A stretch of 64,000 nt of DNA, taken from IMG/VR virus record IMGVR_UViG_3300034106_004144, positions 1-64,000 of that record; one strand, written 5' to 3'. The stretch is from a virus. Numbering within the stretch: the stretch's first letter is position 1; each line of letters opens with the position of its first letter. This document shows positions 1-64,000 of this stretch, one piece after another. The notes beneath the pieces are model-generated. The model was given only the letters and a program-made list of their open reading frames with translations. It made no database searches and was not told the origin of the DNA. Position numbers and translations under genes: made by a program.

Positions 1-7
1 TATTAAT

Positions 8-985
8 CTAATCATTTAATCTATAATTTTTTTGTTTAAGCCATGTTTTTAATTGTTCTTGACCATATGTTTGGTTGAAACTCGACACATCATGGTCTGA
101 TGGCATCAAATTTAATAAAATTTTCTTTCTTAACCTACCAGCATTTAATTTATTAAAGATTTTTACAGAATCTTCATATGCATCTGGGTCTAAAACTATA
201 ATAATAAGGTTATTAGCCTTAAAATAAAGTTCGGAAAATAATTTATCATAAAGTTTTTTACCGAGTAATGGAATGCTATTAGGAATTACTATGTGGTCAA
301 AGGCACCCTCAACCAGAAATATAGCTTTATCCCAATTAATTAAATTCTCATTAAAAATTATCTCGGTTTTATCTACCTCAGGATTGAGGTATTTGTATTT
401 TTTTGTGTACTTTGAAATTGATCTTGTAACGAAATAGTTAAGATCACCTTCTTTATCAAAAGATGGTATAACAACTCGATTTTGGTATTTACCACCTAAG
501 CAAAACCCTATTTGGTATTTTTCAATCATCTCATCCGTGATACCGCGACCATATAGATAAGAAAATGCGGGTTTAAAATCACGGTAATTTTGTTTACCAA
601 CTAACTGAAAATACTCACTTGGTAGTTTTAAAACTTCTTTTTTAGGTACAAATTCTTTAGCAGTGTAATAGTCGCCAGTGAATGTAAACTTGCCACCGAT
701 AAAGCGCCTTAAAAGCTCTCTATCCGCAAATTCTTTAAATAAATTATAAATTTTACCCTTGGTTCCATGTGTCTCGGCGCACGACCAACAATTATAGACA
801 CCCATGTCATAATTAACCTCGAGATTTCCCTTACCGTCAAATTCAACACCCTTCATAGCTGAACAACTGGGGCAATCAAAAGAAACCTGGCCTTTACTTG
901 CATAGTGCTTCCTAGGCTCACCAAGAAATTCTTCAAGGAGTTGAATTAGTTGTTCGTGTTTTCTATCAGTGTCCAAATCGTACAT
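8..985 (-). CDS. gp61: DNA primase, T4 gp61 / DnaG type
   Basis: A primase makes RNA primers for lagging-strand synthesis and works with the replicative helicase. The N-terminus has a zinc ribbon: CPSC at residues 38-41 and CWSC at 66-69. A TOPRIM-type catalytic region follows, with the acidic motif FLVEGAFD near residue 225 and LDPDAYEDS near residue 263. At 325 residues it is short like T4 gp61, not like the roughly 600-residue bacterial DnaG, and no helicase-binding domain of DnaG type is visible. A good Bacteroidota-type promoter and a small hairpin lie just upstream (990-1033), so it probably forms its own early transcript. The matching gp41-like helicase is encoded 30 kb away at 30596-32026. 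Family assignment is firm; the gp61 equivalence rests on length and domain order. Confidence 0.9.
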   Translation of the reverse strand: MYDLDTDRKHEQLIQLLEEFLGEPRKHYASKGQVSFDCPSCSAMKGVEFDGKGNLEVNYDMGVYNCWSCAETHGTKGKIYNLFKEFADRELLRRFIGGKFTFTGDYYTAKEFVPKKEVLKLPSEYFQLVGKQNYRDFKPAFSYLYGRGITDEMIEKYQIGFCLGGKYQNRVVIPSFDKEGDLNYFVTRSISKYTKKYKYLNPEVDKTEIIFNENLINWDKAIFLVEGAFDHIVIPNSIPLLGKKLYDKLFSELYFKANNLIIIVLDPDAYEDSVKIFNKLNAGRLRKKILLNLMPSDHDVSSFNQTYGQEQLKTWLKQKNYRLND

Positions 986-989
986 TAAA

Positions 990-1002
990 GCCTATTTCAG
1001 GC
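990..1002 (-). promoter_or_regulatory. Small hairpin in the primase leader
   Basis: The inverted repeat GCCT-gaaat-AGGC lies directly between the proposed -7 box and the primase ATG. It would be at or near the 5' end of the mRNA, so it could be an operator or an mRNA-stabilising hairpin. The arms are only four bases, so chance occurrence is possible. Confidence 0.35.
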
Positions 1003-1033
1003 AAAAATAGACAATTAATTTAAGAAAACCAAA
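1002..1033 (-). promoter_or_regulatory. Bacteroidota-type promoter for the primase gene
   Basis: On the minus strand TTTG (1033-1030) is followed after exactly 20 bases by TATTTTTG (1009-1002). This is a full match to the Bacteroidota pattern TTG...TAnnTTTG. Transcription would start about 10 bases before the primase ATG at 985. The same 20-base spacing recurs in the SSB promoter (35552-35582) and the plus-strand promoter at 60504-60534. Confidence 0.65.
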
Positions 1034-1034
1034 T

Positions 1035-1634
1035 TTACTCGAAAATATTTTTAATGTGGGCGAACGACAAACAAACAGTGTAAGCGTCACTCATATCAAA
1101 ATTTTCTTTTTTTAATTGGCCTTTTTTGTCTAAAAGCCAACTAATTTTTGGTTCTCGTTTGGATACCTTTTCCCAGATAACTCGTTTTTTGTCTATTTCT
1201 TTTGGATACGCCCCGAATAAAACAATTTTACCAGTTGCACCTGGTTGCATTAATTCTGGAAAAGCGTTTTTCCTCGCTTCATATGTACTAATATATTCTG
1301 GTGTCACACCAAGTTTGTCATAGCATATTTTTGTGACCATACCATTAAACCTTAATAAAGTACCAACTGTGTTTACGTTGTTCGATCTTAATAGTGGTTC
1401 TTCAATTAAAATGTGCTTAACATTCATTTTTGAATATTTTTCAATAAATTCGGAAAACAAATCAGCTTTTTTTATTAATTCCTCAGTTTTACTTTCTGGT
1501 GTTGGTTTTGCTTTTGGCGAAATATGTGTTAGTTCTAAAAGTTGCCCTTTACTATTAAAAAGTGCAACGCCAATTGTTTTTGTTGATACATCAAGTCCAA
1601 GTAAGTAGTAATCTTCTTGTATCTCTTTTTTCAT
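1035..1634 (-). CDS. RuvC-like Holliday junction resolvase
   Basis: This is an RNase H-fold nuclease expected to resolve four-way DNA junctions during recombination or before packaging. Acidic residues sit where RuvC has them: Asp15 in LLGLDVSTKTIGVALF, Glu77/Glu78 in HILIEEPLL, and the Asp180/Asp183 pair in FDMSDAYT near the C-terminus. Its 199 residues fit the family. It follows the 619-residue tail gene after 10 bases and precedes the primase. T4 itself uses an unrelated resolvase (endonuclease VII, gp49), so this phage would use a RuvC-type enzyme for that job. Substrate choice cannot be read from the sequence. Confidence 0.82.
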   Translation of the reverse strand: MKKEIQEDYYLLGLDVSTKTIGVALFNSKGQLLELTHISPKAKPTPESKTEELIKKADLFSEFIEKYSKMNVKHILIEEPLLRSNNVNTVGTLLRFNGMVTKICYDKLGVTPEYISTYEARKNAFPELMQPGATGKIVLFGAYPKEIDKKRVIWEKVSKREPKISWLLDKKGQLKKENFDMSDAYTVCLSFAHIKNIFE

Positions 1635-1644
1635 AAAAATTAAA

Positions 1645-3504
1645 TTATAATCTTATTTTGACATTAAATGACACAACATCATACCAATACTTTTTAATTG
1701 GTTGTGTTGGTTTACATACAGCTAATAAATTACCCTCTGCGTCATGAATGCCTAATTGTGTTATTATTATCGGATATAGGTTTTGGTCTTCAGTTTTTAA
1801 ATTTGCGAAATCAGCAGTCGCAACTGTATTCATTAGCTCTTTTGCTGTATCATTTGTTGATTTAAAAAACTCATCTGACGATGCCAAACAAACAATATTT
1901 AATGATTTTTCTGTGTTGTAACTTATATATTGTGCTCCCGCATCTAAAGTATAAAGTGTTCCTCCAGTTGGATCGAACACAAATTGTGTACTATCCCAAA
2001 CAACGTTAGAATTTTCATCGAGTGTGGTGATCATTTCAGCTGGATCTGTTTTTACAAAACCTCTGGTAGTTCCAGTTGCTGGTGTTCCATTCACATCATA
2101 ATTTTTATTAGCGGTAAATAATGAGGCGGTACTAGATTTTGTAACAGTTCCACTAAATACGTTTCTAAAATATGAATCGACTACCTTTGGGTGGGTGACA
2201 ACAATAAACCCTTTATCTAGTGCAACAAATCCAATACACTCATCATTATTGTAATCATACACAGCCTTTTCTTGTGAATTTGGGTTAAACACTCTTGTCC
2301 CGTCTATTAAATCTGTGTAACCAGCCGACCAAGAACCGAAGTTAGCTCCAGATGGTACTTTAATTCTATCTGAAAATAAAGGTACAACGTTACTTTCGTA
2401 TGTGGTTGTTATTAAATCTGGTCTAATCCCAATATCTTTAACAGAAAAATCAATCTCACTTAAAACTCTATCTAAGTTTCTTGTTGTTAGATTTTTCTTA
2501 TTATATGTCCCATATGCTTCCAGTTGTACTGGCGTGACACCATAGGTATAAAAACCTAATCTAGCGTCAACAACATTAGAGGTGGTTCCAGTATAATAAG
2601 GTAGTTCGAATTTAACAGATTTACCATCTATTAACTCACCATATGCACCGTTAGGAATTTCAAATATCAAATATAATTCATTTTGTATCGGTAAGGCAGC
2701 TTTATTTGTTGGTGTATAGTCATACGAACCTACTGGTTGTAATGCCGTTCCGTAGTACTCACCAGTATACCCAGTTGTTGGGTGGACAACTAAATTTACG
2801 GAGGTTGCACCAGTTGTTGTGTGAGGAGTCCAAATATATTTTGTATTATCAATTATTGTATCATATGTCGTTCCACTTGTTATCGATAAAGTACCATATT
2901 GGCTCCTAGTATATTTTTTCATTTCCTCATCGGAAACTGGTAAATTTAATGATTTTAATAAGTTCGCAAAAATAGTATTAGTATCATTTCTTTTTACAAA
3001 CATACCTCGAATAAAATTTGTTGGGTATGTAGACCCAGTTACTTTATGTGTAACACTAACTATACCATCATCTAAATCAAATGGAATTGACTCATTAACA
3101 ACAACAGCGCTTTCAATTGGTTTTAATACAGAGTAAACCGATGGGTTAACATCATACTCAATATAACCTCTACAATCACCCCCGAATTGGGATGTTGAAA
3201 ATGACAAATCCTGATATTGTAATATCATAAAATTAGCAAAACCATCCGCCTCTTGTACAGATTCTTGTGACGTATTTTGTTCAAAACTCTGAAAAAAAGC
3301 TGGAACAGTGTTTGTTGATATTGCATTTAATTTGGTTTTTAAACCACTAGTTGATGGTACATCTGTATGTACAATTAAAACTTGTTGGTTAATTGTTGGT
3401 GTGTAGGTTGGTAAAGAATTTAAATAAAAAGTGGCCAAACCGTCAGCACCACCGTTTGTTTTTCTTCTATAAAATGGAATTCTTACTTTTAATATTGCGC
3501 TCAT
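1645..3504 (-). CDS. Tail or fibre structural protein (619 aa), shares a C-terminal module with the 904-aa protein
   Basis: No enzyme motif was recognised. The protein is rich in Thr, Ser, Tyr and Asn, as phage fibre and baseplate proteins often are. Its last 40 or so residues (PIIITQLGIHDAEGNLLAVC then KPTQPIKKYWYDVVSFNVKI) closely resemble the end of the 904-residue protein at 6444-9158 (FTEMAVYDSDGDLVAIGKFS then QPLTRKYNSDVLI). This suggests a common C-terminal module, perhaps for trimerisation or attachment. It is the distal gene of the fibre cluster, starting 5 bases after the 80-residue gene. A structural role is inferred from context and composition. Confidence 0.6.
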   Translation of the reverse strand: MSAILKVRIPFYRRKTNGGADGLATFYLNSLPTYTPTINQQVLIVHTDVPSTSGLKTKLNAISTNTVPAFFQSFEQNTSQESVQEADGFANFMILQYQDLSFSTSQFGGDCRGYIEYDVNPSVYSVLKPIESAVVVNESIPFDLDDGIVSVTHKVTGSTYPTNFIRGMFVKRNDTNTIFANLLKSLNLPVSDEEMKKYTRSQYGTLSITSGTTYDTIIDNTKYIWTPHTTTGATSVNLVVHPTTGYTGEYYGTALQPVGSYDYTPTNKAALPIQNELYLIFEIPNGAYGELIDGKSVKFELPYYTGTTSNVVDARLGFYTYGVTPVQLEAYGTYNKKNLTTRNLDRVLSEIDFSVKDIGIRPDLITTTYESNVVPLFSDRIKVPSGANFGSWSAGYTDLIDGTRVFNPNSQEKAVYDYNNDECIGFVALDKGFIVVTHPKVVDSYFRNVFSGTVTKSSTASLFTANKNYDVNGTPATGTTRGFVKTDPAEMITTLDENSNVVWDSTQFVFDPTGGTLYTLDAGAQYISYNTEKSLNIVCLASSDEFFKSTNDTAKELMNTVATADFANLKTEDQNLYPIIITQLGIHDAEGNLLAVCKPTQPIKKYWYDVVSFNVKIRL

Positions 3505-3509
3505 TTTAA

Positions 3510-3752
3510 TTATTGTCTAATAATTTGATTTTTTATTGTAACATTTTTGGATAAAGAGTAAACATTATCATTATAATCTCCTGTCAAATCACTAACCATT
3601 TGTGTAACAAATAGATTAGCGTTATAATTAACATCCTCATCCGATATTGAAAATGAACTTGGGATGAACCCTTGCTCAAGAAGTCTTCTTCGACCTAAAT
3701 CCGTTAAGTAAACTTTCATTTCAACGGTGGTTCCTGTATCTATTAAACCCAT
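3510..3752 (-). CDS. Small LTDLG-domain protein (80 aa), putative fibre adaptor
   Basis: The protein consists almost entirely of a domain with the pattern VYLTDLGRRRLLEQGF, then SFSISDEDVNY. Related sequences form the N-termini of the 194-residue (5858-6442) and 904-residue (6444-9158) proteins. In those longer proteins the domain leads into a fibre-like body, so here it may be a free adaptor or plug that binds the same site on the baseplate. A late-promoter-like motif (3791-3800) lies about 40 bases upstream. Function is inferred from shared domain structure only. Confidence 0.65.
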   Translation of the reverse strand: MGLIDTGTTVEMKVYLTDLGRRRLLEQGFIPSSFSISDEDVNYNANLFVTQMVSDLTGDYNDNVYSLSKNVTIKNQIIRQ

Positions 3753-3790
3753 TTTATCGTTTTTTTAATTTTAGTTATTGTTTTTTATTA

Positions 3791-3800
3791 ATAAATAGTT
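3791..3800 (-). promoter_or_regulatory. Late-promoter-like motif upstream of the 80-aa gene
   Basis: The minus strand reads AACTATTTAT followed by an A-rich stretch, matching the recurrent core TATTTAT found before many virion gene units here. It lies in the short gap between the nucleotidyltransferase stop and the 80-residue gene and could drive the last fibre genes. Confidence 0.45.
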
Positions 3801-3802
3801 TC

Positions 3803-4360
3803 TTATGAAATTTTTATTGGTTTTTGGAAAACAGATTTAGTACCCACTTTATTTATAAAACTTGTAGTTGGTACTTTATTATTAAATGTACCCTGATACA
3901 ATTCAGTATTTGGTACCAATGAACCAGACACCGTTAATTGTGTATTTGAATAATTATTATGTACTTTTTTATGATATAACTTTAACGTTCTAGTGCTTTC
4001 AATATTTAAAATATGATATACATTTGGATTCATATTTAAATCATCGGCGGTGGCGTCCATAAAATAAATTAAATCGTAAGCAAATTTGTATTTTTTTGCT
4101 AATTCATGAAATAATTTAAAGAATTCTGTTAAATCATCTAAATCAACAATTTTTTCAGCCATCACAAAAAAATCAATGTCGTTGTAAGTTGAGGCTGATT
4201 TTGTGATATATGCTAAATACCCACCAGACAAATAAACTTCAAAATTATAATTGCTGTTTAATTGTTTAAATTCAATAATAAATTGATCGTATTCGTTTTT
4301 TCTTAGGGGATCATTTATCACCACATCGGAACGATCTTTAAAATAATAAGTATATCTCAT
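3803..4360 (-). CDS. Nucleotidyltransferase-fold protein within the fibre cluster
   Basis: From Met at 4360 the product is 185 residues. It carries the signature of the DNA polymerase beta-type nucleotidyltransferase superfamily: Ser45-Gly46-Gly47 in VYLSGGYLAY, then Asp61-Ile-Asp63 in YNDIDFFV, and a possible third acidic residue, Asp96, in FAYDLIYF. Such enzymes transfer nucleotides to proteins, RNA or small molecules. The size fits minimal antitoxin- or AbiEii-like members, but the target is unknown. The frame is open to a Met at 4420, but that start would overlap the preceding gene by 56 bases. The 4360 start leaves a 4-base gap, like its neighbours. Its place among fibre genes suggests co-expression with late virion genes. 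Fold call is moderate; function is unknown. Confidence 0.6.
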   Translation of the reverse strand: MRYTYYFKDRSDVVINDPLRKNEYDQFIIEFKQLNSNYNFEVYLSGGYLAYITKSASTYNDIDFFVMAEKIVDLDDLTEFFKLFHELAKKYKFAYDLIYFMDATADDLNMNPNVYHILNIESTRTLKLYHKKVHNNYSNTQLTVSGSLVPNTELYQGTFNNKVPTTSFINKVGTKSVFQKPIKIS

Positions 4361-4364
4361 AAAA

Positions 4365-5030
4365 TTAATAACCAAAACCACTGGTACCAGATGTTGAGGG
4401 GGCCAACGATTGAGGAACATAGCCAGTGTTAATTGTGTTTATTGTAAGAACCAACGTATCGTTAATCGCTTGCGTATATTCTCTATTAGCAAAACATTTT
4501 ATATTAAAAGATATGTCAATAGTTCCTTTTGTTTTATTTGGGTTTAAATTTGATTTACCAAAGTAATGAATGTCTAATCTATTTAAATTTAAAACTGTAT
4601 AACTTGCTGACATTTCTAATGATTGAAATGGATTTAAAATTATATTGGATCCGTTAACATATTCATTTAATCTACCAATAGTTAATTTACCAATCGTTTG
4701 GCGCCTAAAACTTAAAATATAATCTTCATATGTGTAATTACCAACAACTCTTGTTTCACTTAAAACCGAAGTTAAATTCGCTGAAGGATAACCATTTTCC
4801 CTTCGCATTCTAATTGAATTGAAATATAATCCGTTAAAATAGATCGGTTTATTATTTTTATTTAAAATATAAAATAATCCATCGTTATAGGATGTATAGG
4901 ATTTTCCTAATTCAGTTACGCTAACACCGTGTGTATTAATATAAAAATCAGCTTTTTTGATCATAAAATCAAAAACTGGTTGTTTTTCGTTTATCCTACT
5001 GTATAACTGTGTATATACTAATGAAGCCAT
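4365..5030 (-). CDS. Putative tail/baseplate structural protein (221 aa)
   Basis: No family was recognised. The sequence is Asn/Tyr/Ser/Thr-rich with short alternating hydrophobic stretches, suggesting a beta-rich virion protein. A Ser/Thr/Gly tail (APSTSGTSGFGY) ends it. It begins 1 base after the 277-residue gene and ends 4 bases before the nucleotidyltransferase gene, so it belongs to the fibre operon. No signal peptide or transmembrane segment was seen. Its role is inferred from position alone. Confidence 0.5.
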   Translation of the reverse strand: MASLVYTQLYSRINEKQPVFDFMIKKADFYINTHGVSVTELGKSYTSYNDGLFYILNKNNKPIYFNGLYFNSIRMRRENGYPSANLTSVLSETRVVGNYTYEDYILSFRRQTIGKLTIGRLNEYVNGSNIILNPFQSLEMSASYTVLNLNRLDIHYFGKSNLNPNKTKGTIDISFNIKCFANREYTQAINDTLVLTINTINTGYVPQSLAPSTSGTSGFGY

Positions 5031-5031
5031 A

Positions 5032-5865
5032 TTATGAAACGTTAGAATTACTTGAAGGCGAAAGGGCTTGCTCGTAATATGTGAGCGTATTTGACATTAA
5101 TTCAACCGCCTCAGATGTTGCGTATGTACCAGTACCCGCAACCCCAATATTATAATATCTTATTGTAAGTTTATAGGTTTTACTATTTACTGCAACCTCA
5201 TCAAAATTTGGGAATTCCGCACTAACCCTAAAATTATATTTTTCTGGAGCCGTTTGATAACCATTAAATAAGGTATTTACTGTTGTTGTACCAGTATATG
5301 CCATGTCCACACAATCTTCGCTATTTAATCCAGTTGTTAATTCAATACCATAACCACCAGTGCTAATCGTGCTAGTTTTGTCAGCGCCTGTAACAGCAAC
5401 CCAGTTACCTCCAGAGTATTTTTCCAAATTAGAAAGTTCCATTGGTATCATATTTCCACCAATAGTCACATATAATTTAACACGTAATCTATCTAAAATT
5501 TTTTTAGTGTTTGTCGCATTTATACCTGGTAATGTATAACCACTTAATGTTGAGCCGTAAAATCTAAAATAAAATGTAAACCTATTGTAATACATTTTAT
5601 TTGCTATTAAACCATCTTTAATTGAAAATTCTGAGTATTTGTAAATTGAATTTGATTTTTGTAAAGAATTTGAACCGATAATACTAGTGGGTTCCTGGTA
5701 TCTAACATTTTTTAAATCAAATAAATTTGATTCCGCTTTATTAGCTGGGAAAAAATCATTATCAAACAATAATTGTGACGTGTAATTAACGGTTGTTAAA
5801 GTAACATTTGGTTTATAAGTCAAATATAAACCGTTAATACCTTTTATGTTGAATTGTTTACTCAT
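5032..5865 (-). CDS. Putative tail/fibre structural protein (277 aa)
   Basis: The sequence was not matched to a family. It is rich in Thr, Asn, Gly and Tyr and looks beta-structured, with no catalytic motif. The start overlaps the end of the 194-residue LTDLG gene by 8 bases, which indicates translational coupling. In the operon it follows a likely adaptor protein and precedes the 221-residue protein, consistent with a fibre or adhesin subunit. This is a context-based call. Confidence 0.5.
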   Translation of the reverse strand: MSKQFNIKGINGLYLTYKPNVTLTTVNYTSQLLFDNDFFPANKAESNLFDLKNVRYQEPTSIIGSNSLQKSNSIYKYSEFSIKDGLIANKMYYNRFTFYFRFYGSTLSGYTLPGINATNTKKILDRLRVKLYVTIGGNMIPMELSNLEKYSGGNWVAVTGADKTSTISTGGYGIELTTGLNSEDCVDMAYTGTTTVNTLFNGYQTAPEKYNFRVSAEFPNFDEVAVNSKTYKLTIRYYNIGVAGTGTYATSEAVELMSNTLTYYEQALSPSSNSNVS

Positions 5866-6442
5866 TATTAATATAGGTTAATATTTCAAGTGTTTGATTT
5901 GATGTTAAATCAGGTTCATACATTAAATATTCTTTTTGGGTTGTTGTTTTAATTCCAAATAAAGCTCTTTTATAAATTAAATTATCTACTTTTTTACCCC
6001 TAAGTGGCACTTGAACAAAAACGTCATTTATATAATCATCATTTTGTGATGAACCGTTTGCCAAAGATGTTTTGTAACCACTTACGTGGTTTATTGTTGG
6101 TATTGGCTGTAATGATATATTTGTTGAATTAAATACCCTTATTTTATCCCAATAAGCGCTATTTGTTGGAACGTATTCGGTTGATGGCGATGAAGGGTTA
6201 ATCGAAACTTTTTTATAAAAATTACCAGAATATTTAACAATACTTCCAACACTATAAGTTGTCCCCGTAACCCAAGTTAAAACCTCATTTTGTGAAGGAT
6301 CAAAAATTTGATAATTAGCATCAGAATCCACTAAAGAGAAATATGCTATGGAATCTTTGAACCCTCCGTCAAAAAATTTTTCTTTACCTAAATCAGTTAG
6401 GTAAACCTCAAAAGTGTTTGTATTGTCGTATATAAATCCCAT
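5858..6442 (-). CDS. LTDLG-domain fibre protein with a CBM5/12-like module (194 aa)
   Basis: The N-terminus (EVYLTDLGKEKFFDGGF, then a D-S-D-ANY motif) is homologous to the starts of the 80- and 904-residue proteins. Residues about 54-101 follow the chitin-binding type-3 / CBM5/12 layout: WVTGTTYSVGSIVKYSGNFY, a Pro/Ser-rich stretch, then YWDKI. This suggests an adaptor domain joined to a carbohydrate-binding module, so a small host-surface adhesin is plausible. The start lies 1 base after the 904-residue gene. Binding to a sugar is inferred from the aromatic/Gly pattern and not proven by sequence. Confidence 0.6.
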   Translation of the reverse strand: MGFIYDNTNTFEVYLTDLGKEKFFDGGFKDSIAYFSLVDSDANYQIFDPSQNEVLTWVTGTTYSVGSIVKYSGNFYKKVSINPSSPSTEYVPTNSAYWDKIRVFNSTNISLQPIPTINHVSGYKTSLANGSSQNDDYINDVFVQVPLRGKKVDNLIYKRALFGIKTTTQKEYLMYEPDLTSNQTLEILTYINNE

Positions 6443-6443
6443 T

Positions 6444-9158
6444 TTAAAAATCTATTGTCGCTTGTATTATTAATACATCTGAGTTATATTTTCTTGTTAG
6501 CGGCTGACTAAATTTACCGATTGCGACTAAATCACCGTCCGAATCATAAACAGCCATTTCAGTAAATGCAACTTTATCTTGTTCTGGGTTAAAAGTTGGA
6601 TTTGAGGTGTTTATATATTTGTTTGGTAAAATATTACAAGTTATTAGGCTTTTGTAAATCGTTGCTTTTATATCAGTTTCTATATTTCCAAAAAAGAAAG
6701 TTTCATCACCAAATGTATGCCCAGTAATATTACTAACTGATGGTAAAGAAATAAAGTCATTTATATCATATGTTGTACCCTCACTAACATCTAATAAACT
6801 TTTATCTAAATTAACTCTTAAATTTTGTATGTTAGCTGCCGTTAGTGCATTGCTAATTGGGTTATTACCAGCACCAGCATTATCTAAATAAAATAATGAT
6901 AATATTGATCCATCCGATGGGGTAAAAGTTAATTCAACTCGTCTTGTTGCGGTCGTACCAGTTGGTATAACCCCATAGTTATTTGCACTAATTAATTGAC
7001 CATTATAAAATAAATAAACAACATTATTATTTGGTTGTTTATTTAAAGTTAAACATACAGTTGATCCAATTAAATAAATACCGTCATTAAAATCATTACC
7101 AATTGGCACCCCACCGATGGGTACTGTTATGTCTTGTCTTATAGTTGAGGATGTATTTGTTTCACCTATTAAATAATGAAACTGCATTACATCACCAGAA
7201 GTTAAAATACCCGATGTAAATTGAATAACAGATGTGTTATTTGGGCCGCTAAGTACATTTAATGGATATTTCCAATAATCACCATCTGTACCTAAATTGG
7301 CGAATGATGAAGCTTGTTTTAAAATTAAACCATTTTGTGAAACTATAACATCACCAATTTCTTGTTCAGCTAACGTATATTGATTTGTGACAAATGATGT
7401 TGGGTATATTGCCGTTTCATTTTTTAATTCAAAATTATCACAAAGTGATGTAATATTACTTAAACACCCAGTACCGCCAATAAAATTATTAACATTTAAA
7501 TAATTCCAATCTGCTGGGTTTGGTTTACCATTTACTGGGGTTTTTTGCCACAAAAGTAAAATAGATCCCGCTCTATAACCATAACCTTCAGTATCATTAA
7601 AATCCATCAAAAACCCAAATTCGCTATAATTAGGGTCGCTTGAGTTTTTTGGAAACTCGAATATTACGTCTTTAACAGTACCGCTATTATTGTTTACGGT
7701 TGAATAGTTTTCACAATGTAACCCAGTTAATCCATCACTATCAGTAAATAAATAAGTAATATGTAAAGCCTCATTGTTTAATAAACAACCTGTTAAATTA
7801 GATCCAGGGCAAACACCAGGTTCGGTTAAAGTTAATTTTGGTGTTGGTAATGTCCAATTTCTATTTGCTTTGTATGACATTACAGTTAATAACTCTTGAT
7901 CCTCAATTATTATTATTTTTTGATCAATTAAAACTTTACCAACAACAGTTTTAATTGTTTCTTGATCCACCAAATCATAATATCTAATGGTATTATTTGT
8001 ACCCATTGTTTTTAGTACAGAGTCACATAAAAACGTATAGCCAATTGAATCTGCTAAACTAACACCGCCAAATTGTTGTTTATGCCACATTATGTGCGGT
8101 ATTTTTAATTTTAATGTATTTTTATAAAAACCTTCGGCGTAATAATTACTAACCGAGTTGTTTGTATAGTGTATAACACCAACTTTATCTATTAAATTAT
8201 TTTCTAAAAAATAATCATAATTAATTGCGGTGCCCCAATAATTTCTAGATTCGGCGGTATATTTTCCTTTATAGGTTGTACTATCTAATCCAATAACATC
8301 TTCAATTGTTAATATATTCATATTCCAAACTGGAACATCGTCATTTGATAATGTACAGTTTGAGGTAAAGTCAAGTAAACCTCCACTCCAATACGCAATT
8401 GGAGTTTCGTTGTCATAATAATCTTTTATTGTATTTTTACCTGGATAAATAAATGCGTCAGCCAAATACGAATTAAAGTTTGGTAATTCCCTATCTAACT
8501 CAAATGTAACACCTGTGGTAAATCCAGTTGTAAAACCAGTTGTACTTCCAGTTGTTAAACCGCTTATATCAAAAATTCCATTTCCATTTATACTTTGTAT
8601 AATGTACATTAAATATGGTACTGGGTAGCTCGTAATTTCTTCTGTTAATTCGTTTGAAACATATGAATTAGTGTAACCACTTGTTTTAAATTTAATAAAT
8701 AAAAAATCACCTTTATTTATGCTTTCTCTATAAGAATTAACAACCGTCCTAGATGTGTCGTATAAAACAATTTCTGTCGCCGTTGTATGTGTTGAGCCTG
8801 TTAAATTACCTATTAACCAAAGAGATGTATCTAATTCTGTAACACCAGAATTTAAATTAAAATTAAAAAACCCCCTTTCTTTTGCGGCGGTATAAACTTC
8901 GTTTTGCACTGAAGTTAAAAGTGATATGGGTTGTTGATAAACCGTACCCTCATATGGTACCTGATATTGTATATCGTGTTGCCTATCAACAGGACGTAAA
9001 ACATTTATTAAAACTGGATTATCCGAACTATAATCCATTTCGCCATCACCAAGTGCAAATGTCGAAAAATTTAAACCTCCAGATGATAAGTTTTTTCTAC
9101 CCGTGTCGGTTAGTTTTAAATTTACTAAAGGGTCGGTTTTTTTTATAATGTAACTCAT
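6444..9158 (-). CDS. Large fibre-type protein with N-terminal LTDLG domain (904 aa)
   Basis: The protein starts with the LTDLG-type domain (LVNLKLTDTGRKNLSSGGL, then FALGDGEMDY), shared with the 80- and 194-residue proteins. The long middle is Thr/Gly/Asn-rich, including a short repetitive TTGSTTGFTTGFTTG stretch. The C-terminus shares a module with the 619-residue protein. This layout of attachment domain, long beta-rich body and common tip fits a tail fibre or baseplate-attached adhesin. A late-promoter-like motif (9172-9180) lies about 15 bases upstream, so a new transcript may start here. The exact receptor role is unknown. Confidence 0.65.
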   Translation of the reverse strand: MSYIIKKTDPLVNLKLTDTGRKNLSSGGLNFSTFALGDGEMDYSSDNPVLINVLRPVDRQHDIQYQVPYEGTVYQQPISLLTSVQNEVYTAAKERGFFNFNLNSGVTELDTSLWLIGNLTGSTHTTATEIVLYDTSRTVVNSYRESINKGDFLFIKFKTSGYTNSYVSNELTEEITSYPVPYLMYIIQSINGNGIFDISGLTTGSTTGFTTGFTTGVTFELDRELPNFNSYLADAFIYPGKNTIKDYYDNETPIAYWSGGLLDFTSNCTLSNDDVPVWNMNILTIEDVIGLDSTTYKGKYTAESRNYWGTAINYDYFLENNLIDKVGVIHYTNNSVSNYYAEGFYKNTLKLKIPHIMWHKQQFGGVSLADSIGYTFLCDSVLKTMGTNNTIRYYDLVDQETIKTVVGKVLIDQKIIIIEDQELLTVMSYKANRNWTLPTPKLTLTEPGVCPGSNLTGCLLNNEALHITYLFTDSDGLTGLHCENYSTVNNNSGTVKDVIFEFPKNSSDPNYSEFGFLMDFNDTEGYGYRAGSILLLWQKTPVNGKPNPADWNYLNVNNFIGGTGCLSNITSLCDNFELKNETAIYPTSFVTNQYTLAEQEIGDVIVSQNGLILKQASSFANLGTDGDYWKYPLNVLSGPNNTSVIQFTSGILTSGDVMQFHYLIGETNTSSTIRQDITVPIGGVPIGNDFNDGIYLIGSTVCLTLNKQPNNNVVYLFYNGQLISANNYGVIPTGTTATRRVELTFTPSDGSILSLFYLDNAGAGNNPISNALTAANIQNLRVNLDKSLLDVSEGTTYDINDFISLPSVSNITGHTFGDETFFFGNIETDIKATIYKSLITCNILPNKYINTSNPTFNPEQDKVAFTEMAVYDSDGDLVAIGKFSQPLTRKYNSDVLIIQATIDF

Positions 9159-9171
9159 TTACTATTTTACA

Positions 9172-9180
9172 ATAAATAGA
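9172..9180 (-). promoter_or_regulatory. Late-promoter-like motif upstream of the 904-aa fibre gene
   Basis: The minus strand reads TCTATTTATTGTAAAATAG, nearly the same as the copy upstream of the tail tube gene at 60471-60480. It would give a very short leader before the ATG at 9158. It separates the fibre genes from the giant 2554-residue gene. Confidence 0.5.
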
Positions 9181-9192
9181 TTTATTTTAATT

Positions 9193-12100
9193 TTATAGTG
9201 TTGCTGTATTAATATTAATCGCTTTTACGTTAAAAATTGCGGTCGCATCTGCAACATCAGTTTTAACATCAGTTACTGAAACAATACCATTAAGATTAAT
9301 AAATATTGTTCTATTAGCGGTCACATTTTTCAACGTGATTACTCTAGTTTCTAAATTAGCTGTTTGAACAAATGTTGTCTGAACTGTATTTGTATTTATC
9401 ACTTGATTATTAACAAATAATGGTGTTGCATCAACAAAAGCAGAGCCAAATTTTGTTTGTTTTCTTTGAGTCGTGTATGTTATTTCAACCTCAAAGTTTG
9501 TTTCTGGTATAACATCATACTTAGTATCAAATACAGTGTTTTTAGTTACGCTTGTAGACGTGATTTTTTGTGCTAACGTATTATCAGTTTGTTTAATAGT
9601 TAATGTGGCATTAGCTTGTCCATTTTGTGTAACAACAACTCTTACAGTATAAGGTAATATTTCAATATCTTCTGGTGTAAAATTCGCAGTTTGAGTTAAA
9701 CCTTGTTGTCTATCTAATTTATCAATATCAGTATCAAATAAAACACCAAATATTGTTGTAGCTGTTTTCCCACATGGGTTTGAAATTTTTAATTTTCCTA
9801 TAAACTCGCCCGTTAATGGGTAACCAACTTCATCTTTTTGCGGAAAATAATCCATTATAACGTCATTACCAATAACCCTAAAATCAACTAAACCTGTTGT
9901 GTTAGCAGAAATTCTATTTGGGTCGGTCGCATCATAAAATTTATTTAAACCAGATATTAGTTTATTATTAATTGTGGATCCACTAAATGACCTACTGGTA
10001 AATCCACTTTTTAACGTAAGATTATCTCTAAAAAAATGAAGTGATTTTTTAACTGAATTAGTTAAACTTTCTATCTTTGATTCAAATACAGTAACTCGTG
10101 TTCTATCTTTAAAAAATTTAAAATTATTTACCAAACAAAAATCAGACTCAGACCAATTAGTAGTATCTTCAAAAGGTTGAGCTGGATAAGTACCCAATGG
10201 GGAACCCCCAATAAACTTATATAAAACACCTCTATTAACTGTATATTTGTAACCTATGTATTTTGATGTGTTATCATAAGTTATACCAGTTGTTTCATCC
10301 GCAATAAACAACGTTGGGTTATTTTTTTCAGTATATCTACCAATTCTTTCAAACAATGGATAAATTGAAGATGAATCCGTTAAAAATGGATGATAATAAG
10401 TAAGATAATTAAACGAATTTAACGGAAATGATGGTCTTAGTTTTATATTTGTTTTATTTAATCTGGTCTGATTAAAATAATCCTTATAATTATCGGTTTC
10501 GTAATAAGTATTTGATTCTAAAAGTGCTGGATAATAAACTTCCCAGTCAACCCCAACAACTGGCGGTGTGCCAGCTGCGGCTGTACTTATTTTTCTATAA
10601 GTTAAATCATTATGTTTTATAATGGCACCTGGTGCGTATAGCGTCCCAGAATTATATGCCGAATACGGTAGATAATATGGAACGTATGCGTCTGGCCCGT
10701 AATAACGACCAGAAAATGAACTAAAATATGATCTTAATATTTTTTTATTAATATTTACATCGTATTCGTTATAGGACACGTATGAATCATCCATAAAACA
10801 ATAACCATTTATTAGAACATTGTTCCATCTACCACCAAATGTTACACCAGAAACAGTTGTACCAGTTGATATAAATGGTATACCAAATTCACTCACAGGT
10901 AGTGTTTTAGGTAATCTTGCTGCCGTTGTTGGTATCGCAACATACCCATCTAACGGAAACCAAGATCCACCAACAGATTCGACCCAGTTGGTTAAACCAC
11001 CAAGTGATTTGTGATCAAATAAATCGTTAACGCTAGTTATACGCCTCCATTCGGTTGTACCAGTTGACCCACTTGTCGCAAGATATGGCGCGGCATTTGT
11101 ATGGTCTTTTTTTGCCACAAAAAATCTATACACGGTTGGGGCTAATACTGTTTCATCGGTAACTCCAGACAAAACAAAATCACCTTTAAAATACTTTTTA
11201 GTTGAATCCCATTTTAGCGGCTTTTGATATATGAACCTAAAAAATTCGTCACTACCCCCAGGATTTGGATATGAACCTAAAATTATATCCCCAAAATTAT
11301 ATTCACTTACAACCGTTGGGTCATAGCTTATAAAATTTTTATTAATATAATCCGAAACATTTGGGTTACTTGTTGTTAGTAACGGTGAGTGTTCATAACC
11401 CCATGGTGTGAAATTAGTTGGGTTATATTTTTCAATTTCAATAAAACATGATCTCGACCCCCTTGGTCTATAAATTTCGTGTATTTCACCTTGGACGAGT
11501 GTCGAAGCTGACGTATCTTCTAATTTATAGCAATGATCAATGTTAATATCGTTAACACACACATATAACCTATAAACCGAATTTGTTTGTACAGTTTGAC
11601 CCGTTGGGCTATCCACCACAATTTTATAGTCATCAATATTAACTTTTACAATATCATTTAATTCATAGTTAACTATTTGGGCATTAAATTCTGGTACGAC
11701 ATCAAGTATTTTTTTATAAATTTCAGTGTTATACACATCATTCTCTAATTTGTATAAGCTATATGATGACGTACCTAATGAATTAAAAGAGTACCTTTTT
11801 TTGTTTTTAATTTCACTAATTATAGGGTTTCCATAATTAAACAGAGTATAATCATTTAATCCTAAATCATAACCTTTAAAGCTACCTAGAGTATCTTTGG
11901 TTGCCGTACCAAGTTCAACATTGTTGTAAAAACTATACTTTGGTGAGTAAGTAAATTCTCTGTTATGCGTGTTTTGCCTAATTCTTACATTTTTACCGAT
12001 TGTTATCGCATTTGTGACATCATTATTATCAGTTTGTCTAACAGAATTACCCAAATAATAATCACTAAAATTTAATTCGTGTTCGATAGTTGCGGTTTTT

Positions 12101-15100
12101 ACACCTATGTTTTTACCGCCAGAAACAGAAACAAGGCCTGTTGTTGAAAAATTATCACTTTTACTTCTAATAGTAAAGGTGAAATTAACCTTATCAAAAT
12201 TTATCTTTTTATCGTATTCACTCGAGTCAAAAACAATGTTATTTTGAGAATTGGTTTCAAAATAAGATAAAAATAATTTATTGTAATAATAATTAGGATC
12301 GATCGAATGCTCAATATTTAAAAAAGGAACATTAACATATTTTTTTTCTGTTAATCTAAGTATTAAATTGTTGGTATCTAAATTTGATAAATTATAAATT
12401 GGTTTAATCGATAAACCATCTAAGTACTCACCTCTGGCCGAAAATCCAGAATTTAATAACACTCTAAATCTAGGGTCATTTAATTGATTAAAAGAAGCCT
12501 CATCGACCTCTTCATGAATATAATCTATTTCTTCATATCTAGATAATGTGCAAGCTAAATCTATTGGTTCAATGACTAAATAAATTTTTTCACCAGAATT
12601 AAAAAATCCAGTATATTCAAAAACATATTGTCTTAAGTTTGCATCGTCAGATCCATTAAATGTAAATGACTGGGTATCATAAATAAAACCTAAAGAATTT
12701 ATCAATTTAATGTTTATGGTTTGATTTATATTTTCAATAGATTCGAAATATAAATCAAATTTAAAACTTAAATAACTATTTTTTGCGACTAAATAATGCC
12801 CTGGTGTTGTGTTTACCAAACTTAACTCATCACCAATTGTTGTAAAATTTTCATTTAAAGATTGAATTGATATATAGTTGTTTGAATTTGGCTGTAAAAG
12901 AATACTATTTTCTAAAGTGTGAATGAACGCCCCATCATCATTTAAAGTATAAAATGGGCCTATTTTTGTTTGGTCTAACCCATAAAAACCCTCAAAGTTT
13001 ACAGTCACAGAATCTGATATAAATAACTCACCGTTTATAATATTATCCTTTACTTTATATGTTGTTTGTGGCGTTGCCCCACTAAATATGTGGCCCAAAT
13101 TAAGTGATTTTGTTAGATTTACAGAATATGAAGCTCTACTTGGATCTAGTTTAATTTTTGAAATATAAGCTGGATCAATATGCATAAAAGGATCCGTTTT
13201 TGTTCTATCCTGATATCTTTCATACATACCACCAGTGGTTCCAGTTGAAATTGTTGATAAATTAACGGTCACGCCAGTAGTTCCAGGACTCACAAAAGAC
13301 GCTGAATTTGCTGTTGCTATGTGTTTTAAACCAGTTGGGGTTGTAATTGGATATGTTGTACCCGTTGCCTCAAATGTATCCCCAGTAACTAAATATATTT
13401 TACTACCAACAACCAAATTTTCTTTATTTGTTGGATGTATGTTTGCGATAATTTCTCCCTTATAATATGTAAATCCAGTTGCCCACGAAAATCTTTTTTC
13501 ATATGGGGTAGCCCACTTTGATATTTCACCATAAATTAATCCTGATGGTCTTAATGGGGTGTGGTTCATACTATAACCATAAAACCTAGGTTGTTTAATA
13601 GTTTGTGTGATACCTTCTTCATCATTATAAGTCCTAAATGTATTATGTACTAAAGCTGGTGTAATTGTCCTACCAGTAAAATCATAGTAACAGACATGTG
13701 GCCTTGGTGGTGGGCAATCAAAATTAACCCGAATACCCAAATAGGCTAAACCACGTCCAATTGAGTTTATATAATATGATCTTTCAATTGATCTAACATC
13801 TAAAGACAAGGTATCCGCAAACGTTATAGTTCTAGAATCAACATCAATTGGTATGTGTTCCCATATCATTCTGGTATCACCAGATGCGTTTGTTACTGTT
13901 GCTTTATTGGGTGGGTATCTACTTTCAATTGTTGACCCAGTTCCAGCCGTATGTATGTCGGGAATTGAACCCGTATCATTAAACATGTACCTAGTATTCA
14001 ATCTATATAACTTACTATTGTATACAACAAAAACACCATATCTTTGAGTTGATGACGCATAGCCAGATTGATTTATATTACCATTAAATAAGCTATCATC
14101 CCCGTAGTCAATACCGCTTTGCCAAATATGGAAACTACCCTCACTTTCATCGCAATACTCAAACATCGTATAGTGAACACCAAAATATTCATTAATAGTT
14201 GGGTCTGTTCCAGTTATTTTGGTGCCTGGTTTACCAGAAATATTAAACGTTATTGGTTCACCGTCAATTTTGGCCCCAAGTTTTCCGACATTTTCTGTAA
14301 CATTTGTCGTGCCAAGATAAACAGGTTTAAGTGCTTTTTGTTGAAATTCAGAACCATCTGTACCTAACCAAGATACATCATTATTTAAACCATGTTTATA
14401 TGCAAATTTATTATCTAAAAAAGTTGAATTTTGTATTTTTTTACCAGCATTAACAACGGATGTTGCTGGAACAAATTGCTGTATTAATTTAACCCAAGAA
14501 GAATCAAATTTATTTAAAAACTCTAAACTTCTCATGCTATCAATTGGCGTGGTTGTTGTTTTTAAATAATCAAAATAAATCTTTGATAAAGTTGGATATG
14601 TTTTAATCGTTTTTCTATTTTTTGGATTTATAAACGTGTCTAACGATTTTTTAATAAATTGATTAAATGTTAAATTTGTTGAGTCAAATTTATTTAATAT
14701 ATTCAAATCGGAATTGACAATCCCTATATTTCTAGCGTATTGCCTATAAACAGGAATATCAAATATTCGATTTGATGATAAATAAACCTCAAGTTCTTTA
14801 GAATTAATTGATAATCTAATGTCATTTGATTCGTACTCAGTAAAACCATTTCTATCGTCTTTGTAATAGGTTGTTGGTAATTCGTTGTATACCCAACTTT
14901 TTACGTTATCGATTGTTCTATATACATCGAAAAGAAAAACGTTTTCATATTTTTTATACTGATTAACATATCTTTGGCCAAAATCGAATCTACCAATATT
15001 AGACTTATCTTCTGTGATATAGCCCCCGTCTTCTTGATATCTAACGTTTGTTGGTACGGTTGGAAAACCTTTTGAATCAAAAGGTACTCTTTGTAATAAA

Positions 15101-16857
15101 ATTTCTGGATCGTCAATAATTGTCTGGCCATAAATTTTATTTAAAACATCTGGTGTGTTTAAAGGTCTTTCGGCCAAATAAATATACTCGTTTAACTCAA
15201 ATATTTCATCAGGTAAACCCACCAGTCTCAAAATAAACTCGATAGATTTTCTGGTACCTTTTGATTTGTATAGATAAAATGAGTTAATTAAGATTCTTCT
15301 CCATAATTCAATGTCAATTTCCGCTGGTGTTGTGCCTTTTTCAACATCATCAAGTTCAGTTGAAAACAAAGAATCGATTAAAGTATTTTCATCTTCAATT
15401 TCAAATGTATTAAAACCAAGCATTGTTGCGTAGTTTTTAATTAAAAGATCTGGAACGTTTTCGATTTTATCATAACTAACATTTCGCATAAAAGTTATGC
15501 CATCAATATATCTTTTAATATCGTCAAACGTTTTACCGTATAATTGAAATAATAAATTGGCTTTACGATCGCTAGTATCAAATTCTTTTAAGGAGTCGGT
15601 TGTTAAAAATCTTGAGATTAAATTTGTTTTAATACTATCATACGAATCAGCAAAATCATTTAAAGTCGTTGTGTAGTCATCAAATTTACTACTAAACATA
15701 TCGATGTTAAAATCATCGTACATTGGGAAAATTAAAGTTTCTTTAACAGTTCGAACTTGCCCACTGTCATCCTCTGATGGATAAACGAACTCACTAATAT
15801 ATTCACCAGTATTTGGATCTTTATTTAAAAGAAACGAAGCTAAATCTGATAAATTATTAAAAAAATCATTGTATACTTTACTTTTAGGTTTTATATAAAA
15901 TCTTACGTTAACAACATTGTTTACATCAACAATATCTCCAAATGGATTACCATCTACGGTTAATCGAATACCAGTCGCGTCATCATTATTGTTTTGTGGA
16001 AATTGCGCGGAAATTATGGGATACTCAACACCGTTGTAATATAAAACATATTCTTTATGTGTTTTAGTAAAATTTCTGTATTTTGTTATAGTTTCACTAT
16101 TATCCAAAGTACTTCCAGAACTATTATATTCAATACCATATGGGTTAAATAATCCATAAAGATTTACTTTAAAAGAAGATCTATTTTCAAGTGGGTATGT
16201 TGCATAATTAGAAACAGATGGTGTTGTTATAGATATTGGTTCGGCTTTTATTGCTCCTGGAAAATTATTGTATATTTCAATTATAACGTTTTTTAATCTT
16301 TCTTTTAAAGATGAAAATAAAACATAATTATCTAATTTTCTTCTGTCAAATAAAACTTTTACCGTTAAGTTTTCGGTTACTTTTTGTTTTAAAGCTTCCA
16401 CGTATTCTTTACCCTCAAAATAGGGTAGATTTCTTTGTGCTATACTTTCAACTGTAAAACTTTTTACAGCATCGTTTTGTGCGGCCTCATTTACTTGAAT
16501 TTGTAATTGTGATGCCTGCGCCCCTTGTTGTACGCTTTTTTGAATTGAAAAGTTACCTAGGGTAAAAAAAGGATCACCTTGTATTTCGTCTTTGGCGTTC
16601 GCAAATTGTAAACCAACTAATTTACTGCCAAAAGTATCGCTACCAAAAGCACCTATTTTACCTTGTATTGTCCTATATCTCAAGGCTCTTTCATATTGTA
16701 CAAAAGATGAGCATGGTACATATTTAACGTCACCATTTATGATATAAGTGCGATATCCGTCACAACCAAGTGCTTTTGACGCATCAATTGCTTCTTGTGG
16801 TGTATCGTACAGATCCCTAATTATCTGATTATTCGTTGTAAAACTAAGATCAGCCAT
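9193..16857 (-). CDS. Giant baseplate/tail protein (2554 aa), tail-protein-I-like segment and CBM-like modules
   Basis: This is the largest gene in the window. Near residues 515-560 the sequence RRILINSFYLYKSKGTRKSI, then EFILRLVGLP, resembles the conserved part of phage tail protein I (P2 gpI) and related wedge proteins. This and the position after the gp6-like gene cluster suggest a gp7-like wedge role. Further on, at about 1120-1155, 1877-1939, 2064-2104 and 2194-2236, several segments follow the W/Y..Y..G..V....Y....W layout of CBM5/12-type modules. The C-terminus is Thr/Val-rich and beta-like. The start overlaps the 301-residue gene by 8 bases. T4 gp7 is about 1030 residues, so this protein is more than twice as long and may combine wedge and host-contact functions. 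Assignment as a baseplate protein is likely; exact equivalence is uncertain. Confidence 0.7.
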   Translation of the reverse strand: MADLSFTTNNQIIRDLYDTPQEAIDASKALGCDGYRTYIINGDVKYVPCSSFVQYERALRYRTIQGKIGAFGSDTFGSKLVGLQFANAKDEIQGDPFFTLGNFSIQKSVQQGAQASQLQIQVNEAAQNDAVKSFTVESIAQRNLPYFEGKEYVEALKQKVTENLTVKVLFDRRKLDNYVLFSSLKERLKNVIIEIYNNFPGAIKAEPISITTPSVSNYATYPLENRSSFKVNLYGLFNPYGIEYNSSGSTLDNSETITKYRNFTKTHKEYVLYYNGVEYPIISAQFPQNNNDDATGIRLTVDGNPFGDIVDVNNVVNVRFYIKPKSKVYNDFFNNLSDLASFLLNKDPNTGEYISEFVYPSEDDSGQVRTVKETLIFPMYDDFNIDMFSSKFDDYTTTLNDFADSYDSIKTNLISRFLTTDSLKEFDTSDRKANLLFQLYGKTFDDIKRYIDGITFMRNVSYDKIENVPDLLIKNYATMLGFNTFEIEDENTLIDSLFSTELDDVEKGTTPAEIDIELWRRILINSFYLYKSKGTRKSIEFILRLVGLPDEIFELNEYIYLAERPLNTPDVLNKIYGQTIIDDPEILLQRVPFDSKGFPTVPTNVRYQEDGGYITEDKSNIGRFDFGQRYVNQYKKYENVFLFDVYRTIDNVKSWVYNELPTTYYKDDRNGFTEYESNDIRLSINSKELEVYLSSNRIFDIPVYRQYARNIGIVNSDLNILNKFDSTNLTFNQFIKKSLDTFINPKNRKTIKTYPTLSKIYFDYLKTTTTPIDSMRSLEFLNKFDSSWVKLIQQFVPATSVVNAGKKIQNSTFLDNKFAYKHGLNNDVSWLGTDGSEFQQKALKPVYLGTTNVTENVGKLGAKIDGEPITFNISGKPGTKITGTDPTINEYFGVHYTMFEYCDESEGSFHIWQSGIDYGDDSLFNGNINQSGYASSTQRYGVFVVYNSKLYRLNTRYMFNDTGSIPDIHTAGTGSTIESRYPPNKATVTNASGDTRMIWEHIPIDVDSRTITFADTLSLDVRSIERSYYINSIGRGLAYLGIRVNFDCPPPRPHVCYYDFTGRTITPALVHNTFRTYNDEEGITQTIKQPRFYGYSMNHTPLRPSGLIYGEISKWATPYEKRFSWATGFTYYKGEIIANIHPTNKENLVVGSKIYLVTGDTFEATGTTYPITTPTGLKHIATANSASFVSPGTTGVTVNLSTISTGTTGGMYERYQDRTKTDPFMHIDPAYISKIKLDPSRASYSVNLTKSLNLGHIFSGATPQTTYKVKDNIINGELFISDSVTVNFEGFYGLDQTKIGPFYTLNDDGAFIHTLENSILLQPNSNNYISIQSLNENFTTIGDELSLVNTTPGHYLVAKNSYLSFKFDLYFESIENINQTINIKLINSLGFIYDTQSFTFNGSDDANLRQYVFEYTGFFNSGEKIYLVIEPIDLACTLSRYEEIDYIHEEVDEASFNQLNDPRFRVLLNSGFSARGEYLDGLSIKPIYNLSNLDTNNLILRLTEKKYVNVPFLNIEHSIDPNYYYNKLFLSYFETNSQNNIVFDSSEYDKKINFDKVNFTFTIRSKSDNFSTTGLVSVSGGKNIGVKTATIEHELNFSDYYLGNSVRQTDNNDVTNAITIGKNVRIRQNTHNREFTYSPKYSFYNNVELGTATKDTLGSFKGYDLGLNDYTLFNYGNPIISEIKNKKRYSFNSLGTSSYSLYKLENDVYNTEIYKKILDVVPEFNAQIVNYELNDIVKVNIDDYKIVVDSPTGQTVQTNSVYRLYVCVNDINIDHCYKLEDTSASTLVQGEIHEIYRPRGSRSCFIEIEKYNPTNFTPWGYEHSPLLTTSNPNVSDYINKNFISYDPTVVSEYNFGDIILGSYPNPGGSDEFFRFIYQKPLKWDSTKKYFKGDFVLSGVTDETVLAPTVYRFFVAKKDHTNAAPYLATSGSTGTTEWRRITSVNDLFDHKSLGGLTNWVESVGGSWFPLDGYVAIPTTAARLPKTLPVSEFGIPFISTGTTVSGVTFGGRWNNVLINGYCFMDDSYVSYNEYDVNINKKILRSYFSSFSGRYYGPDAYVPYYLPYSAYNSGTLYAPGAIIKHNDLTYRKISTAAAGTPPVVGVDWEVYYPALLESNTYYETDNYKDYFNQTRLNKTNIKLRPSFPLNSFNYLTYYHPFLTDSSSIYPLFERIGRYTEKNNPTLFIADETTGITYDNTSKYIGYKYTVNRGVLYKFIGGSPLGTYPAQPFEDTTNWSESDFCLVNNFKFFKDRTRVTVFESKIESLTNSVKKSLHFFRDNLTLKSGFTSRSFSGSTINNKLISGLNKFYDATDPNRISANTTGLVDFRVIGNDVIMDYFPQKDEVGYPLTGEFIGKLKISNPCGKTATTIFGVLFDTDIDKLDRQQGLTQTANFTPEDIEILPYTVRVVVTQNGQANATLTIKQTDNTLAQKITSTSVTKNTVFDTKYDVIPETNFEVEITYTTQRKQTKFGSAFVDATPLFVNNQVINTNTVQTTFVQTANLETRVITLKNVTANRTIFINLNGIVSVTDVKTDVADATAIFNVKAININTATL

Positions 16858-17755
16858 TTCTTACTATGTTATTTAAAGATTTTGTCGTATCAACGGTTGT
16901 TCTTTTTCGTCTAACTTCATAAAGTTTTTTATTAACGTTATCTCTAATTTCATATAAATCATACTGAGCATATATGTTACCATCAAAATCGTAAATTGTA
17001 TAGATGCCATCGTCCATGGATTTTGTCTGATCAGCGAATAATCCAATTGCTAGACTTTCGACATCATAATTAACCATTTCTAATTCAATCATTTGTGGTG
17101 AAAAGCTGGTATTTGTTAATATCACATTTTGATCTTTTCTACCAATAAAAGGCGCTGAAGTTGGTTTAAAACTGGGGGCGGCGTTAGGTGTAACCGTACA
17201 AAATAATAAATTACCTACATTATTATAGATATATTTAATAGTTTTTTGTGATGAATTGGGGGTATTAATTTGTACTGGTTCTGAAATAAATGACGAAGTT
17301 ATAATTCTGTAAAGATTTGGTATTTTTGTCCCATCGTTATTCAAATACTCAACCCTGTACCCATCTAAACCATTGTTGGTGAATTTATTACTGAAATCAA
17401 CTGGGGCTTGGTCTATGTTGAAAATTAAACCTTTAACATCTGGATATGTGGCTAACTCAGCGCAATCCTCAATTTTAACCCTAATCTGGGCTGGTCTTAA
17501 ATAAATTGTATAAAAACCTTTTTGCCCAAAAACATCTCTAGGTAAAGTTAAATTATACAAACCACCGAGTAATTCAACATCAGTACCACCAAGTGCGCTA
17601 CTAGACATCATTGGTCTAATTACCTGTGAACCAAATAATTTTGTTACGGTTTGAGCTTCAGTCGCATTTCTATTTTTAGTGTATATTACAATAACCTCAA
17701 TGTCTGTTGGATCGACATCCGCAGGTCTTTTTACACCGTATAATCCGATTGCCAT
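16850..17755 (-). CDS. Putative baseplate protein (301 aa)
   Basis: No family was recognised. The sequence alternates short hydrophobic and polar stretches (for example GLYNLTLPRDVFGQKGFYTI and YTIYDFDGNIYAQYDLYEI), suggesting beta-sandwich folds. It has no catalytic motif, signal peptide or membrane segment. It begins 3 bases after the 274-residue gene and overlaps the giant 2554-residue gene by 8 bases, so its product probably assembles with that protein. The role is inferred from operon position. Confidence 0.5.
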   Translation of the reverse strand: MAIGLYGVKRPADVDPTDIEVIVIYTKNRNATEAQTVTKLFGSQVIRPMMSSSALGGTDVELLGGLYNLTLPRDVFGQKGFYTIYLRPAQIRVKIEDCAELATYPDVKGLIFNIDQAPVDFSNKFTNNGLDGYRVEYLNNDGTKIPNLYRIITSSFISEPVQINTPNSSQKTIKYIYNNVGNLLFCTVTPNAAPSFKPTSAPFIGRKDQNVILTNTSFSPQMIELEMVNYDVESLAIGLFADQTKSMDDGIYTIYDFDGNIYAQYDLYEIRDNVNKKLYEVRRKRTTVDTTKSLNNIVRNG

Positions 17756-17758
17756 TTT

Positions 17759-18583
17759 TTATGTTGTTTTAAAATTATATCCTTTTGTGTTTATTTTATA
17801 GTATCCTAGTCCAGTTTTAGTTAATTCGTTCATATCTTTAACATTTTTAAGTTTTTTAACACGTTCAAATGCGCCGTTTAAACCCCTATCAATAAATACT
17901 TCGGATATTATTTTTGGTTCCTCAACTATACCATCATAAATTACCATGTTTGCTGTTTGAGTTTCCTCGTAATGAGATCTCATATATATAAATCTAGCAA
18001 ATCCATTTCCTAAATCAATGTATTTTATAGGATTTTCCGTATCTAAATACAAAACATATTCAATTAAACCACTATTATTTTCAGTCAAAATCATAGCCAC
18101 AATATCCAAACCTGGGATGTTTAATTTAACACGGTTTCTTATATTATGATTACCATCAAAAGTTTCTTCAACCTCAATCGGAGCATTTCCATCATCTCCA
18201 ACAATTTTTTTAAAATTTAATTTTTTTAAGGGTTTTAATGATTCAGCTGATTTTATAAAATTAATTTTTTTAAAATATTTTGTTATTAGGTTTGATTTGC
18301 TTTCTGTAAAACCAGTAACAAAGTATTTGTTTGGTGACGGTGTAAAATGATTCGTAACATCATCGTATGTTGATATTATTTTTGTATTTGTTACGTATGG
18401 TGTCACATTTTTTGTGGTGATAAATGGGTCAACTTTATTCGCTATTTGTTCAAGTTGTTGTAATTTATAATCATCGGGCACGTTGTATTCTGCATTTATA
18501 TAAGAACCAGGCACAACAGTGTTGCTTTCTAAGTTAATAACTATATTATTATCAAAAATTTCTGAAATTAATACTTGTTTCAT
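17759..18583 (-). CDS. Putative baseplate protein (274 aa)
   Basis: Not recognised. A Lys/Phe-rich stretch around residues 100-130 (KYFKKINFIKSAESLKPLKK) separates an Asn/Thr-rich N-terminal part from a C-terminal part with IDLGNGFARFIYMRSHYEET. The start overlaps the preceding 839-residue gene by 4 bases, a typical coupled arrangement in this operon. A wedge-associated role is inferred from context. Confidence 0.45.
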   Translation of the reverse strand: MKQVLISEIFDNNIVINLESNTVVPGSYINAEYNVPDDYKLQQLEQIANKVDPFITTKNVTPYVTNTKIISTYDDVTNHFTPSPNKYFVTGFTESKSNLITKYFKKINFIKSAESLKPLKKLNFKKIVGDDGNAPIEVEETFDGNHNIRNRVKLNIPGLDIVAMILTENNSGLIEYVLYLDTENPIKYIDLGNGFARFIYMRSHYEETQTANMVIYDGIVEEPKIISEVFIDRGLNGAFERVKKLKNVKDMNELTKTGLGYYKINTKGYNFKTT

Positions 18584-21099
18584 AGCATTTCATCTAATTC
18601 CGCCACGCCACCACCACTTGGTTTTTTGGGTGCGGTATATTTTGGTAGTTTATTTTTTGAAGCGGCGTCTGACGGTTTTTTAGCTGTTATGGCCGATTTA
18701 ATTGGTACTACAATGTTTTTTATATCACCATCACTATTAATAATAGATATTCTTAATTTACCATTTATGACAAATTGTGAAATATTTGATGCTAAAAATT
18801 TTAATTTTTCCCCAATGTTAAAATAAACATCTATCTTATTACTTTCATTAGGTATGATAAATTTATCACCGTTTTGTACAGCATATGTTGTCAGGGCGTA
18901 ATCTCTTATTTCATACCTTAAATCCGTTGGATTAGCATCTAAATTGATTACCGCTTTTTCTAAAGTTAATTTGTTTATTAAAATATCTTTATCTGTTTGG
19001 TTAATATTTTTTTGAGCGGTTAAAATCAAAAATTGCTCAATTAATTCTGGGTTGTCTTTTGGATTTAAAATATCATTTACAGCATCGACAACACCGTCAA
19101 CAATTGAAAATAAATCCGATTGATTAGTATTATATGCAATTAATAACCCAAGCGCTGTGTCTCTAATATCATCAAATATAGCCCTATTTATGCTTTTCAT
19201 AGACTCATATTTTTGAGTTAATTTATCTATATAATAATATATTTCACTATGATTTTGATCGACCTGACCTCTTAAATCCACAGCTAGCCCCGTATAATCA
19301 TAATTATGTGAAGACGTTACACGAAACACAACACCTAATTTTGTAAAACATTTTGACAAAAAATTAACTATTGATTGCTCCCTATACGACTCATCATATT
19401 GATAATAGTTTATATTATACCTTTCACTTTCTATTTGATTTAAGAGAACTTTAAAAATAAGTGGATTTTCCAAATATTTTCTTAACACATTTTCAGTAAA
19501 TTTTCCAGCATCAGTACCTGAACCTATGTTTGATTGTGAGCCATGTACTATCGTTATAGCCTCACTAACCCTATAACTTGGGTTTTCATTCCATAAACTT
19601 TGTCTTTGGTTGTAAACAGTATTTTTTAAAACTAAACTATTAAGATTTACCGTTATGTCTTTAAATTCCATACTTCTAATAGTCCAAGTTTTTGTATCAA
19701 CATTTTTAAAGATAAAAGATTTGATTGGTATTTGATATGCTTTAACATTTCTATTTACAACTGGAATGTATACATTTTTTTCATTTAACTCACCAAAAAC
19801 TTCTGAAGTTAAATTATTTATATAACCATTAAATTGCTTTAAAAAGTTTTTTGTTTTATTATTAAGGAATGTTTGGTAATTATTTATTTCACCATCTGTT
19901 AAGATTGGTAAACTACTTGCGCTATTAACAAAATTAGATGTATATAAATTTTTTATTGTAAAATTTAAAGGATTAGAAATTTCTTGCGTGGTTAAAATTA
20001 ATTTTGAATTTTTAGGTTTTTCATTTGGTACCACTTTGTTTTTATAGTAAGTGTCAAACTCTAACTGATACAAATCAAAATTACTTCGCTCGCTATCATA
20101 CTCTTTTGTTATTGGATTATATTCGTATATTTTGTAAGTTTTATTTTGATAATCTAAAACATATTTCAAATAGCGATTATTTTGACTAAAGTTATCTGGA
20201 TCTTGTAACCATTTTTTATTAACATCTAAATTTGATGATGGTAATAGGGATATTTTTTTACCATTTAATGCATCCCAAAAAGAATATTTAACGTAAAATT
20301 CATTTGTTATATAATCTTTTAAAAAGAAAAATGAAAACCCATCAACACCTTCATTTAATTTAAAACAAGGTCTTTCATAATGAAAGTTTTTTGATTCATT
20401 TTTTTCCGTAATATTATACCTATCATTAATAAAAATTGGCACTGATTGTATTCTATTTTGAGACACAGCAGATGTTGAATCATAAATTTCCATTAACAAA
20501 AATGAGTTATAAAAATACGGTTTGTTTGAAAAAAGTAATGGCTCGTTTACCCATTTATCTTTTGATTGCCAAAATGGTAACGTGAATGAATTATAAAAAA
20601 TAGGTATACCAGATTTAATTGGCTTTTTTAATGTGCTCTCACCAATAAAATCTCTAACAACATATGGTTTTTGTTTCAATTCTTCAAACCTAGTTAAAGT
20701 TTTTTCACTTAAAACAGCCTCTTCTCTTAGTCCATTAGCTTGTCTGGTTTCGTAGACGTTATTGAATCCTTTAGTTATTTCAACCCCGTTAATATCAGTT
20801 AATCCGAATTTTGCTTTTGTGATATTATACTGTTTATTAAAATCAGATTCAATATATTTTTTTAAATCAGATAGTTCATTGTCTTGAACATAATGTAAAA
20901 AGAAAATATTAAAATTTATTTCATTAATATTATCTGGTTTATACTCGTAAATTTCAGTATCACTGATATCATTAATAACGGTATTTTTTGTAAAATTTAA
21001 TAAATTTTGGTTATAAAAATCCCTGTCAGACGAATAGTCTTCATTTACAATATTAGTTTGTAAAATTATATCTTCGTTTGGTGTTTTTGTTTTTAACAT
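18580..21099 (-). CDS. Large putative baseplate protein (839 aa)
   Basis: No known domain was identified. The protein is Asn/Lys/Tyr-rich, with a Pro/Lys/Ala-rich linker near the C-terminus (KKPSDAASKNKLPKYTAPKK) and a short acidic end (AELDEML). It overlaps the upstream 567-residue gene by 7 bases and the downstream 274-residue gene by 4 bases. Its location between gp6-like and tail-protein-I-like genes supports a wedge component. The last 30 or so residues may be flexible and used for docking. Confidence 0.5.
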   Translation of the reverse strand: MLKTKTPNEDIILQTNIVNEDYSSDRDFYNQNLLNFTKNTVINDISDTEIYEYKPDNINEINFNIFFLHYVQDNELSDLKKYIESDFNKQYNITKAKFGLTDINGVEITKGFNNVYETRQANGLREEAVLSEKTLTRFEELKQKPYVVRDFIGESTLKKPIKSGIPIFYNSFTLPFWQSKDKWVNEPLLFSNKPYFYNSFLLMEIYDSTSAVSQNRIQSVPIFINDRYNITEKNESKNFHYERPCFKLNEGVDGFSFFFLKDYITNEFYVKYSFWDALNGKKISLLPSSNLDVNKKWLQDPDNFSQNNRYLKYVLDYQNKTYKIYEYNPITKEYDSERSNFDLYQLEFDTYYKNKVVPNEKPKNSKLILTTQEISNPLNFTIKNLYTSNFVNSASSLPILTDGEINNYQTFLNNKTKNFLKQFNGYINNLTSEVFGELNEKNVYIPVVNRNVKAYQIPIKSFIFKNVDTKTWTIRSMEFKDITVNLNSLVLKNTVYNQRQSLWNENPSYRVSEAITIVHGSQSNIGSGTDAGKFTENVLRKYLENPLIFKVLLNQIESERYNINYYQYDESYREQSIVNFLSKCFTKLGVVFRVTSSHNYDYTGLAVDLRGQVDQNHSEIYYYIDKLTQKYESMKSINRAIFDDIRDTALGLLIAYNTNQSDLFSIVDGVVDAVNDILNPKDNPELIEQFLILTAQKNINQTDKDILINKLTLEKAVINLDANPTDLRYEIRDYALTTYAVQNGDKFIIPNESNKIDVYFNIGEKLKFLASNISQFVINGKLRISIINSDGDIKNIVVPIKSAITAKKPSDAASKNKLPKYTAPKKPSGGGVAELDEML

Positions 21100-22796
21100 T
21101 TTTCGTCTATATACTGATTAAATGGTTTTATTCCATTGGGGTCATTTGGGTCGTTTGTTTCACTTAAATCTACATTTCTAAACGCATCATCAAACTCGTT
21201 AATAAATTGATTACCAGCTGCTGATGTTACATCGTTTACATTTAGTGTATATTTTCTAACCGATCTAACTTCAGGTGTTAAAAAAAAGTTAATATCACAA
21301 AAAGTATAAAAAGATCCGTTCATGAAAGGAAAATCTATAACATTACCATTTTCATCAGTTATTCCTATATCAAATACATCTCGCCAAATATATTTTTCCC
21401 TTTCTCTGCTATAAATAGCATAATCTGGTTTATTCCTAACATTTTCACCGTCTTCGATATACGGTGATTTTAATTTTATATTAATTTTTGTAAAAGGTTT
21501 GTAGTTAAATAATACATTTTTATATATGAATCTATGGCTAATGTATGAAATTTCATTTTCAGTTAAATTTTCAGTCGTGTGTTCACAAATTGAGTGTAAT
21601 AAAATATCACCAATTTTTGGTTTTGAATTAAAGCCTTTAGTATTATCAGATATAAGTTCCAATCCAAATCCATCGCCAACATTTTCAATATAATTTGAAA
21701 AATGAGACTCGACATTACTAATTGTGTTTTCAGCTGGCGCTGAGTTTTTAATAATACCAATGTATAAATCAGAAAGGGGTTCGTTTAAATTATTTCGTAG
21801 CCCAGTTATATTTAAATCGCCATTTAAGAAAAAATTTTTTATTTGCTGGTTATAATTATTAATTGAAAAGGCGCAGTCGTCTAATTGATCCACAATAGCA
21901 ATAATTTCCAAGCCTTTTACATAATATTCTAACTGTTCTTTTTCAATTATTTTTGAGACATAAAATTCTGGTCTTATTAAACTCTGTATCCTTGGTCTTG
22001 GGGTGTTAATTATACCTGGAATTTCTGATGGTTTAAAAACCAAATTTTTAATTCTTTGTTTTGCATCATTATTTGCAACTTCTGTGTTATTTACTTTAAC
22101 GTTAGTAAAATCATCTATTTTTTTTGTCGAAGCTTCTTTGGCCTGTACGATTTGTTTTTTGAAAGAACGTTTAACTGGTTTTGTGTTTATATAAACCATA
22201 TTTGGTCTAACATCAACAACATCATATATTTTAGAGTCTAGTAAATCATCATCTAAAGTTTCAACTTTTAATTTATCGCCGATTTCAAAATTATGGCCAA
22301 GGGGCAAAAACATGCAAAAATTATCTGAGTTAATTGAAGAATTATACTGTCTAGCTGGTAAACCTAATCTAAAATCTAAGTCAATGATGGTGGTGTTGTT
22401 TGAACTTTTTTCTAGTTTTTTAACACCTTTAATATACTGTTGAATCCCATTGACGTCCACCTTTGATTCAAATCTTTTTGATTTTAATACCACAATTGTC
22501 CAATTATTTAAATTCATATCAAATAAATTATTATCAATTTCAATTAAACGATCGGTATTGTTTGTTAATTTTTGATGTACATTTAAATTAATAATTGGGT
22601 TTATTTTACCATATATTCTAAATTTATTAGATTCGTTTTTTTCGGTAATATATTGAGTTTGTTGTGATATATCATAAAACAAATTGTGCTCGTATTGAAT
22701 TTTTTTATTCTCTTCAAACACAACTCTAGTTTTTAGTTCTTTTCTTTTAGACCCAATAAACTTTTTTTCACCTAATATTTCTACAATATCACTCAT
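21093..22796 (-). CDS. Putative baseplate protein (567 aa)
   Basis: Not assigned to a family. A central Lys/Ala-rich segment (near residues 205-245) probably links two folded parts. The C-terminal half contains a conserved-looking aromatic block, REREKYIWRDVFDIGITDEN followed by an FPFMNGSFYTFCDINFFL stretch, and it ends with Cys. It overlaps the upstream 765-residue gene by 4 bases and the downstream 839-residue gene by 7 bases. A structural role in the baseplate is inferred from the operon. Confidence 0.5.
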   Translation of the reverse strand: MSDIVEILGEKKFIGSKRKELKTRVVFEENKKIQYEHNLFYDISQQTQYITEKNESNKFRIYGKINPIINLNVHQKLTNNTDRLIEIDNNLFDMNLNNWTIVVLKSKRFESKVDVNGIQQYIKGVKKLEKSSNNTTIIDLDFRLGLPARQYNSSINSDNFCMFLPLGHNFEIGDKLKVETLDDDLLDSKIYDVVDVRPNMVYINTKPVKRSFKKQIVQAKEASTKKIDDFTNVKVNNTEVANNDAKQRIKNLVFKPSEIPGIINTPRPRIQSLIRPEFYVSKIIEKEQLEYYVKGLEIIAIVDQLDDCAFSINNYNQQIKNFFLNGDLNITGLRNNLNEPLSDLYIGIIKNSAPAENTISNVESHFSNYIENVGDGFGLELISDNTKGFNSKPKIGDILLHSICEHTTENLTENEISYISHRFIYKNVLFNYKPFTKINIKLKSPYIEDGENVRNKPDYAIYSREREKYIWRDVFDIGITDENGNVIDFPFMNGSFYTFCDINFFLTPEVRSVRKYTLNVNDVTSAAGNQFINEFDDAFRNVDLSETNDPNDPNGIKPFNQYIDEKC

Positions 22797-25090
22797 TTTA
22801 CAAAATAATTTTTTTCAATATCGTACAACGCATTAGCACCTTTCCATAAACCAAAATAGTAATATTTCCCTTTATAACTATTGTTTGATGTGGCACTTTC
22901 TGAATTAGTTGTTGTTATTGTTTCTTCTGGACGCTCAACGAAAATTTCAGAAGAATCTAAACTAACACTTCTAACTGAGGTGGTTTGTGTTATTTGCGAT
23001 CTGATAATTGAAGCATCTCCTTTTCTATATGAAGAATAAACCTGGTCGTTTATTAAATCTGGTAAATCGTCAGTTATATCATCGATAAAAACCTCTAAAA
23101 TTGGTTCTTTACCATTATATTCCACAGAATTAATAAAAACACCGTATGTTTGATACTCATCCGCAACTTGATTATAGGCTTTATGTACTGAAGATCCATT
23201 TGCATTTGAACCCTTTTTCTTGGCTAATTCTGTTGCATATAAACTAGCATTAAATACGGTAGTTGTATTATCACCAAAATTCCAAGTATTATTGTCACCA
23301 AAAATATTATTACCGTTGTTGATAAAATCATCGGCATTAAATAATTCTGAGTACACCGACCCTGAGTTTACACCACCATCTTTCTTAACACCTAGACCCA
23401 AATACATTTCCCAATCACCAACCCATTCGTTATATGTGTCAGTTTTATCTTTCCAAGGTTCAATTAAAAATTTATGTGCTCTTTTTAAGGAATTATCCTC
23501 ATAAGTAGTATAAAATCTCGGTATTAAGATCGATCCAATAATCGTAGGTTCGTCTATGTTTGCCACTGTATTAAAATGTAAAGGAAAATTCCAAAAAACC
23601 GATGATTTATTTGGGTTATACTGTGGAAAATACCCAATAAAATTACCAGGTATTAACGCATTTGATAAAGAATGTTTTTTGTGTATTGTTTTTACCGTAT
23701 AAAACTTTCTGCGTCTGTTTAATATGTCATATTCAAATAAACCACCCCAAGTACCTTCCCAACCACCAAGCCAAACATCTCCATTAATCGTGGATGGTAT
23801 CCTAATACCTGGTAATATTTGGTTTGCAAATCCACCCCACGGTAGTCTTCTGCCTGTCCATCTATCATCGGTGTCATATATCTCAAAGGCGTAATATGCT
23901 TTTGTTGGTATTCCATTCGTTGTATCGTTTGTCGGAACTAAATCACCAAATTCATTTGTGATATAGTAATCCGTATACATAGGTAATGATAATCTGAATA
24001 CCCCATTGTAGTATGAACCAGTAAATACGCCAAGTCTTTTTCTAGAACCTTGATTTAGTTTATCGTCTAATCGATAAACAACTATTTCCATTTTTTGATA
24101 TGGATATATATCACCAGTTGCGTAATTAAGTGAAGCATCGTTTGCGTGAATCTCTGGTCTTCTTGTTGTGATATTATAATTGTAATCTGGATTTATCGTA
24201 AAACCACCACTTGGTGCATGTATATACCCAAAAAATACAGCGGTTGGTGTGTATTTAAAATTTATTTTAAAATCACACCTAGTTATACCCACATCACATT
24301 GATCCTCATCGCCCCAAAATGGTGATACGGTTATTTGTTTAACCTGATGAAATATATTAGGCATTTCATCAATATTTGTTTTTACTTCGACCTCAAAGTT
24401 ATTATTACCCAAGTAAATAAAATTAGGCACTTTGTTCCTATTAATTGTTTGCTCTTGGGCGTCAATGGAATTACTAAGTAATAATGATCTTAATTCCTCA
24501 ATGTTGTTATTTAAAGATATTTGTTCAACCAAATCATTTGCTGTTAATTCAAAAGATTTTGTATCAAAGACATCAAAATCCATAATGATATCATGTTGCC
24601 CAGTTGGGACGCCAAATATCATAAAGTCACCCGATTCATTTGTTGTAGTTGTGTATTTGTAATACTTTTCCATTACCTCGAGATACTGCGGGTAATTTGT
24701 AAAGTCACTTTCGTGTGGAAAATTACCGATTGCTTTGTGACTTGGATTTCTTTCGTTTTTAACCCTAGGGAAAAGGTTATATCTAACACCATTTGGGTAA
24801 GTGTCATTTACCGTTTCAAACGGATATAATTCCAATATTTCTGGTCTATCTTTATCTTCATCTTTTAAAGGGATAAAAATACTAACTTTTGCGTTTTGAA
24901 CACCAAATCCGCTATTTAACATAACCCTTCCAACAATAACACCAAAATTTGAGCATTGTCTAGTGTAAGCATCGGAATTGGTTATCTTTAAACTAAGGAT
25001 TTCAAGATTATCAAACTCTTGCTCTAAATTAAATTGTATTACTTTATCATCCCTAGAAAAATCTACTGGAATCCTTATGTTTCTATCCAT
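22793..25090 (-). CDS. Baseplate-associated protein with a carboxypeptidase-regulatory-like domain (765 aa)
   Basis: Residues about 47-74 (FGVIVGRVMLNSGFGVQNAK, then VSIFIP) and 147-174 (TTTTNESGDFMIFGVPTGQH, then DIIMDFDV) form the two halves of a carboxypeptidase regulatory-like (transthyretin-type) beta-sandwich. This domain is very common in Bacteroidota surface proteins. The two halves are separated by an insertion of about 75 residues. The remainder is Trp/Gly/Asn-rich and unassigned (for example GDVWLGGWEGTWGGLFEYD). The gene starts 1 base after the gp6-like gene and overlaps the 567-residue gene by 4 bases. A virion role is inferred from context; the domain call is moderately strong. 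Confidence 0.65.
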   Translation of the reverse strand: MDRNIRIPVDFSRDDKVIQFNLEQEFDNLEILSLKITNSDAYTRQCSNFGVIVGRVMLNSGFGVQNAKVSIFIPLKDEDKDRPEILELYPFETVNDTYPNGVRYNLFPRVKNERNPSHKAIGNFPHESDFTNYPQYLEVMEKYYKYTTTTNESGDFMIFGVPTGQHDIIMDFDVFDTKSFELTANDLVEQISLNNNIEELRSLLLSNSIDAQEQTINRNKVPNFIYLGNNNFEVEVKTNIDEMPNIFHQVKQITVSPFWGDEDQCDVGITRCDFKINFKYTPTAVFFGYIHAPSGGFTINPDYNYNITTRRPEIHANDASLNYATGDIYPYQKMEIVVYRLDDKLNQGSRKRLGVFTGSYYNGVFRLSLPMYTDYYITNEFGDLVPTNDTTNGIPTKAYYAFEIYDTDDRWTGRRLPWGGFANQILPGIRIPSTINGDVWLGGWEGTWGGLFEYDILNRRRKFYTVKTIHKKHSLSNALIPGNFIGYFPQYNPNKSSVFWNFPLHFNTVANIDEPTIIGSILIPRFYTTYEDNSLKRAHKFLIEPWKDKTDTYNEWVGDWEMYLGLGVKKDGGVNSGSVYSELFNADDFINNGNNIFGDNNTWNFGDNTTTVFNASLYATELAKKKGSNANGSSVHKAYNQVADEYQTYGVFINSVEYNGKEPILEVFIDDITDDLPDLINDQVYSSYRKGDASIIRSQITQTTSVRSVSLDSSEIFVERPEETITTTNSESATSNNSYKGKYYYFGLWKGANALYDIEKNYFVK

Positions 25091-25091
25091 A

Positions 25092-26912
25092 TTAAACGCC
25101 TAACAATGTGTTTTGTGTGGTTGGTATAACCACAATATCTTTTTCTGGTGTTCTTAATTGTAAAATTTGATCCGCATTTACACGAATAACCCCACCAGTT
25201 ATATCAATTTCACCTGTGTTAACATTTATGTAGAGTGAATCGTCAAGTTTACTTGATGAATAATCTCCACCAACTTTGTTAAATACCTTAATATAGTTAA
25301 TATTTAAAACACCATCAATCTGTGAAAGTTTTTTAATAACGTCCCCAACAAGATAACTTTGCCCTAACTGCATTTTATCCTTGGAAAACTCATCTCTTAA
25401 TATCGCGGCAATGTTAGCAATTGCATTTATTTGCGATCCAGCCTCGCTTAAAATTGATATTTCAAACGATAAATCAATCACATCGGCTGGTTTTACAACA
25501 ACATAATCATTTATCATTCTATATCTCGATAAATAATTTGCTACGTTTTCTAGAACAGTTGATGAAACAATATTTGTTAACGAACCATTTGTATCTGTCG
25601 ATAAAACACCAACGTTAATTTTATTTTGAATTTGTGAGACGCTTACTTTTGCTGGAACACCAAATTTAGCTGGCATACCGAGTAAAATGGCTTTATAATC
25701 TTGCAATGTGACAGCTCTATTTTGAGCAGAAAAATTGTACGAAATATAGTTTCTTAACTCCTCAATACTTGGAGCCTCACCACCCCCAATTGCTGGTGTA
25801 ACATTTGTAACCGTTAGCGAACCTTGCACAATTGAATTAATTTGGGCCTCAGGGCCGTTCAGTTGCATAGAAACAAGTCCTGTGGTATCTATTGTACCAA
25901 CACCGACATTTGTGTCCTCACCACCTCCAATCCTGTATTTAATATACATCGTTGTATTATTGATTGGGGCAAAACCTAAACCTGGGTTACTTAAAAAACT
26001 TTTAAGATTAAAAGTATTAGCATCGACAAAATCATCTAATATGTCTAAACCCTGGTCGGTCAAAGAACCGAAAGTTAACACACAAAATCCATTTGGTGTA
26101 AATTCTTTTACAAATCGCCTATCAACTTTTGTGTAGTCACCTTTATAAACACCATTTACTGGCGCCACAGTTCTGTCTTCAACAAAGATTGTATCTTCAG
26201 CCAAAGACGCAACTTCGTACCATTTATTTGTGTTTGAATTAAATTCTAAATTTGTTGGTATTGTTTGAAACGATGTACCATTTTTATGAATAATAGAATC
26301 AATAGATAATATATTATTTTCTGGCAATGTTATTTGATAAAATGATCTTGTATTTGAAATTTTTTGTGTAAAAATTCTACTTGCCCCAGCCACAACTATA
26401 CCAGTTTTTGTTATCCTATATGCAGTTAAAATACCATTTGTGTAAATTGGGATTTTAGTTCTATCAATTTTACCCGAGATATTAAAATTTGATGCAAAAT
26501 CAATATCATATAACAACTCGAAACTAACATCCCCAGATAAAAATTGTGAACCTGCATACATTAATGGTAAGTACCTTCTATCCTCAGCATCACCCCTAAT
26601 GGGTACCTGGACGCTAAATTGACATACAGCAACGCTTGCTGATCTGGTTGGTAATTTTAAACCATACGTTTTCGCAATATTAAAAAGTGATTGTCTTTCT
26701 TGAGCGTAATCCAATACAGTTTCTTGTAAAGCCCTATCAATATGAAAATGAAGGTTATCCGCAATTGCAGCATTTAAATCTAAAAATACGGATAAAATTG
26801 ACGCATCGTTGAAATTTTGCACCAAATTTGGGTAGTACTGTTTAATAAAATTGATTTGTTCGGTTTTTAATGACGAAAAATCGCGTTTACTATAATTAAT
26901 TTGTTTAGCCAT
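25092..26912 (-). CDS. gp6: Baseplate wedge protein, gp6 / Baseplate J-like
   Basis: This protein builds the inner baseplate ring that joins the wedges and changes shape when the tail contracts. The N-terminal part (FNDASILSVFLDLNAAIADN, then LHFHIDRALQETVLDYAQER) is typical of gp6/gpJ-type proteins. The C-terminal part carries the usual AVTLQDYKAILLGMPAKFGV stretch, followed by a domain on regulating derivatives (YVVVKPADVIDLSFEISILS). Its 606 residues are close to T4 gp6 (660). It starts 1 base after the gp25-like gene, the same 25-6 adjacency seen in many contractile tails. Confidence 0.88.
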   Translation of the reverse strand: MAKQINYSKRDFSSLKTEQINFIKQYYPNLVQNFNDASILSVFLDLNAAIADNLHFHIDRALQETVLDYAQERQSLFNIAKTYGLKLPTRSASVAVCQFSVQVPIRGDAEDRRYLPLMYAGSQFLSGDVSFELLYDIDFASNFNISGKIDRTKIPIYTNGILTAYRITKTGIVVAGASRIFTQKISNTRSFYQITLPENNILSIDSIIHKNGTSFQTIPTNLEFNSNTNKWYEVASLAEDTIFVEDRTVAPVNGVYKGDYTKVDRRFVKEFTPNGFCVLTFGSLTDQGLDILDDFVDANTFNLKSFLSNPGLGFAPINNTTMYIKYRIGGGEDTNVGVGTIDTTGLVSMQLNGPEAQINSIVQGSLTVTNVTPAIGGGEAPSIEELRNYISYNFSAQNRAVTLQDYKAILLGMPAKFGVPAKVSVSQIQNKINVGVLSTDTNGSLTNIVSSTVLENVANYLSRYRMINDYVVVKPADVIDLSFEISILSEAGSQINAIANIAAILRDEFSKDKMQLGQSYLVGDVIKKLSQIDGVLNINYIKVFNKVGGDYSSSKLDDSLYINVNTGEIDITGGVIRVNADQILQLRTPEKDIVVIPTTQNTLLGV

Positions 26913-26913
26913 T

Positions 26914-27330
26914 TTATAATAATAATGTTACCGTGCCAGACGATTGAAATGTTCTTGAATTTACTGTGTAATCAAGATTTATTTTTATTGTGTGTTGTAA
27001 TTTGTCATCACCAACAAATTCAATTTGATCGTAAAATTTATTTATAATGATTTTATTTATAGTTAAATTTGGTATGTATTTTTCGACAGCATCGATAATT
27101 TCATCCTCAATTTTACCCATCGTAATATCATCAAGCGGTTCAAAAATGTATTGATATAAATTGGTACCAAAATCTGGTAAATAATACCTACTACCTCTTT
27201 TTGTTAATAAAAGATGTATTAAATTTGTTTTAACTTCTAACTCTGGTGTTGTTGTTAACTTTAAAAAATCACCATTGTCACCGTCATCAAAGGGAAAATT
27301 AACACCATATGTTGGTCTCCTAATATTCAT
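26914..27330 (-). CDS. gp25: Baseplate wedge protein, gp25-like
   Basis: This is the gp25/gpW-type wedge protein that anchors the first sheath ring to the baseplate. Its 138 residues and the block TNLIHLLLTKRGSRYYLPDF, then GTNLYQYIFEPLDD, match the family, where the R-G-x-R-x-x-x-P-x-F-G motif is characteristic. A late-promoter-like motif (27346-27354) lies about 15 bases before the ATG. It is therefore likely the first gene of the long wedge operon that continues to about 9193. Confidence 0.92.
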   Translation of the reverse strand: MNIRRPTYGVNFPFDDGDNGDFLKLTTTPELEVKTNLIHLLLTKRGSRYYLPDFGTNLYQYIFEPLDDITMGKIEDEIIDAVEKYIPNLTINKIIINKFYDQIEFVGDDKLQHTIKINLDYTVNSRTFQSSGTVTLLL

Positions 27331-27345
27331 GATTTTTATTTATTC

Positions 27346-27354
27346 ATAAATAGT
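27346..27354 (-). promoter_or_regulatory. Late-promoter-like motif upstream of the gp25-like gene
   Basis: The minus strand reads TACTATTTATGAATAAATA, ending shortly before the start codon. It lies between the nrdA terminator (27376-27405) and gp25, where a change from early/middle to late expression would be expected. Confidence 0.5.
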
Positions 27355-27375
27355 AAGAAAAATTATTTTATTGTA

Positions 27376-27405
27376 AACAAAAAAGCCACCGTTTAGGTGG
27401 CTTTT
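27376..27405 (-). terminator. Rho-independent terminator after nrdA
   Basis: On the minus strand AAGCCACC-taaac-GGTGGCTT is a perfect 8-bp stem followed by a T-rich run (TTTTTTG). It begins about 5 bases after the nrdA stop and cleanly separates the nucleotide-metabolism genes from the baseplate operon. Confidence 0.85.
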
Positions 27406-27409
27406 CTTG

Positions 27410-29563
27410 TTAACTTGAGCACCCAAAGCACTCAAATTGACTATTTTCTGGTTTTTTGGGTACCGCTTCAGTTGCACTACCCGATGATAGTTTTGAGTTG
27501 TTTTCTATTTTAGATTTGGTTCTGGTATAATATGCACCAGACTTTAAACCGACTTTCCAAGCATACATTAAAGCGCTAGATATTTTAGAATATTTTGCAT
27601 CAGAATGATAAACATTTAACGACTGCGATTGGTCAACATATTTGTTTCTAATCGCTGATAAATCTAATAACGTTTTTTGTGAAATCTCCCAAACATCTTT
27701 ATATCTGTATCTTATATCTTGGGGAATTTCATTGATCATTTGTACACTCCCACCATTGGCGATAATTTTATTTTTAATATTATTATCCCATATACCTAAC
27801 TCATCCAATTCATTTACAAGGTGTTTATTTATTACCAAAAATTCGCCCTGACCAACTCTTCTAGTAAATAAATTTGACGTTACTGGTTCAAACGACTCAA
27901 ATACACCCAGTAATATTGCAGATGACGCTGTTGGCATTAAACCAAGTAGTAATGAATTAAGCATCGGTATTGGTTCACCATTTGATAATGGGCTCCACCC
28001 CTCAATATATGTTTCACCTTTTGAATAAGGGCTACCATCCCACGAGGGATAATTTCTATTTTGCTCTTTAGCCATGTTCATAGATTCAGTAACCGCAGCT
28101 TTGTACATTGTCTCGAAAATGTCAGTGTTCCATTTTTTGGCCTCCTCACTTTCAAAAGAAATCTTTTTCTTTGCAAAAAAGTCAGCTAAACCAGCTACAC
28201 CAATCGCCAAAGATCTTTGATCCAACCCAGCTTTTTCACTCCAATCATCACTCCACTTATTTTTATCAATAACAGCGTTTAGCGCTCTAACCATGACTTT
28301 TGTACTCTTAGCTATACTTTTCAAATCATCGTGTTCAGCTAGGTTAATTGAACCTAATGTACATTGTGATGTATAACCTGGTTTTGATACATTTGTAATT
28401 TCAATACAAAGATTACTTTGTTTAACAACACCAATATTATTTTGCATGTTTCTTTTATTCGCATTGTCTTTAAAGAATACATACGGTCTTCCACTCTCAA
28501 CCTGAGCCTTAATAATCGCATCCCAAATTGTTTTTGGGTTTATTGGGGTGCCAATACCCAATTCAACAGCTTTATTATATAGTTCCACAAATTCATTACC
28601 CCAAGTATCATGCAGTGGTTTTAAACCAGCTTTTTCAATATCATTGGGGCAAAATAAATACCAATCTTCATTATTGGTTAATTTTTCCATAAACAAGTCG
28701 TTAACAACAACTGCGGTAAATAAATCTCTGGTTCTCATTTGCTCGTCACCGATTGGTAGCGTCAATTCTAAGAAATCCATGATATCTCTATGCCATAAAG
28801 AAAGGTATAAAGCACAACTGCCAGAACGACTACCTTGTTTGTAAAATCTCATTTTACTTTGTACCATATCGGCTAATCTGACAACACCACCAGCATTCCC
28901 ATTAAATGAACCGACCATAGAATGGCGACTTCTCAGTGGATCGATTAACATACCAATACCAGCACCCTCTTTAGATGCGTAAGATATTTTTGTAAGCGTA
29001 TCCTCAATCCCATCAATACTATCGCTATGTAATGTGGTCAAATTACAAGAAATCATTCCATTTCTTTTGTCAATCCCCGCATTTGTGTATATCGGTGTTG
29101 CAAAGTTCATTCTTTTGTTTGTCAGTTCCTCAACAAACATTTTAAAATCTTTATCCGAACTTGATAAGTGTTTTGCCACTCTATTATACATACAAGAGGG
29201 TAATTCTATTGGCATACTACCTTCTTTCATTGAATATTTTTTCAAGAATGTTGTTGCCGCGAAGAAATCATAGGTTAAATCAACTGGTTGTAATTCCTTA
29301 CCAATTAACTTTGACTGTCTACTCAAAAGTAATCTACCACCTAAGGTCGAATAATCTGGGTGGTTTATTACTTTGTCGGCGGCCTTAAACGCAATTAGTT
29401 CATCCAATTCGGTGGTTGTCATACCATCGTATATCAAAGGAATAACTTCTTTGAATAACGCATCACCATCAACATTTAAATCTTTTGAGTTATTTTTTAT
29501 TCTGCTCAAAATTTTATTAGGCATAAAAGCCTGAAAATCACCGTTTCTTTTTTTAATCCTCAT
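27410..29563 (-). CDS. nrdA: Ribonucleoside-diphosphate reductase, class Ia large subunit
   Basis: NrdA reduces ribonucleotides to deoxyribonucleotides for phage DNA synthesis. An ATP-cone-like region covers the first 90 or so residues (RIKKRNGDFQAFMPNKI). The active-site residues are present: Cys173 in ISCNLTTL, Asn384-x-Cys386-x-Glu388 in NLCIEI, and Cys401 in SQCTLGSINL. The radical-transfer tyrosine pair is likely YYTRTKS near residue 685. The last residues ECFGCSS hold the CxxC pair (Cys712, Cys715) that is re-reduced by thioredoxin or glutaredoxin. At 717 residues it is full length. It follows nrdB by 11 bases and ends at a strong terminator. No thioredoxin gene is in the window. Confidence 0.96.
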   Translation of the reverse strand: MRIKKRNGDFQAFMPNKILSRIKNNSKDLNVDGDALFKEVIPLIYDGMTTTELDELIAFKAADKVINHPDYSTLGGRLLLSRQSKLIGKELQPVDLTYDFFAATTFLKKYSMKEGSMPIELPSCMYNRVAKHLSSSDKDFKMFVEELTNKRMNFATPIYTNAGIDKRNGMISCNLTTLHSDSIDGIEDTLTKISYASKEGAGIGMLIDPLRSRHSMVGSFNGNAGGVVRLADMVQSKMRFYKQGSRSGSCALYLSLWHRDIMDFLELTLPIGDEQMRTRDLFTAVVVNDLFMEKLTNNEDWYLFCPNDIEKAGLKPLHDTWGNEFVELYNKAVELGIGTPINPKTIWDAIIKAQVESGRPYVFFKDNANKRNMQNNIGVVKQSNLCIEITNVSKPGYTSQCTLGSINLAEHDDLKSIAKSTKVMVRALNAVIDKNKWSDDWSEKAGLDQRSLAIGVAGLADFFAKKKISFESEEAKKWNTDIFETMYKAAVTESMNMAKEQNRNYPSWDGSPYSKGETYIEGWSPLSNGEPIPMLNSLLLGLMPTASSAILLGVFESFEPVTSNLFTRRVGQGEFLVINKHLVNELDELGIWDNNIKNKIIANGGSVQMINEIPQDIRYRYKDVWEISQKTLLDLSAIRNKYVDQSQSLNVYHSDAKYSKISSALMYAWKVGLKSGAYYTRTKSKIENNSKLSSGSATEAVPKKPENSQFECFGCSS

Positions 29564-29574
29564 CTCTATTTTTT

Positions 29575-30522
29575 TTAAAAATCATCATCAAAAATACCAT
29601 CTGTTGTAGTTGGAATATCCACTCTAGTGTATTGTCCTATTCTTTGTTCAAAGAAATTATTTTTAGCGGACAAACCAATTCTTGCCATGTAATCCAAAGG
29701 GTTGTTCGTATTAAACTCTGGTTCAATACCAAAGTCCTTTAAAACAACATCAGCGACATATCTAACATATTGTACCATCATGTCTGTTGTTAAACCCATA
29801 AGACCATTTGGCATACTTTCTCTAACAAAAACCTCTTCCACCTGGCAACAAGATAAAATAATTTCACGCACTTCTTCTTTTGGTAATTTGTTTGCAACGT
29901 AATTGTTATATAAATTAACCGCAAATTCGTAATGTAATGTTTCATCACGAATAATTAATTCATTCATACCCGCCAAACCCTCCATTTTATTTCTTGAGCG
30001 GTACCAAAAAACTCCCGCAAAAACAGAACTAAAAGAAATTCCTTCAACACAAGCAAACGCGATCAATCTATGAACAAAAGATGGGTGGTTTATCCATTTT
30101 TCAGCCCAAGACGCTTTTGCGGCAACTGATGGGCTTGTTTCCATGGAATTAAATAAATCCATCTTTTCTTTCTCGTCTTTCACATATGACTCAATTAAAA
30201 GTGAATAACCATTAGCATGGACTTGTTCAATAAACGTTTGATGCCCATAAAAATATTGAGCTTCAAGCAAATCAACCTCGTTCATGAAGTTTGTGGCTAA
30301 ATTATCAATTACTAATCCATCTGAAATGGCGAAGAACGCTAAAATGTTTTTTAGATATTGTTTTTCAGAATCAGTTAATTCATTGTATTTGTCCTTTGAT
30401 AGGTCAACTTCTTCAGCTACCCAGGTTTGTTTTTCAGCTTTTTTATAAAACTCCCATAAATCTGGGTGAGTTATAGGGAAAATCGAATACCTTTTTGTTA
30501 AGTCGTTACTTTTTAAATTCAT
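29575..30522 (-). CDS. nrdB: Ribonucleoside-diphosphate reductase, class Ia small subunit
   Basis: NrdB houses the di-iron centre and tyrosyl radical that starts catalysis in NrdA. The likely iron ligands are visible: Asp68 (ISDGL), Glu99 and His102 (EQVH), Glu160 (CVEG), Glu194 and His197 (DETLH). Tyr106 in EQVHANGY is at the position of the radical tyrosine (ExxHxxxY), so this is a standard Tyr-radical enzyme. The 315 residues are a little shorter than E. coli NrdB. A -7-like box TATATTTG (30559-30566) and a TATTTAT motif lie upstream. nrdB precedes nrdA, the reverse of the bacterial order. Confidence 0.96.
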   Translation of the reverse strand: MNLKSNDLTKRYSIFPITHPDLWEFYKKAEKQTWVAEEVDLSKDKYNELTDSEKQYLKNILAFFAISDGLVIDNLATNFMNEVDLLEAQYFYGHQTFIEQVHANGYSLLIESYVKDEKEKMDLFNSMETSPSVAAKASWAEKWINHPSFVHRLIAFACVEGISFSSVFAGVFWYRSRNKMEGLAGMNELIIRDETLHYEFAVNLYNNYVANKLPKEEVREIILSCCQVEEVFVRESMPNGLMGLTTDMMVQYVRYVADVVLKDFGIEPEFNTNNPLDYMARIGLSAKNNFFEQRIGQYTRVDIPTTTDGIFDDDF

Positions 30523-30547
30523 TGTTTTTTTGTGTTATTGGGTTAAA

Positions 30548-30556
30548 ATAAATATT
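30548..30556 (-). promoter_or_regulatory. TATTTAT motif upstream of nrdB
   Basis: The minus strand reads GCGAATATTTATTTTAACCC, containing the recurrent TATTTAT core. It overlaps the region of the host-type TATATTTG box, so nrdB may be served by two kinds of promoter. The flanks differ from other copies, so this copy is less certain. Confidence 0.35.
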
Positions 30557-30558
30557 CG

Positions 30559-30566
30559 CAAATATA
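30559..30566 (-). promoter_or_regulatory. Bacteroidota-type -7 box upstream of nrdB
   Basis: The minus strand reads TATATTTG, a perfect match to TAnnTTTG. No TTG was found 17-23 bases further upstream, so only half of the promoter is supported. It lies about 40 bases before the nrdB ATG. Confidence 0.45.
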
Positions 30567-30595
30567 GTTAATTTGGTTTAATCTTAATAAAAAAT

Positions 30596-32026
30596 TTATT
30601 GATTTTCAGTATTATTTTCACTTCCCCTAGATTCTAAAAACCCTCTGTAAAGATTCTTACGTTTATCCACTTGTTCTTTAGCCTTTTGGCTTTCAAAACC
30701 CTTTTCAGTTAATTGATCATCGGTATTAATCTTTAACGTACCATTGTCAAATTTACAATTTGGAAAAACCATACCATCACGACCCAATCGATTCTTTAAT
30801 ATTGAGATTGTTGCGACACTGGCTTCTTTTTGTTCCAATGTTTTACCAATACTCATTATAAAGTGTGCAATCTGAGCTTTTTTAAGTGAACCACCCATAT
30901 TTTCGGTTTTAACCACCTCAACGCTTGTTGAGGCTCGGTTACCTTGAGTTGCTGTCCAACAAGCAACACCAACCTCTTCAATCATTGTCTCAAGAAGTCG
31001 CATAACTCTACCCTCACTAGCCCATTCATCATTTGTTGTTGAGCTGTATTCTTTTTCAAGTGAAATACAATCAATGTAATCTAAAACCAATAAATCAATT
31101 TTATGACCTCTAGAATTTAATTTCTTTATGATATTTTTGATTTTTGTTATTGTGACACCATCAGCGGGTAATTTTTGTAGGAATAGGTTATTCTTTGGTT
31201 CTTGCCCGTTAACTTTTCTATTCTTAAAAGCCTCCAACCTAGATTTAACCCAAGAAATACCTTCTTCGTCAGATAATTTATTAAGTGGTACTTCAGTTAT
31301 AAGTGTATAATGTTTTCTTTGTATTGATTTTTCTTTGTCTTCAAAAAAGACTTGTAAAACATTTCGGCCATCCTGATAAGCTTGATTGGCGACTTTTGTT
31401 AAAAAGGTTGTTTTACCAACACCAAGTGGAGCGATAACCAAAGCGAGTTCACCACTAGCAATACCACCACCCATAATTTCATCGATACCACTAATGCCAC
31501 ATTGTATTGGATCCCTGAACTCATCAGAAAGTACATTATCCATATCCTGGAAAAGTGTTATAGAATCCTGAGTGTCCTTAAAGATCAATGCATCCTTTAA
31601 CCTTTTTTCGATTTGGTCATAATCCTCAATAACACCCCTTTCAACTTTTTTAGATATTTCTTGGATTACACTTTTAAGTGATTGCATTTTACAGAACTTA
31701 ACAACGTAATCTTGTATGTTTTTATTTGTAACTGTTCGGCTTTCAACCTCTTGTAGTGTATCTAAAACTTGTGTTTTAAATGTGGGGTCTGGAATTTCAA
31801 CATTAATCTCAGTTCTTAAACCTGGAAAATTTATAATAGCATTATGTTTTGTATAATACTTTTTAATCAGGGAGATTATTTTTTGAAAGGCCTCGGTTTT
31901 AAAGTGAACCGTATCCAATGTCTCAACTACGGTTTCACCAAATTTTGGATCAACTATTATTTCATGAAACAAATCTAATTGGAAATCTGGCCCGAAGTCC
32001 TCTAATTGTATAGATTTTTGTATCAT
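30596..32026 (-). CDS. gp41: Replicative DNA helicase, gp41 / DnaB type
   Basis: This hexameric 5'-3' helicase opens the replication fork and works with the primase. The Walker A motif APLGVGKTT lies near residues 204-212 within a RecA-like core. Walker B follows as IDLLVLDYID. An ATQGNRAS segment matches the DnaB motif that senses DNA and nucleotide. An N-terminal domain of about 180 residues precedes the core, as in T4 gp41. The total of 476 residues equals T4 gp41 within a few residues. It begins 4 bases after the 154-residue gene and is the last gene of the UvsX-exonuclease-helicase group. Confidence 0.92.
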   Translation of the reverse strand: MIQKSIQLEDFGPDFQLDLFHEIIVDPKFGETVVETLDTVHFKTEAFQKIISLIKKYYTKHNAIINFPGLRTEINVEIPDPTFKTQVLDTLQEVESRTVTNKNIQDYVVKFCKMQSLKSVIQEISKKVERGVIEDYDQIEKRLKDALIFKDTQDSITLFQDMDNVLSDEFRDPIQCGISGIDEIMGGGIASGELALVIAPLGVGKTTFLTKVANQAYQDGRNVLQVFFEDKEKSIQRKHYTLITEVPLNKLSDEEGISWVKSRLEAFKNRKVNGQEPKNNLFLQKLPADGVTITKIKNIIKKLNSRGHKIDLLVLDYIDCISLEKEYSSTTNDEWASEGRVMRLLETMIEEVGVACWTATQGNRASTSVEVVKTENMGGSLKKAQIAHFIMSIGKTLEQKEASVATISILKNRLGRDGMVFPNCKFDNGTLKINTDDQLTEKGFESQKAKEQVDKRKNLYRGFLESRGSENNTENQ

Positions 32027-32030
32027 GATA

Positions 32031-32495
32031 TTAAACCGCTAAATCGTACTGTAAATATTTTGTTTCTAGTCTTTCATTTTTTTCAGATAAACATTTCTGT
32101 ATTCTTGTTATCATATCGTAAATATGCTCACGAATATCAACGGTATACCTTACTTTAACTGGATAAATTGTCGCATCCCATTGTCTGTACGCAATAACCC
32201 TATCATCCATTTTAACAATAATTTTCATAACATCTTTAATGTCGTTTTTTTCAAATCCAGAATTTTCATAAAAAGCTCTTGAATTTTCTGTCATGAAATC
32301 TAAGGTTTTGTTCTTCATATGAAGTTGGATTATATGCTGATTGTAATCAATAGCATCTTTAAAGTTTAAAGAGTTAATTGCGCGATTATTAAAGCCAATA
32401 ACGTTGAAATAACGTTGGACTATAATATTGTCATTAAGGTAAATTGTAAATTCAAATTTTCTTTGCTCTTTTTTAATTTCTTTTTTTGCGTTCAT
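32031..32495 (-). CDS. Unknown protein of the replication operon (154 aa)
   Basis: Not recognised. It has a Lys/Glu-rich start (MNAKKEIKKEQRKFEF), a mixed alpha/beta middle and a helical, charged C-terminal part (DMITRIQKCLSEKNERLETK). It sits 4 bases after the exonuclease gene and 4 bases before the gp41-like helicase gene, so co-translation is likely. A helicase-loading or helicase-accessory role, like that of T4 gp59, is possible because no gp59 gene was found. Nothing in the sequence proves it. Confidence 0.6.
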   Translation of the reverse strand: MNAKKEIKKEQRKFEFTIYLNDNIIVQRYFNVIGFNNRAINSLNFKDAIDYNQHIIQLHMKNKTLDFMTENSRAFYENSGFEKNDIKDVMKIIVKMDDRVIAYRQWDATIYPVKVRYTVDIREHIYDMITRIQKCLSEKNERLETKYLQYDLAV

Positions 32496-32499
32496 AATT

Positions 32500-33540
32500 T
32501 TAATTTTTCGTTTGTTCGTAAATTTTTTTTTCCTTGTTTATAATAGTAATAAAAGTTGACCAGAAAACAAAGAACCCGTCATCATATTTTGGTAAAAAAT
32601 TTAATAATTGGTCTTCTTTCATCATTTCCATAATCTTATTTATACCACCTCGACCTTCTGGCGACAATGGTTCGTTGACCATTTCCGTTATAGCATTTTT
32701 TAGGTCTTCTGTTACATTTGGCGTTTCTAAATTAATAACTTTACCCATAACACTAAAATAATCGGTACCATATGTCCCCCATTTCGTTTTACCCTCTTTT
32801 ATTGTGAGAAGTTTTTTACTATCTGGGGATTCCGTTAATAACTCATCAACTCTGTTAATAACCCACTCATGATCTTTTGGCTCTTTTTTTAATTCAGGAA
32901 ACATTTTAAGTACAGTTTCTTCACCTATCCCCTCAAGACCAGATATGTTATCTGATATGTCGCCAGCAATCATTTTAATCAACCCAACATTGGAATAGTG
33001 GTAATCAAAATAATTTTTGAAGTTGTCTTTATTGATGACAGCTTTTTTACCATACAAATACACCTTTGTATCTGGTGCAATCAACTGAAGTAAATCTTTG
33101 TCGTTTGTGTAGATAATTTTGTTCTCATTTGATGAATTTTTAACATAATGAGCAATGCCATCATCAGCCTCGCAACCATCAATCTCAACTTGTCTTATAA
33201 ACAATTCTTCAAGGTATTGTTTTATCCTGATTCTTTGTCTATCCAAGTCGTGTCGTTCATCAATAGTTACTTTATCATTCCTATTCATTTTATAGTATGG
33301 ATAGTAACCTTGACGGTAAACTTTTGAATTTTCACCCTCCCAGAAAACAACAACTTTGGTTATGCCAAAGTCCTGGTAAAATTTTTTGATTGTGTTAACA
33401 AAGTGAAATATGGCGCCAACGCTTCCGTGTTTAGTTTGCACTTGTTTGGCGCCATAAAACCCTTGTTTTAATAAAGCCTCACCATCAATCAGTAACGTAT
33501 TAATCTTCGTCCGAATAGGCAATGGCCTGTTTAACTTCAT
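32500..33540 (-). CDS. 5'-3' exonuclease, FEN family (T4 RNase H / T5 type)
   Basis: This enzyme removes RNA primers and 5' flaps during lagging-strand synthesis. The metal-binding acidic residues of the FEN family are visible: Asp19 (LLIDGEALL), Glu124/Asp126/Asp127 (DGCEADDGIAHY), Asp147/Asp149 (TNDKDLLQL) and Asp194/Asp197 (AGDISDN). A helix-hairpin-helix follows (ISGLEGIGEETVLKMF, about 199-214). The Tyr/Arg-rich arch region (VYRQGYYPYYKMNR) is also typical. Its 346 residues resemble T4 RNase H (305). It overlaps the end of uvsX by 41 bases, with no other Met nearby, so coupled translation is likely. Confidence 0.9.
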   Translation of the reverse strand: MKLNRPLPIRTKINTLLIDGEALLKQGFYGAKQVQTKHGSVGAIFHFVNTIKKFYQDFGITKVVVFWEGENSKVYRQGYYPYYKMNRNDKVTIDERHDLDRQRIRIKQYLEELFIRQVEIDGCEADDGIAHYVKNSSNENKIIYTNDKDLLQLIAPDTKVYLYGKKAVINKDNFKNYFDYHYSNVGLIKMIAGDISDNISGLEGIGEETVLKMFPELKKEPKDHEWVINRVDELLTESPDSKKLLTIKEGKTKWGTYGTDYFSVMGKVINLETPNVTEDLKNAITEMVNEPLSPEGRGGINKIMEMMKEDQLLNFLPKYDDGFFVFWSTFITIINKEKKIYEQTKN

Positions 33541-34513
33541 ACTCCTCTAATTCAAAATTTGTATCACCCATTTTTGATGCCCAGTAATCAGCTGTTTCTT
33601 TCTTGTACTTTTCCAAGGCTTCTTTATTATCTCGTTTATCACTTGTGATAAAACCATGTGGTGTAACTACAATTTGTGAATCAGCGTATCCTAGTCCGTT
33701 GATGTGATTCTTGTCAACGGTAACTTTTGTTCTTGTGGCAAAATTAATCTTTCTACCATTCTTAGTGGCATCAATTTTAGAAATACCACCATCAGCTTCA
33801 TTACCAAAACGGAAAACCAATGTGGCAGCTTGGTAAACAGCCTCACCACCTTTTGGTTTAATTTTTGGTTGACCCATTGGCGAATCTGGTAATTTAACCC
33901 AAGGTAGGTTACAGATAACCAAACCATTCAAGTATTGTGAGTTTTCTTTTCTACTGTTGTTAATTCTTTGGTTAATACCCATGTTAATTTTTTCTGCAAG
34001 AACTCCAGCGGTATGTTGTTTACCACCTTTACCCTCCCAGGTCATTTTACAAGGTACAGAACCAACTGAATCCCAGAAGAAACAAATATCATAAGGAACA
34101 TTTCCTTTAGCTTGTTCATCCAACACATAATTTATGTAATCGGTAATTTGTTCCACGTATTCAAAATCATCACGATAGAAGAAAAACCCTTTCCACTCAC
34201 CCTGATCATCTTTGTAACAATCCAAACCCATTAGTTTGCAATGTTCAAAACTCCATTTTTTCTCGGTAACCAAAAATATTGGTAAAATCCCTTTTTTCTG
34301 CGCATCAATGGATGATGCAATTAACGCACTCGTCTTTCCCGTGTTGGTATGTCCGAGTAACATGTTAATGTGACCCATACAAGGGCCAGGTACACCAGAT
34401 GCCTCTAAAAATGCTTCACCGCAAGATAGAAACAAATCTGGTTTATATTTTGTTGTTGTACTCATTTTCTTCTGAAGATCATCAAAAGAAAATTCCTTTT
34501 TCTTTACTGCCAT
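33500..34513 (-). CDS. uvsX: RecA-like recombinase UvsX
   Basis: UvsX coats ssDNA and catalyses strand exchange for recombination-dependent replication and repair. The Walker A motif GHTNTGKT is at residues 54-61. A Walker B-like stretch (YDICFFWDSVGSVP) and a later GGEAVYQAATLVFRF segment follow, where RecA/UvsX proteins bind DNA and neighbouring subunits. The 337 residues and gene order next to the SSB and helicase match T4-type phages. It starts 28 bases after the SSB terminator hairpin and may depend on read-through of it, because no clear promoter was seen between them. It overlaps the exonuclease gene by 41 bases. Confidence 0.92.
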   Translation of the reverse strand: MAVKKKEFSFDDLQKKMSTTTKYKPDLFLSCGEAFLEASGVPGPCMGHINMLLGHTNTGKTSALIASSIDAQKKGILPIFLVTEKKWSFEHCKLMGLDCYKDDQGEWKGFFFYRDDFEYVEQITDYINYVLDEQAKGNVPYDICFFWDSVGSVPCKMTWEGKGGKQHTAGVLAEKINMGINQRINNSRKENSQYLNGLVICNLPWVKLPDSPMGQPKIKPKGGEAVYQAATLVFRFGNEADGGISKIDATKNGRKINFATRTKVTVDKNHINGLGYADSQIVVTPHGFITSDKRDNKEALEKYKKETADYWASKMGDTNFELEEYEVKQAIAYSDED

Positions 34514-34541
34514 ATTGATATATTTTTAAAAATTAATTGTG

Positions 34542-34584
34542 AAAAAAAGGGCACTATAAGAGCGTAAAATCTCCTATAATGCCC
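34542..34584 (-). terminator. Rho-independent terminator after the SSB gene
   Basis: The minus strand forms the long stem GGGCATTATAGGAG pairing with CTCTTATAGTGCCC (one G-T pair and one mismatch) around an 8-base loop, followed by seven T residues. It starts about 15 bases after the SSB stop. It likely limits read-through into uvsX so that SSB is made in excess. Confidence 0.85.
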
Positions 34585-34599
34585 ATATATTTGTTTTAA

Positions 34600-35523
34600 T
34601 TAGAACGGTAGATCATCAGTGTCCAACGTCATTGGCTCACCCGAATCATAACCCATACTATCATTGCCAAATGTTGTCGGTACTGGCTCACTTACTGGTT
34701 GTGAATAATTTGTGGATTGTGGTGCATATGATGGCGTACCAGCGTCATCAATTCTAGCAACAAATTGCTTTGATTCGCTATCCCAAACAGGTTCAGAACC
34801 CTCAGCAACAATTCTCAAAAACTCAATAGGTTTTTTTCTGTAAACATCTCTCCAAGTTTGTTGGTCGTTTAACCAAAGTTCCATTTGTGCTGGATCTTGA
34901 CTAACTGGTGATGTCTCATCAAAAATGATTTGTGAAACTTTTGTGTACCCTTTAGATTGGTCACGAACAACACTGATAACAAGGTCTTTTCCAGCAATAG
35001 GATTAAAGAATGCACCAGAGCCTGGATTTTTATCGTTCATGAATTTCATCATGGGTTGAATTTTGTCCATGATTCCTGAACCATCATTTACTTTAGGGAA
35101 TCTCCAGAATTTAACTCCCTCGTGTTCTTTTCCACGTTCAATACCTCTAACGATATAGAAGTCACGTGAACGGTAATTGCTTGCGATTTTTTTATCTTCA
35201 GCATCACCCTTGATTAAAAGTTTGTACATGTCATTAAGAGGTGATTCTTCACCGTCTTGAGCTGGATCGTACAGTTTATTCCATTTTTTACCAATCTTAA
35301 GATTGTGGAATTTAATGATGTCGTACCATTTACCCTCAGTATCCAATGGTAAAATTCTAAAGACACGTTGTCCTGAATTTTCTTTTTCACCCAATGCTAA
35401 TGTAAAGTACTTGGTTAAGTCAACCTCTTTTTTTTCTGTGGTTGTTGCAGAGTTTTTTGATTTTTCGTAGTCGGCCAGTGAGTTTTGAACAGCCTTGTTC
35501 CAATCGATGTTTTTAAAGTCCAT
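34600..35523 (-). CDS. gp32: Single-stranded DNA-binding protein, gp32-like but lacking zinc ligands
   Basis: This protein protects ssDNA and recruits replication proteins. The core has the gp32-type layout: a Lys/Thr-rich N-terminal segment, then FRILPLDTEGKWYDIIKFHN, then VKFWRFPKVNDGSGIMDKIQ and a GKDLVISVVRDQSKGYTKVS strand region. The region that binds zinc in T4 gp32 has no cysteine; the whole protein has none. After a Pro/Ser/Thr linker it ends in DTDDLPF, which looks like the acidic tip of bacterial SSB (DDDIPF) that binds partner proteins. Its 307 residues match T4 gp32 (301). It has its own strong promoter and terminator. Confidence 0.85.
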   Translation of the reverse strand: MDFKNIDWNKAVQNSLADYEKSKNSATTTEKKEVDLTKYFTLALGEKENSGQRVFRILPLDTEGKWYDIIKFHNLKIGKKWNKLYDPAQDGEESPLNDMYKLLIKGDAEDKKIASNYRSRDFYIVRGIERGKEHEGVKFWRFPKVNDGSGIMDKIQPMMKFMNDKNPGSGAFFNPIAGKDLVISVVRDQSKGYTKVSQIIFDETSPVSQDPAQMELWLNDQQTWRDVYRKKPIEFLRIVAEGSEPVWDSESKQFVARIDDAGTPSYAPQSTNYSQPVSEPVPTTFGNDSMGYDSGEPMTLDTDDLPF

Positions 35524-35551
35524 AATTAAAAAATTTAAGTTTATTATGGTA

Positions 35552-35582
35552 CAATATTAGGCAACGATTTTCAAAAAGTCAA
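35552..35582 (-). promoter_or_regulatory. Strong promoter for the SSB gene
   Basis: On the minus strand TTGACT (35582-35577) and TAATAT (35559-35554) are separated by 17 bases, a near-perfect sigma70 pair. Read as a Bacteroidota promoter it is TTG-N20-TAATATTG, with one mismatch to TAnnTTTG. The spacing is identical to that of the primase promoter. The ATG at 35523 gives a leader of about 20-25 bases. Confidence 0.75.
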
Positions 35583-35601
35583 GTGCCAGACAAAAAAAAA
35601 T

Positions 35602-35886
35602 TTACGTGTTGAAAAGTTGTCTCTTTACTTTTTTACCCACCAACATTACCCCATGTGGGCTTGTTGTGACTGATACAGAGTTTATTGAATACTGATTCAA
35701 TACGAAAGCCCCAGGTAAAACCAATTGGGTACCGTTAACAGTTAAAGTGGTGACATCATCATAAGCACCTAAAAAAATTATACTATGTATTGAATATGTG
35801 TGACCAGTGTCGGCTGCTTGAAGTGCCGCGATCGATTGTGTTCCGCCAGATGTTATTTTTTCTGTATATAATTCAGCTTGTATCAT
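35602..35886 (-). CDS. Small unknown protein (94 aa), probably virion-related
   Basis: Not recognised. The sequence is rich in Thr, Ser, Val and Gly with alternating hydrophobics (YSIHSIIFLGAYDDVTTLTV, then NGTQLVLPGAFVLNQYSINS), suggesting a small beta-sandwich like phage decoration or tip proteins. Its start overlaps the stop of the 233-residue gene (ATGA-type, 4 bases), so the two are coupled. It is the last gene before the SSB unit. A structural role is inferred only. Confidence 0.55.
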   Translation of the reverse strand: MIQAELYTEKITSGGTQSIAALQAADTGHTYSIHSIIFLGAYDDVTTLTVNGTQLVLPGAFVLNQYSINSVSVTTSPHGVMLVGKKVKRQLFNT

Positions 35887-36584
35887 AGTCTGTTAAATGG
35901 GTTTTCTGTTGGTATGTTAAAGCTCTTTTTAATGTCCATATCACTATAATCGTTCATTATGGTATCAAACATAGACATTTTAGATGAATTTTCCAAATCA
36001 GTCTGCGTTTTAGCCCCAGTACCTTTATTATAATCATCAATTGATACATTAAATGGGTAAGAATCTTGGGCCAAAGCCTTTCTTCTCTCTTCTTCAGTTG
36101 GTGGCCTCATAAGCTCAACTTGTTTCGCTAAAGATTCCATTTTACCGATTAAATCATCCATTTTGGTTAAATTTGTCTCTATTTCGGAAACTTTACCCAT
36201 AATGTCGTTGATTTTTTCTATACCACCAGCTAAACCTTCAATTTTGCTCTTGATATCGTTTGTGCTATTCACCAATTCTGTCACATCAACCTCAGTAACA
36301 TCTTCAGCTGGAGCTGGCTCTTCCACTGGTGCATCAACTGGTGCATCCGTAGCAACGTCTGTTGGTTCTGTTGCCATTGGTTCCTCAGCTGGTACCTCAG
36401 CTGTCGCATCGACAGCAGCGTCAACTGGAGCTGCGTCAATTGGCTCTTCAGCTGGTGCAACTTCTTCAGCTTCATTATAGAATCTATAAGAAACCTCGTC
36501 AATTGCCATTTTATCTTGATATGCTATAATAGCATTAAAGCGATTAATTTCGCTTTCCAATACGGTATTTAATTTCTTATTCAT
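35883..36584 (-). CDS. Acidic Ala/Pro-rich coiled-coil protein (233 aa)
   Basis: Not recognised as a family. Residues about 38-98 form an acidic low-complexity linker made of E/D-A-P-V repeats (APAEEPIDAAPVDAAVDA and similar). A heptad-like helical part follows (IEKINDIMGKVSEIETNLTK, about 122-160) with likely coiled-coil character. The C-terminus (SFNIPTENPFNRL) is polar. Such a layout is seen in scaffold or spike-like virion proteins, but the role is unknown. It overlaps the 72-residue gene upstream by 4 bases and the 94-residue gene downstream by 4 bases. Confidence 0.55.
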   Translation of the reverse strand: MNKKLNTVLESEINRFNAIIAYQDKMAIDEVSYRFYNEAEEVAPAEEPIDAAPVDAAVDATAEVPAEEPMATEPTDVATDAPVDAPVEEPAPAEDVTEVDVTELVNSTNDIKSKIEGLAGGIEKINDIMGKVSEIETNLTKMDDLIGKMESLAKQVELMRPPTEEERRKALAQDSYPFNVSIDDYNKGTGAKTQTDLENSSKMSMFDTIMNDYSDMDIKKSFNIPTENPFNRL

Positions 36585-36799
36585 CTTAGAAACATTCTAT
36601 TTGAGTGGCTAATCGGTGTTTCTTCTCTTAAAAGTTCTCTACCATCTTCAACCACTAATTTTTTTTCGATTATTTTTCTTTCAATTAAACCATCAGCGGT
36701 TTTTATATAACAAACACCAGATTTTAAATCACACACTTCTTCACCAACCTTTGGTTCGCTCCCTAAAAAATCATTGATTTTATTGTTTATGTTATCCAT
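36581..36799 (-). CDS. Small unknown protein (72 aa)
   Basis: Not recognised. It is charged, with two cysteines in EEVCDLKSGVCYIKTADGLI that could form a disulfide or bind metal. A late-promoter-like motif (36813-36821) is about 15 bases upstream. It is first in a three-gene overlapping unit (72, 233 and 94 residues), which indicates related function. Confidence 0.6.
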   Translation of the reverse strand: MDNINNKINDFLGSEPKVGEEVCDLKSGVCYIKTADGLIERKIIEKKLVVEDGRELLREETPISHSNRMFLR

Positions 36800-36812
36800 A
36801 AATTGTTTTCTT

Positions 36813-36821
36813 ATAAATATC
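36813..36821 (-). promoter_or_regulatory. Late-promoter-like motif upstream of the 72-aa gene
   Basis: The minus strand reads CTGATATTTATAAGAAAACA, with the TATTTAT core and an A-rich tract. It falls in the 86-base gap after the giant hub gene and is the only promoter candidate for the three small genes. Confidence 0.5.
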
Positions 36822-36885
36822 AGCTAAATGATAAAAGTTATGTGAATGTTTTTAATTTAGTGGGGTGTCTTTGTTTTAATTTTTA

Positions 36886-39800
36886 TCATACCAAACTATT
36901 AAACTCACTAGAAGCGGTATTATATATTGATAATTTAGAGTTGTAAGTTTGACTACCCTTAGTATACTGAGCTTTAGCCACTGGACTCCACCATGAATTT
37001 ATATATGTGGATGTCCATTTATCAGGATCGCTACCACTAAACCCTTTGGCTTTTACTCTGTTAGCCATAAAATCTAAAAATGATTCATCATTGGCAAATA
37101 TAGCGAAGGATCTCCTATTACCACCGCTATCAATACGACTATACTGACCTATAATACCAGGTGCCCCCCATCTACCACTATCTGTTTGTACACCAGCATA
37201 ATTATAACCACCAGCAGAATTAAATGATTTACCAGATTTTGAAGCCTCCGCAACCATAATTGCAAACACAGCTTTACCTAAATCACTACCGTATTTAGTG
37301 TTTAAATAATTAACCGCTGTTTTATACGGTAATTTATTTGAAGGTGGTGGTGGGTCGGTAAACGGTAGTTCTGGGTATGATGTTTTATAATTTGTTGCTA
37401 CGGTTGTATTTGAAGCAACTGGTTCAAATCTTAAAATAACAGTTCTTGTTGGATTAGCTATTTTACCATCATTATCTATTGTTAATGTAACCCCATTTGA
37501 AAAATTACCATTCTTAACTTTATCTGAAAGATTACCACCAATAACATTTACAGTTTTACTACTTTGATCGATATTTGTAACACAATCACAGTGTGAATTT
37601 CCAACAGAATCCCAATCATTTAATTGAACAACTATTTCTTTGTAATTTGAATCCTGGGCGTAGCAAAGAATATCGCCAATCTGAATAGGTGTATCTTTGC
37701 TTGAATAAGCTTTCCAAGAAGTTTTTGTTTTCCTAATTGTGTTCACATAAACATTATGACTAGCGCTATAAGGAAAGTCACTTGGTTTTGGCGCCGCTGT
37801 TTTAATAATGTAACTTATAAAAGCGGCTGACCAAGGATCGCTTGAACAATTAAATGACGTCCAATTAACAGCCGCCCAATATTCTTTTAATAACGGTTGT
37901 GCATCTTTATCACATTCTGTTAAATTAACCCATTTTTCTCTTTCTTGATCAGCGACTCTAACCAATTCATTTACGAATCTAACAGCTTCAGTTGATTGGC
38001 CTGAACTAGTTTGTGGCGTATAAATATTTGTTAATTGTTCTTCTCCAGCCGAATCTAATTTATACTCACTATTAGCCTTTGTACTTAATTTTATATTACC
38101 AAAAGATCCATTAGAATCGCTTGAGAAAAACGCAATTTTATAATCGTCAGATGAGCCTTGAACGGCGCCAAGATATTTTACTTTAATTCCAGATTCGGTT
38201 GATTTTTCTATTGATTTATTTTTTTCTTCCCACTCTTTATGTTTTTTATCAAAAATAGCGGTGTATTGCTCGTAAAATCTTTGATTTACAGCGCTATCAC
38301 TACCTAGATCTTCATATTGTACATTGCCTTTTTGATCGTTTAAATTAAATTCGTGTATTACGTCTGTTGACCCAACATCATTAACAGATATACTTTGTGG
38401 ATTACTCAATAATCCATAATAGATTGCTTCTTTTGCATAAATCCCGCTCGATGTGGTTGGATTTCTCGGTACTTTACTCCATATATCGTCTTTATCAGCG
38501 GTGTAGCTGCCAGATGTGTTGTCTTTTAAATATTGTATATATTCAGATTCGGTTCGTTTACCATCTGAAATAAATAACATAAACTTTGCTGCGGCTGGGC
38601 TACATTCATCTAAAAAGTCTAATATGTCTTTAATTTGATCGAGACTCTTTTTTATTGGTTCTGGTGAACCGCTTGTTTGTGTTTGTGTGGTCGTATTTTT
38701 AATATTTGCGGCTTCAAAATTATTTATTACCCCGTTAGTGCTTAACGATTTAAATAAATCATAAACATCCGAATGTACTGTATCAGTTTCATTTTTCACA
38801 CCAATTCCATATAATTCTGTGTTTGCAAAAATAGCGCTGTCTTTACTATCAAAGAAAAATGTCGCCGTTTTTATTGGAATCTCACTACCCCTTTTATCCA
38901 GTTCGGTTTCCATACTAAACGCAAGTCTATCGCTATTATCTGATATCGTGGCGCCACTTTCATTTACAGCTTTTAAATCAAATACGGTACCGTCAAATAA
39001 TTTTGACTCATTTAATGTCGTATTACTATTTGTCTTAGCCTCATTACCAATTTTATTTAATAAATCACCCAACTCACCAACTAAAGAAAAAGATGCGTTT
39101 TCTTTAAACACTTTTGAAAGTGATAAAGCACTTCCACTATACCTACTGTCGCCGCTAGATGCTTTTTGATTCATTATACCGATTGCTACGGTTTTCATAT
39201 TTTTTACAATTTCTTTTGGTGAATCTGTATTGCCTAATAAGGCTTTTGAATAATTGTACAATACGTTTACCAAACCAAGATTTGCATCATTTTTAGCGTT
39301 ACTTTTGGTCACACTAAATATAAAAGCACCAATAACTTGTATTCCAGAAAAACTATAATATTTAGTTGAATCGCTACTTAAACCTTGTAATACGCTACCA
39401 AATGGGTCGTTACTATCACTATCATCACTATAAATTTTTCCTGACGTGTTTGGTATACCTTCAGTAACTATCGTATTTACACCAACCGCCGCATCAACTA
39501 AAAGTTTTGCGTTTTTTCTCATTAATGTTAAAAGTTCCCTTCTAACATCAATTTTTGATGCTATTGGTTGTCTTGCACCTTGAAATGTAGTAATCATTGT
39601 GTTTGGTTGTATGTCATGGGCAACATTTGTAATCCAATATGTTCCATGGAACAATGGTACGTTTCTAAGGTAAAAATAACTTAATGGTTGTATTGTTGAA
39701 TTACCTAAACTAGTTACCGTGCATGTAAATGCTCTTTTTTCTAGAATTGGGAATAAATTTGTTGTTTGTAAAGTTGTTTCTGTTTTATTAACAACATCCA

Positions 39801-42800
39801 CCCAAGTTCTTATACTTTCTTCTGTATCATAAAATTCAGCGGTATTTAGTTGTACGCTAGTAAACATTTGTTGTTTTTGGCTACCAAAATCAACGGTAAA
39901 GCAAGTTACGTTTGATTTTTTAACATCATCTGGTGCATTTTCTGATTTAATAGAAATTTCTTTATTATCATCATAACCAATATCTAAACAAAAGGAATTT
40001 AAGTTATCATTTTTCATTGATTGAACGACACCTTCGTTTGTATCTAATTTAGAACCTATGGTACCTAATTGAAAAATGTAACCTGGATACCCAGTTAAAC
40101 CACCAAATTTTTGTGATTGTCTACTAGATGTCCCCAATAAATCCGTATCAGTATGTACGCCAAATAATTGATCAACAATATCATAGATCGATTCATCATC
40201 GTCATTTGTTGCCGATATTGCACCATTAAGATTTATATAATTTGGTATTTGTTGAAACATAAACCCATTGGCTTCAGCTAAACCACTAAATAAATTTGAA
40301 AAACTTTTGTTTGTTAAATTGTCAATTGTTAAATATTGGTCATCTTGGGCTTTGTTTGGGTTTTTATCAAAATCAGCGTACAGATTTTGATAAAAAAACG
40401 ATAAATCGGCAAGTACATTAACACCAATATCATTATTACCTCTGTCGACTACCTTAAAAATTTCATATAAATCGTAATTCGTATCTTCTTTTTTATTATC
40501 ATCACAATATCCAGGATCTATTGAATAATTGTAAAATAATTTATTATTAACTAAATCCGAAACTTCTAATGTTTTAATTTCTTGAATTTTAGTTGGTAAA
40601 AATATCGGTGAGCTTCTATTTTCTTCAACAAAACTGGTCGATATTTTTTCATACATTGATTTTATATTATAGTAAGTTCGTTTTTTAATTTCGTCTTTTA
40701 AATTTTCTTCTTCAGATTCTACTGTATATGGATTATTTGCATCATTAGGTAAAGTTTTAGCTTCCATAGCTTCACTAAATTGATTCAAAAATGAATTTAA
40801 CCCACCAACCGTTGAGTTGTATATTTCGGTGTTGAAGTATTCAAAAAAAGAATTACAACTTGATTCTAAATCCGCTACCTTATACGCATCAAATTCTGTA
40901 TATTTTGGAGTTTCCTCTTCAATCTCAAGATTATTTTGTGATGGGATATTTGGATTAAAAGGAGGGACATATACTGTCGCATCACGTGGATTCGAATTAT
41001 TACCTTGAAGTCTTAATACATTTTTAGTTCTTGTATTAAAAGATACTTTATTACCGTATGATTCTAAAAATTTATTCATTGATATAATACCATTGTTAGG
41101 TAAAAAATCGTAGTTTAAACTATATCCCGTATATCTTATGTAAGATCTTAATAACTTTAATAACTGTTTATAATTATTTTTAGTATATTTTATGTTTAAA
41201 TATTTAAAAAAAGTTTTTACACAATCAAAATAAAAATTATTAAAATTTTTATCAGATGTATCAGAGCTTGTATTTGCGATCAAATGATGTAATCTACTAT
41301 ACAAATAAGATTTATTTAATTCTTCTATTTCTACTTTATGGGAAGGAGCATCAACATTTTCGTATGGCGGAACATATTGGTCGGAAAATAATATTCTTCT
41401 AGCAATTAATTTATTAAAATTTTGATCTGTAACACTGCTATCTTTTAATGCGGTTTTTAATTCATCGTAATTTGATGCATTTGTAAATAACACTTCTGGT
41501 GATGAATGAAAATTATGTAGGGATAATTGAAAATCACCCAGTTTTGTAACAGAATCGATTGTTGATTTATTTGCTATTGTTATATCATAAGAACAAAATT
41601 GATCGGCGATAGATTCACATCTTTTTTTCTGAGTTTGCGTTAAAACAACATTAAAAAATTTGGATATGTTTGCTTTAGCCACAAATTCATAATTATACAT
41701 TGAATTACCAATTAACATATATGAGATTTCGTCTGTGGTTAGCTCTATACCCGTTTTAGGGTCTTTAAATTTACCGCTAGTTACAGCTTCCTTTATATGT
41801 TCAGATGCCAATATTGTTGATGATTTAACTAATGAGTTTAAATTAAATGTGTTTAACGTATTATTTGGTGTTAATTTTGCAAATTCCTGAAATAAAGTTG
41901 AAAATTCTTCTAATTTTTCAATGTTAACTGAATCTAGTATTCTACTAAAATCGTAGTTATTTATATAACCAGATTCAATAAAAGATGTTAAATCTTCATA
42001 ATCTGATAATTGTGGTGTTGTGTTTCTAAAATAACTTATATTATTTTCACCTGGATAAATTGATAATGTAACACCATCTTCAAAATCATATGTTTTTTTA
42101 TCATCCGTACTTTTATCCATACCCAAATGCGTACCTAAACCAGTACTTTCAAACCATAAAAATCTTGTTGTATTTTTTAATATTAAAGAATTATTAAAGT
42201 TAGAATTTTTTAAAAACAAAAACCTATCAAATCCGCTATGCACTAAAACTCTACTCAACGTTGGGTCATATCGGTATGATGTAGCATCCGCTCTTGACTT
42301 AAAATTGGTGGCCAACACTTCACGTTGATTCCCATCAAATAATGGGTCTACTACTTTTCCTTTTGTATTATGTCTACCATCCAAACCAATTGTGGTATTT
42401 TGCGGATTCCAAGTTGGTTTATCATTTATGGTGTAAAAATATTCGGCCTGAGTTGCCTTATTGTTTTTATTCCTAATACGATAGCCATCATAATCATAAA
42501 TACCCAAATCTTCCCCACCTTCTTTTGAATACAACAATAATAAATTATTTGGTGTTAAAAATCCACCAGCAGATGGATACAACGCAAATATACCAAAGGA
42601 TGTTGGGCTAATGTTTTTATAAGAATTATCAACTTTTAAATTTATTTTTTCGATATCCCAAATTTTGTATAAGAAATTTGTTAAACTATTTATTTGCTCA
42701 TCTTTTGTTGAATTTTTATCATTTAAAGAAGACATTAAAGTGGTGTCAGATAAAACTGAATTTTGATATGATCTGAACCCATCGTCACCAAACTTTAACC

Positions 42801-44115
42801 TATGTATCAAATCATACGCATGTGGTGTAACTGTTTGGTTACCTATTTTATCTTTTTTAATAACCTCCCTGAACGAGGTAAAAAATACGTGTGAAACCAA
42901 AAAATAAAAATCGCATAATTTTTGATCGGTAGATGAAGAATCGTTATAAGCACTTTCAATATTATTAACTTCACATAATGATTTTATAGCATCTTTTAAC
43001 AACGCTTTAGTACCAAACTGACCACTTAAATAAGCCGCTTTTAGTTTTGAATAGACGATAAAAGATTTTATATAACCAGTTAATAAAGTATTTTCGTTTG
43101 TGTTACTTTTTTTGAGTTCTTTGGTTGCTGACTTTAAATCAGAAACTAATTGATTTAAGTCATATGGTACGTTTTTCACGCATAAATTTCTATAAAAAGC
43201 GGTAAATTCAATAAAATCAGAATTATACGTTTTAAAAGGTTTTAATATACCAGTATAACCCCCAGCTAAAACATGCTCAACACCAGGTTGCCTCTCTATT
43301 TTTGACCCATTCAAATAATCACCAAATAATGTTTTATTATACTCATTAAGAAACTTATTTTGTATACCATACCCTGTTGACGGGATTATTGATTTGTCGT
43401 TAATTTTTACAGTTTCAATTATATCACCACCATCATTATTAACCCCAGTTTTTATTAAAAATTCTGAATCACCCAGTCCCTGAAACCTATTAAAAATTTC
43501 AACATGTGGAAATTGTATTGTCTCGGTGAGCCTGCCACCAGAGCTTTCAGATGAATAGCTACCCGCTTTTCTAGTGTATCGTTTTAAATCATATATATCA
43601 CGAACAACTGTATCCTCATCAACTCTTTTAATATCATTAATTCTACTAAAAACCTGAGAATCGCTTTGGTCAGTTATTTCCAACTTGTTTTCTTGAAAAT
43701 AATATAAACCACCTAATAATAAAACAATTGGGTAAGGTATTTCAACAAGTTCTTGATTTTTGTTAAATATTGATATTAATCTTTTAGGATTTAACGCAAA
43801 ATCAGTTGATTTTATCAGGGTGGCCCCATATGATTTTAAAAACATAAGTGCCATTTCGGGGAAAAAGTTTGTATCACCTTTATCTATTCTTGAACATAAA
43901 GAATCTGGCATAGCCGATGTGTTAAGTATAGACTTGTATCCAGCAAAAAACTTACTGTTTTGTAATTGATATTCAATGTCCTCTTTAATTGCAGCTGCTA
44001 ATGTATCATTTCTTTCAAAAAACGGCTCAAATTGACCACCACTAATGTTACCATTTTTAGGTTCACAAAAGTTATAATAATTACAATAATTTTCTAAATG
44101 TTTATTAAACTCCAT
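36886..44115 (-). CDS. Giant baseplate hub protein (2409 aa) with two C-terminal cell-wall hydrolase domains
   Basis: The long N-terminal part is unassigned. Near residues 1478-1525 the stretch YLRNVPLFHGTYWITNVAHD, then IQPNTMITTFQGARQ, resembles the end of phage tail hub proteins (gp27/gpD type). Residues about 2052-2225 look like a DUF2272 / NlpC-P60-like amidase: DPWSAAFISYIIKTA, a FPYSASHNVYV segment, GDILCYAQ, SHCDCVTNI and VIGGN. Residues about 2258-2405 look like a glucosaminidase or lysozyme-like domain: AVFAIMVAEASKSGKSFNSA, YNYAGVQTDSGRWGAPG, then SFAIFANDESFLDFMANRVK. The two would cut peptide and glycan bonds of peptidoglycan when the tail penetrates the envelope. In T4 gp5 supplies a single lysozyme at this position. 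It starts 5 bases after the 974-residue gene. Confidence 0.75.
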   Translation of the reverse strand: MEFNKHLENYCNYYNFCEPKNGNISGGQFEPFFERNDTLAAAIKEDIEYQLQNSKFFAGYKSILNTSAMPDSLCSRIDKGDTNFFPEMALMFLKSYGATLIKSTDFALNPKRLISIFNKNQELVEIPYPIVLLLGGLYYFQENKLEITDQSDSQVFSRINDIKRVDEDTVVRDIYDLKRYTRKAGSYSSESSGGRLTETIQFPHVEIFNRFQGLGDSEFLIKTGVNNDGGDIIETVKINDKSIIPSTGYGIQNKFLNEYNKTLFGDYLNGSKIERQPGVEHVLAGGYTGILKPFKTYNSDFIEFTAFYRNLCVKNVPYDLNQLVSDLKSATKELKKSNTNENTLLTGYIKSFIVYSKLKAAYLSGQFGTKALLKDAIKSLCEVNNIESAYNDSSSTDQKLCDFYFLVSHVFFTSFREVIKKDKIGNQTVTPHAYDLIHRLKFGDDGFRSYQNSVLSDTTLMSSLNDKNSTKDEQINSLTNFLYKIWDIEKINLKVDNSYKNISPTSFGIFALYPSAGGFLTPNNLLLLYSKEGGEDLGIYDYDGYRIRNKNNKATQAEYFYTINDKPTWNPQNTTIGLDGRHNTKGKVVDPLFDGNQREVLATNFKSRADATSYRYDPTLSRVLVHSGFDRFLFLKNSNFNNSLILKNTTRFLWFESTGLGTHLGMDKSTDDKKTYDFEDGVTLSIYPGENNISYFRNTTPQLSDYEDLTSFIESGYINNYDFSRILDSVNIEKLEEFSTLFQEFAKLTPNNTLNTFNLNSLVKSSTILASEHIKEAVTSGKFKDPKTGIELTTDEISYMLIGNSMYNYEFVAKANISKFFNVVLTQTQKKRCESIADQFCSYDITIANKSTIDSVTKLGDFQLSLHNFHSSPEVLFTNASNYDELKTALKDSSVTDQNFNKLIARRILFSDQYVPPYENVDAPSHKVEIEELNKSYLYSRLHHLIANTSSDTSDKNFNNFYFDCVKTFFKYLNIKYTKNNYKQLLKLLRSYIRYTGYSLNYDFLPNNGIISMNKFLESYGNKVSFNTRTKNVLRLQGNNSNPRDATVYVPPFNPNIPSQNNLEIEEETPKYTEFDAYKVADLESSCNSFFEYFNTEIYNSTVGGLNSFLNQFSEAMEAKTLPNDANNPYTVESEEENLKDEIKKRTYYNIKSMYEKISTSFVEENRSSPIFLPTKIQEIKTLEVSDLVNNKLFYNYSIDPGYCDDNKKEDTNYDLYEIFKVVDRGNNDIGVNVLADLSFFYQNLYADFDKNPNKAQDDQYLTIDNLTNKSFSNLFSGLAEANGFMFQQIPNYINLNGAISATNDDDESIYDIVDQLFGVHTDTDLLGTSSRQSQKFGGLTGYPGYIFQLGTIGSKLDTNEGVVQSMKNDNLNSFCLDIGYDDNKEISIKSENAPDDVKKSNVTCFTVDFGSQKQQMFTSVQLNTAEFYDTEESIRTWVDVVNKTETTLQTTNLFPILEKRAFTCTVTSLGNSTIQPLSYFYLRNVPLFHGTYWITNVAHDIQPNTMITTFQGARQPIASKIDVRRELLTLMRKNAKLLVDAAVGVNTIVTEGIPNTSGKIYSDDSDSNDPFGSVLQGLSSDSTKYYSFSGIQVIGAFIFSVTKSNAKNDANLGLVNVLYNYSKALLGNTDSPKEIVKNMKTVAIGIMNQKASSGDSRYSGSALSLSKVFKENASFSLVGELGDLLNKIGNEAKTNSNTTLNESKLFDGTVFDLKAVNESGATISDNSDRLAFSMETELDKRGSEIPIKTATFFFDSKDSAIFANTELYGIGVKNETDTVHSDVYDLFKSLSTNGVINNFEAANIKNTTTQTQTSGSPEPIKKSLDQIKDILDFLDECSPAAAKFMLFISDGKRTESEYIQYLKDNTSGSYTADKDDIWSKVPRNPTTSSGIYAKEAIYYGLLSNPQSISVNDVGSTDVIHEFNLNDQKGNVQYEDLGSDSAVNQRFYEQYTAIFDKKHKEWEEKNKSIEKSTESGIKVKYLGAVQGSSDDYKIAFFSSDSNGSFGNIKLSTKANSEYKLDSAGEEQLTNIYTPQTSSGQSTEAVRFVNELVRVADQEREKWVNLTECDKDAQPLLKEYWAAVNWTSFNCSSDPWSAAFISYIIKTAAPKPSDFPYSASHNVYVNTIRKTKTSWKAYSSKDTPIQIGDILCYAQDSNYKEIVVQLNDWDSVGNSHCDCVTNIDQSSKTVNVIGGNLSDKVKNGNFSNGVTLTIDNDGKIANPTRTVILRFEPVASNTTVATNYKTSYPELPFTDPPPPSNKLPYKTAVNYLNTKYGSDLGKAVFAIMVAEASKSGKSFNSAGGYNYAGVQTDSGRWGAPGIIGQYSRIDSGGNRRSFAIFANDESFLDFMANRVKAKGFSGSDPDKWTSTYINSWWSPVAKAQYTKGSQTYNSKLSIYNTASSEFNSLV

Positions 44116-44120
44116 CTGTT

Positions 44121-47045
44121 TTATATATTAAAAGTTGTTGTGAAATCTTCAATTGGTTTAGTTATTCTAAAAAATGGCTGATACTCTCCCATGGATATAT
44201 AATCATCTGTTATTGTATTAAACGTTAGAGATGGTAAGTCTTCAGATCTAGCATAATTTAAACTCCTACTTAAATCCGAATTAATCGATATATTTTTTAA
44301 ATTTTCATTCATTGAGGCGTAAAAACCACCAAATACATTATTATTACCTTTTAAAAAAGTAGGTTTATCTTTATATTTTTCATTGTCAACAGAATTAACT
44401 ATTAAATCAATTTTTAAATCACAATAATAATTAGTGTTAGGTTTTAAATCAATATAATGTTTTATTTCGGTTGGTTTTTGATCTGAATGTATTGAATAAA
44501 GATTTATATTATTATTTGTTAATTTATAGGTTATTTTATCATATAAAAAATTATTACCCACACCAATTAATTTACCAGTACCGTCATCTCTATTAGCTGG
44601 CGATTTAAGTACATTATTTAATTTACTAATACTCGCATTATAATTCGATTGTGTGTATGTATTACTAGTATAATTAGATAGTTCTGTAAAAATTGGTTTA
44701 AGTACCGATTTTGCATTTTCAACTGTCCCATCACCAAATTTAATGTATTTTAAGCCAAAATTTCCAACATTTGTGTAATTAACACCGTCTTCCGTTAACG
44801 TTCTTGTTGCTCTAGCTAAATCATTTGCTATGACAAATTTATTTTGATCGCTAGCCATTTTATCAAAAACATTTTTTGTCACACCAACAATCTCAAATTC
44901 AGCAAGTTTTTGTGCAACGTTTGATCCAAAGTTAGTTATAGACCTATATGGTAAACCAGAATAAGCTGAAAATAATGAGTATTTACTATATAACTCACCT
45001 AAAATTCTACTAGTTTCTTTAGATGGGTATACCGCTAAATCTGGCTCACCGAGTTGAAATAGCGATAGTATATTAGTTGGGTTTGATTGTTTTACCCCTG
45101 TTTTTTGTGGACTCGCAAAAGCTTTGATTCTATCCAAAGCTTTATAAATTTCTTCAACAAAATTAACTTCAAACCATTCATTATTAATTGTTTCATTACC
45201 TGGATATGCCAATGTTACCCTTTCAGTGCTTTTACCATTAATATATTCTGTTTTTGTTTTGTAATAATTTGGAAATGGCGTGTGTATTATGTTACCAAAT
45301 TCTTTCTTGTAATCACTAAATTTTTTTTGAATGTTTATTCTTTGTGTATTTGTTTCAAGTTGTCTTAAAGCACTTCTACCCGTAATATCCAATAGTATTA
45401 AAAATGTTTGCATATTATTGGATAAAATCCTTAATATGTTACTCATATTTGGTTTATAACCCAAAGTTATACCGATATTATTAATTTGTTCTGTTATAAA
45501 ATTTTCTTCAACAGTTGCCTGTAATTTTGATATATTTTTAAAAACAATTGACATCATTTCATTGTAATTATCTAAAAAAACAACATTTTTAATATCTTTT
45601 GCGTCTGTACCGTTATATAAAAAAATATCAAGAGTTAATATTTTATCTATCTTAAAGTTTTTGGTTGATGTGTATTTTTTAAATAGTAAACTATTGGGGT
45701 CGCTTTCTGGGTTATTTGTAAACTGTACTTGTTTAATTTCGTTTATTAAATCATTTGCAAATGTTGTTTCCCCGCCAGACGATGTTTTAATATTGGCTAT
45801 ATTTTTTATAGCCTCGTTCATCGTGTTAAGATATTGAAAAAGTTGCGTTGGGGATTCGTTTTGTTCAACAACCACAAAACTACCACCCTCTTCTGGTATT
45901 GGTTGATATAGGATTATATTATTTTCACTAGTGACTATTTTATAATTATCTGGCGAATTTGATATAAAATTTCTAACTGAAGGATCGTAATTCTCTAATA
46001 CGTTTTTTTCTTTTAATAGAATTTCATTATAATCGATAGCCTCATCGGTTCTAATTGTGTTAATAACATCCGCTGGTATTTTTTTTAACGCCTCAGCTAA
46101 ATCAAATAATGTGGGGTAACTATCTATTATGTAATTTTCATATTGTTGAATATTATTATTAACCGATTCTTTTATTTTTTGATTTTGTTTATCGTATAAT
46201 GATGTTAATATTTTTTTACCCAAAAAACTACCATCTTCAAGTTGGTACATATAAGGTGCAACATAAGCATATATTATTAAAAAAGTATTAAATAAAGCAA
46301 ATATTTCACTTTGAAATTCAGCTGTTATATTATAGTTCCCAGTTGATGGGTCAAATCTTGTATTTGATTTTAATAAAACTAACGGAACTTCAACAGCCTT
46401 ACCATAATAACCTTTATATGTTAAAAGAAATTTTGGGTAAGGATATGTATAAAAAATATTGTACGGGTTATCTTTTTCGTTACCACGTTCAAATAAAACT
46501 CTACCTTGTACATCTGTAAATTGTATTGTAATTAATGGTAAATTACTTGCATTAATTCGTATACTAATATTTGTAATACCAAATGTTTCTGGGTCTAATA
46601 AATAATCACTATTTTGTTTGTCATTTGCTGAATCACTTGTAAAAAAATCTGTCCACTCTGAAGTGAATTTTCCTTTATTTCTATACGAACCATCAGCTCT
46701 TTTTTCATTTTTTAACGGATTTAAAAAATTTATGTTAATAGCTTCAGAGATATTTTCTTGTCTTCTTGTGTTACCGCCACTATTAACAACAGCAGATTGG
46801 GGTCTTTTATAAACTTTTAATGACGCATATATTACCAAATCTTCTTGTTTTACATATCGATCAACGATTTCATTGTACTGATTAACAACTTTGTTTGGGT
46901 CGATAACTAAAACACCCTGATTTTCTTTTCTTTTTAAATCTTCGGGTTTTAATAAATAAGGATTTGTGGTAACTTTACTTACACCATCAACAGAATTACC
47001 ACCTTTTTTAAATAATATTTTTTCGTTAATTCCGTTAATCGCCAT
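44121..47045 (-). CDS. Large baseplate protein (974 aa), possible hub component
   Basis: No catalytic motif was found. A block near residues 155-235 (FGITNISIRINASNLPLITI, then a QFTDVQGRVLFERGN stretch and YPYPKFLLTYKGYYGKAVEV) reads like the beta-rich ring domains of tail hub or tube-initiator proteins. The rest is Asn/Lys/Ile-rich and helical in places. It overlaps the gp53-like gene by 11 bases and ends 5 bases before the giant hub gene. That position suggests it joins the hub, similar in place to T4 gp27 or gp48/gp54. Role is inferred. Confidence 0.6.
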   Translation of the reverse strand: MAINGINEKILFKKGGNSVDGVSKVTTNPYLLKPEDLKRKENQGVLVIDPNKVVNQYNEIVDRYVKQEDLVIYASLKVYKRPQSAVVNSGGNTRRQENISEAININFLNPLKNEKRADGSYRNKGKFTSEWTDFFTSDSANDKQNSDYLLDPETFGITNISIRINASNLPLITIQFTDVQGRVLFERGNEKDNPYNIFYTYPYPKFLLTYKGYYGKAVEVPLVLLKSNTRFDPSTGNYNITAEFQSEIFALFNTFLIIYAYVAPYMYQLEDGSFLGKKILTSLYDKQNQKIKESVNNNIQQYENYIIDSYPTLFDLAEALKKIPADVINTIRTDEAIDYNEILLKEKNVLENYDPSVRNFISNSPDNYKIVTSENNIILYQPIPEEGGSFVVVEQNESPTQLFQYLNTMNEAIKNIANIKTSSGGETTFANDLINEIKQVQFTNNPESDPNSLLFKKYTSTKNFKIDKILTLDIFLYNGTDAKDIKNVVFLDNYNEMMSIVFKNISKLQATVEENFITEQINNIGITLGYKPNMSNILRILSNNMQTFLILLDITGRSALRQLETNTQRINIQKKFSDYKKEFGNIIHTPFPNYYKTKTEYINGKSTERVTLAYPGNETINNEWFEVNFVEEIYKALDRIKAFASPQKTGVKQSNPTNILSLFQLGEPDLAVYPSKETSRILGELYSKYSLFSAYSGLPYRSITNFGSNVAQKLAEFEIVGVTKNVFDKMASDQNKFVIANDLARATRTLTEDGVNYTNVGNFGLKYIKFGDGTVENAKSVLKPIFTELSNYTSNTYTQSNYNASISKLNNVLKSPANRDDGTGKLIGVGNNFLYDKITYKLTNNNINLYSIHSDQKPTEIKHYIDLKPNTNYYCDLKIDLIVNSVDNEKYKDKPTFLKGNNNVFGGFYASMNENLKNISINSDLSRSLNYARSEDLPSLTFNTITDDYISMGEYQPFFRITKPIEDFTTTFNI

Positions 47046-47355
47046 AATAATCTAATCGTTGAACTAGTTTTCTTTCATATTCTCTTAATGTAACATCCAA
47101 TGGTTGTGGTATTCTAACCGCTTGACCATCCTTAATGTTCCACTCTAAACCACCAAATTCGGGATTCGCCATCAATATTAACCAAGAGTAATAAGGTACT
47201 CCATAATATTCTTGACTAACTTTATCTAACCTGGTTTTTCTAATGTCGTAAATTATCATAGTATCCGTACTCTTTTCGTCCAATTTGACAAAAGGGGGTG
47301 ATATGATTGTTTCATCATTATTTAATTTTTTATATCTGTTGTAATACCCTGACAT
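47035..47355 (-). CDS. gp53: Baseplate wedge protein, gp53-like with LysM-type fold
   Basis: The protein has 106 residues. Its C-terminal two thirds (TRLDKVSQEYYGVPYYSWLI, then LMANPEFGGLEWNIKDGQAV and RIPQP) have the LysM-like pattern of T4 gp53 and related baseplate proteins, where this fold is used to bind protein partners at the tail. The gene starts 1 base after the giant 2485-residue gene ends and overlaps the 974-residue gene by 11 bases. Family assignment is good; binding to peptidoglycan itself is not implied. Confidence 0.8.
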   Translation of the reverse strand: MSGYYNRYKKLNNDETIISPPFVKLDEKSTDTMIIYDIRKTRLDKVSQEYYGVPYYSWLILMANPEFGGLEWNIKDGQAVRIPQPLDVTLREYERKLVQRLDYYGD

Positions 47356-47356
47356 A

Positions 47357-50300
47357 TTATATTATACCCAATTCTTTTTGATATTTATTAAATTCTGTTT
47401 CGGTTGCTTTTTCAATAATTTCTGGATCCTCGCTTTGGGATGTAATATTAAACAAACCTCTTGTATTTGTAAACAAGATATAGTTATATAGTGAACTACC
47501 TTTAACTTCATAAGTGTCTTTTATAACAACAGTATAGTCGTCAACACCACCTTTTAATAGTTTATTGGCAATAAAGTCTGGTTTAAAAATGGTGTATGTT
47601 TCATTATCAATTAATATCTTATTTAGTTTTTTTACTACATTTTCTTCATTTTTAATGTATTCGTTATAAAGTGGATTAGTTTTTTGATTTGCAGCTGTCA
47701 CATAATCTTTTATAATTGTAAATATAGACGTTAATATATTATCAATTTTAGCTAATTTTTTATCCTGTTGTTGTTTTTTAGCTTTTTCGTTTCCTGTGAT
47801 ACCCTTTGTTGGTTTTTCAGCTAAAATCTTTTTAGATAAATCGGCTTTATCCGTATCACTTAAATCGGCAAAAATTTTAATAAAAAATAGGTCTATAAAA
47901 CCACTTAAATTTATTGTATCACCACTCATTGTGTTATAGTTTGTTGAACTTTGTTTTGGTACAAATTGTATTAAACTTTTTGGTATAATATAGTTATATG
48001 GTACAAAATCATTTATTTGATTTATAATTGATTCGGTTACAGTTCCAGCTGTACTTCCAGTACTTAATGTGTAATAACTTATATTTGTATTTACAAAATT
48101 TGCGTTATCACCATAATAAAACAAACTGGTTAAATCATTAGCGACTACTTGCGTATAAAAATCTTTAGACTCATCAAATTTTATATCTAAATCAAATTTT
48201 TTAGACATAAAATTATCATTTAACATTATATCTAGCGCTTTGTTTGAAAACTCAAAAAATTCATAATTTAATTTTTCAAAGGTATAAGTCATCGGATAAT
48301 GTTCGGCGTAGGATCCTGTTGTATCGTCATTACCTGTTGGTTGAACGCTCAATGTAGTTGTCGTACCAGGAATTGCGTTTTTATCATACGATAAATTTAA
48401 TGTAATTCCACTTGTAACCTCAAAGTTTGCGGCTGTTGGGGATAACGAAACGTTATTTTTAATCGCAACAGATTCAGGTAAGCTATTATTAAATGTATAT
48501 GCGTTACCCGAAATTTGTTGTATTTTTGAATCTTTAGATATTTGTTTAAAGAAATAGTTTCCGTTACCCAAAGACAAAAATTTAAGTTTATTACCGTAAT
48601 TTAATTCAGAGTCATCAATAACAATTTTAATGTCAGCAAATTCTAATAATTCATAATTATTAAATGACATTGTTTTATATTTGTAATATGGGTCATAACC
48701 AAAAAGTGTTTCAGCCGAAGTTTTTAGTTTGTACTCATTCGGTATCACTTCGTATCTATATGTTTTTGTTTCGTCAGTTTTAATATCATAACCATCTAAA
48801 ACAACAGACAAACCATTTACCAAACTAACCAATTTTCCAGTATTTCTTTCCAAATCACGTAAAACAACCCTTTTTTCTTCAGTAACACCACTAATGTATG
48901 TTTTTAATTTTTCAATTAAAAAATCAGTAAATATCTTTTGGTGCGTAGATTCAAAATTTTGTAAATATTGGTCAAAAACATTTTTGCTTTTATCAGTTTT
49001 ATGCCAAAAATGACATAAATTTAATTTAATCTTAAGAGCCATTTCCTCACCTAAAGCTAAAACAATATCATTTATGTTTTCACTGTAATCAGTATAATTT
49101 TTAAAATAAAAACCAGCAACTTCCGCATTTGTCTTTGTTGTGTTGCTTTGATAACCACCTGTAAAGTTGCCTGGATCAAACCTACTTAAATCATCGAATG
49201 TGCCAGCTGTTGAAACTAACGTATTACCATCACCAATTTTATACATATAATTTTGTGGATTAAGATGTAATTTTAATGGCGATAATTTAGCCGTTTTCAT
49301 TTGATCGGATAAATTTTTATTTAATAAATCATACGAGCCATACTCAACATAATTTCTTTCAATAGCTTCTTTATCAAAAATAGTAAATAAGTTATACTTA
49401 CCATTTGTTGTACCAGTTGTTATACCAGTTATATCATTAAAAACATCATCGTTATTTGGAAGTAAGCCCATCTCGGCTAAAGGATCCGTAAGGTCAATAC
49501 CCTGATTACTTGTCGTTGAGCCAGTTGTGCCAGTTATTATATTATTTGAATTTGTTTTTGTTAACCTTTTATTATAGTTTTTATTTAAAACCAAATCCAT
49601 TAATGTCATGTTTGAATCCGTAACTGTGTTAAAATTCATATTACCATTAAAAACTTCAGCATATGTTTCATAAAGTTGTTTAAATATATCCCTATAATGT
49701 ACCTCATACCAATTAAAGTAGGATTTGTCCAGATATTGATTTGGGTTGTTTGGGTCTTTCGACACGTTACTAAATTCTAAAACAAACGCCTGTTCTCCAT
49801 AATTTCTCCACTTTATTTCTTCCCAATACTTTTTATTTGTTACTGGGGCTTGCGATCCATTTAATGTATTCTGAGTCAATAAATCCTTTTCATTATCAGC
49901 TTTTCTTAGATAAAATTTACCTTGGTCGGAAACTATTTCATATGGTTGATATACTGTTGATTGGTTATATGCGTTCGCTGTAAACAAATCCATAGAATAA
50001 TTACCACCTGGTGTCGTTGGTATTCTTTTTTTAGTAATTACACCGATAGTTCCATATGGAACGTCATCAAGGAAATCGGCTGGAACTATTCTCTCAGCAG
50101 CAGCTACAATTGGTATTAAATCTAATGTATTATTATCAAAGAAACTTCTTTCTAAATTAATTAAATTTCTTTCAAATAAATCTTTGTTCGCAAATGTTCT
50201 ATCATCGTAAACATCAGCATTGGCATAATAGTTAAAAGATAACGCATTTTGTAACTCGTCAACATATTTTCTTAGGCCAGAACCACCAATGTATTTAAAA

Positions 50301-53300
50301 CTTAATTGTACATCGGCAATCATTGGTTGTGCCCCAATGCCCTCTGGGTTTAAATCCCAAACAAGTGGTTCATAAGATATGCTCAAATTATCAATTGCGA
50401 TTTTTGTATGATAAAAATCGCCAATTCTTAAAACGCAAATAGGTGGTTTACCAAATGCTGTGTTTGAAGCATCGCAAGAGTCTTCACCATGTTTTCTTTT
50501 TATGGTTTCGCCTGGTCTTAAGCATTGTTGCAAAAATGTTAATCTAGCGTTTAATCCTTCGGGTGTAATCGCATGAAATGCTGGTTGGAAATACTTTAAT
50601 TTTTGTTTTAAAGAATCGTACATAAAAGGTGTATCTGCTCTAAGTAATTCAAAATAATCACATTCGGTGATCATTTTGTTAATAATTCTTTGCGCAATTT
50701 CTCTTTTTGTAACATTTTCGTATGTAAGTGGTTTTTCTTCTTGTGTGATAATCGTAGTTTCAACTGGAATGGCTTCTTTTGGTTTTTTAATTTCCTCTGG
50801 CTTGTTGATAACCTCCACTTTAATTTCAGCTCTTCTCGCAAACGAACTTACAATTGATAGTGCACCACAAACAACATCTTTATATGGTCTGTCAATTTTA
50901 GCCTCAATTGTGCCAATGTGACTTGAATTAACACCTGGTATCCAATTACCTGTTATTGCTTTTTTAGCTAAAGCGTCTGTCTCAAAACAACAATATTTAA
51001 CCTTTGTTGTGCTATTAGGGTCTGGTGCGTCAACCGTGTAAAAAATATTTTTATTTGGGCCAGCTGTCTGTGGATTTGGTATCATTTCTTTTATAGCATC
51101 CGTTGATGTAATACCTTTTGCTTCAGTTAATACAAAAGTAATCGTATCTTTTGTATCTGGCTTAGCACCATCTCTTTTAAAACTTACAATTGATTGTGTC
51201 CCAGTATATAGTTGTTCTAAGTAACTATCAAACCAATCATTAGCCTCAAGTGGGTCATCATTGTCATAATAAATTTTACCCAAATCACCTTTACTAATTA
51301 CCTTTGTTACTAACCATTTAAGTGTTGAAATAAACCTTCTTCTTGATAATATGTTGTTATAATTTGCCGTACCTTGGTCTGGGCCCAAAGGTGATGCGTG
51401 TGTTTCTATTGTAATTTTTAAATCAAATCCTTTATACTTTGGATCGGATAAATCTTGTTCAATAGTTTGAAACTGTTTTTGCATACCGTACCACTTTGGT
51501 TTTCCAGATTCGGTTGATTCCATGTAATTTTCGGCGGAATCTTTTCCTATTGTATAATTATATCTAATCCATTCTGGTGGTATTATACCCGATGATCTAT
51601 AATTATTTTTAATTGCTTCAGCATTATTAGTTATATCAACACCCTTTGTTAATTCATAATATCTTGTAAATAAAATATCAAAAGATTCTATTTTACCAGT
51701 ATCATATATTGGGCTAATATTTTTATCAAAATCATTAGGCCTTAATGGTACATCATTTTCAAAAAATAAACAATCTCCATCAATTATTGATTTTGGTTTT
51801 TCTCTATCAATAGTTATTGTTTGGTCAGCTTCGGGTTGTTTGTACGTTATTACCTTTTCAAGTTTTGGTTTTAATTTTTCATTTGATTTTGTTAAATCAA
51901 GATCACCAATAACTTTTTTAAAATAATCAATATCAGATTGTGTGAATTGATTCCATATTCTTGCTAACTCAAAAACATCAAAATCTAAACAACCAGCCCA
52001 AAAAGCTGCGAGTAATTCATCAACTTCACCGTCTGTTAATCTTGCTAATTCTTTCTGAGTTAATAAATTTAATATTGATGGGTGATCAACAACAATTTTC
52101 CAACTTAATGTTCCAGTTCTTTCTGAATTATTATATGTGTAAATTGGTTCGGGTCTACCTAAAAATTGATGGGTTGTCCAATTTGCAGATGTGTTGTCAG
52201 TAAATTTAATATCATATGGTGGAAACCACATAACTCTACCACCATTAGGGCCTTTTTCGCAAGCTGGTAAATCTGTTTTACCATAATAGTTGTTTGCTTT
52301 ATAATCTCTCCAAGCTAAGTTTTCAATTGAAAACATGTATTTTCTTGCACGTCTTTCACCAAAATATTCAACAACGGCATCACCAGAACCATCACCTAGT
52401 CGGCCATAACCAGTATTAACATTTAACTCAGATGGAAATATATTGTAATTACCAAATCTATCGATAACGGAATTTCGCTCCTTTCTTATTAATTCTTTAT
52501 ATCTAACTAAGTCTGTTACTTTATTGTAAGGTTTAATTTTTGTCCAAACACGACAAAGCTCAGCTTCGTTATACATTTCTCTATCACTTCTTTTCCCTGT
52601 TGGATCTAAACCTGGAACTAAATAACGATAACCAATAACATCACCTTGTTTATTTAATCTTTCTGTTTTCTTTGGTAATATGGTTCCGTTTGCTCTAGAC
52701 ATAAAATCATAACCATCGTAAAATTTGGTTATGGTTTGATCAATAGGCGAATTAAACACACCAAATTCAGTTTGAATTCCTTTTTCAAGCAATTGGCTTG
52801 TTGTGTATAATATTGAACATTCTCTAAAATTACCTTGTTTAAATTTGTTTACACTCAATAATGAGCTAGTACCATCTATGTTAATTGGTACTGGTTGTGC
52901 TTTTTGATTTGTTTTGAAATCAAAAGCTTTATCTTGAGCTGTTGATGATTTCCAAATAAAGTGCGTTTTAACCGAACCGTATTCACTCACACCTTGTGGT
53001 CTGTCAATACCATCCGTATCAGATCCGCTGTAACCTGGTTCTTCATATTGATTTATAAGGGTTAAATTACCCTTTTTAAGCGATTCGACAATAGCTTGGT
53101 TACTTCTAACCTGATGTCCATCGGCATCTTGTAGTAAATAAAAAGGATCGTCATACTTACCTTTATTTCCGATATAATATCTACCCTCTGGTGTTTCACC
53201 AGCTCCTATACCAAAGTAACCACCAATTTTTCTTAACTCTTGTAACTCTTCTTGCCCTAAGAATAGTGTTGTTTCTTGATCGGCTAAATAATCTGGTTGG

Positions 53301-54814
53301 TATTTGTTTTTACCAACATTATAAAATAAAGAATATCTTTGGCCTGAACCAGTTCTTCTTATAAAATACCCATCTCTATCTTCTTTTCTTGTTACTTGTT
53401 TACCCAATAAATTATCAATAAATTTGGCAAAGCCGCTTTTTGGTTCGCCGTCTGAATTAAATTCAACAACATTACCAAAACATTTAGGCGCCAAATCATC
53501 GTCAGTACTCATCGCAAAATCAAATGCTATTGGATTTGTAACACCAGCTAAACTACCAGCAAATTCTGCGGCTTTTCCTAATGTAGTCGATGCCACACTA
53601 ATTTCATAATTTCTTTCAAATAAATTAAACCAACCAAACGGATTTCTAACGATATTAGCCGCAGCAATTGGATTTGTTAAAGCTTCATCTAAGTTTGTAC
53701 CGCCAAGAGTTTTTCTTTCAATAGCACGTTTAATTCTACTTTCAAAATTAAATTTTAACTCTAAAGCGGCAATATTCATCAATAACGTTTCGTTTGTTAA
53801 CGGAGGCGTTCCACCGTTTAATAAAAACGACATAGGATCCGCAGAATTTGTCATAATTGCTAACGGATTTATTGATGTTTGTATGTTTAAGAATGAACTT
53901 GGTTCATATTCTTGTGGCCCAGCATAATTAAAAACACCAGAATTATAAGCATCCACATATGGTTTACTAAAAACGTCTGGTTTTAAACTTAGAACTGTTG
54001 GTTCAAATTGATTGATCTCAACTGGAAAATATCTATTTTGTTGTAATTGTAGTTGCAATGCAACTTCTGGCGTCTGATTTGAAAGTAACGATACGCTTAT
54101 GGCATTTGGTATATTTAAATCGTTAATTAACGTTAGTTTACCAATTGATTGCAATAATGAGGTATATGTGTAACCACCTTGGCTTAAATAATCATATAAC
54201 GGATCATTTTCTGAAGGGTCACTAATATTAATTGGTTTGTTTTTCTTAAATAATTTTTGTCTTTCTACATTCGCGGCGTTATCAACTGTACCTGGGTTTA
54301 ACACAACACTGTCACCAATTGATGTGTCTTGACCAATTCCACTAAGATACCCAGAAGATATATTTGCTAAAATATCTGGTGGTGTTTGTAAGTTTCTATT
54401 TAAATTCTTTTGTCTCGGATTGATAGAATCAGTCACAACATTACCAGGATTGGTTACGTTATAATCGTTGATGTCAGTTGGTAAGCCTCTACCAGAAAGG
54501 TATTGTTGAGTTAAACTTTGATTTGCGGTGATATTACCTATACCAGTTGCAATTTCATTAGGTGTTTGTAAGTTTTTATTTAAATTCTTTTGTCTTGGGT
54601 TGACAGAATCGGTCACAACATTACCAGGATCGGTTAATTTAACCGAAGCCTTATCTGTTTTAATAACCGCATCCTTACCTAATGCATCAATATATGCCGC
54701 ATATAACGCAGCACCACTCAAATCAACCAAACCCAGAACAACATCTGGTGGTGTTTTTAAATTTAATTTTAGAACCTCGTCTCTAAATTGTTCAGAAAAT
54801 ATCTTAAGACCCAT
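47357..54814 (-). CDS. Giant tail/baseplate protein (2485 aa) with N-terminal repeats and an OmpA-like segment
   Basis: Residues 1-150 contain imperfect tandem repeats built on NPGNVVTDSINPRQKNLN plus an LQTPPDI element. About 878-911 (LGRPEPIYTYNNSERTGTLS) resembles part of tail-tube-end or LysM-type tail assembly proteins. About 1127-1168 (FDLKITIETHASPLGPDQ, then NILSRRRFISTLKWLV) resembles an OmpA/MotB peptidoglycan-associated domain (cf. LSxxRA). About 1455-1491 (PPICVLRIGDFYHTKIAIDN) again looks like a tail hub or tube connector. About 1608-1671 has a CBM5/12-like layout. It lies between the tape measure and gp53-like genes, consistent with a baseplate-centre protein. All domain calls are by pattern and moderate. 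Confidence 0.65.
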   Translation of the reverse strand: MGLKIFSEQFRDEVLKLNLKTPPDVVLGLVDLSGAALYAAYIDALGKDAVIKTDKASVKLTDPGNVVTDSVNPRQKNLNKNLQTPNEIATGIGNITANQSLTQQYLSGRGLPTDINDYNVTNPGNVVTDSINPRQKNLNRNLQTPPDILANISSGYLSGIGQDTSIGDSVVLNPGTVDNAANVERQKLFKKNKPINISDPSENDPLYDYLSQGGYTYTSLLQSIGKLTLINDLNIPNAISVSLLSNQTPEVALQLQLQQNRYFPVEINQFEPTVLSLKPDVFSKPYVDAYNSGVFNYAGPQEYEPSSFLNIQTSINPLAIMTNSADPMSFLLNGGTPPLTNETLLMNIAALELKFNFESRIKRAIERKTLGGTNLDEALTNPIAAANIVRNPFGWFNLFERNYEISVASTTLGKAAEFAGSLAGVTNPIAFDFAMSTDDDLAPKCFGNVVEFNSDGEPKSGFAKFIDNLLGKQVTRKEDRDGYFIRRTGSGQRYSLFYNVGKNKYQPDYLADQETTLFLGQEELQELRKIGGYFGIGAGETPEGRYYIGNKGKYDDPFYLLQDADGHQVRSNQAIVESLKKGNLTLINQYEEPGYSGSDTDGIDRPQGVSEYGSVKTHFIWKSSTAQDKAFDFKTNQKAQPVPINIDGTSSLLSVNKFKQGNFRECSILYTTSQLLEKGIQTEFGVFNSPIDQTITKFYDGYDFMSRANGTILPKKTERLNKQGDVIGYRYLVPGLDPTGKRSDREMYNEAELCRVWTKIKPYNKVTDLVRYKELIRKERNSVIDRFGNYNIFPSELNVNTGYGRLGDGSGDAVVEYFGERRARKYMFSIENLAWRDYKANNYYGKTDLPACEKGPNGGRVMWFPPYDIKFTDNTSANWTTHQFLGRPEPIYTYNNSERTGTLSWKIVVDHPSILNLLTQKELARLTDGEVDELLAAFWAGCLDFDVFELARIWNQFTQSDIDYFKKVIGDLDLTKSNEKLKPKLEKVITYKQPEADQTITIDREKPKSIIDGDCLFFENDVPLRPNDFDKNISPIYDTGKIESFDILFTRYYELTKGVDITNNAEAIKNNYRSSGIIPPEWIRYNYTIGKDSAENYMESTESGKPKWYGMQKQFQTIEQDLSDPKYKGFDLKITIETHASPLGPDQGTANYNNILSRRRFISTLKWLVTKVISKGDLGKIYYDNDDPLEANDWFDSYLEQLYTGTQSIVSFKRDGAKPDTKDTITFVLTEAKGITSTDAIKEMIPNPQTAGPNKNIFYTVDAPDPNSTTKVKYCCFETDALAKKAITGNWIPGVNSSHIGTIEAKIDRPYKDVVCGALSIVSSFARRAEIKVEVINKPEEIKKPKEAIPVETTIITQEEKPLTYENVTKREIAQRIINKMITECDYFELLRADTPFMYDSLKQKLKYFQPAFHAITPEGLNARLTFLQQCLRPGETIKRKHGEDSCDASNTAFGKPPICVLRIGDFYHTKIAIDNLSISYEPLVWDLNPEGIGAQPMIADVQLSFKYIGGSGLRKYVDELQNALSFNYYANADVYDDRTFANKDLFERNLINLERSFFDNNTLDLIPIVAAAERIVPADFLDDVPYGTIGVITKKRIPTTPGGNYSMDLFTANAYNQSTVYQPYEIVSDQGKFYLRKADNEKDLLTQNTLNGSQAPVTNKKYWEEIKWRNYGEQAFVLEFSNVSKDPNNPNQYLDKSYFNWYEVHYRDIFKQLYETYAEVFNGNMNFNTVTDSNMTLMDLVLNKNYNKRLTKTNSNNIITGTTGSTTSNQGIDLTDPLAEMGLLPNNDDVFNDITGITTGTTNGKYNLFTIFDKEAIERNYVEYGSYDLLNKNLSDQMKTAKLSPLKLHLNPQNYMYKIGDGNTLVSTAGTFDDLSRFDPGNFTGGYQSNTTKTNAEVAGFYFKNYTDYSENINDIVLALGEEMALKIKLNLCHFWHKTDKSKNVFDQYLQNFESTHQKIFTDFLIEKLKTYISGVTEEKRVVLRDLERNTGKLVSLVNGLSVVLDGYDIKTDETKTYRYEVIPNEYKLKTSAETLFGYDPYYKYKTMSFNNYELLEFADIKIVIDDSELNYGNKLKFLSLGNGNYFFKQISKDSKIQQISGNAYTFNNSLPESVAIKNNVSLSPTAANFEVTSGITLNLSYDKNAIPGTTTTLSVQPTGNDDTTGSYAEHYPMTYTFEKLNYEFFEFSNKALDIMLNDNFMSKKFDLDIKFDESKDFYTQVVANDLTSLFYYGDNANFVNTNISYYTLSTGSTAGTVTESIINQINDFVPYNYIIPKSLIQFVPKQSSTNYNTMSGDTINLSGFIDLFFIKIFADLSDTDKADLSKKILAEKPTKGITGNEKAKKQQQDKKLAKIDNILTSIFTIIKDYVTAANQKTNPLYNEYIKNEENVVKKLNKILIDNETYTIFKPDFIANKLLKGGVDDYTVVIKDTYEVKGSSLYNYILFTNTRGLFNITSQSEDPEIIEKATETEFNKYQKELGII
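54381..54635 (-). repeat. Two 75-base direct repeats, 180 bases apart, in the 2485-aa gene
   Basis: The segments 54381-54455 and 54561-54635 are nearly identical at DNA level, with only a few differences. They encode the repeated PGNVVTDS(V/I)NPRQKNLN(K/R) block. A shorter, diverged third element (LKTPPDVV) is coded near 54740-54760. Near-identity at synonymous positions suggests a recent duplication. Confidence 0.85.
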
Positions 54815-54830
54815 TTTATTGAATAAATTT

Positions 54831-57629
54831 TTATATTAATGGTTGTATTGGTGCAACATTACCATTTTGGTAGTTACCAAAACCCCTATTGTATGAATCC
54901 GTAATTGATTTAAGCCTAGAACCAATCAAATCTCTTGCACCATACATTTGATCCCAAGTAACAACTTTTCCATCGTCTGATTTTATTGTAATAACTCCAC
55001 TATGTTGAACTGCGTTTGTTGAGCCTCGACCACCAGAACCTGCGGCTCTTTCAGCGGCTGCTTGATCTATAAATTGAACCATATCTCCTTTGTTAAATTT
55101 AGCGTATGTACCGTCTTTATAAATAACACCATCGTCAAATGCTCCAGCGTCATAAGCATCTATACCAGCGTTAGCGGCATCTAGCCCAATAGATATGGCG
55201 GTTCCAACACCTGGGAATGTTGATGCAACACCCGATCCTAAAGCAAGTGCGGCTTGTCCCCAATCACCTTCAGCGGCTTGGCTAATAGCATCTATAATAC
55301 CTATAGCTAAGCCAACACCTGGTATTCTTTTAGCTATTTGTTTACCAACTAACTTACCAGCTGTTTGCGCCCCTAATTTAGCGCCAATTTTTTTACCAGC
55401 AACGGGTATACCTTTTTTAAGTAAAGCTTCTCCAGTCTTTAAACCCGCTTTAGTTGTAAAATTACTAAATGATTTATCACCTTCCATTTTGCCAGCTAAT
55501 TCAGATTGGGCGTTTTCGCCGTACATGCCTTTGAGAAAATCACTACTAGCTATTGCTTCTTGTTGCATTTTTAAACCAGCGTTTTTCATTTTATCACCCA
55601 AACCAAATGGTAATGAATCACCTATAATAGCAAGTAAAGCACCCATACCATTTTTTAATATTGGTGTTACAAATGTTATAATTTCACTGATAATTGGTAT
55701 CGCAACTTCTTTAAACAACAATCCAAGTGTTTTACCAACCTTAGTCATAAAACTACCGTCACCTTTAAATATCTCTTCGACTTTTTCAAAGATTGATTTT
55801 GCTTTATCTAATAATATTTTAAAACCTTCAGCCAAACCATTTGATCCCATGATTTCTTCGGTAACAAATTTAGCTATTCTGGTTCCAGCACCCTCAACCA
55901 TTTGTAAAAATGATTCAAAATCTGTACTACCAAATAATTTATTAAATACAGTTGAAAATCCTAACATAAATCTATCAACGATCATTGATAATCTTTCAAG
56001 AAGATTTTTTCTTTGTATTGCGGCATCTTCATTTTTCTTTCTAGCATCAATTATTGCCTTTAATTGGTTTTTGTCCGTGATATTTTCAAGTAATTTTGTT
56101 GTACCATCAGACATTCTTATTTCGTATTTACCCTGTTGGTTTAATTGCATTAAACTTGCAATACCTAAACGATCCTCTTCTTCTAAACCCATTAAACTAA
56201 AACCAGCTTTACCGAGTGCGGTCATTTTATCCGCAATCTTAGCTTGTTCTAAAGCAGTATTTTTAAGTTCATTATAATCTTGACCTAATGTTTCAGCAGC
56301 TATTTGGAGCATTTTTCTTTCAGCTGGTGGTATAATAAAATCTTTACCACTTTTGATTATAGCACCTTTTACTAAACCAGTAACTCTTTCAGCTAATTTA
56401 GCTGGATCATTCATGGATTCAAATGCGAGTTGCATTGGATCACCAAAATTCTCAGCAAATTTTCCACCTAACACTTGCATTTTTGCGGATGCCTCAACAG
56501 CTTTTTCTAAATCAGAAAAAGAATCTGTAAACGATTCGGTTGATTTTACAATATCAAATCTAATTGCGGTAGCTTTTGCCGCTAATTTTGTTAAATTATC
56601 TAAACCTCTACCAAAACCAATACCACTTAAACTTTCAACAAGACCTTTGTATGTTTTTAATACTTTTGTGGAGTTTAAATTCATTTTAGCGGCCACATTT
56701 CTGGCTTTATCGGTTAAGTTAATTGTTCTTTCGAGTGATATACCAATATTATCAAAGCTAGATGCTAATTCAGCGGCACCTTGTACGCCTAAATTTGTAC
56801 CTAAACCTAATTCAATTAATTGTTCAACCTCACGTTCGTTGAATAATCTATTCTTACCAGTGGTTTCACTAAATGTTGACATTAACATTGCAACATCTTT
56901 CATTGTTCCACCAAATTTCATGGCTGACAATGTAAGTGATGCAAAATTATTTAATAAACCCCTCGATTCTTCAGCCGTTAATCCAATATCAGCCGCTAAA
57001 TTTCCAACTGTACTTTGTATTTCTAAAAATGTATTAAAGGCTTTTTTAAGCGGAGCTAAAACCATCTTAACAAGAATGCTACCAACCTTTATTAAGGTTG
57101 ATGCGACAGTTCCTAATATAGAAAATACCGAACCTAATACGCTACCAATACTAACCATAACGTCAGATATAGCAGCGCCGACAGATCCCATTCTACCCAA
57201 CAATGGTATAGTTCTTCTCATTTGTTGTTGTGTAACCTTATTCATTTGGTTATCCAACTTCATTTTGTCTCTTTGTTTCGTTAAAGCATCAGCAAATGCT
57301 GTGTCACCTTTTTTTCTAGCTTTTAATATTTTTAACTCTAGTTTTTCAATTAAAGCATCATTTTCTTTAATTTTTTTACTAAACTCTAAATTTTGTTTTT
57401 GTTGTTCTCTGATTTTTTTACCAACACTAGCAACTCTCTTTAATACATTTAACCCTTTGACATCGGATTTTAACATATCTTTTCTTGCTTTACCAACGTT
57501 CATTTCTGCGGTGTATACATCATTAAGTATATCACGCATTTGTTCAGCATTAACGACACCAGCAGCTAGTGCTCGTTCAAGAACACCGCCAGCTTCAGTA
57601 AATTGCCTAAAAAGATCTCCTTGAGCCAT
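54831..57629 (-). CDS. Tail tape measure protein
   Basis: The tape measure sets tail length and is injected with the DNA. The 932 residues have a charged coiled-coil N-terminal part (about 60-135), a hydrophobic stretch near 150-200 (SIGSVLGSVFSILGTVASTL), long helical middle, and Gly/Ala-rich membrane-like segments near 770-840 (GVGLAIGIIDAISQAAEG). The C-terminal motif GVIYKDGTYAKFNKGDMVQF is common in tape measures. It follows the gp26-like chaperones and the 223-residue gene, the usual place. It is about 1.6 times T4 gp29 (590), suggesting a longer tail if the usual 1.5 angstrom per residue relation holds. Confidence 0.88.
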   Translation of the reverse strand: MAQGDLFRQFTEAGGVLERALAAGVVNAEQMRDILNDVYTAEMNVGKARKDMLKSDVKGLNVLKRVASVGKKIREQQKQNLEFSKKIKENDALIEKLELKILKARKKGDTAFADALTKQRDKMKLDNQMNKVTQQQMRRTIPLLGRMGSVGAAISDVMVSIGSVLGSVFSILGTVASTLIKVGSILVKMVLAPLKKAFNTFLEIQSTVGNLAADIGLTAEESRGLLNNFASLTLSAMKFGGTMKDVAMLMSTFSETTGKNRLFNEREVEQLIELGLGTNLGVQGAAELASSFDNIGISLERTINLTDKARNVAAKMNLNSTKVLKTYKGLVESLSGIGFGRGLDNLTKLAAKATAIRFDIVKSTESFTDSFSDLEKAVEASAKMQVLGGKFAENFGDPMQLAFESMNDPAKLAERVTGLVKGAIIKSGKDFIIPPAERKMLQIAAETLGQDYNELKNTALEQAKIADKMTALGKAGFSLMGLEEEDRLGIASLMQLNQQGKYEIRMSDGTTKLLENITDKNQLKAIIDARKKNEDAAIQRKNLLERLSMIVDRFMLGFSTVFNKLFGSTDFESFLQMVEGAGTRIAKFVTEEIMGSNGLAEGFKILLDKAKSIFEKVEEIFKGDGSFMTKVGKTLGLLFKEVAIPIISEIITFVTPILKNGMGALLAIIGDSLPFGLGDKMKNAGLKMQQEAIASSDFLKGMYGENAQSELAGKMEGDKSFSNFTTKAGLKTGEALLKKGIPVAGKKIGAKLGAQTAGKLVGKQIAKRIPGVGLAIGIIDAISQAAEGDWGQAALALGSGVASTFPGVGTAISIGLDAANAGIDAYDAGAFDDGVIYKDGTYAKFNKGDMVQFIDQAAAERAAGSGGRGSTNAVQHSGVITIKSDDGKVVTWDQMYGARDLIGSRLKSITDSYNRGFGNYQNGNVAPIQPLI

Positions 57630-57637
57630 TCGTTAAA

Positions 57638-58309
57638 TTAAAAATCTATTGTAATTATTTTTCCACCACTACCTAATAAAGCGTTGTTAATATTATAAGA
57701 TGATTTATTATTATTTAAATCATTATAAAAACTTCTAAAATCATTTTGATTAAAAGCTCTATTTTTAATTACCATACCAACTAAATCAGTTAACTTATCA
57801 TCATTAAATATGATTGATATTGATTTACCTTTTAAAAGTACTAAAGTATCACCTTCTAAATTTGTCGATGATATTAAATAACTGAATTTTGAATTAAAAG
57901 TATTTTGGTCTAAATCAGCCGCTGGTAAAACCCTGTGAGTTTTCATTAAGGCGTAAATTTTATAAATATCTCTATGGTGTTTTGTTGGTAAATCAACTGT
58001 TCTACCATCAATATCAACTCTAGTTGCACCACTACCTCTTAACAATTGATCAGCTGCGTATTGAATCTCTCTTGTATTTTGGTCTGTCTTGGACATTATA
58101 TTTAATAGTTTTTGATCTCTATCACTTAACCCAAGTCCTCTTTTAACTTTGTTCATTAATTGATTTATGATACCCCTATCATTTGGTTTAAACACTTGTT
58201 TAATATCTTGTTGACTACCTTTAAGAACTTCATTAATGTTTTCATCATTTGTTGTGAAATCATTATTTTCGATCATACGTATTCTTTCTTTTATTTTTTC
58301 GATAGACAT
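57638..58309 (-). CDS. Unknown protein upstream of the tape measure (223 aa)
   Basis: Not recognised. The N-terminal half is charged and helical (MSIEKIKERIRMIENNDF and RGLGLSDRDQKLLNIMSKTD). The C-terminal half is mixed and ends with SGGKIITIDF. A late-promoter-like motif (58327-58335) is about 18 bases upstream and the tape measure gene begins 8 bases after its stop. It may be a tail assembly factor or tape-measure partner, by location only. Confidence 0.55.
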   Translation of the reverse strand: MSIEKIKERIRMIENNDFTTNDENINEVLKGSQQDIKQVFKPNDRGIINQLMNKVKRGLGLSDRDQKLLNIMSKTDQNTREIQYAADQLLRGSGATRVDIDGRTVDLPTKHHRDIYKIYALMKTHRVLPAADLDQNTFNSKFSYLISSTNLEGDTLVLLKGKSISIIFNDDKLTDLVGMVIKNRAFNQNDFRSFYNDLNNNKSSYNINNALLGSGGKIITIDF

Positions 58310-58326
58310 GATTTTTTACTTTTTAT

Positions 58327-58335
58327 ATAAATAGT
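58327..58335 (-). promoter_or_regulatory. Late-promoter-like motif upstream of the 223-aa and tape measure genes
   Basis: The minus strand reads AACTATTTATATAAAAAG, matching the copy at 60423-60432 upstream of the tail tube gene. It follows a terminator by a few bases, so it probably starts the long tape-measure-to-hub transcript. Confidence 0.55.
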
Positions 58336-58343
58336 TTTAAATT

Positions 58344-58369
58344 AAAAAACCCACAAGAAATTGTGGGTT
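58344..58369 (-). terminator. Rho-independent terminator after the chaperone ORF
   Basis: The minus strand has AACCCACAA-tttc-TTGTGGGTT, a perfect 9-bp stem, followed by a T-run. It lies 5 bases past the stop of the 89-residue ORF and ends the gp26-like unit. Confidence 0.85.
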
Positions 58370-58373
58370 CTAT

Positions 58374-58643
58374 TTATTTTCTTTTAGAATTAGCTTTGGC
58401 AACTTCTCTTTCTCTATGTTCCTTAACTTTTTTATTCTCTTCCATTAGTATATCAATAAAAGCCCTTCTCTCATAAACTGGCATATGTAATATATCAGCG
58501 TAGCTAAAATTACCGTGTTTTATGAGAATGTAGAACTCATAGAGTATATCTTTCTTATAAGTCGAGGTAAGGCCAAAGAAATTTTGAGGTAATCGGAAGT
58601 TCACCAAAAAAAAATTCACCACTTGGCGCTTGGATTGATACAT
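58374..58643 (-). CDS. Frameshifted continuation of the gp26-like chaperone (89-aa ORF)
   Basis: The second half (KDILYEFYILIKHGNFSYAD, then ILHMPVYERRAFIDILMEEN) looks like a conserved tail assembly chaperone C-terminal segment. The ORF overlaps the 251-residue gene by 89 bases in the +1 frame and its first Met has no convincing initiation context. A run of nine T residues (58606-58614) lies in the overlap, so the segment may be expressed as an extension of the gp26-like protein, as with lambda gpG/gpGT. If translated alone it would give 89 residues. An indel in the T-run is another explanation. Confidence 0.65.
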   Translation of the reverse strand: MYQSKRQVVNFFLVNFRLPQNFFGLTSTYKKDILYEFYILIKHGNFSYADILHMPVYERRAFIDILMEENKKVKEHREREVAKANSKRK

Positions 58644-59310
58644 TAAGATCTAAACCTGGTTCATTATCATTAATGTACTTTCTAAGAGCCCCAGAATCAC
58701 CAACTGGCATCTGATCAATAAATGATTGAATTTGTCCTCTATCTCTTATACCATCAATTTCTGTAACTTGAGCTGTTAATCTCATGGTTAATAATTGAGA
58801 AATAGCATTTTGACCAAGCTTCTTTCTTCTAGCTTCATCTTCTTTAACCAGTTTTTCATCTTCATCGGCTGTTAAATATTTAAATTTAACTTTCTTTTTA
58901 CTTCTTGGTAAGAAAAAATCACATTCACCATTTTCATCTGGATTAATAGAAATTTCTTTAGCCTGGAATTGACTGATATCAATTTCGGTTTCAAATCTTT
59001 CCCCAGTCTTAGGGTCAGATAACTCAACTGGATACATTTCACCATAACCAGTAGCTCTTAAAAAGAAGAGAATTGCGTTTTTATCACCAGAAAGCATTTG
59101 ACCAGCTTTTAAATCTTGGTCGATTACTTTTTTGTCTAACAAAACGTCAATAACTTTACCACTCTGTAAAAGGTTTGGTGATGTCAAGATGTTTTCATCA
59201 GCAGCTGTTAAGTAAGCCACTTTAACAGTTGATTTTTTATTTTTGTAAAATTTACCTTGCGAAGGCAAAGAAATCACGTCATGCGCTGGTTCCATAAATG
59301 AATTATCCAT
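58555..59310 (-). CDS. gp26: Baseplate/tail assembly chaperone, T4 gp26-like
   Basis: The 251-residue product has the layout of the T4 gp26 family: LPSQGKFY at residues 15-22, then VKVAYLTAADENILTSPNLL and MLSGDKNAILFFLRATGYGE. Many family members have a CxxC pair after this; here the equivalent loop reads SDPKTGERFE, so a metal site is absent. It is just upstream of the tape measure region, as in T4-type tails. Its stop lies 89 bases into the next ORF, with a T9 slip site between (see findings). Role in tail initiation is known for the family and inferred here. Confidence 0.78.
   Translation of the reverse strand: MDNSFMEPAHDVISLPSQGKFYKNKKSTVKVAYLTAADENILTSPNLLQSGKVIDVLLDKKVIDQDLKAGQMLSGDKNAILFFLRATGYGEMYPVELSDPKTGERFETEIDISQFQAKEISINPDENGECDFFLPRSKKKVKFKYLTADEDEKLVKEDEARRKKLGQNAISQLLTMRLTAQVTEIDGIRDRGQIQSFIDQMPVGDSGALRKYINDNEPGLDLNVSIQAPSGEFFFGELPITSKFLWPYLDL
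58606..58614 (-). promoter_or_regulatory. T9 candidate ribosomal frameshift site
   Basis: The coding strand reads GAA TTT TTT TTT GGT in the gp26-like frame. Slipping +1 or -2 on the nine T residues enters the downstream frame at TTG GTG AAC. The upstream frame stops about 50 bases later. No strong stimulatory hairpin was recognised downstream. Confidence 0.5.
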
Positions 59311-59347
59311 ATAATAATTTTTTTTGTTCTTTAATTATAATCTATTC

Positions 59348-59356
59348 TTAAATAGT
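59348..59356 (-). promoter_or_regulatory. Variant late-promoter-like motif upstream of the gp26-like gene
   Basis: The minus strand reads ACACTATTTAAGAATAG, a one-base variant of the TATTTAT core. It is about 40 bases before the gp26-like ATG and lies in the 119-base divergent gap shared with the plus-strand Vsr-like gene. Confidence 0.35.
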
Positions 59357-59379
59357 GTAAACTATCTTTTTTTTATTTT

Positions 59380-59407
59380 TTACCGTTTACTTGAGATTTC
59401 ACGGTAA
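59380..59407. promoter_or_regulatory. Inverted repeat overlapping the Vsr-like gene promoter region
   Basis: TTACCGT (59380-59386) and ACGGTAA (59401-59407) are perfect 7-base arms 14 bases apart. They flank a plus-strand TTGAGA (59391-59396). A weak -10-like TAATAA follows near 59415, with the ATG at 59430. The layout suggests an operator for this gene. Confidence 0.45.
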
Positions 59408-59429
59408 TTATAGTTAATAATAGAACAAT

Positions 59430-59831
59430 ATGGCTAAAAAGAAAAGTAAAATCGGTAAAATGTTTAAAAAAATGAATGGTACATCAAGTCTTGAGACAAC
59501 CTTTGGTGAATTACTAACTTCGATGGGTGTGTCATTTGAACCACATTTTATCTTTAAAAATAGGGAATATGATTTTTTATTAACTGATTACAATATATTG
59601 GTTGAAACCCATGGATGTTTTTTTCATTGCTGTAAAACGCACAACCCAGAACCAAAATACGCTTTCCAAAGAAAAAATTTAAAAAACGATCAACATAAAG
59701 TTAAGATTGTTAAGTTTGATAAGACTTACACTTTATTGGTGATTTGGGAACATGAAATGAAAGAAACTAAAAACGTTAAAAAAAAGATAAACGAATTTAT
59801 CAACAAATACGGTAATCTATTGAATGGATAA
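59430..59831 (+). CDS. Vsr-like (EDxHD-type) endonuclease, only plus-strand gene
   Basis: The 133-residue protein resembles very short patch repair endonucleases and the related EDxHD homing endonucleases. It has Glu22 in LETTFGELL, Asp48 in REYDFLL, the block ETHGCFFHCC (59-68, cf. HGCFWH in Vsr), Asp87 in LKNDQHK and a WEHEM motif (106-110). Such proteins cut DNA at mismatches or specific sites. It is transcribed against all other genes and lies between tail tube and gp26-like genes, which fits a freestanding mobile endonuclease. It could equally be a repair or genome-processing nuclease. The minus-strand terminator of the tube gene abuts its stop codon. Confidence 0.75.
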   Translation: MAKKKSKIGKMFKKMNGTSSLETTFGELLTSMGVSFEPHFIFKNREYDFLLTDYNILVETHGCFFHCCKTHNPEPKYAFQRKNLKNDQHKVKIVKFDKTYTLLVIWEHEMKETKNVKKKINEFINKYGNLLNG

Positions 59832-59873
59832 AAAAAAGACCCGATTGCTGATCTTACGGTAAGCAAATCGGGT
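59830..59873 (-). terminator. Rho-independent terminator after the tail tube gene
   Basis: The minus strand forms CCCGATTtGCT...AGCAATCGGG with an inner paired part TTACCGTAAG, followed by TC and then eight T residues. It starts about 25 bases after the tube stop. On the plus strand it lacks a T-run, so it would not efficiently end the Vsr-like transcript. Confidence 0.8.
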
Positions 59874-59897
59874 ACTGTTATTATCTTTATTACAAAA

Positions 59898-60386
59898 TTA
59901 GTATACCAAGATACATCTATCTGGTCTAAGAGTAGCTGTGATTTCAGCAATATCTTCTGCACTGTAATCCAATGAACCAAAGTCAACGTTGGTCAAGAAT
60001 GTTCCCTGAAGGATCCATTTTTCAACAACAACACCAGTTGGGTCTAACATCTCAAGTTCGATGTCTTTCTTATAACCAGCTGCGTAACCCATACGACCTG
60101 TAACAGATTCGGCATGTAGACGAACCCACTCCATTAACGCTTGAGCGGCTGATGGCCCAATAGGGTCTTTAAATGTAACGTCAATAGATTCCCAGTTAAA
60201 TCTACCAGCTACATAAGTTGATGTATTCAAAAACGGGATTTCAACCTCACCAATGGTGATCTTAGGTCTTGACGTTGAAATTACAAACCATTCGTTAATA
60301 CCCAATGAACTTGGAAATCTTAGGATAAACCTGTTTTGTTTCTTCGGTTCGTAAGGTACAGGCATTTTCATTAATAAGTTCGCCAT
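59898..60386 (-). CDS. gp19: Tail tube protein, gp19-like
   Basis: This is the major tube subunit stacked into hexameric rings inside the sheath. The 162 residues match T4 gp19 (163) in length and pattern: NRFILRFPSSLGINEWFVIS, then ITIGEVEIPFLNTSTYVAGR, SIDVTFKDPIGPSAAQALME, and IELEMLDPTGVVVEKWILQG. It follows the sheath gene across a 355-base non-coding region with three late-motif copies, and has its own terminator, consistent with very high and separate expression. Assignment is firm. Confidence 0.93.
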   Translation of the reverse strand: MANLLMKMPVPYEPKKQNRFILRFPSSLGINEWFVISTSRPKITIGEVEIPFLNTSTYVAGRFNWESIDVTFKDPIGPSAAQALMEWVRLHAESVTGRMGYAAGYKKDIELEMLDPTGVVVEKWILQGTFLTNVDFGSLDYSAEDIAEITATLRPDRCILVY

Positions 60387-60422
60387 AATTTTCTATTTTT
60401 TTTAATTGATTATTTCTTTTAT

Positions 60423-60432
60423 ATAAATATCT
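60423..60432 (-). promoter_or_regulatory. Late-promoter-like motif, copy nearest the tail tube gene
   Basis: The minus strand reads CAGATATTTATATAAAAG, about 37 bases before the tube ATG. Confidence 0.55.
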
Positions 60433-60470
60433 GGTAAAATCGCTTTGTTCAGATACTTTTTTATTTTACA

Positions 60471-60480
60471 ATAAATAGTT
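60471..60480 (-). promoter_or_regulatory. Late-promoter-like motif, second copy upstream of the tail tube gene
   Basis: The minus strand reads AACTATTTATTGTAAAATA, nearly the same as the copy at 9172-9180. Confidence 0.55.
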
Positions 60481-60503
60481 GAAAAAAAAATTTTTGTAAA
60501 CAC

Positions 60504-60534
60504 TTGACTTTATCATTTTTTTTCCTTACTATTG
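60504..60534 (+). promoter_or_regulatory. Plus-strand promoter in the sheath-tube gap
   Basis: TTGACT (60504-60509) and TACTAT (60527-60532) are 17 bases apart; in Bacteroidota terms it is TTG-N20-TACTATTG. The spacing and sequence match the SSB promoter closely. It points away from the tube gene and towards the sheath terminator, with no gene downstream on that strand. Confidence 0.6.
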
Positions 60535-60541
60535 AATAGGG

Positions 60542-60694
60542 CCTTTTATATAAAAGGTACTTTTAATACATACTATATACATAAATAGTTAACAATATTA
60601 ATAAATAATAGATAAATAATAAAATGTATAATGGTACTCTTATATAAAAGGAACTTATGATATAAGGTACTGCGCAATTTTTAAAATTGGTACA
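60542..60694. repeat. Palindrome and GGTACT repeat cluster
   Basis: CCTTTTATATAAAAGG (60542-60557) is a perfect palindrome. TTATATAAAAGG recurs at 60640-60651 and GGTACT occurs at 60556, 60633 and 60666, with the related GGAACT at 60650 and GGTACA at 60689. Three share the form TATAA(AA)GG(T/A)ACT. A second palindrome CAATTTTTAAAATTG is at 60675-60689. Such spacing suggests binding sites for a DNA-binding protein. Confidence 0.6.
60581..60590 (-). promoter_or_regulatory. Late-promoter-like motif, third copy upstream of the tail tube gene
   Basis: The minus strand reads AACTATTTATGTATATAG. It is about 195 bases before the tube ATG, inside the repeat cluster. Confidence 0.45.
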
Positions 60695-60695
60695 T

Positions 60696-60724
60696 AAAAA
60701 AAGGGCTCGAGTAGAGCCCTTTTA
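60696..60724 (-). terminator. Rho-independent terminator after the sheath gene (possibly bidirectional)
   Basis: On the minus strand AAAAGGGCTC-tactc-GAGCCCTTTT is followed by TTT. It lies about 20 bases after the sheath stop. On the plus strand the same stem is followed by TTTTAAATTT, so it may also end a plus-strand transcript. Confidence 0.85.
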
Positions 60725-60741
60725 AATTTATTCTATTTTTA

Positions 60742-63700
60742 TTAGATATTATCGAATGATACGCTTGTTGGTGTAACCACGAATTCCAATTCAATGAATT
60801 CCAATGTTGGTGTTGGTTTAAGGAAGATTTTACCTCTAAGTGTATTTCTATCATTATCCTCAACTTCATTCACCAATGAAACTCTAAAGTCGGTTAAACC
60901 TCTTTCTTTTCTGATGTTATCCAATATTGGGTTAACAAGTGATAAGAATTGACTTCTAACCTGCGCATCATTTGGATCAAACAATAATCTGTTTGCTACT
61001 GCTACAATTAATTTTCTTGCTTGTAACAATAATCTTCTGATGTTTAATCTGTTCAATGCACTATCTCTCAATTGAAGGTTTCTGTTACCCCAAATTACAT
61101 TTCCTACGTCAGAGAATGTAGCGATAGGGTTAATTCTACCTGGGTAAAGAATGTCCCTGCTTTCTTGATCCAATGCGATACGAGCTCTGATACAGTTAAC
61201 GATACCTCTATTGTAACCTGCGGTTGCAAACCAAGGATGTGCTACGTTATCAGTAAAGGCTAAGTTTCTTACAACCTCAGCTGTTGGTGGGATGTAAAGG
61301 TTAGCATTATTCTCGGTATCTGAAATTTGAATCCAAGGATAGTATACAGCGGTATAGTTAGAATCGATTTCTGTTGTTTCCAATTCATCGATGATATCAT
61401 TAGGGAATAACCAATCTTCTGTGTTAGCAGCGTTGTTATTACCAATTAACTTGATATCAGGTAAAGTTGGTAAGTAAATTGAATCTAATCTTTTTTCTTC
61501 AACTATTTCAATGGTGTCTCTAACCAACTCTGTGTTGTTAAGTATATCGATACCAGGTGTAGCTAAGATGTTGATTACTGTTTGTTCTGGATTTTCAAAA
61601 GTTTTAACACCATACAAGTATGAGTAGTAATCTGAAGTACCAAACAAGTCACCATATTCAACACTTGTGAATGTATCAAATCCAGCGGCTACGAAACCAT
61701 TTCTACCGATTTTATAATCATCACCATTAGTTCTTTGTTCTCTGTAAATATCCCAACCATCAAATCCTCCAGACAATAAAGCTGTGAATTTTCTTGTTTT
61801 AATGTCGTGATATGGGTGAGTTAACGTTGAAGCAATGACAACTGGATCAACAAAAGTACCAACACCAGCTGCAAATACATTATTTCCATTTGTATCTACA
61901 ATTGTACCAGCGTTAATATCCAAGTGGAAACCTTTTGTTTTAGTTGTCCAATCTAAACCATCATTGTAAGCATTATCACCAGTTAAAGAAACTTTACCTT
62001 TAAATTGTAATAAGTCAGCATCAAAACCGTACTCAAGGTCGGTAAAACCTAAGTAAATCTTTCTAACTTTATCACCAAGAGAAAATATCGGTGTAGAGAA
62101 TGGTGGGTTTACGATTAATTCACCTGGAGCGTAGTATTTTGTTTTGTAAGATAATTCAGGTACACCGCAGAAATCAGCTTCAGTTGAACCTGTTCCAAAT
62201 GTTCTAAACTCATATCCTTCAAAACCTGAAGCAACCGCATCAATTGGGGCGTTTTCAGCCATTTCAACAACCACATAAGAACTTCTTAATGGGTATTTGT
62301 TGTCAATGGTACCAATTCTTCTACCAATGTAATTGTCTTGCGACTCGTCCATAGATACAGATAAAAATCTTTCAAGGAAGAATGGGTTCTTATCACTATC
62401 AGCAAATGCTCTAATGTAAACGTCAAAAGTTTTTCTGTCTAAATCAACGTTACCGATTGAAACTTTAATATCCGTGTTAGCGTTACTACCATCAGATATA
62501 GATATAAATCTAAATAATCTTTGTGGTAAACCACCTCTTAACTCAGATACGAAAAATGGTGTTGCGGGTGATTGAAATTGGAATTTTAAATGATCCCAAG
62601 TATTAATTGGTATCAAATCAAAGTGCAAACCTTTAATTTCATTAAAGTTCCAACCTTTCTTTATAACAGAATCGTAAACTTCTTCAACAAATAAGAAAGC
62701 ATCTTTATCAAACGCCTGTGTACCTAAAACATTTTTAATATAGTTTTTCTTGGTTTTATCAAGCGAAACGGTATAAGAGAAATTTGTACCACCAGTAGTT
62801 GTACCAGTAATTTCAAAAGTCGCATACGGGTTAGTTAAAGCAGCATCAAATTGGTCATAAGCTACTGTTGTTGAATCAACATTGTAACCCAATACGTTCG
62901 AAATATATTGACCCCTACTTCTTAATGTTGCAACAGTCTTTTTATGGTATTTTTGATTTGGTGAACAAACGTAATCGTAAACAACTAATTTAATCTTACC
63001 AGAATAAATTGTCGCTGTGGTACCAGTGATATCGTAGGCAAACAATGCAAAAGAGGTTCCTTCGTATTGATCAGATGTTTCATTAAAGGTAAATTCTTTT
63101 ATCAAGATATCATCTGTTCTGTCAGCAACTGGAATACCAATAGCCAATTCATACGCATCTAAGAAAGCGGGTGTTGCTGGGCCAGTGCCAGTTAATACCT
63201 GAGCATTTCTATCTGTAACAAGTGCTGTTTGTTCAGAGCTGTCCAAAATACCCCAATAAGATACATTGTTTTTATACCAATCTTTTAGAGTGTAGTTTGT
63301 TACATTGAAGAAGTTATAATAAGCCGTATCGAATTTAGTTGTATCAACACCAGTTAATGTTGATATATGATCAATAACCTCTGTTGAGGTACCAGATAAT
63401 ACAAAAGTACCAGGTTGACCAACAGGTACATCGATATCAACCGTAAAGTCAAATACATAAGTTGTATCTGTATACGCTAATGTGTTTTTATTACATGTTC
63501 CTAAAGTCCTAATTGCATAACCCATACCAGCATCATAGCCAGAAAGACCCAATACACGGGTTACAAATAACTGATTTGATTGACTTAAGTACGATTTTGC
63601 AATGTACGGTAATTCATATTTTACGATTTGAGTGTTTCTAAATCTTTCTGGGCTAGTACCACCAAAACTAACTTTAAATTCATCATAATTTCTGATGAAA

Positions 63701-63834
63701 ATAGGTTGGAAGGCAGGCCCTTTCTTTGTTTCACCCACTAATCCTAGGGTTGTAACACCAACTGTCTCAGTAGTAAATGTTAAATCTTTTTCTGAGGTAT
63801 AGACACCTGGTGATGCATAAACTTTGTTTGCCAT
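60742..63834 (-). CDS. gp18: Tail sheath protein, gp18-like
   Basis: The sheath contracts to drive the tube through the envelope. The N-terminus ANKVYASPGVYTSEKDLTF and the next block TLGLVGETKKGPAFQPIFIR are typical sheath features. The C-terminal core is also conserved in type: LNIRRLLLQARKLIVAVANR, then LLFDPNDAQVRSQFLSLVNP and a FRVSLVNEVEDNDRNTLRGK stretch. The 1030 residues greatly exceed T4 gp18 (659). The extra length is in the middle and suggests larger surface-exposed domains. A late-motif copy is about 45 bases upstream, and a terminator follows. Assignment is firm. Confidence 0.93.
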   Translation of the reverse strand: MANKVYASPGVYTSEKDLTFTTETVGVTTLGLVGETKKGPAFQPIFIRNYDEFKVSFGGTSPERFRNTQIVKYELPYIAKSYLSQSNQLFVTRVLGLSGYDAGMGYAIRTLGTCNKNTLAYTDTTYVFDFTVDIDVPVGQPGTFVLSGTSTEVIDHISTLTGVDTTKFDTAYYNFFNVTNYTLKDWYKNNVSYWGILDSSEQTALVTDRNAQVLTGTGPATPAFLDAYELAIGIPVADRTDDILIKEFTFNETSDQYEGTSFALFAYDITGTTATIYSGKIKLVVYDYVCSPNQKYHKKTVATLRSRGQYISNVLGYNVDSTTVAYDQFDAALTNPYATFEITGTTTGGTNFSYTVSLDKTKKNYIKNVLGTQAFDKDAFLFVEEVYDSVIKKGWNFNEIKGLHFDLIPINTWDHLKFQFQSPATPFFVSELRGGLPQRLFRFISISDGSNANTDIKVSIGNVDLDRKTFDVYIRAFADSDKNPFFLERFLSVSMDESQDNYIGRRIGTIDNKYPLRSSYVVVEMAENAPIDAVASGFEGYEFRTFGTGSTEADFCGVPELSYKTKYYAPGELIVNPPFSTPIFSLGDKVRKIYLGFTDLEYGFDADLLQFKGKVSLTGDNAYNDGLDWTTKTKGFHLDINAGTIVDTNGNNVFAAGVGTFVDPVVIASTLTHPYHDIKTRKFTALLSGGFDGWDIYREQRTNGDDYKIGRNGFVAAGFDTFTSVEYGDLFGTSDYYSYLYGVKTFENPEQTVINILATPGIDILNNTELVRDTIEIVEEKRLDSIYLPTLPDIKLIGNNNAANTEDWLFPNDIIDELETTEIDSNYTAVYYPWIQISDTENNANLYIPPTAEVVRNLAFTDNVAHPWFATAGYNRGIVNCIRARIALDQESRDILYPGRINPIATFSDVGNVIWGNRNLQLRDSALNRLNIRRLLLQARKLIVAVANRLLFDPNDAQVRSQFLSLVNPILDNIRKERGLTDFRVSLVNEVEDNDRNTLRGKIFLKPTPTLEFIELEFVVTPTSVSFDNI

Positions 63835-63876
63835 ATTTGTTTAATTTTAATTTTTTTTATTTACCTTTTACTTACA

Positions 63877-63886
63877 ATAAATATCT
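63877..63886 (-). promoter_or_regulatory. Late-promoter-like motif upstream of the sheath gene
   Basis: The minus strand reads GAGATATTTATTGTAAGTAA, matching copies before the tube and 904-residue genes. It sits in the 106-base gap after the partial upstream gene. Confidence 0.55.
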
Positions 63887-63940
63887 CTGATTTTTTCAAA
63901 AAACAAGAAATACTATTTACTTTTTAAATTATTTTACGAG

Positions 63941-64000
63941 TTATGACTTTTCAACAACTGTAAATGTTCTACTTATTGCTGGAGTCACCTCAAAATCTTC
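63941..64000 (-). CDS. C-terminal end of an unidentified gene (partial)
   Basis: The minus-strand frame is open from the window edge to TAA at 63941-63943 and encodes the last 19 residues, EDFEVTPAISRTFTVVEKS. The start lies beyond the window. The piece is too short for a family call. It follows the direction of the sheath gene and ends 106 bases before it. Confidence 0.5.
   Translation of the reverse strand, partial: EDFEVTPAISRTFTVVEKS

Follow-up and report, generated by a model that had tools for sequence, protein, structure and literature searches.

A probable programmed +1 frameshift in the gp26-like tail assembly chaperone gene of an apparently T4-like virus

The tail chaperone of phage Mu involves -2 slippage, and prfB uses a +1 frameshift in which CUU slips to UUU, with UGA in the A site and a Shine-Dalgarno sequence approximately 3 nt away. 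Frameshifting tail assembly chaperone (TAC) genes have reportedly been described in T4-like phages by Vladimirov, Gautam and Davidson (2022, Virology 566:9-15). One paper gives the -1 direction for the gpG/gpGT shift of phage lambda, describes G-T frameshifting as widely conserved except in T4, and calls the counterpart in the haloarchaeal myovirus HSTV-2 'very likely +1' (PMC5009743). A further paper lists T4 gp26 and gp51 as hub assembly chaperones, with gp51 absent from the particle and gp26 debated (PMC3004832). According to two papers, there are T4-like phages that, rather than frameshifting, have one short TAC gene and one long, fused one (PMC10885494, citing Vladimirov et al. 2022), and poly-T -1 signals are found in TAC-N genes of T4-like phages (PMC12846349, citing Vladimirov et al. 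2022). Given the cases reported in PMC10885494, PMC12846349 and PMC5009743, a frameshifting TAC is a kind of gene that is already known.

The locus considered here lies in the window, by which we mean the whole stretch of 64,000 nucleotides of viral DNA that was analysed (positions 1 to 64,000 of IMG/VR record IMGVR_UViG_3300034106_004144). A 251-aa ORF (59310-58555, minus strand) and an 89-aa ORF (58643-58374, minus strand) share 89 bases (58555-58643, minus strand), just as the initial annotation had claimed, and counted from a run of nine T the second ORF is in the +1 frame relative to the first, a relation equally reached by -2. The accompanying statement that all other overlaps in the window are of 4-41 bases is true only with other starts, as first-ATG starts give a 56-base same-strand overlap at 4365-4420. 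The 251-aa product (short form, TAC-N; 58555..59310, minus strand), a putative gp26-like tail assembly chaperone, terminates in frame 0 at UAA (58557-58555) and matches PF12322 (T4_baseplate) with 32.4 bits, above the curated cut-off of 24.5, and PHROG_150 (baseplate hub) with E=2e-10. The +1-frame part would provide a gp51-like C-terminal extension (TAC-C; 58374..58577, minus strand) of 67 codons and a stop, its start at 58577 being counted from the first codon after a slip on UUUC, and the predicted long form (TAC-NC; 58374..59310, minus strand) would have 311 aa. Modelled with 55 sequences, this fused protein (P0001, +1 slip on UUU C) gave a mean pLDDT of 94.0 and a pTM of 0.87, with three helices past the junction. 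Its closest viral models were two uncharacterised phage proteins, followed by T4-like hub proteins, among them the baseplate hub subunit of SP-15; a PDB search returned nothing at E<=0.001, and no Z>=5 among the chains examined. The 89-aa ORF matches PHROG_634 directly only weakly (E=0.03), and none of the 22 members of our extension profile, A6, matches PHROG_634 at 0.01. A6 itself matches, at 96.6%, a profile of the extensions of -1 phages together with the C-terminus of T4 gp51. T4 gp26 consists of the T4_baseplate domain alone, and T4 gp51 of T4_baseplate over residues 1-201 and PHROG_634 over residues 147-246. As T4 gp51 is a gp26-like domain with the same kind of extension, the window pair is, by predicted homology, a tail assembly chaperone pair, the counterpart of lambda gpG/gpGT and of T4 gp26/gp51. 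T4 has two genes for what the phage of the window seems to make from one, and the virus itself seems to be a T4-like virus of bacteria.

The initial annotation had placed the chaperone upstream of the tape measure gene, and gene order together with the PF12322 and PHROG_150 matches bears this out, with the tape measure gene as a candidate. The putative chaperone gene sits between the gene for a gp19-like tail tube protein (59898..60386, minus strand; PHROG_4542, E=4e-28) and that for a tape measure protein candidate of 932 aa (54831..57629, minus strand), with the tube gene and the tail sheath gene (60742..63834, minus strand; PHROG_23, E=5e-59) upstream and a single 223-aa ORF separating the chaperone pair from the candidate downstream. 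The candidate is so named for its position and because the corresponding place is annotated as a tape measure gene in immuto, SP-15 and LIS04; profile searches gave the candidate no tape-measure family match of its own. Its residues 726-844 (55098-55454, minus strand) match PHROG_18972 (unknown, E=2e-15) as well as PHROGs named peptidase (6e-15) and endolysin (1e-10), and may form a membrane or enzyme domain. Between the tube and chaperone genes, on the opposite strand, a 133-aa ORF (59430-59831, plus strand) matches PHROG_13076 (endonuclease, E=1e-9), with a Vsr match below cut-off, and is possibly a mobile endonuclease inserted into the tail operon. No tRNA genes were found in the window, and a host search gave no match among genome contigs and none among plasmids.

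The frame relation was surveyed in a first set of 174 unique junctions, distinct over approximately -150 to +45 of the stop, from viral-contig scans and phage records; three of the scans matched at least 80 loci each, and the counts of the survey are those among the matches listed. Six loci without a complete gp26 match were left out, and 169 of the 174 junctions had at least 90 nt of alternative frame past the stop, the others (L014, L073, L093, L165 and L180) being too short. A mechanical frame rule placed 152 of the 169 in +1 and 17 in the other frame; on inspection, three of the 17 (L149, L218 and L235) had their homologous sequence in +1, which gives 155 +1 and 14 -1 junctions, and all 45 further unique junctions beyond the first set were in +1. 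Among the matches listed, all 200 usable unique junctions of the broad group to which the window belongs overlap in +1, and the two separate, non-overlapping genes that the initial annotation had considered for the relatives were not encountered. Of the second frames at these junctions, 199 match A6, itself built from 22 sequences of this same +1 group, at E<=0.01 (among the matches listed), the sole exception being that of RM378 (L158). Many of the 200 junctions are close kin, with 190 distinct over the last 90 nt before the stop, and the sets of 63 and 14 representatives are therefore the fairer numbers. At all 14 -1 junctions, which are from jumbo phages and one cyanophage and are those taken from longer match lists (L162 and L247 being near-copies), the frame changes at the same place as in the +1 group. 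A canonical U-UUU-UUC/U heptamer is present in 13 of the 14; in L026, which is -1 in frame and has its own ATG, it is absent from the last 60 nt. The second ORF of the window, being in +1, does not fit the canonical -1 frameshift (X XXY YYZ), which has its second ORF in -1. A quick tree of 89 gp26 domains, in which T4, L158, L026, L250 and L251 have long branches, has a set of 70 +1 rows, with an SH-aLRT of 97, and a separate set of 11 -1 rows, with one of 96; the +1/-1 label takes at least three parsimony changes, only one of which is forced by well-supported branches. In the six annotated +1 isolates examined (L024, L158, L161, L160, L027 and L025), the extension was missed, shortened or split off in annotation: only a short 3' piece is annotated in immuto, RM378 and SP-15, the extension is un-annotated in LIS04 and GXN1, and it is a separate gene in Mel-JY01.

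The +1 junctions share a site as well as a frame. A Phe-Phe/Leu codon pair, UUU-(U/C)UU-(U/C) or a close variant and usually UUUUUUUGGCC, is present at 193 of the 200, as TTTTTTTGG in 107, TTTCTTTGG in 32, TTTTTTCGT in 18, TTTTTTTAC in 13 and other sequences in 23 (among the matches listed). In frame 0 the pair reads UUU-UUU, UUU-CUU, UUC-UUU or a close variant, followed by UGG, UAC, CGN or similar. The motif is missing from seven junctions (L021, L022, L094, L095, L097, L160 and L161, comprising SP-15, LIS04 and five contigs), and in L023 (TTTCTATTC) and L293 (TTTTTCTGG) it fits only with a slip one codon earlier. L021, L022, L094, L095 and L097 have a longer gp26-like ORF without the FFWP site and a second ORF still in +1, and L094 has a +1-frame ATG just before the stop. 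In the window, the most likely shift site is UUU CUU UGG CC (UUUCUUUGGCC; 58581-58571, minus strand), which begins 33 bases past the start of the T9 run, reads F L W P in frame 0 and F F G L in frame +1, and presents the sense codon UGG in the A site. Across 63 representatives with less than 75% nucleotide identity, drawn from 148 motif-bearing junctions, TTT accounts for 115 of the 118 Phe codons at the site, against 76.9 expected from the usage of each locus. GGAG or GAGG occurs between -40 and -12 in 41 of these representatives against 23.7 expected, and in 39 of the 41 the core begins between -39 and -28; a Shine-Dalgarno-like element was nevertheless rejected as a core signal, since it is not universal (L265-L278, for example, have none close to the site) and is weak in the window. 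Folding of the 30 nt that precede the site is more stable than that of synonymous shuffles (-5.6 vs -3.3 kcal/mol, p=6e-8; last 24 nt, p=2e-4; control stretch, p=0.79). With no single register or covariation, and with the window ordinary (z=-0.4), an upstream hairpin was not accepted as a signal and is kept as a lead. At the end of T4 gene 26 (L078), an inverted repeat, CTCAAAG-AGTT-CTTTGAG, lies just before the start of gene 25 and occupies the place of the slip site of relatives.

The T9 run (58606..58614, minus strand; A9 on the plus strand), at which the initial annotation had located the frameshift, is a second candidate slip point or part of a cis-signal. A gp26 peptide search, with query peptides that exclude the T run, gave 22 loci, of which 19 have exactly nine T and a +1 frame open through the overlap; the remaining three are L018, which is cut short of the site, and L021 and L022 (37% and 36% identical), which are without the element. 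Scanning for the exact 20-mer TTTTTTTTTGGTGAACTTCC gave 50 stretches in viral contigs, chosen for carrying it and partly the same loci as in the gp26 search. This alignment with relatives and the scan make it very unlikely that the run really has eight T in a single fused gene, the alternative raised at the outset. In 29 unique clade sequences, T9-GGTGAACTTCC is shared and always lies 33 nt (start to start) before TTTCTTT. Over the 200 codons before the site in 28 sequences, 6 of 74 degenerate codons for invariant residues are themselves invariant, and these six, TTT TTT TTT GGT GAA CTT (TTTTTTTTTGGTGAACTT; 58597..58614, minus strand; frame 0 F-F-F-G-E-L), form the sole codon-invariant run there; among 14 lineages of less than 85% identity, 10 of the 74 are invariant, six of them in the T9 element. 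Of the Leu codons 14% are CTT, and of the Phe codons 37% are TTC. By this codon-level invariance, T9 is evidently under strong selection at the nucleotide level, and the earlier attention to it was as such justified. The window has fewer T9 runs than expected (4 on both strands vs a mean of 27.9 in dinucleotide shuffles), and long homopolymers thus look selected against. A regulatory DNA motif was considered and rejected: T9-GGTGAAC occurs once in the 96,763-base record, and, with 3 mismatches allowed, the 18-mer matches the window in 3 places, one of them the element itself (shuffle mean 0.96, with 5 of 100 reaching 3). GGTGAAC (58599..58605, minus strand; -24 to -18 of the shift site) possibly acts as a Shine-Dalgarno-like element, its predicted pairing being weak in the window; in L111 it lies within GGAGGTGAAC at -25 to -19. 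In the sister locus L264 there is no T9; the site itself carries T7, and GGAG lies at -21 to -18. The change of site and the gain of T9 thus fall on the same branch, so that the signal could have moved; searches with L081 and L264 for relatives between clade and sister returned only the contigs of the queries.

Codon-position diversity in the clade peaks at frame-0 position 3 before the site (0.48, in an upstream row that includes three T9 columns) and at position 1 past the stop (0.45), and this shift is what a change of frame leaves behind. From T9 on to the site, variation is at position 3 and spares position 2, which points to constraint on frame 0 there and not on the +1 frame; a variable linker in a product shifted at T9 would look the same. 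Avoidance of ATA, a +1 stop, between T9 and the site (0 of 29) was set aside as not significant, because only 16% of the Ile codons of the clade are ATA.

It is possible, though less likely than not, that the clade shifts at T9 itself, either through a +1 slip of the ribosome or through loss of one T by RNA polymerase (to T8, giving ...GEFFLVNFRLPQNFFGLTS...), with the old UUUCUUUGG remaining as a relic; such a slip implies the peptides YINDNEPGLDLNVSIQAPSGEFFLVNFR and LPQNFFGLTSTYK. In the 200 codons preceding the site no run other than T9-GGTGAACTT is codon-invariant, as dual coding of F-F-L-V-N-F would lead one to expect; the rarity of T9 elsewhere in the window and its gain on the branch where T7 became TTTCTTT are likewise in favour of this reading. 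However, the stretch from T9 to the site is conserved in frame 0 but differs among sequences at several residues of the +1 frame (R/Q/L/P and others), ribosomal +1 slippage at UUU-GGU would need UUU to re-pair with UUG, and L024, L101, L111 and L150, from at least three lineages, keep the +1 fusion, TTTCTTTGGCC and an identical 11-mer without T9. It is because these T9-less lineages keep TTTCTTTGGCC, and because of the frame-0 constraint, that we prefer a slip at UUUCUUU, although dual coding would by itself suffice to keep UUUCUUUGG invariant in the clade. FFLVNFR, the peptide suggested earlier as a check of the junction, is diagnostic only for a slip at T9 and is tryptically the end of a longer peptide. 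The T9 run also raises the prospect of a sequencing or assembly error, or of a decayed pseudogene, such that there would be one gene or two dead ones. Homopolymers are generally error-prone, but with nine T in 19 of 22 loci, most relatives in +1 without any T9, and codon-position constraint in both frames, this is scarcely credible.

The direction of the shift and the entry into the second frame can be weighed on the same variants. The initial annotation had allowed for a +1 or a -2 slip, and the frame relation from T9 holds for both; re-pairing after a -2, Mu-like ribosomal slippage is possible on T7 and T9 runs. At UUC-UUU-UGG (L107, L108, L109 and L120) and UUU-CUU-UGG, in contrast, re-pairing is possible at +1 (UUU to UUU/UUC; CUU to UUU) and not at -2, and the T-run there is too short for polymerase slippage. 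As these variants re-pair at +1 only, +1 is the likelier direction and -2 slippage very improbable. That the extension is an independent protein started inside the gp26 gene, for example at GUG 58604-58602 right after T9, is improbable, if less so. TTG-GTG is invariant in the clade behind a U-rich leader, the start-like codons ATG, GTG and TTG are present upstream of the site in the +1 frame of the window, and some jumbo phages (L159, L244 and L248) have an ATG at or near the stop. Against such a start, in 27 of the 63 representatives the +1 frame is free of ATG, GTG and TTG between the last stop and site+18 (in 49 it is free of ATG), and T4 gp51 has the extension fused to a gp26-like domain. 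Moreover, an upstream +1-frame stop ends within 12 nt of the site in 31 of the 193 motif-bearing junctions and 2 nt before it in 11, so that in those 11 the +1 frame cannot be entered earlier and only a start further downstream, which is formally possible, is left.

By all the sequence evidence, this would be a real and conserved programmed frameshift of the tail assembly chaperone, and recoding into the +1 frame by some route is very probable. The initial proposal of a programmed shift that gives a C-terminally extended form thus stands at the level of sequence, whereas T9 as its slip point is not established, the family site lying 33 bases on. In the mechanism that we favour, most ribosomes would stay in frame 0, terminate at the UAA (58557-58555) and yield the short form (TAC-N), and a minority would slip by +1 near the end and make the long form (TAC-NC) with its helical, gp51-like extension. 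The slip would most likely take place at UUU-CUU-UGG (58581-58573), by movement of tRNA-Phe from UUU to UUC or of tRNA-Leu from CUU to UUU, and the upstream T9-GGUGAACUU element may act as an enhancer. By analogy with lambda gpG/gpGT, both forms may coat the tape measure protein, with the extension helping to initiate tube assembly. The sequences show the +1 relation and its conservation, the class of site and the constraint on the codons of the T9 element; that slippage occurs, how efficient it is, at which codon it happens and that the proteins act as chaperones is what we infer from them. We consider this whole explanation, from a short form made by default and a minority +1 slip to the enhancer and the chaperone function, somewhat likelier to be right than wrong; against it, the strongest upstream nucleotide constraint in the clade falls at T9-GGUGAACUU. 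We would also suggest, tentatively, that the direction changed (-1 vs +1) at the same codon pair within one chaperone family, and that in the clade of the window a second signal was in addition acquired, or the signal moved to, 33 bases upstream, where the invariant U9-GGUGAACUU, slipping on the ribosome or RNA polymerase, lies near the Shine-Dalgarno-like element of many relatives. If this is true, the change of direction and the U9-GGUGAACUU signal are a visible hop of a recoding site in evolution.

T4 gp26 and gp51 are long-studied hub assembly proteins whose function is unclear, and one frameshifting gene in their relatives links both to the lambda gpG/gpGT chaperones, a published idea that is extended here to a large +1 group. 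In the literature covered, in which Vladimirov et al. 2022 is represented by the papers citing it, we found no description of a +1 shift in this gene of T4-like phages; the T9 element, the shared site and the large +1 group look like a new variant. In this family, signals for -1 and for +1 can be compared as nature provides them, at a homologous pair of codons. The locus resembles prfB in its +1 direction and in a slip from CUU to UUU, but it has neither an A-site stop nor a Shine-Dalgarno sequence approximately 3 nt upstream: prfB combines UGA in the A site with a near Shine-Dalgarno sequence, the window has UGG and a GGTGA starting at -24, and the Shine-Dalgarno-like cores of the family, where present, start mostly 28-39 nt upstream. 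The +1 direction would also be shared with HSTV-2. Like the frameshifting TAC genes of other T4-like phages, the locus would make TAC-N and TAC-NC from one gene with a poly-T signal near its 3' end, but their signal, as cited in PMC12846349, is -1, and that of the window is +1 at UUU-(U/C)UU-(U/C). The likeness to lambda gpG/gpGT is one of arrangement, with no sequence relation shown here: a place upstream of the tape measure gene and two forms from a frameshift near the end, which in lambda is -1. T4 gp26/gp51 (PF12322, PHROG_150, PHROG_634) resemble the window pair in having a short protein that is the T4_baseplate domain and a long one that adds a helical extension to it; unlike the two separate and divergent genes of T4, the window has one gene and a putative frameshift.
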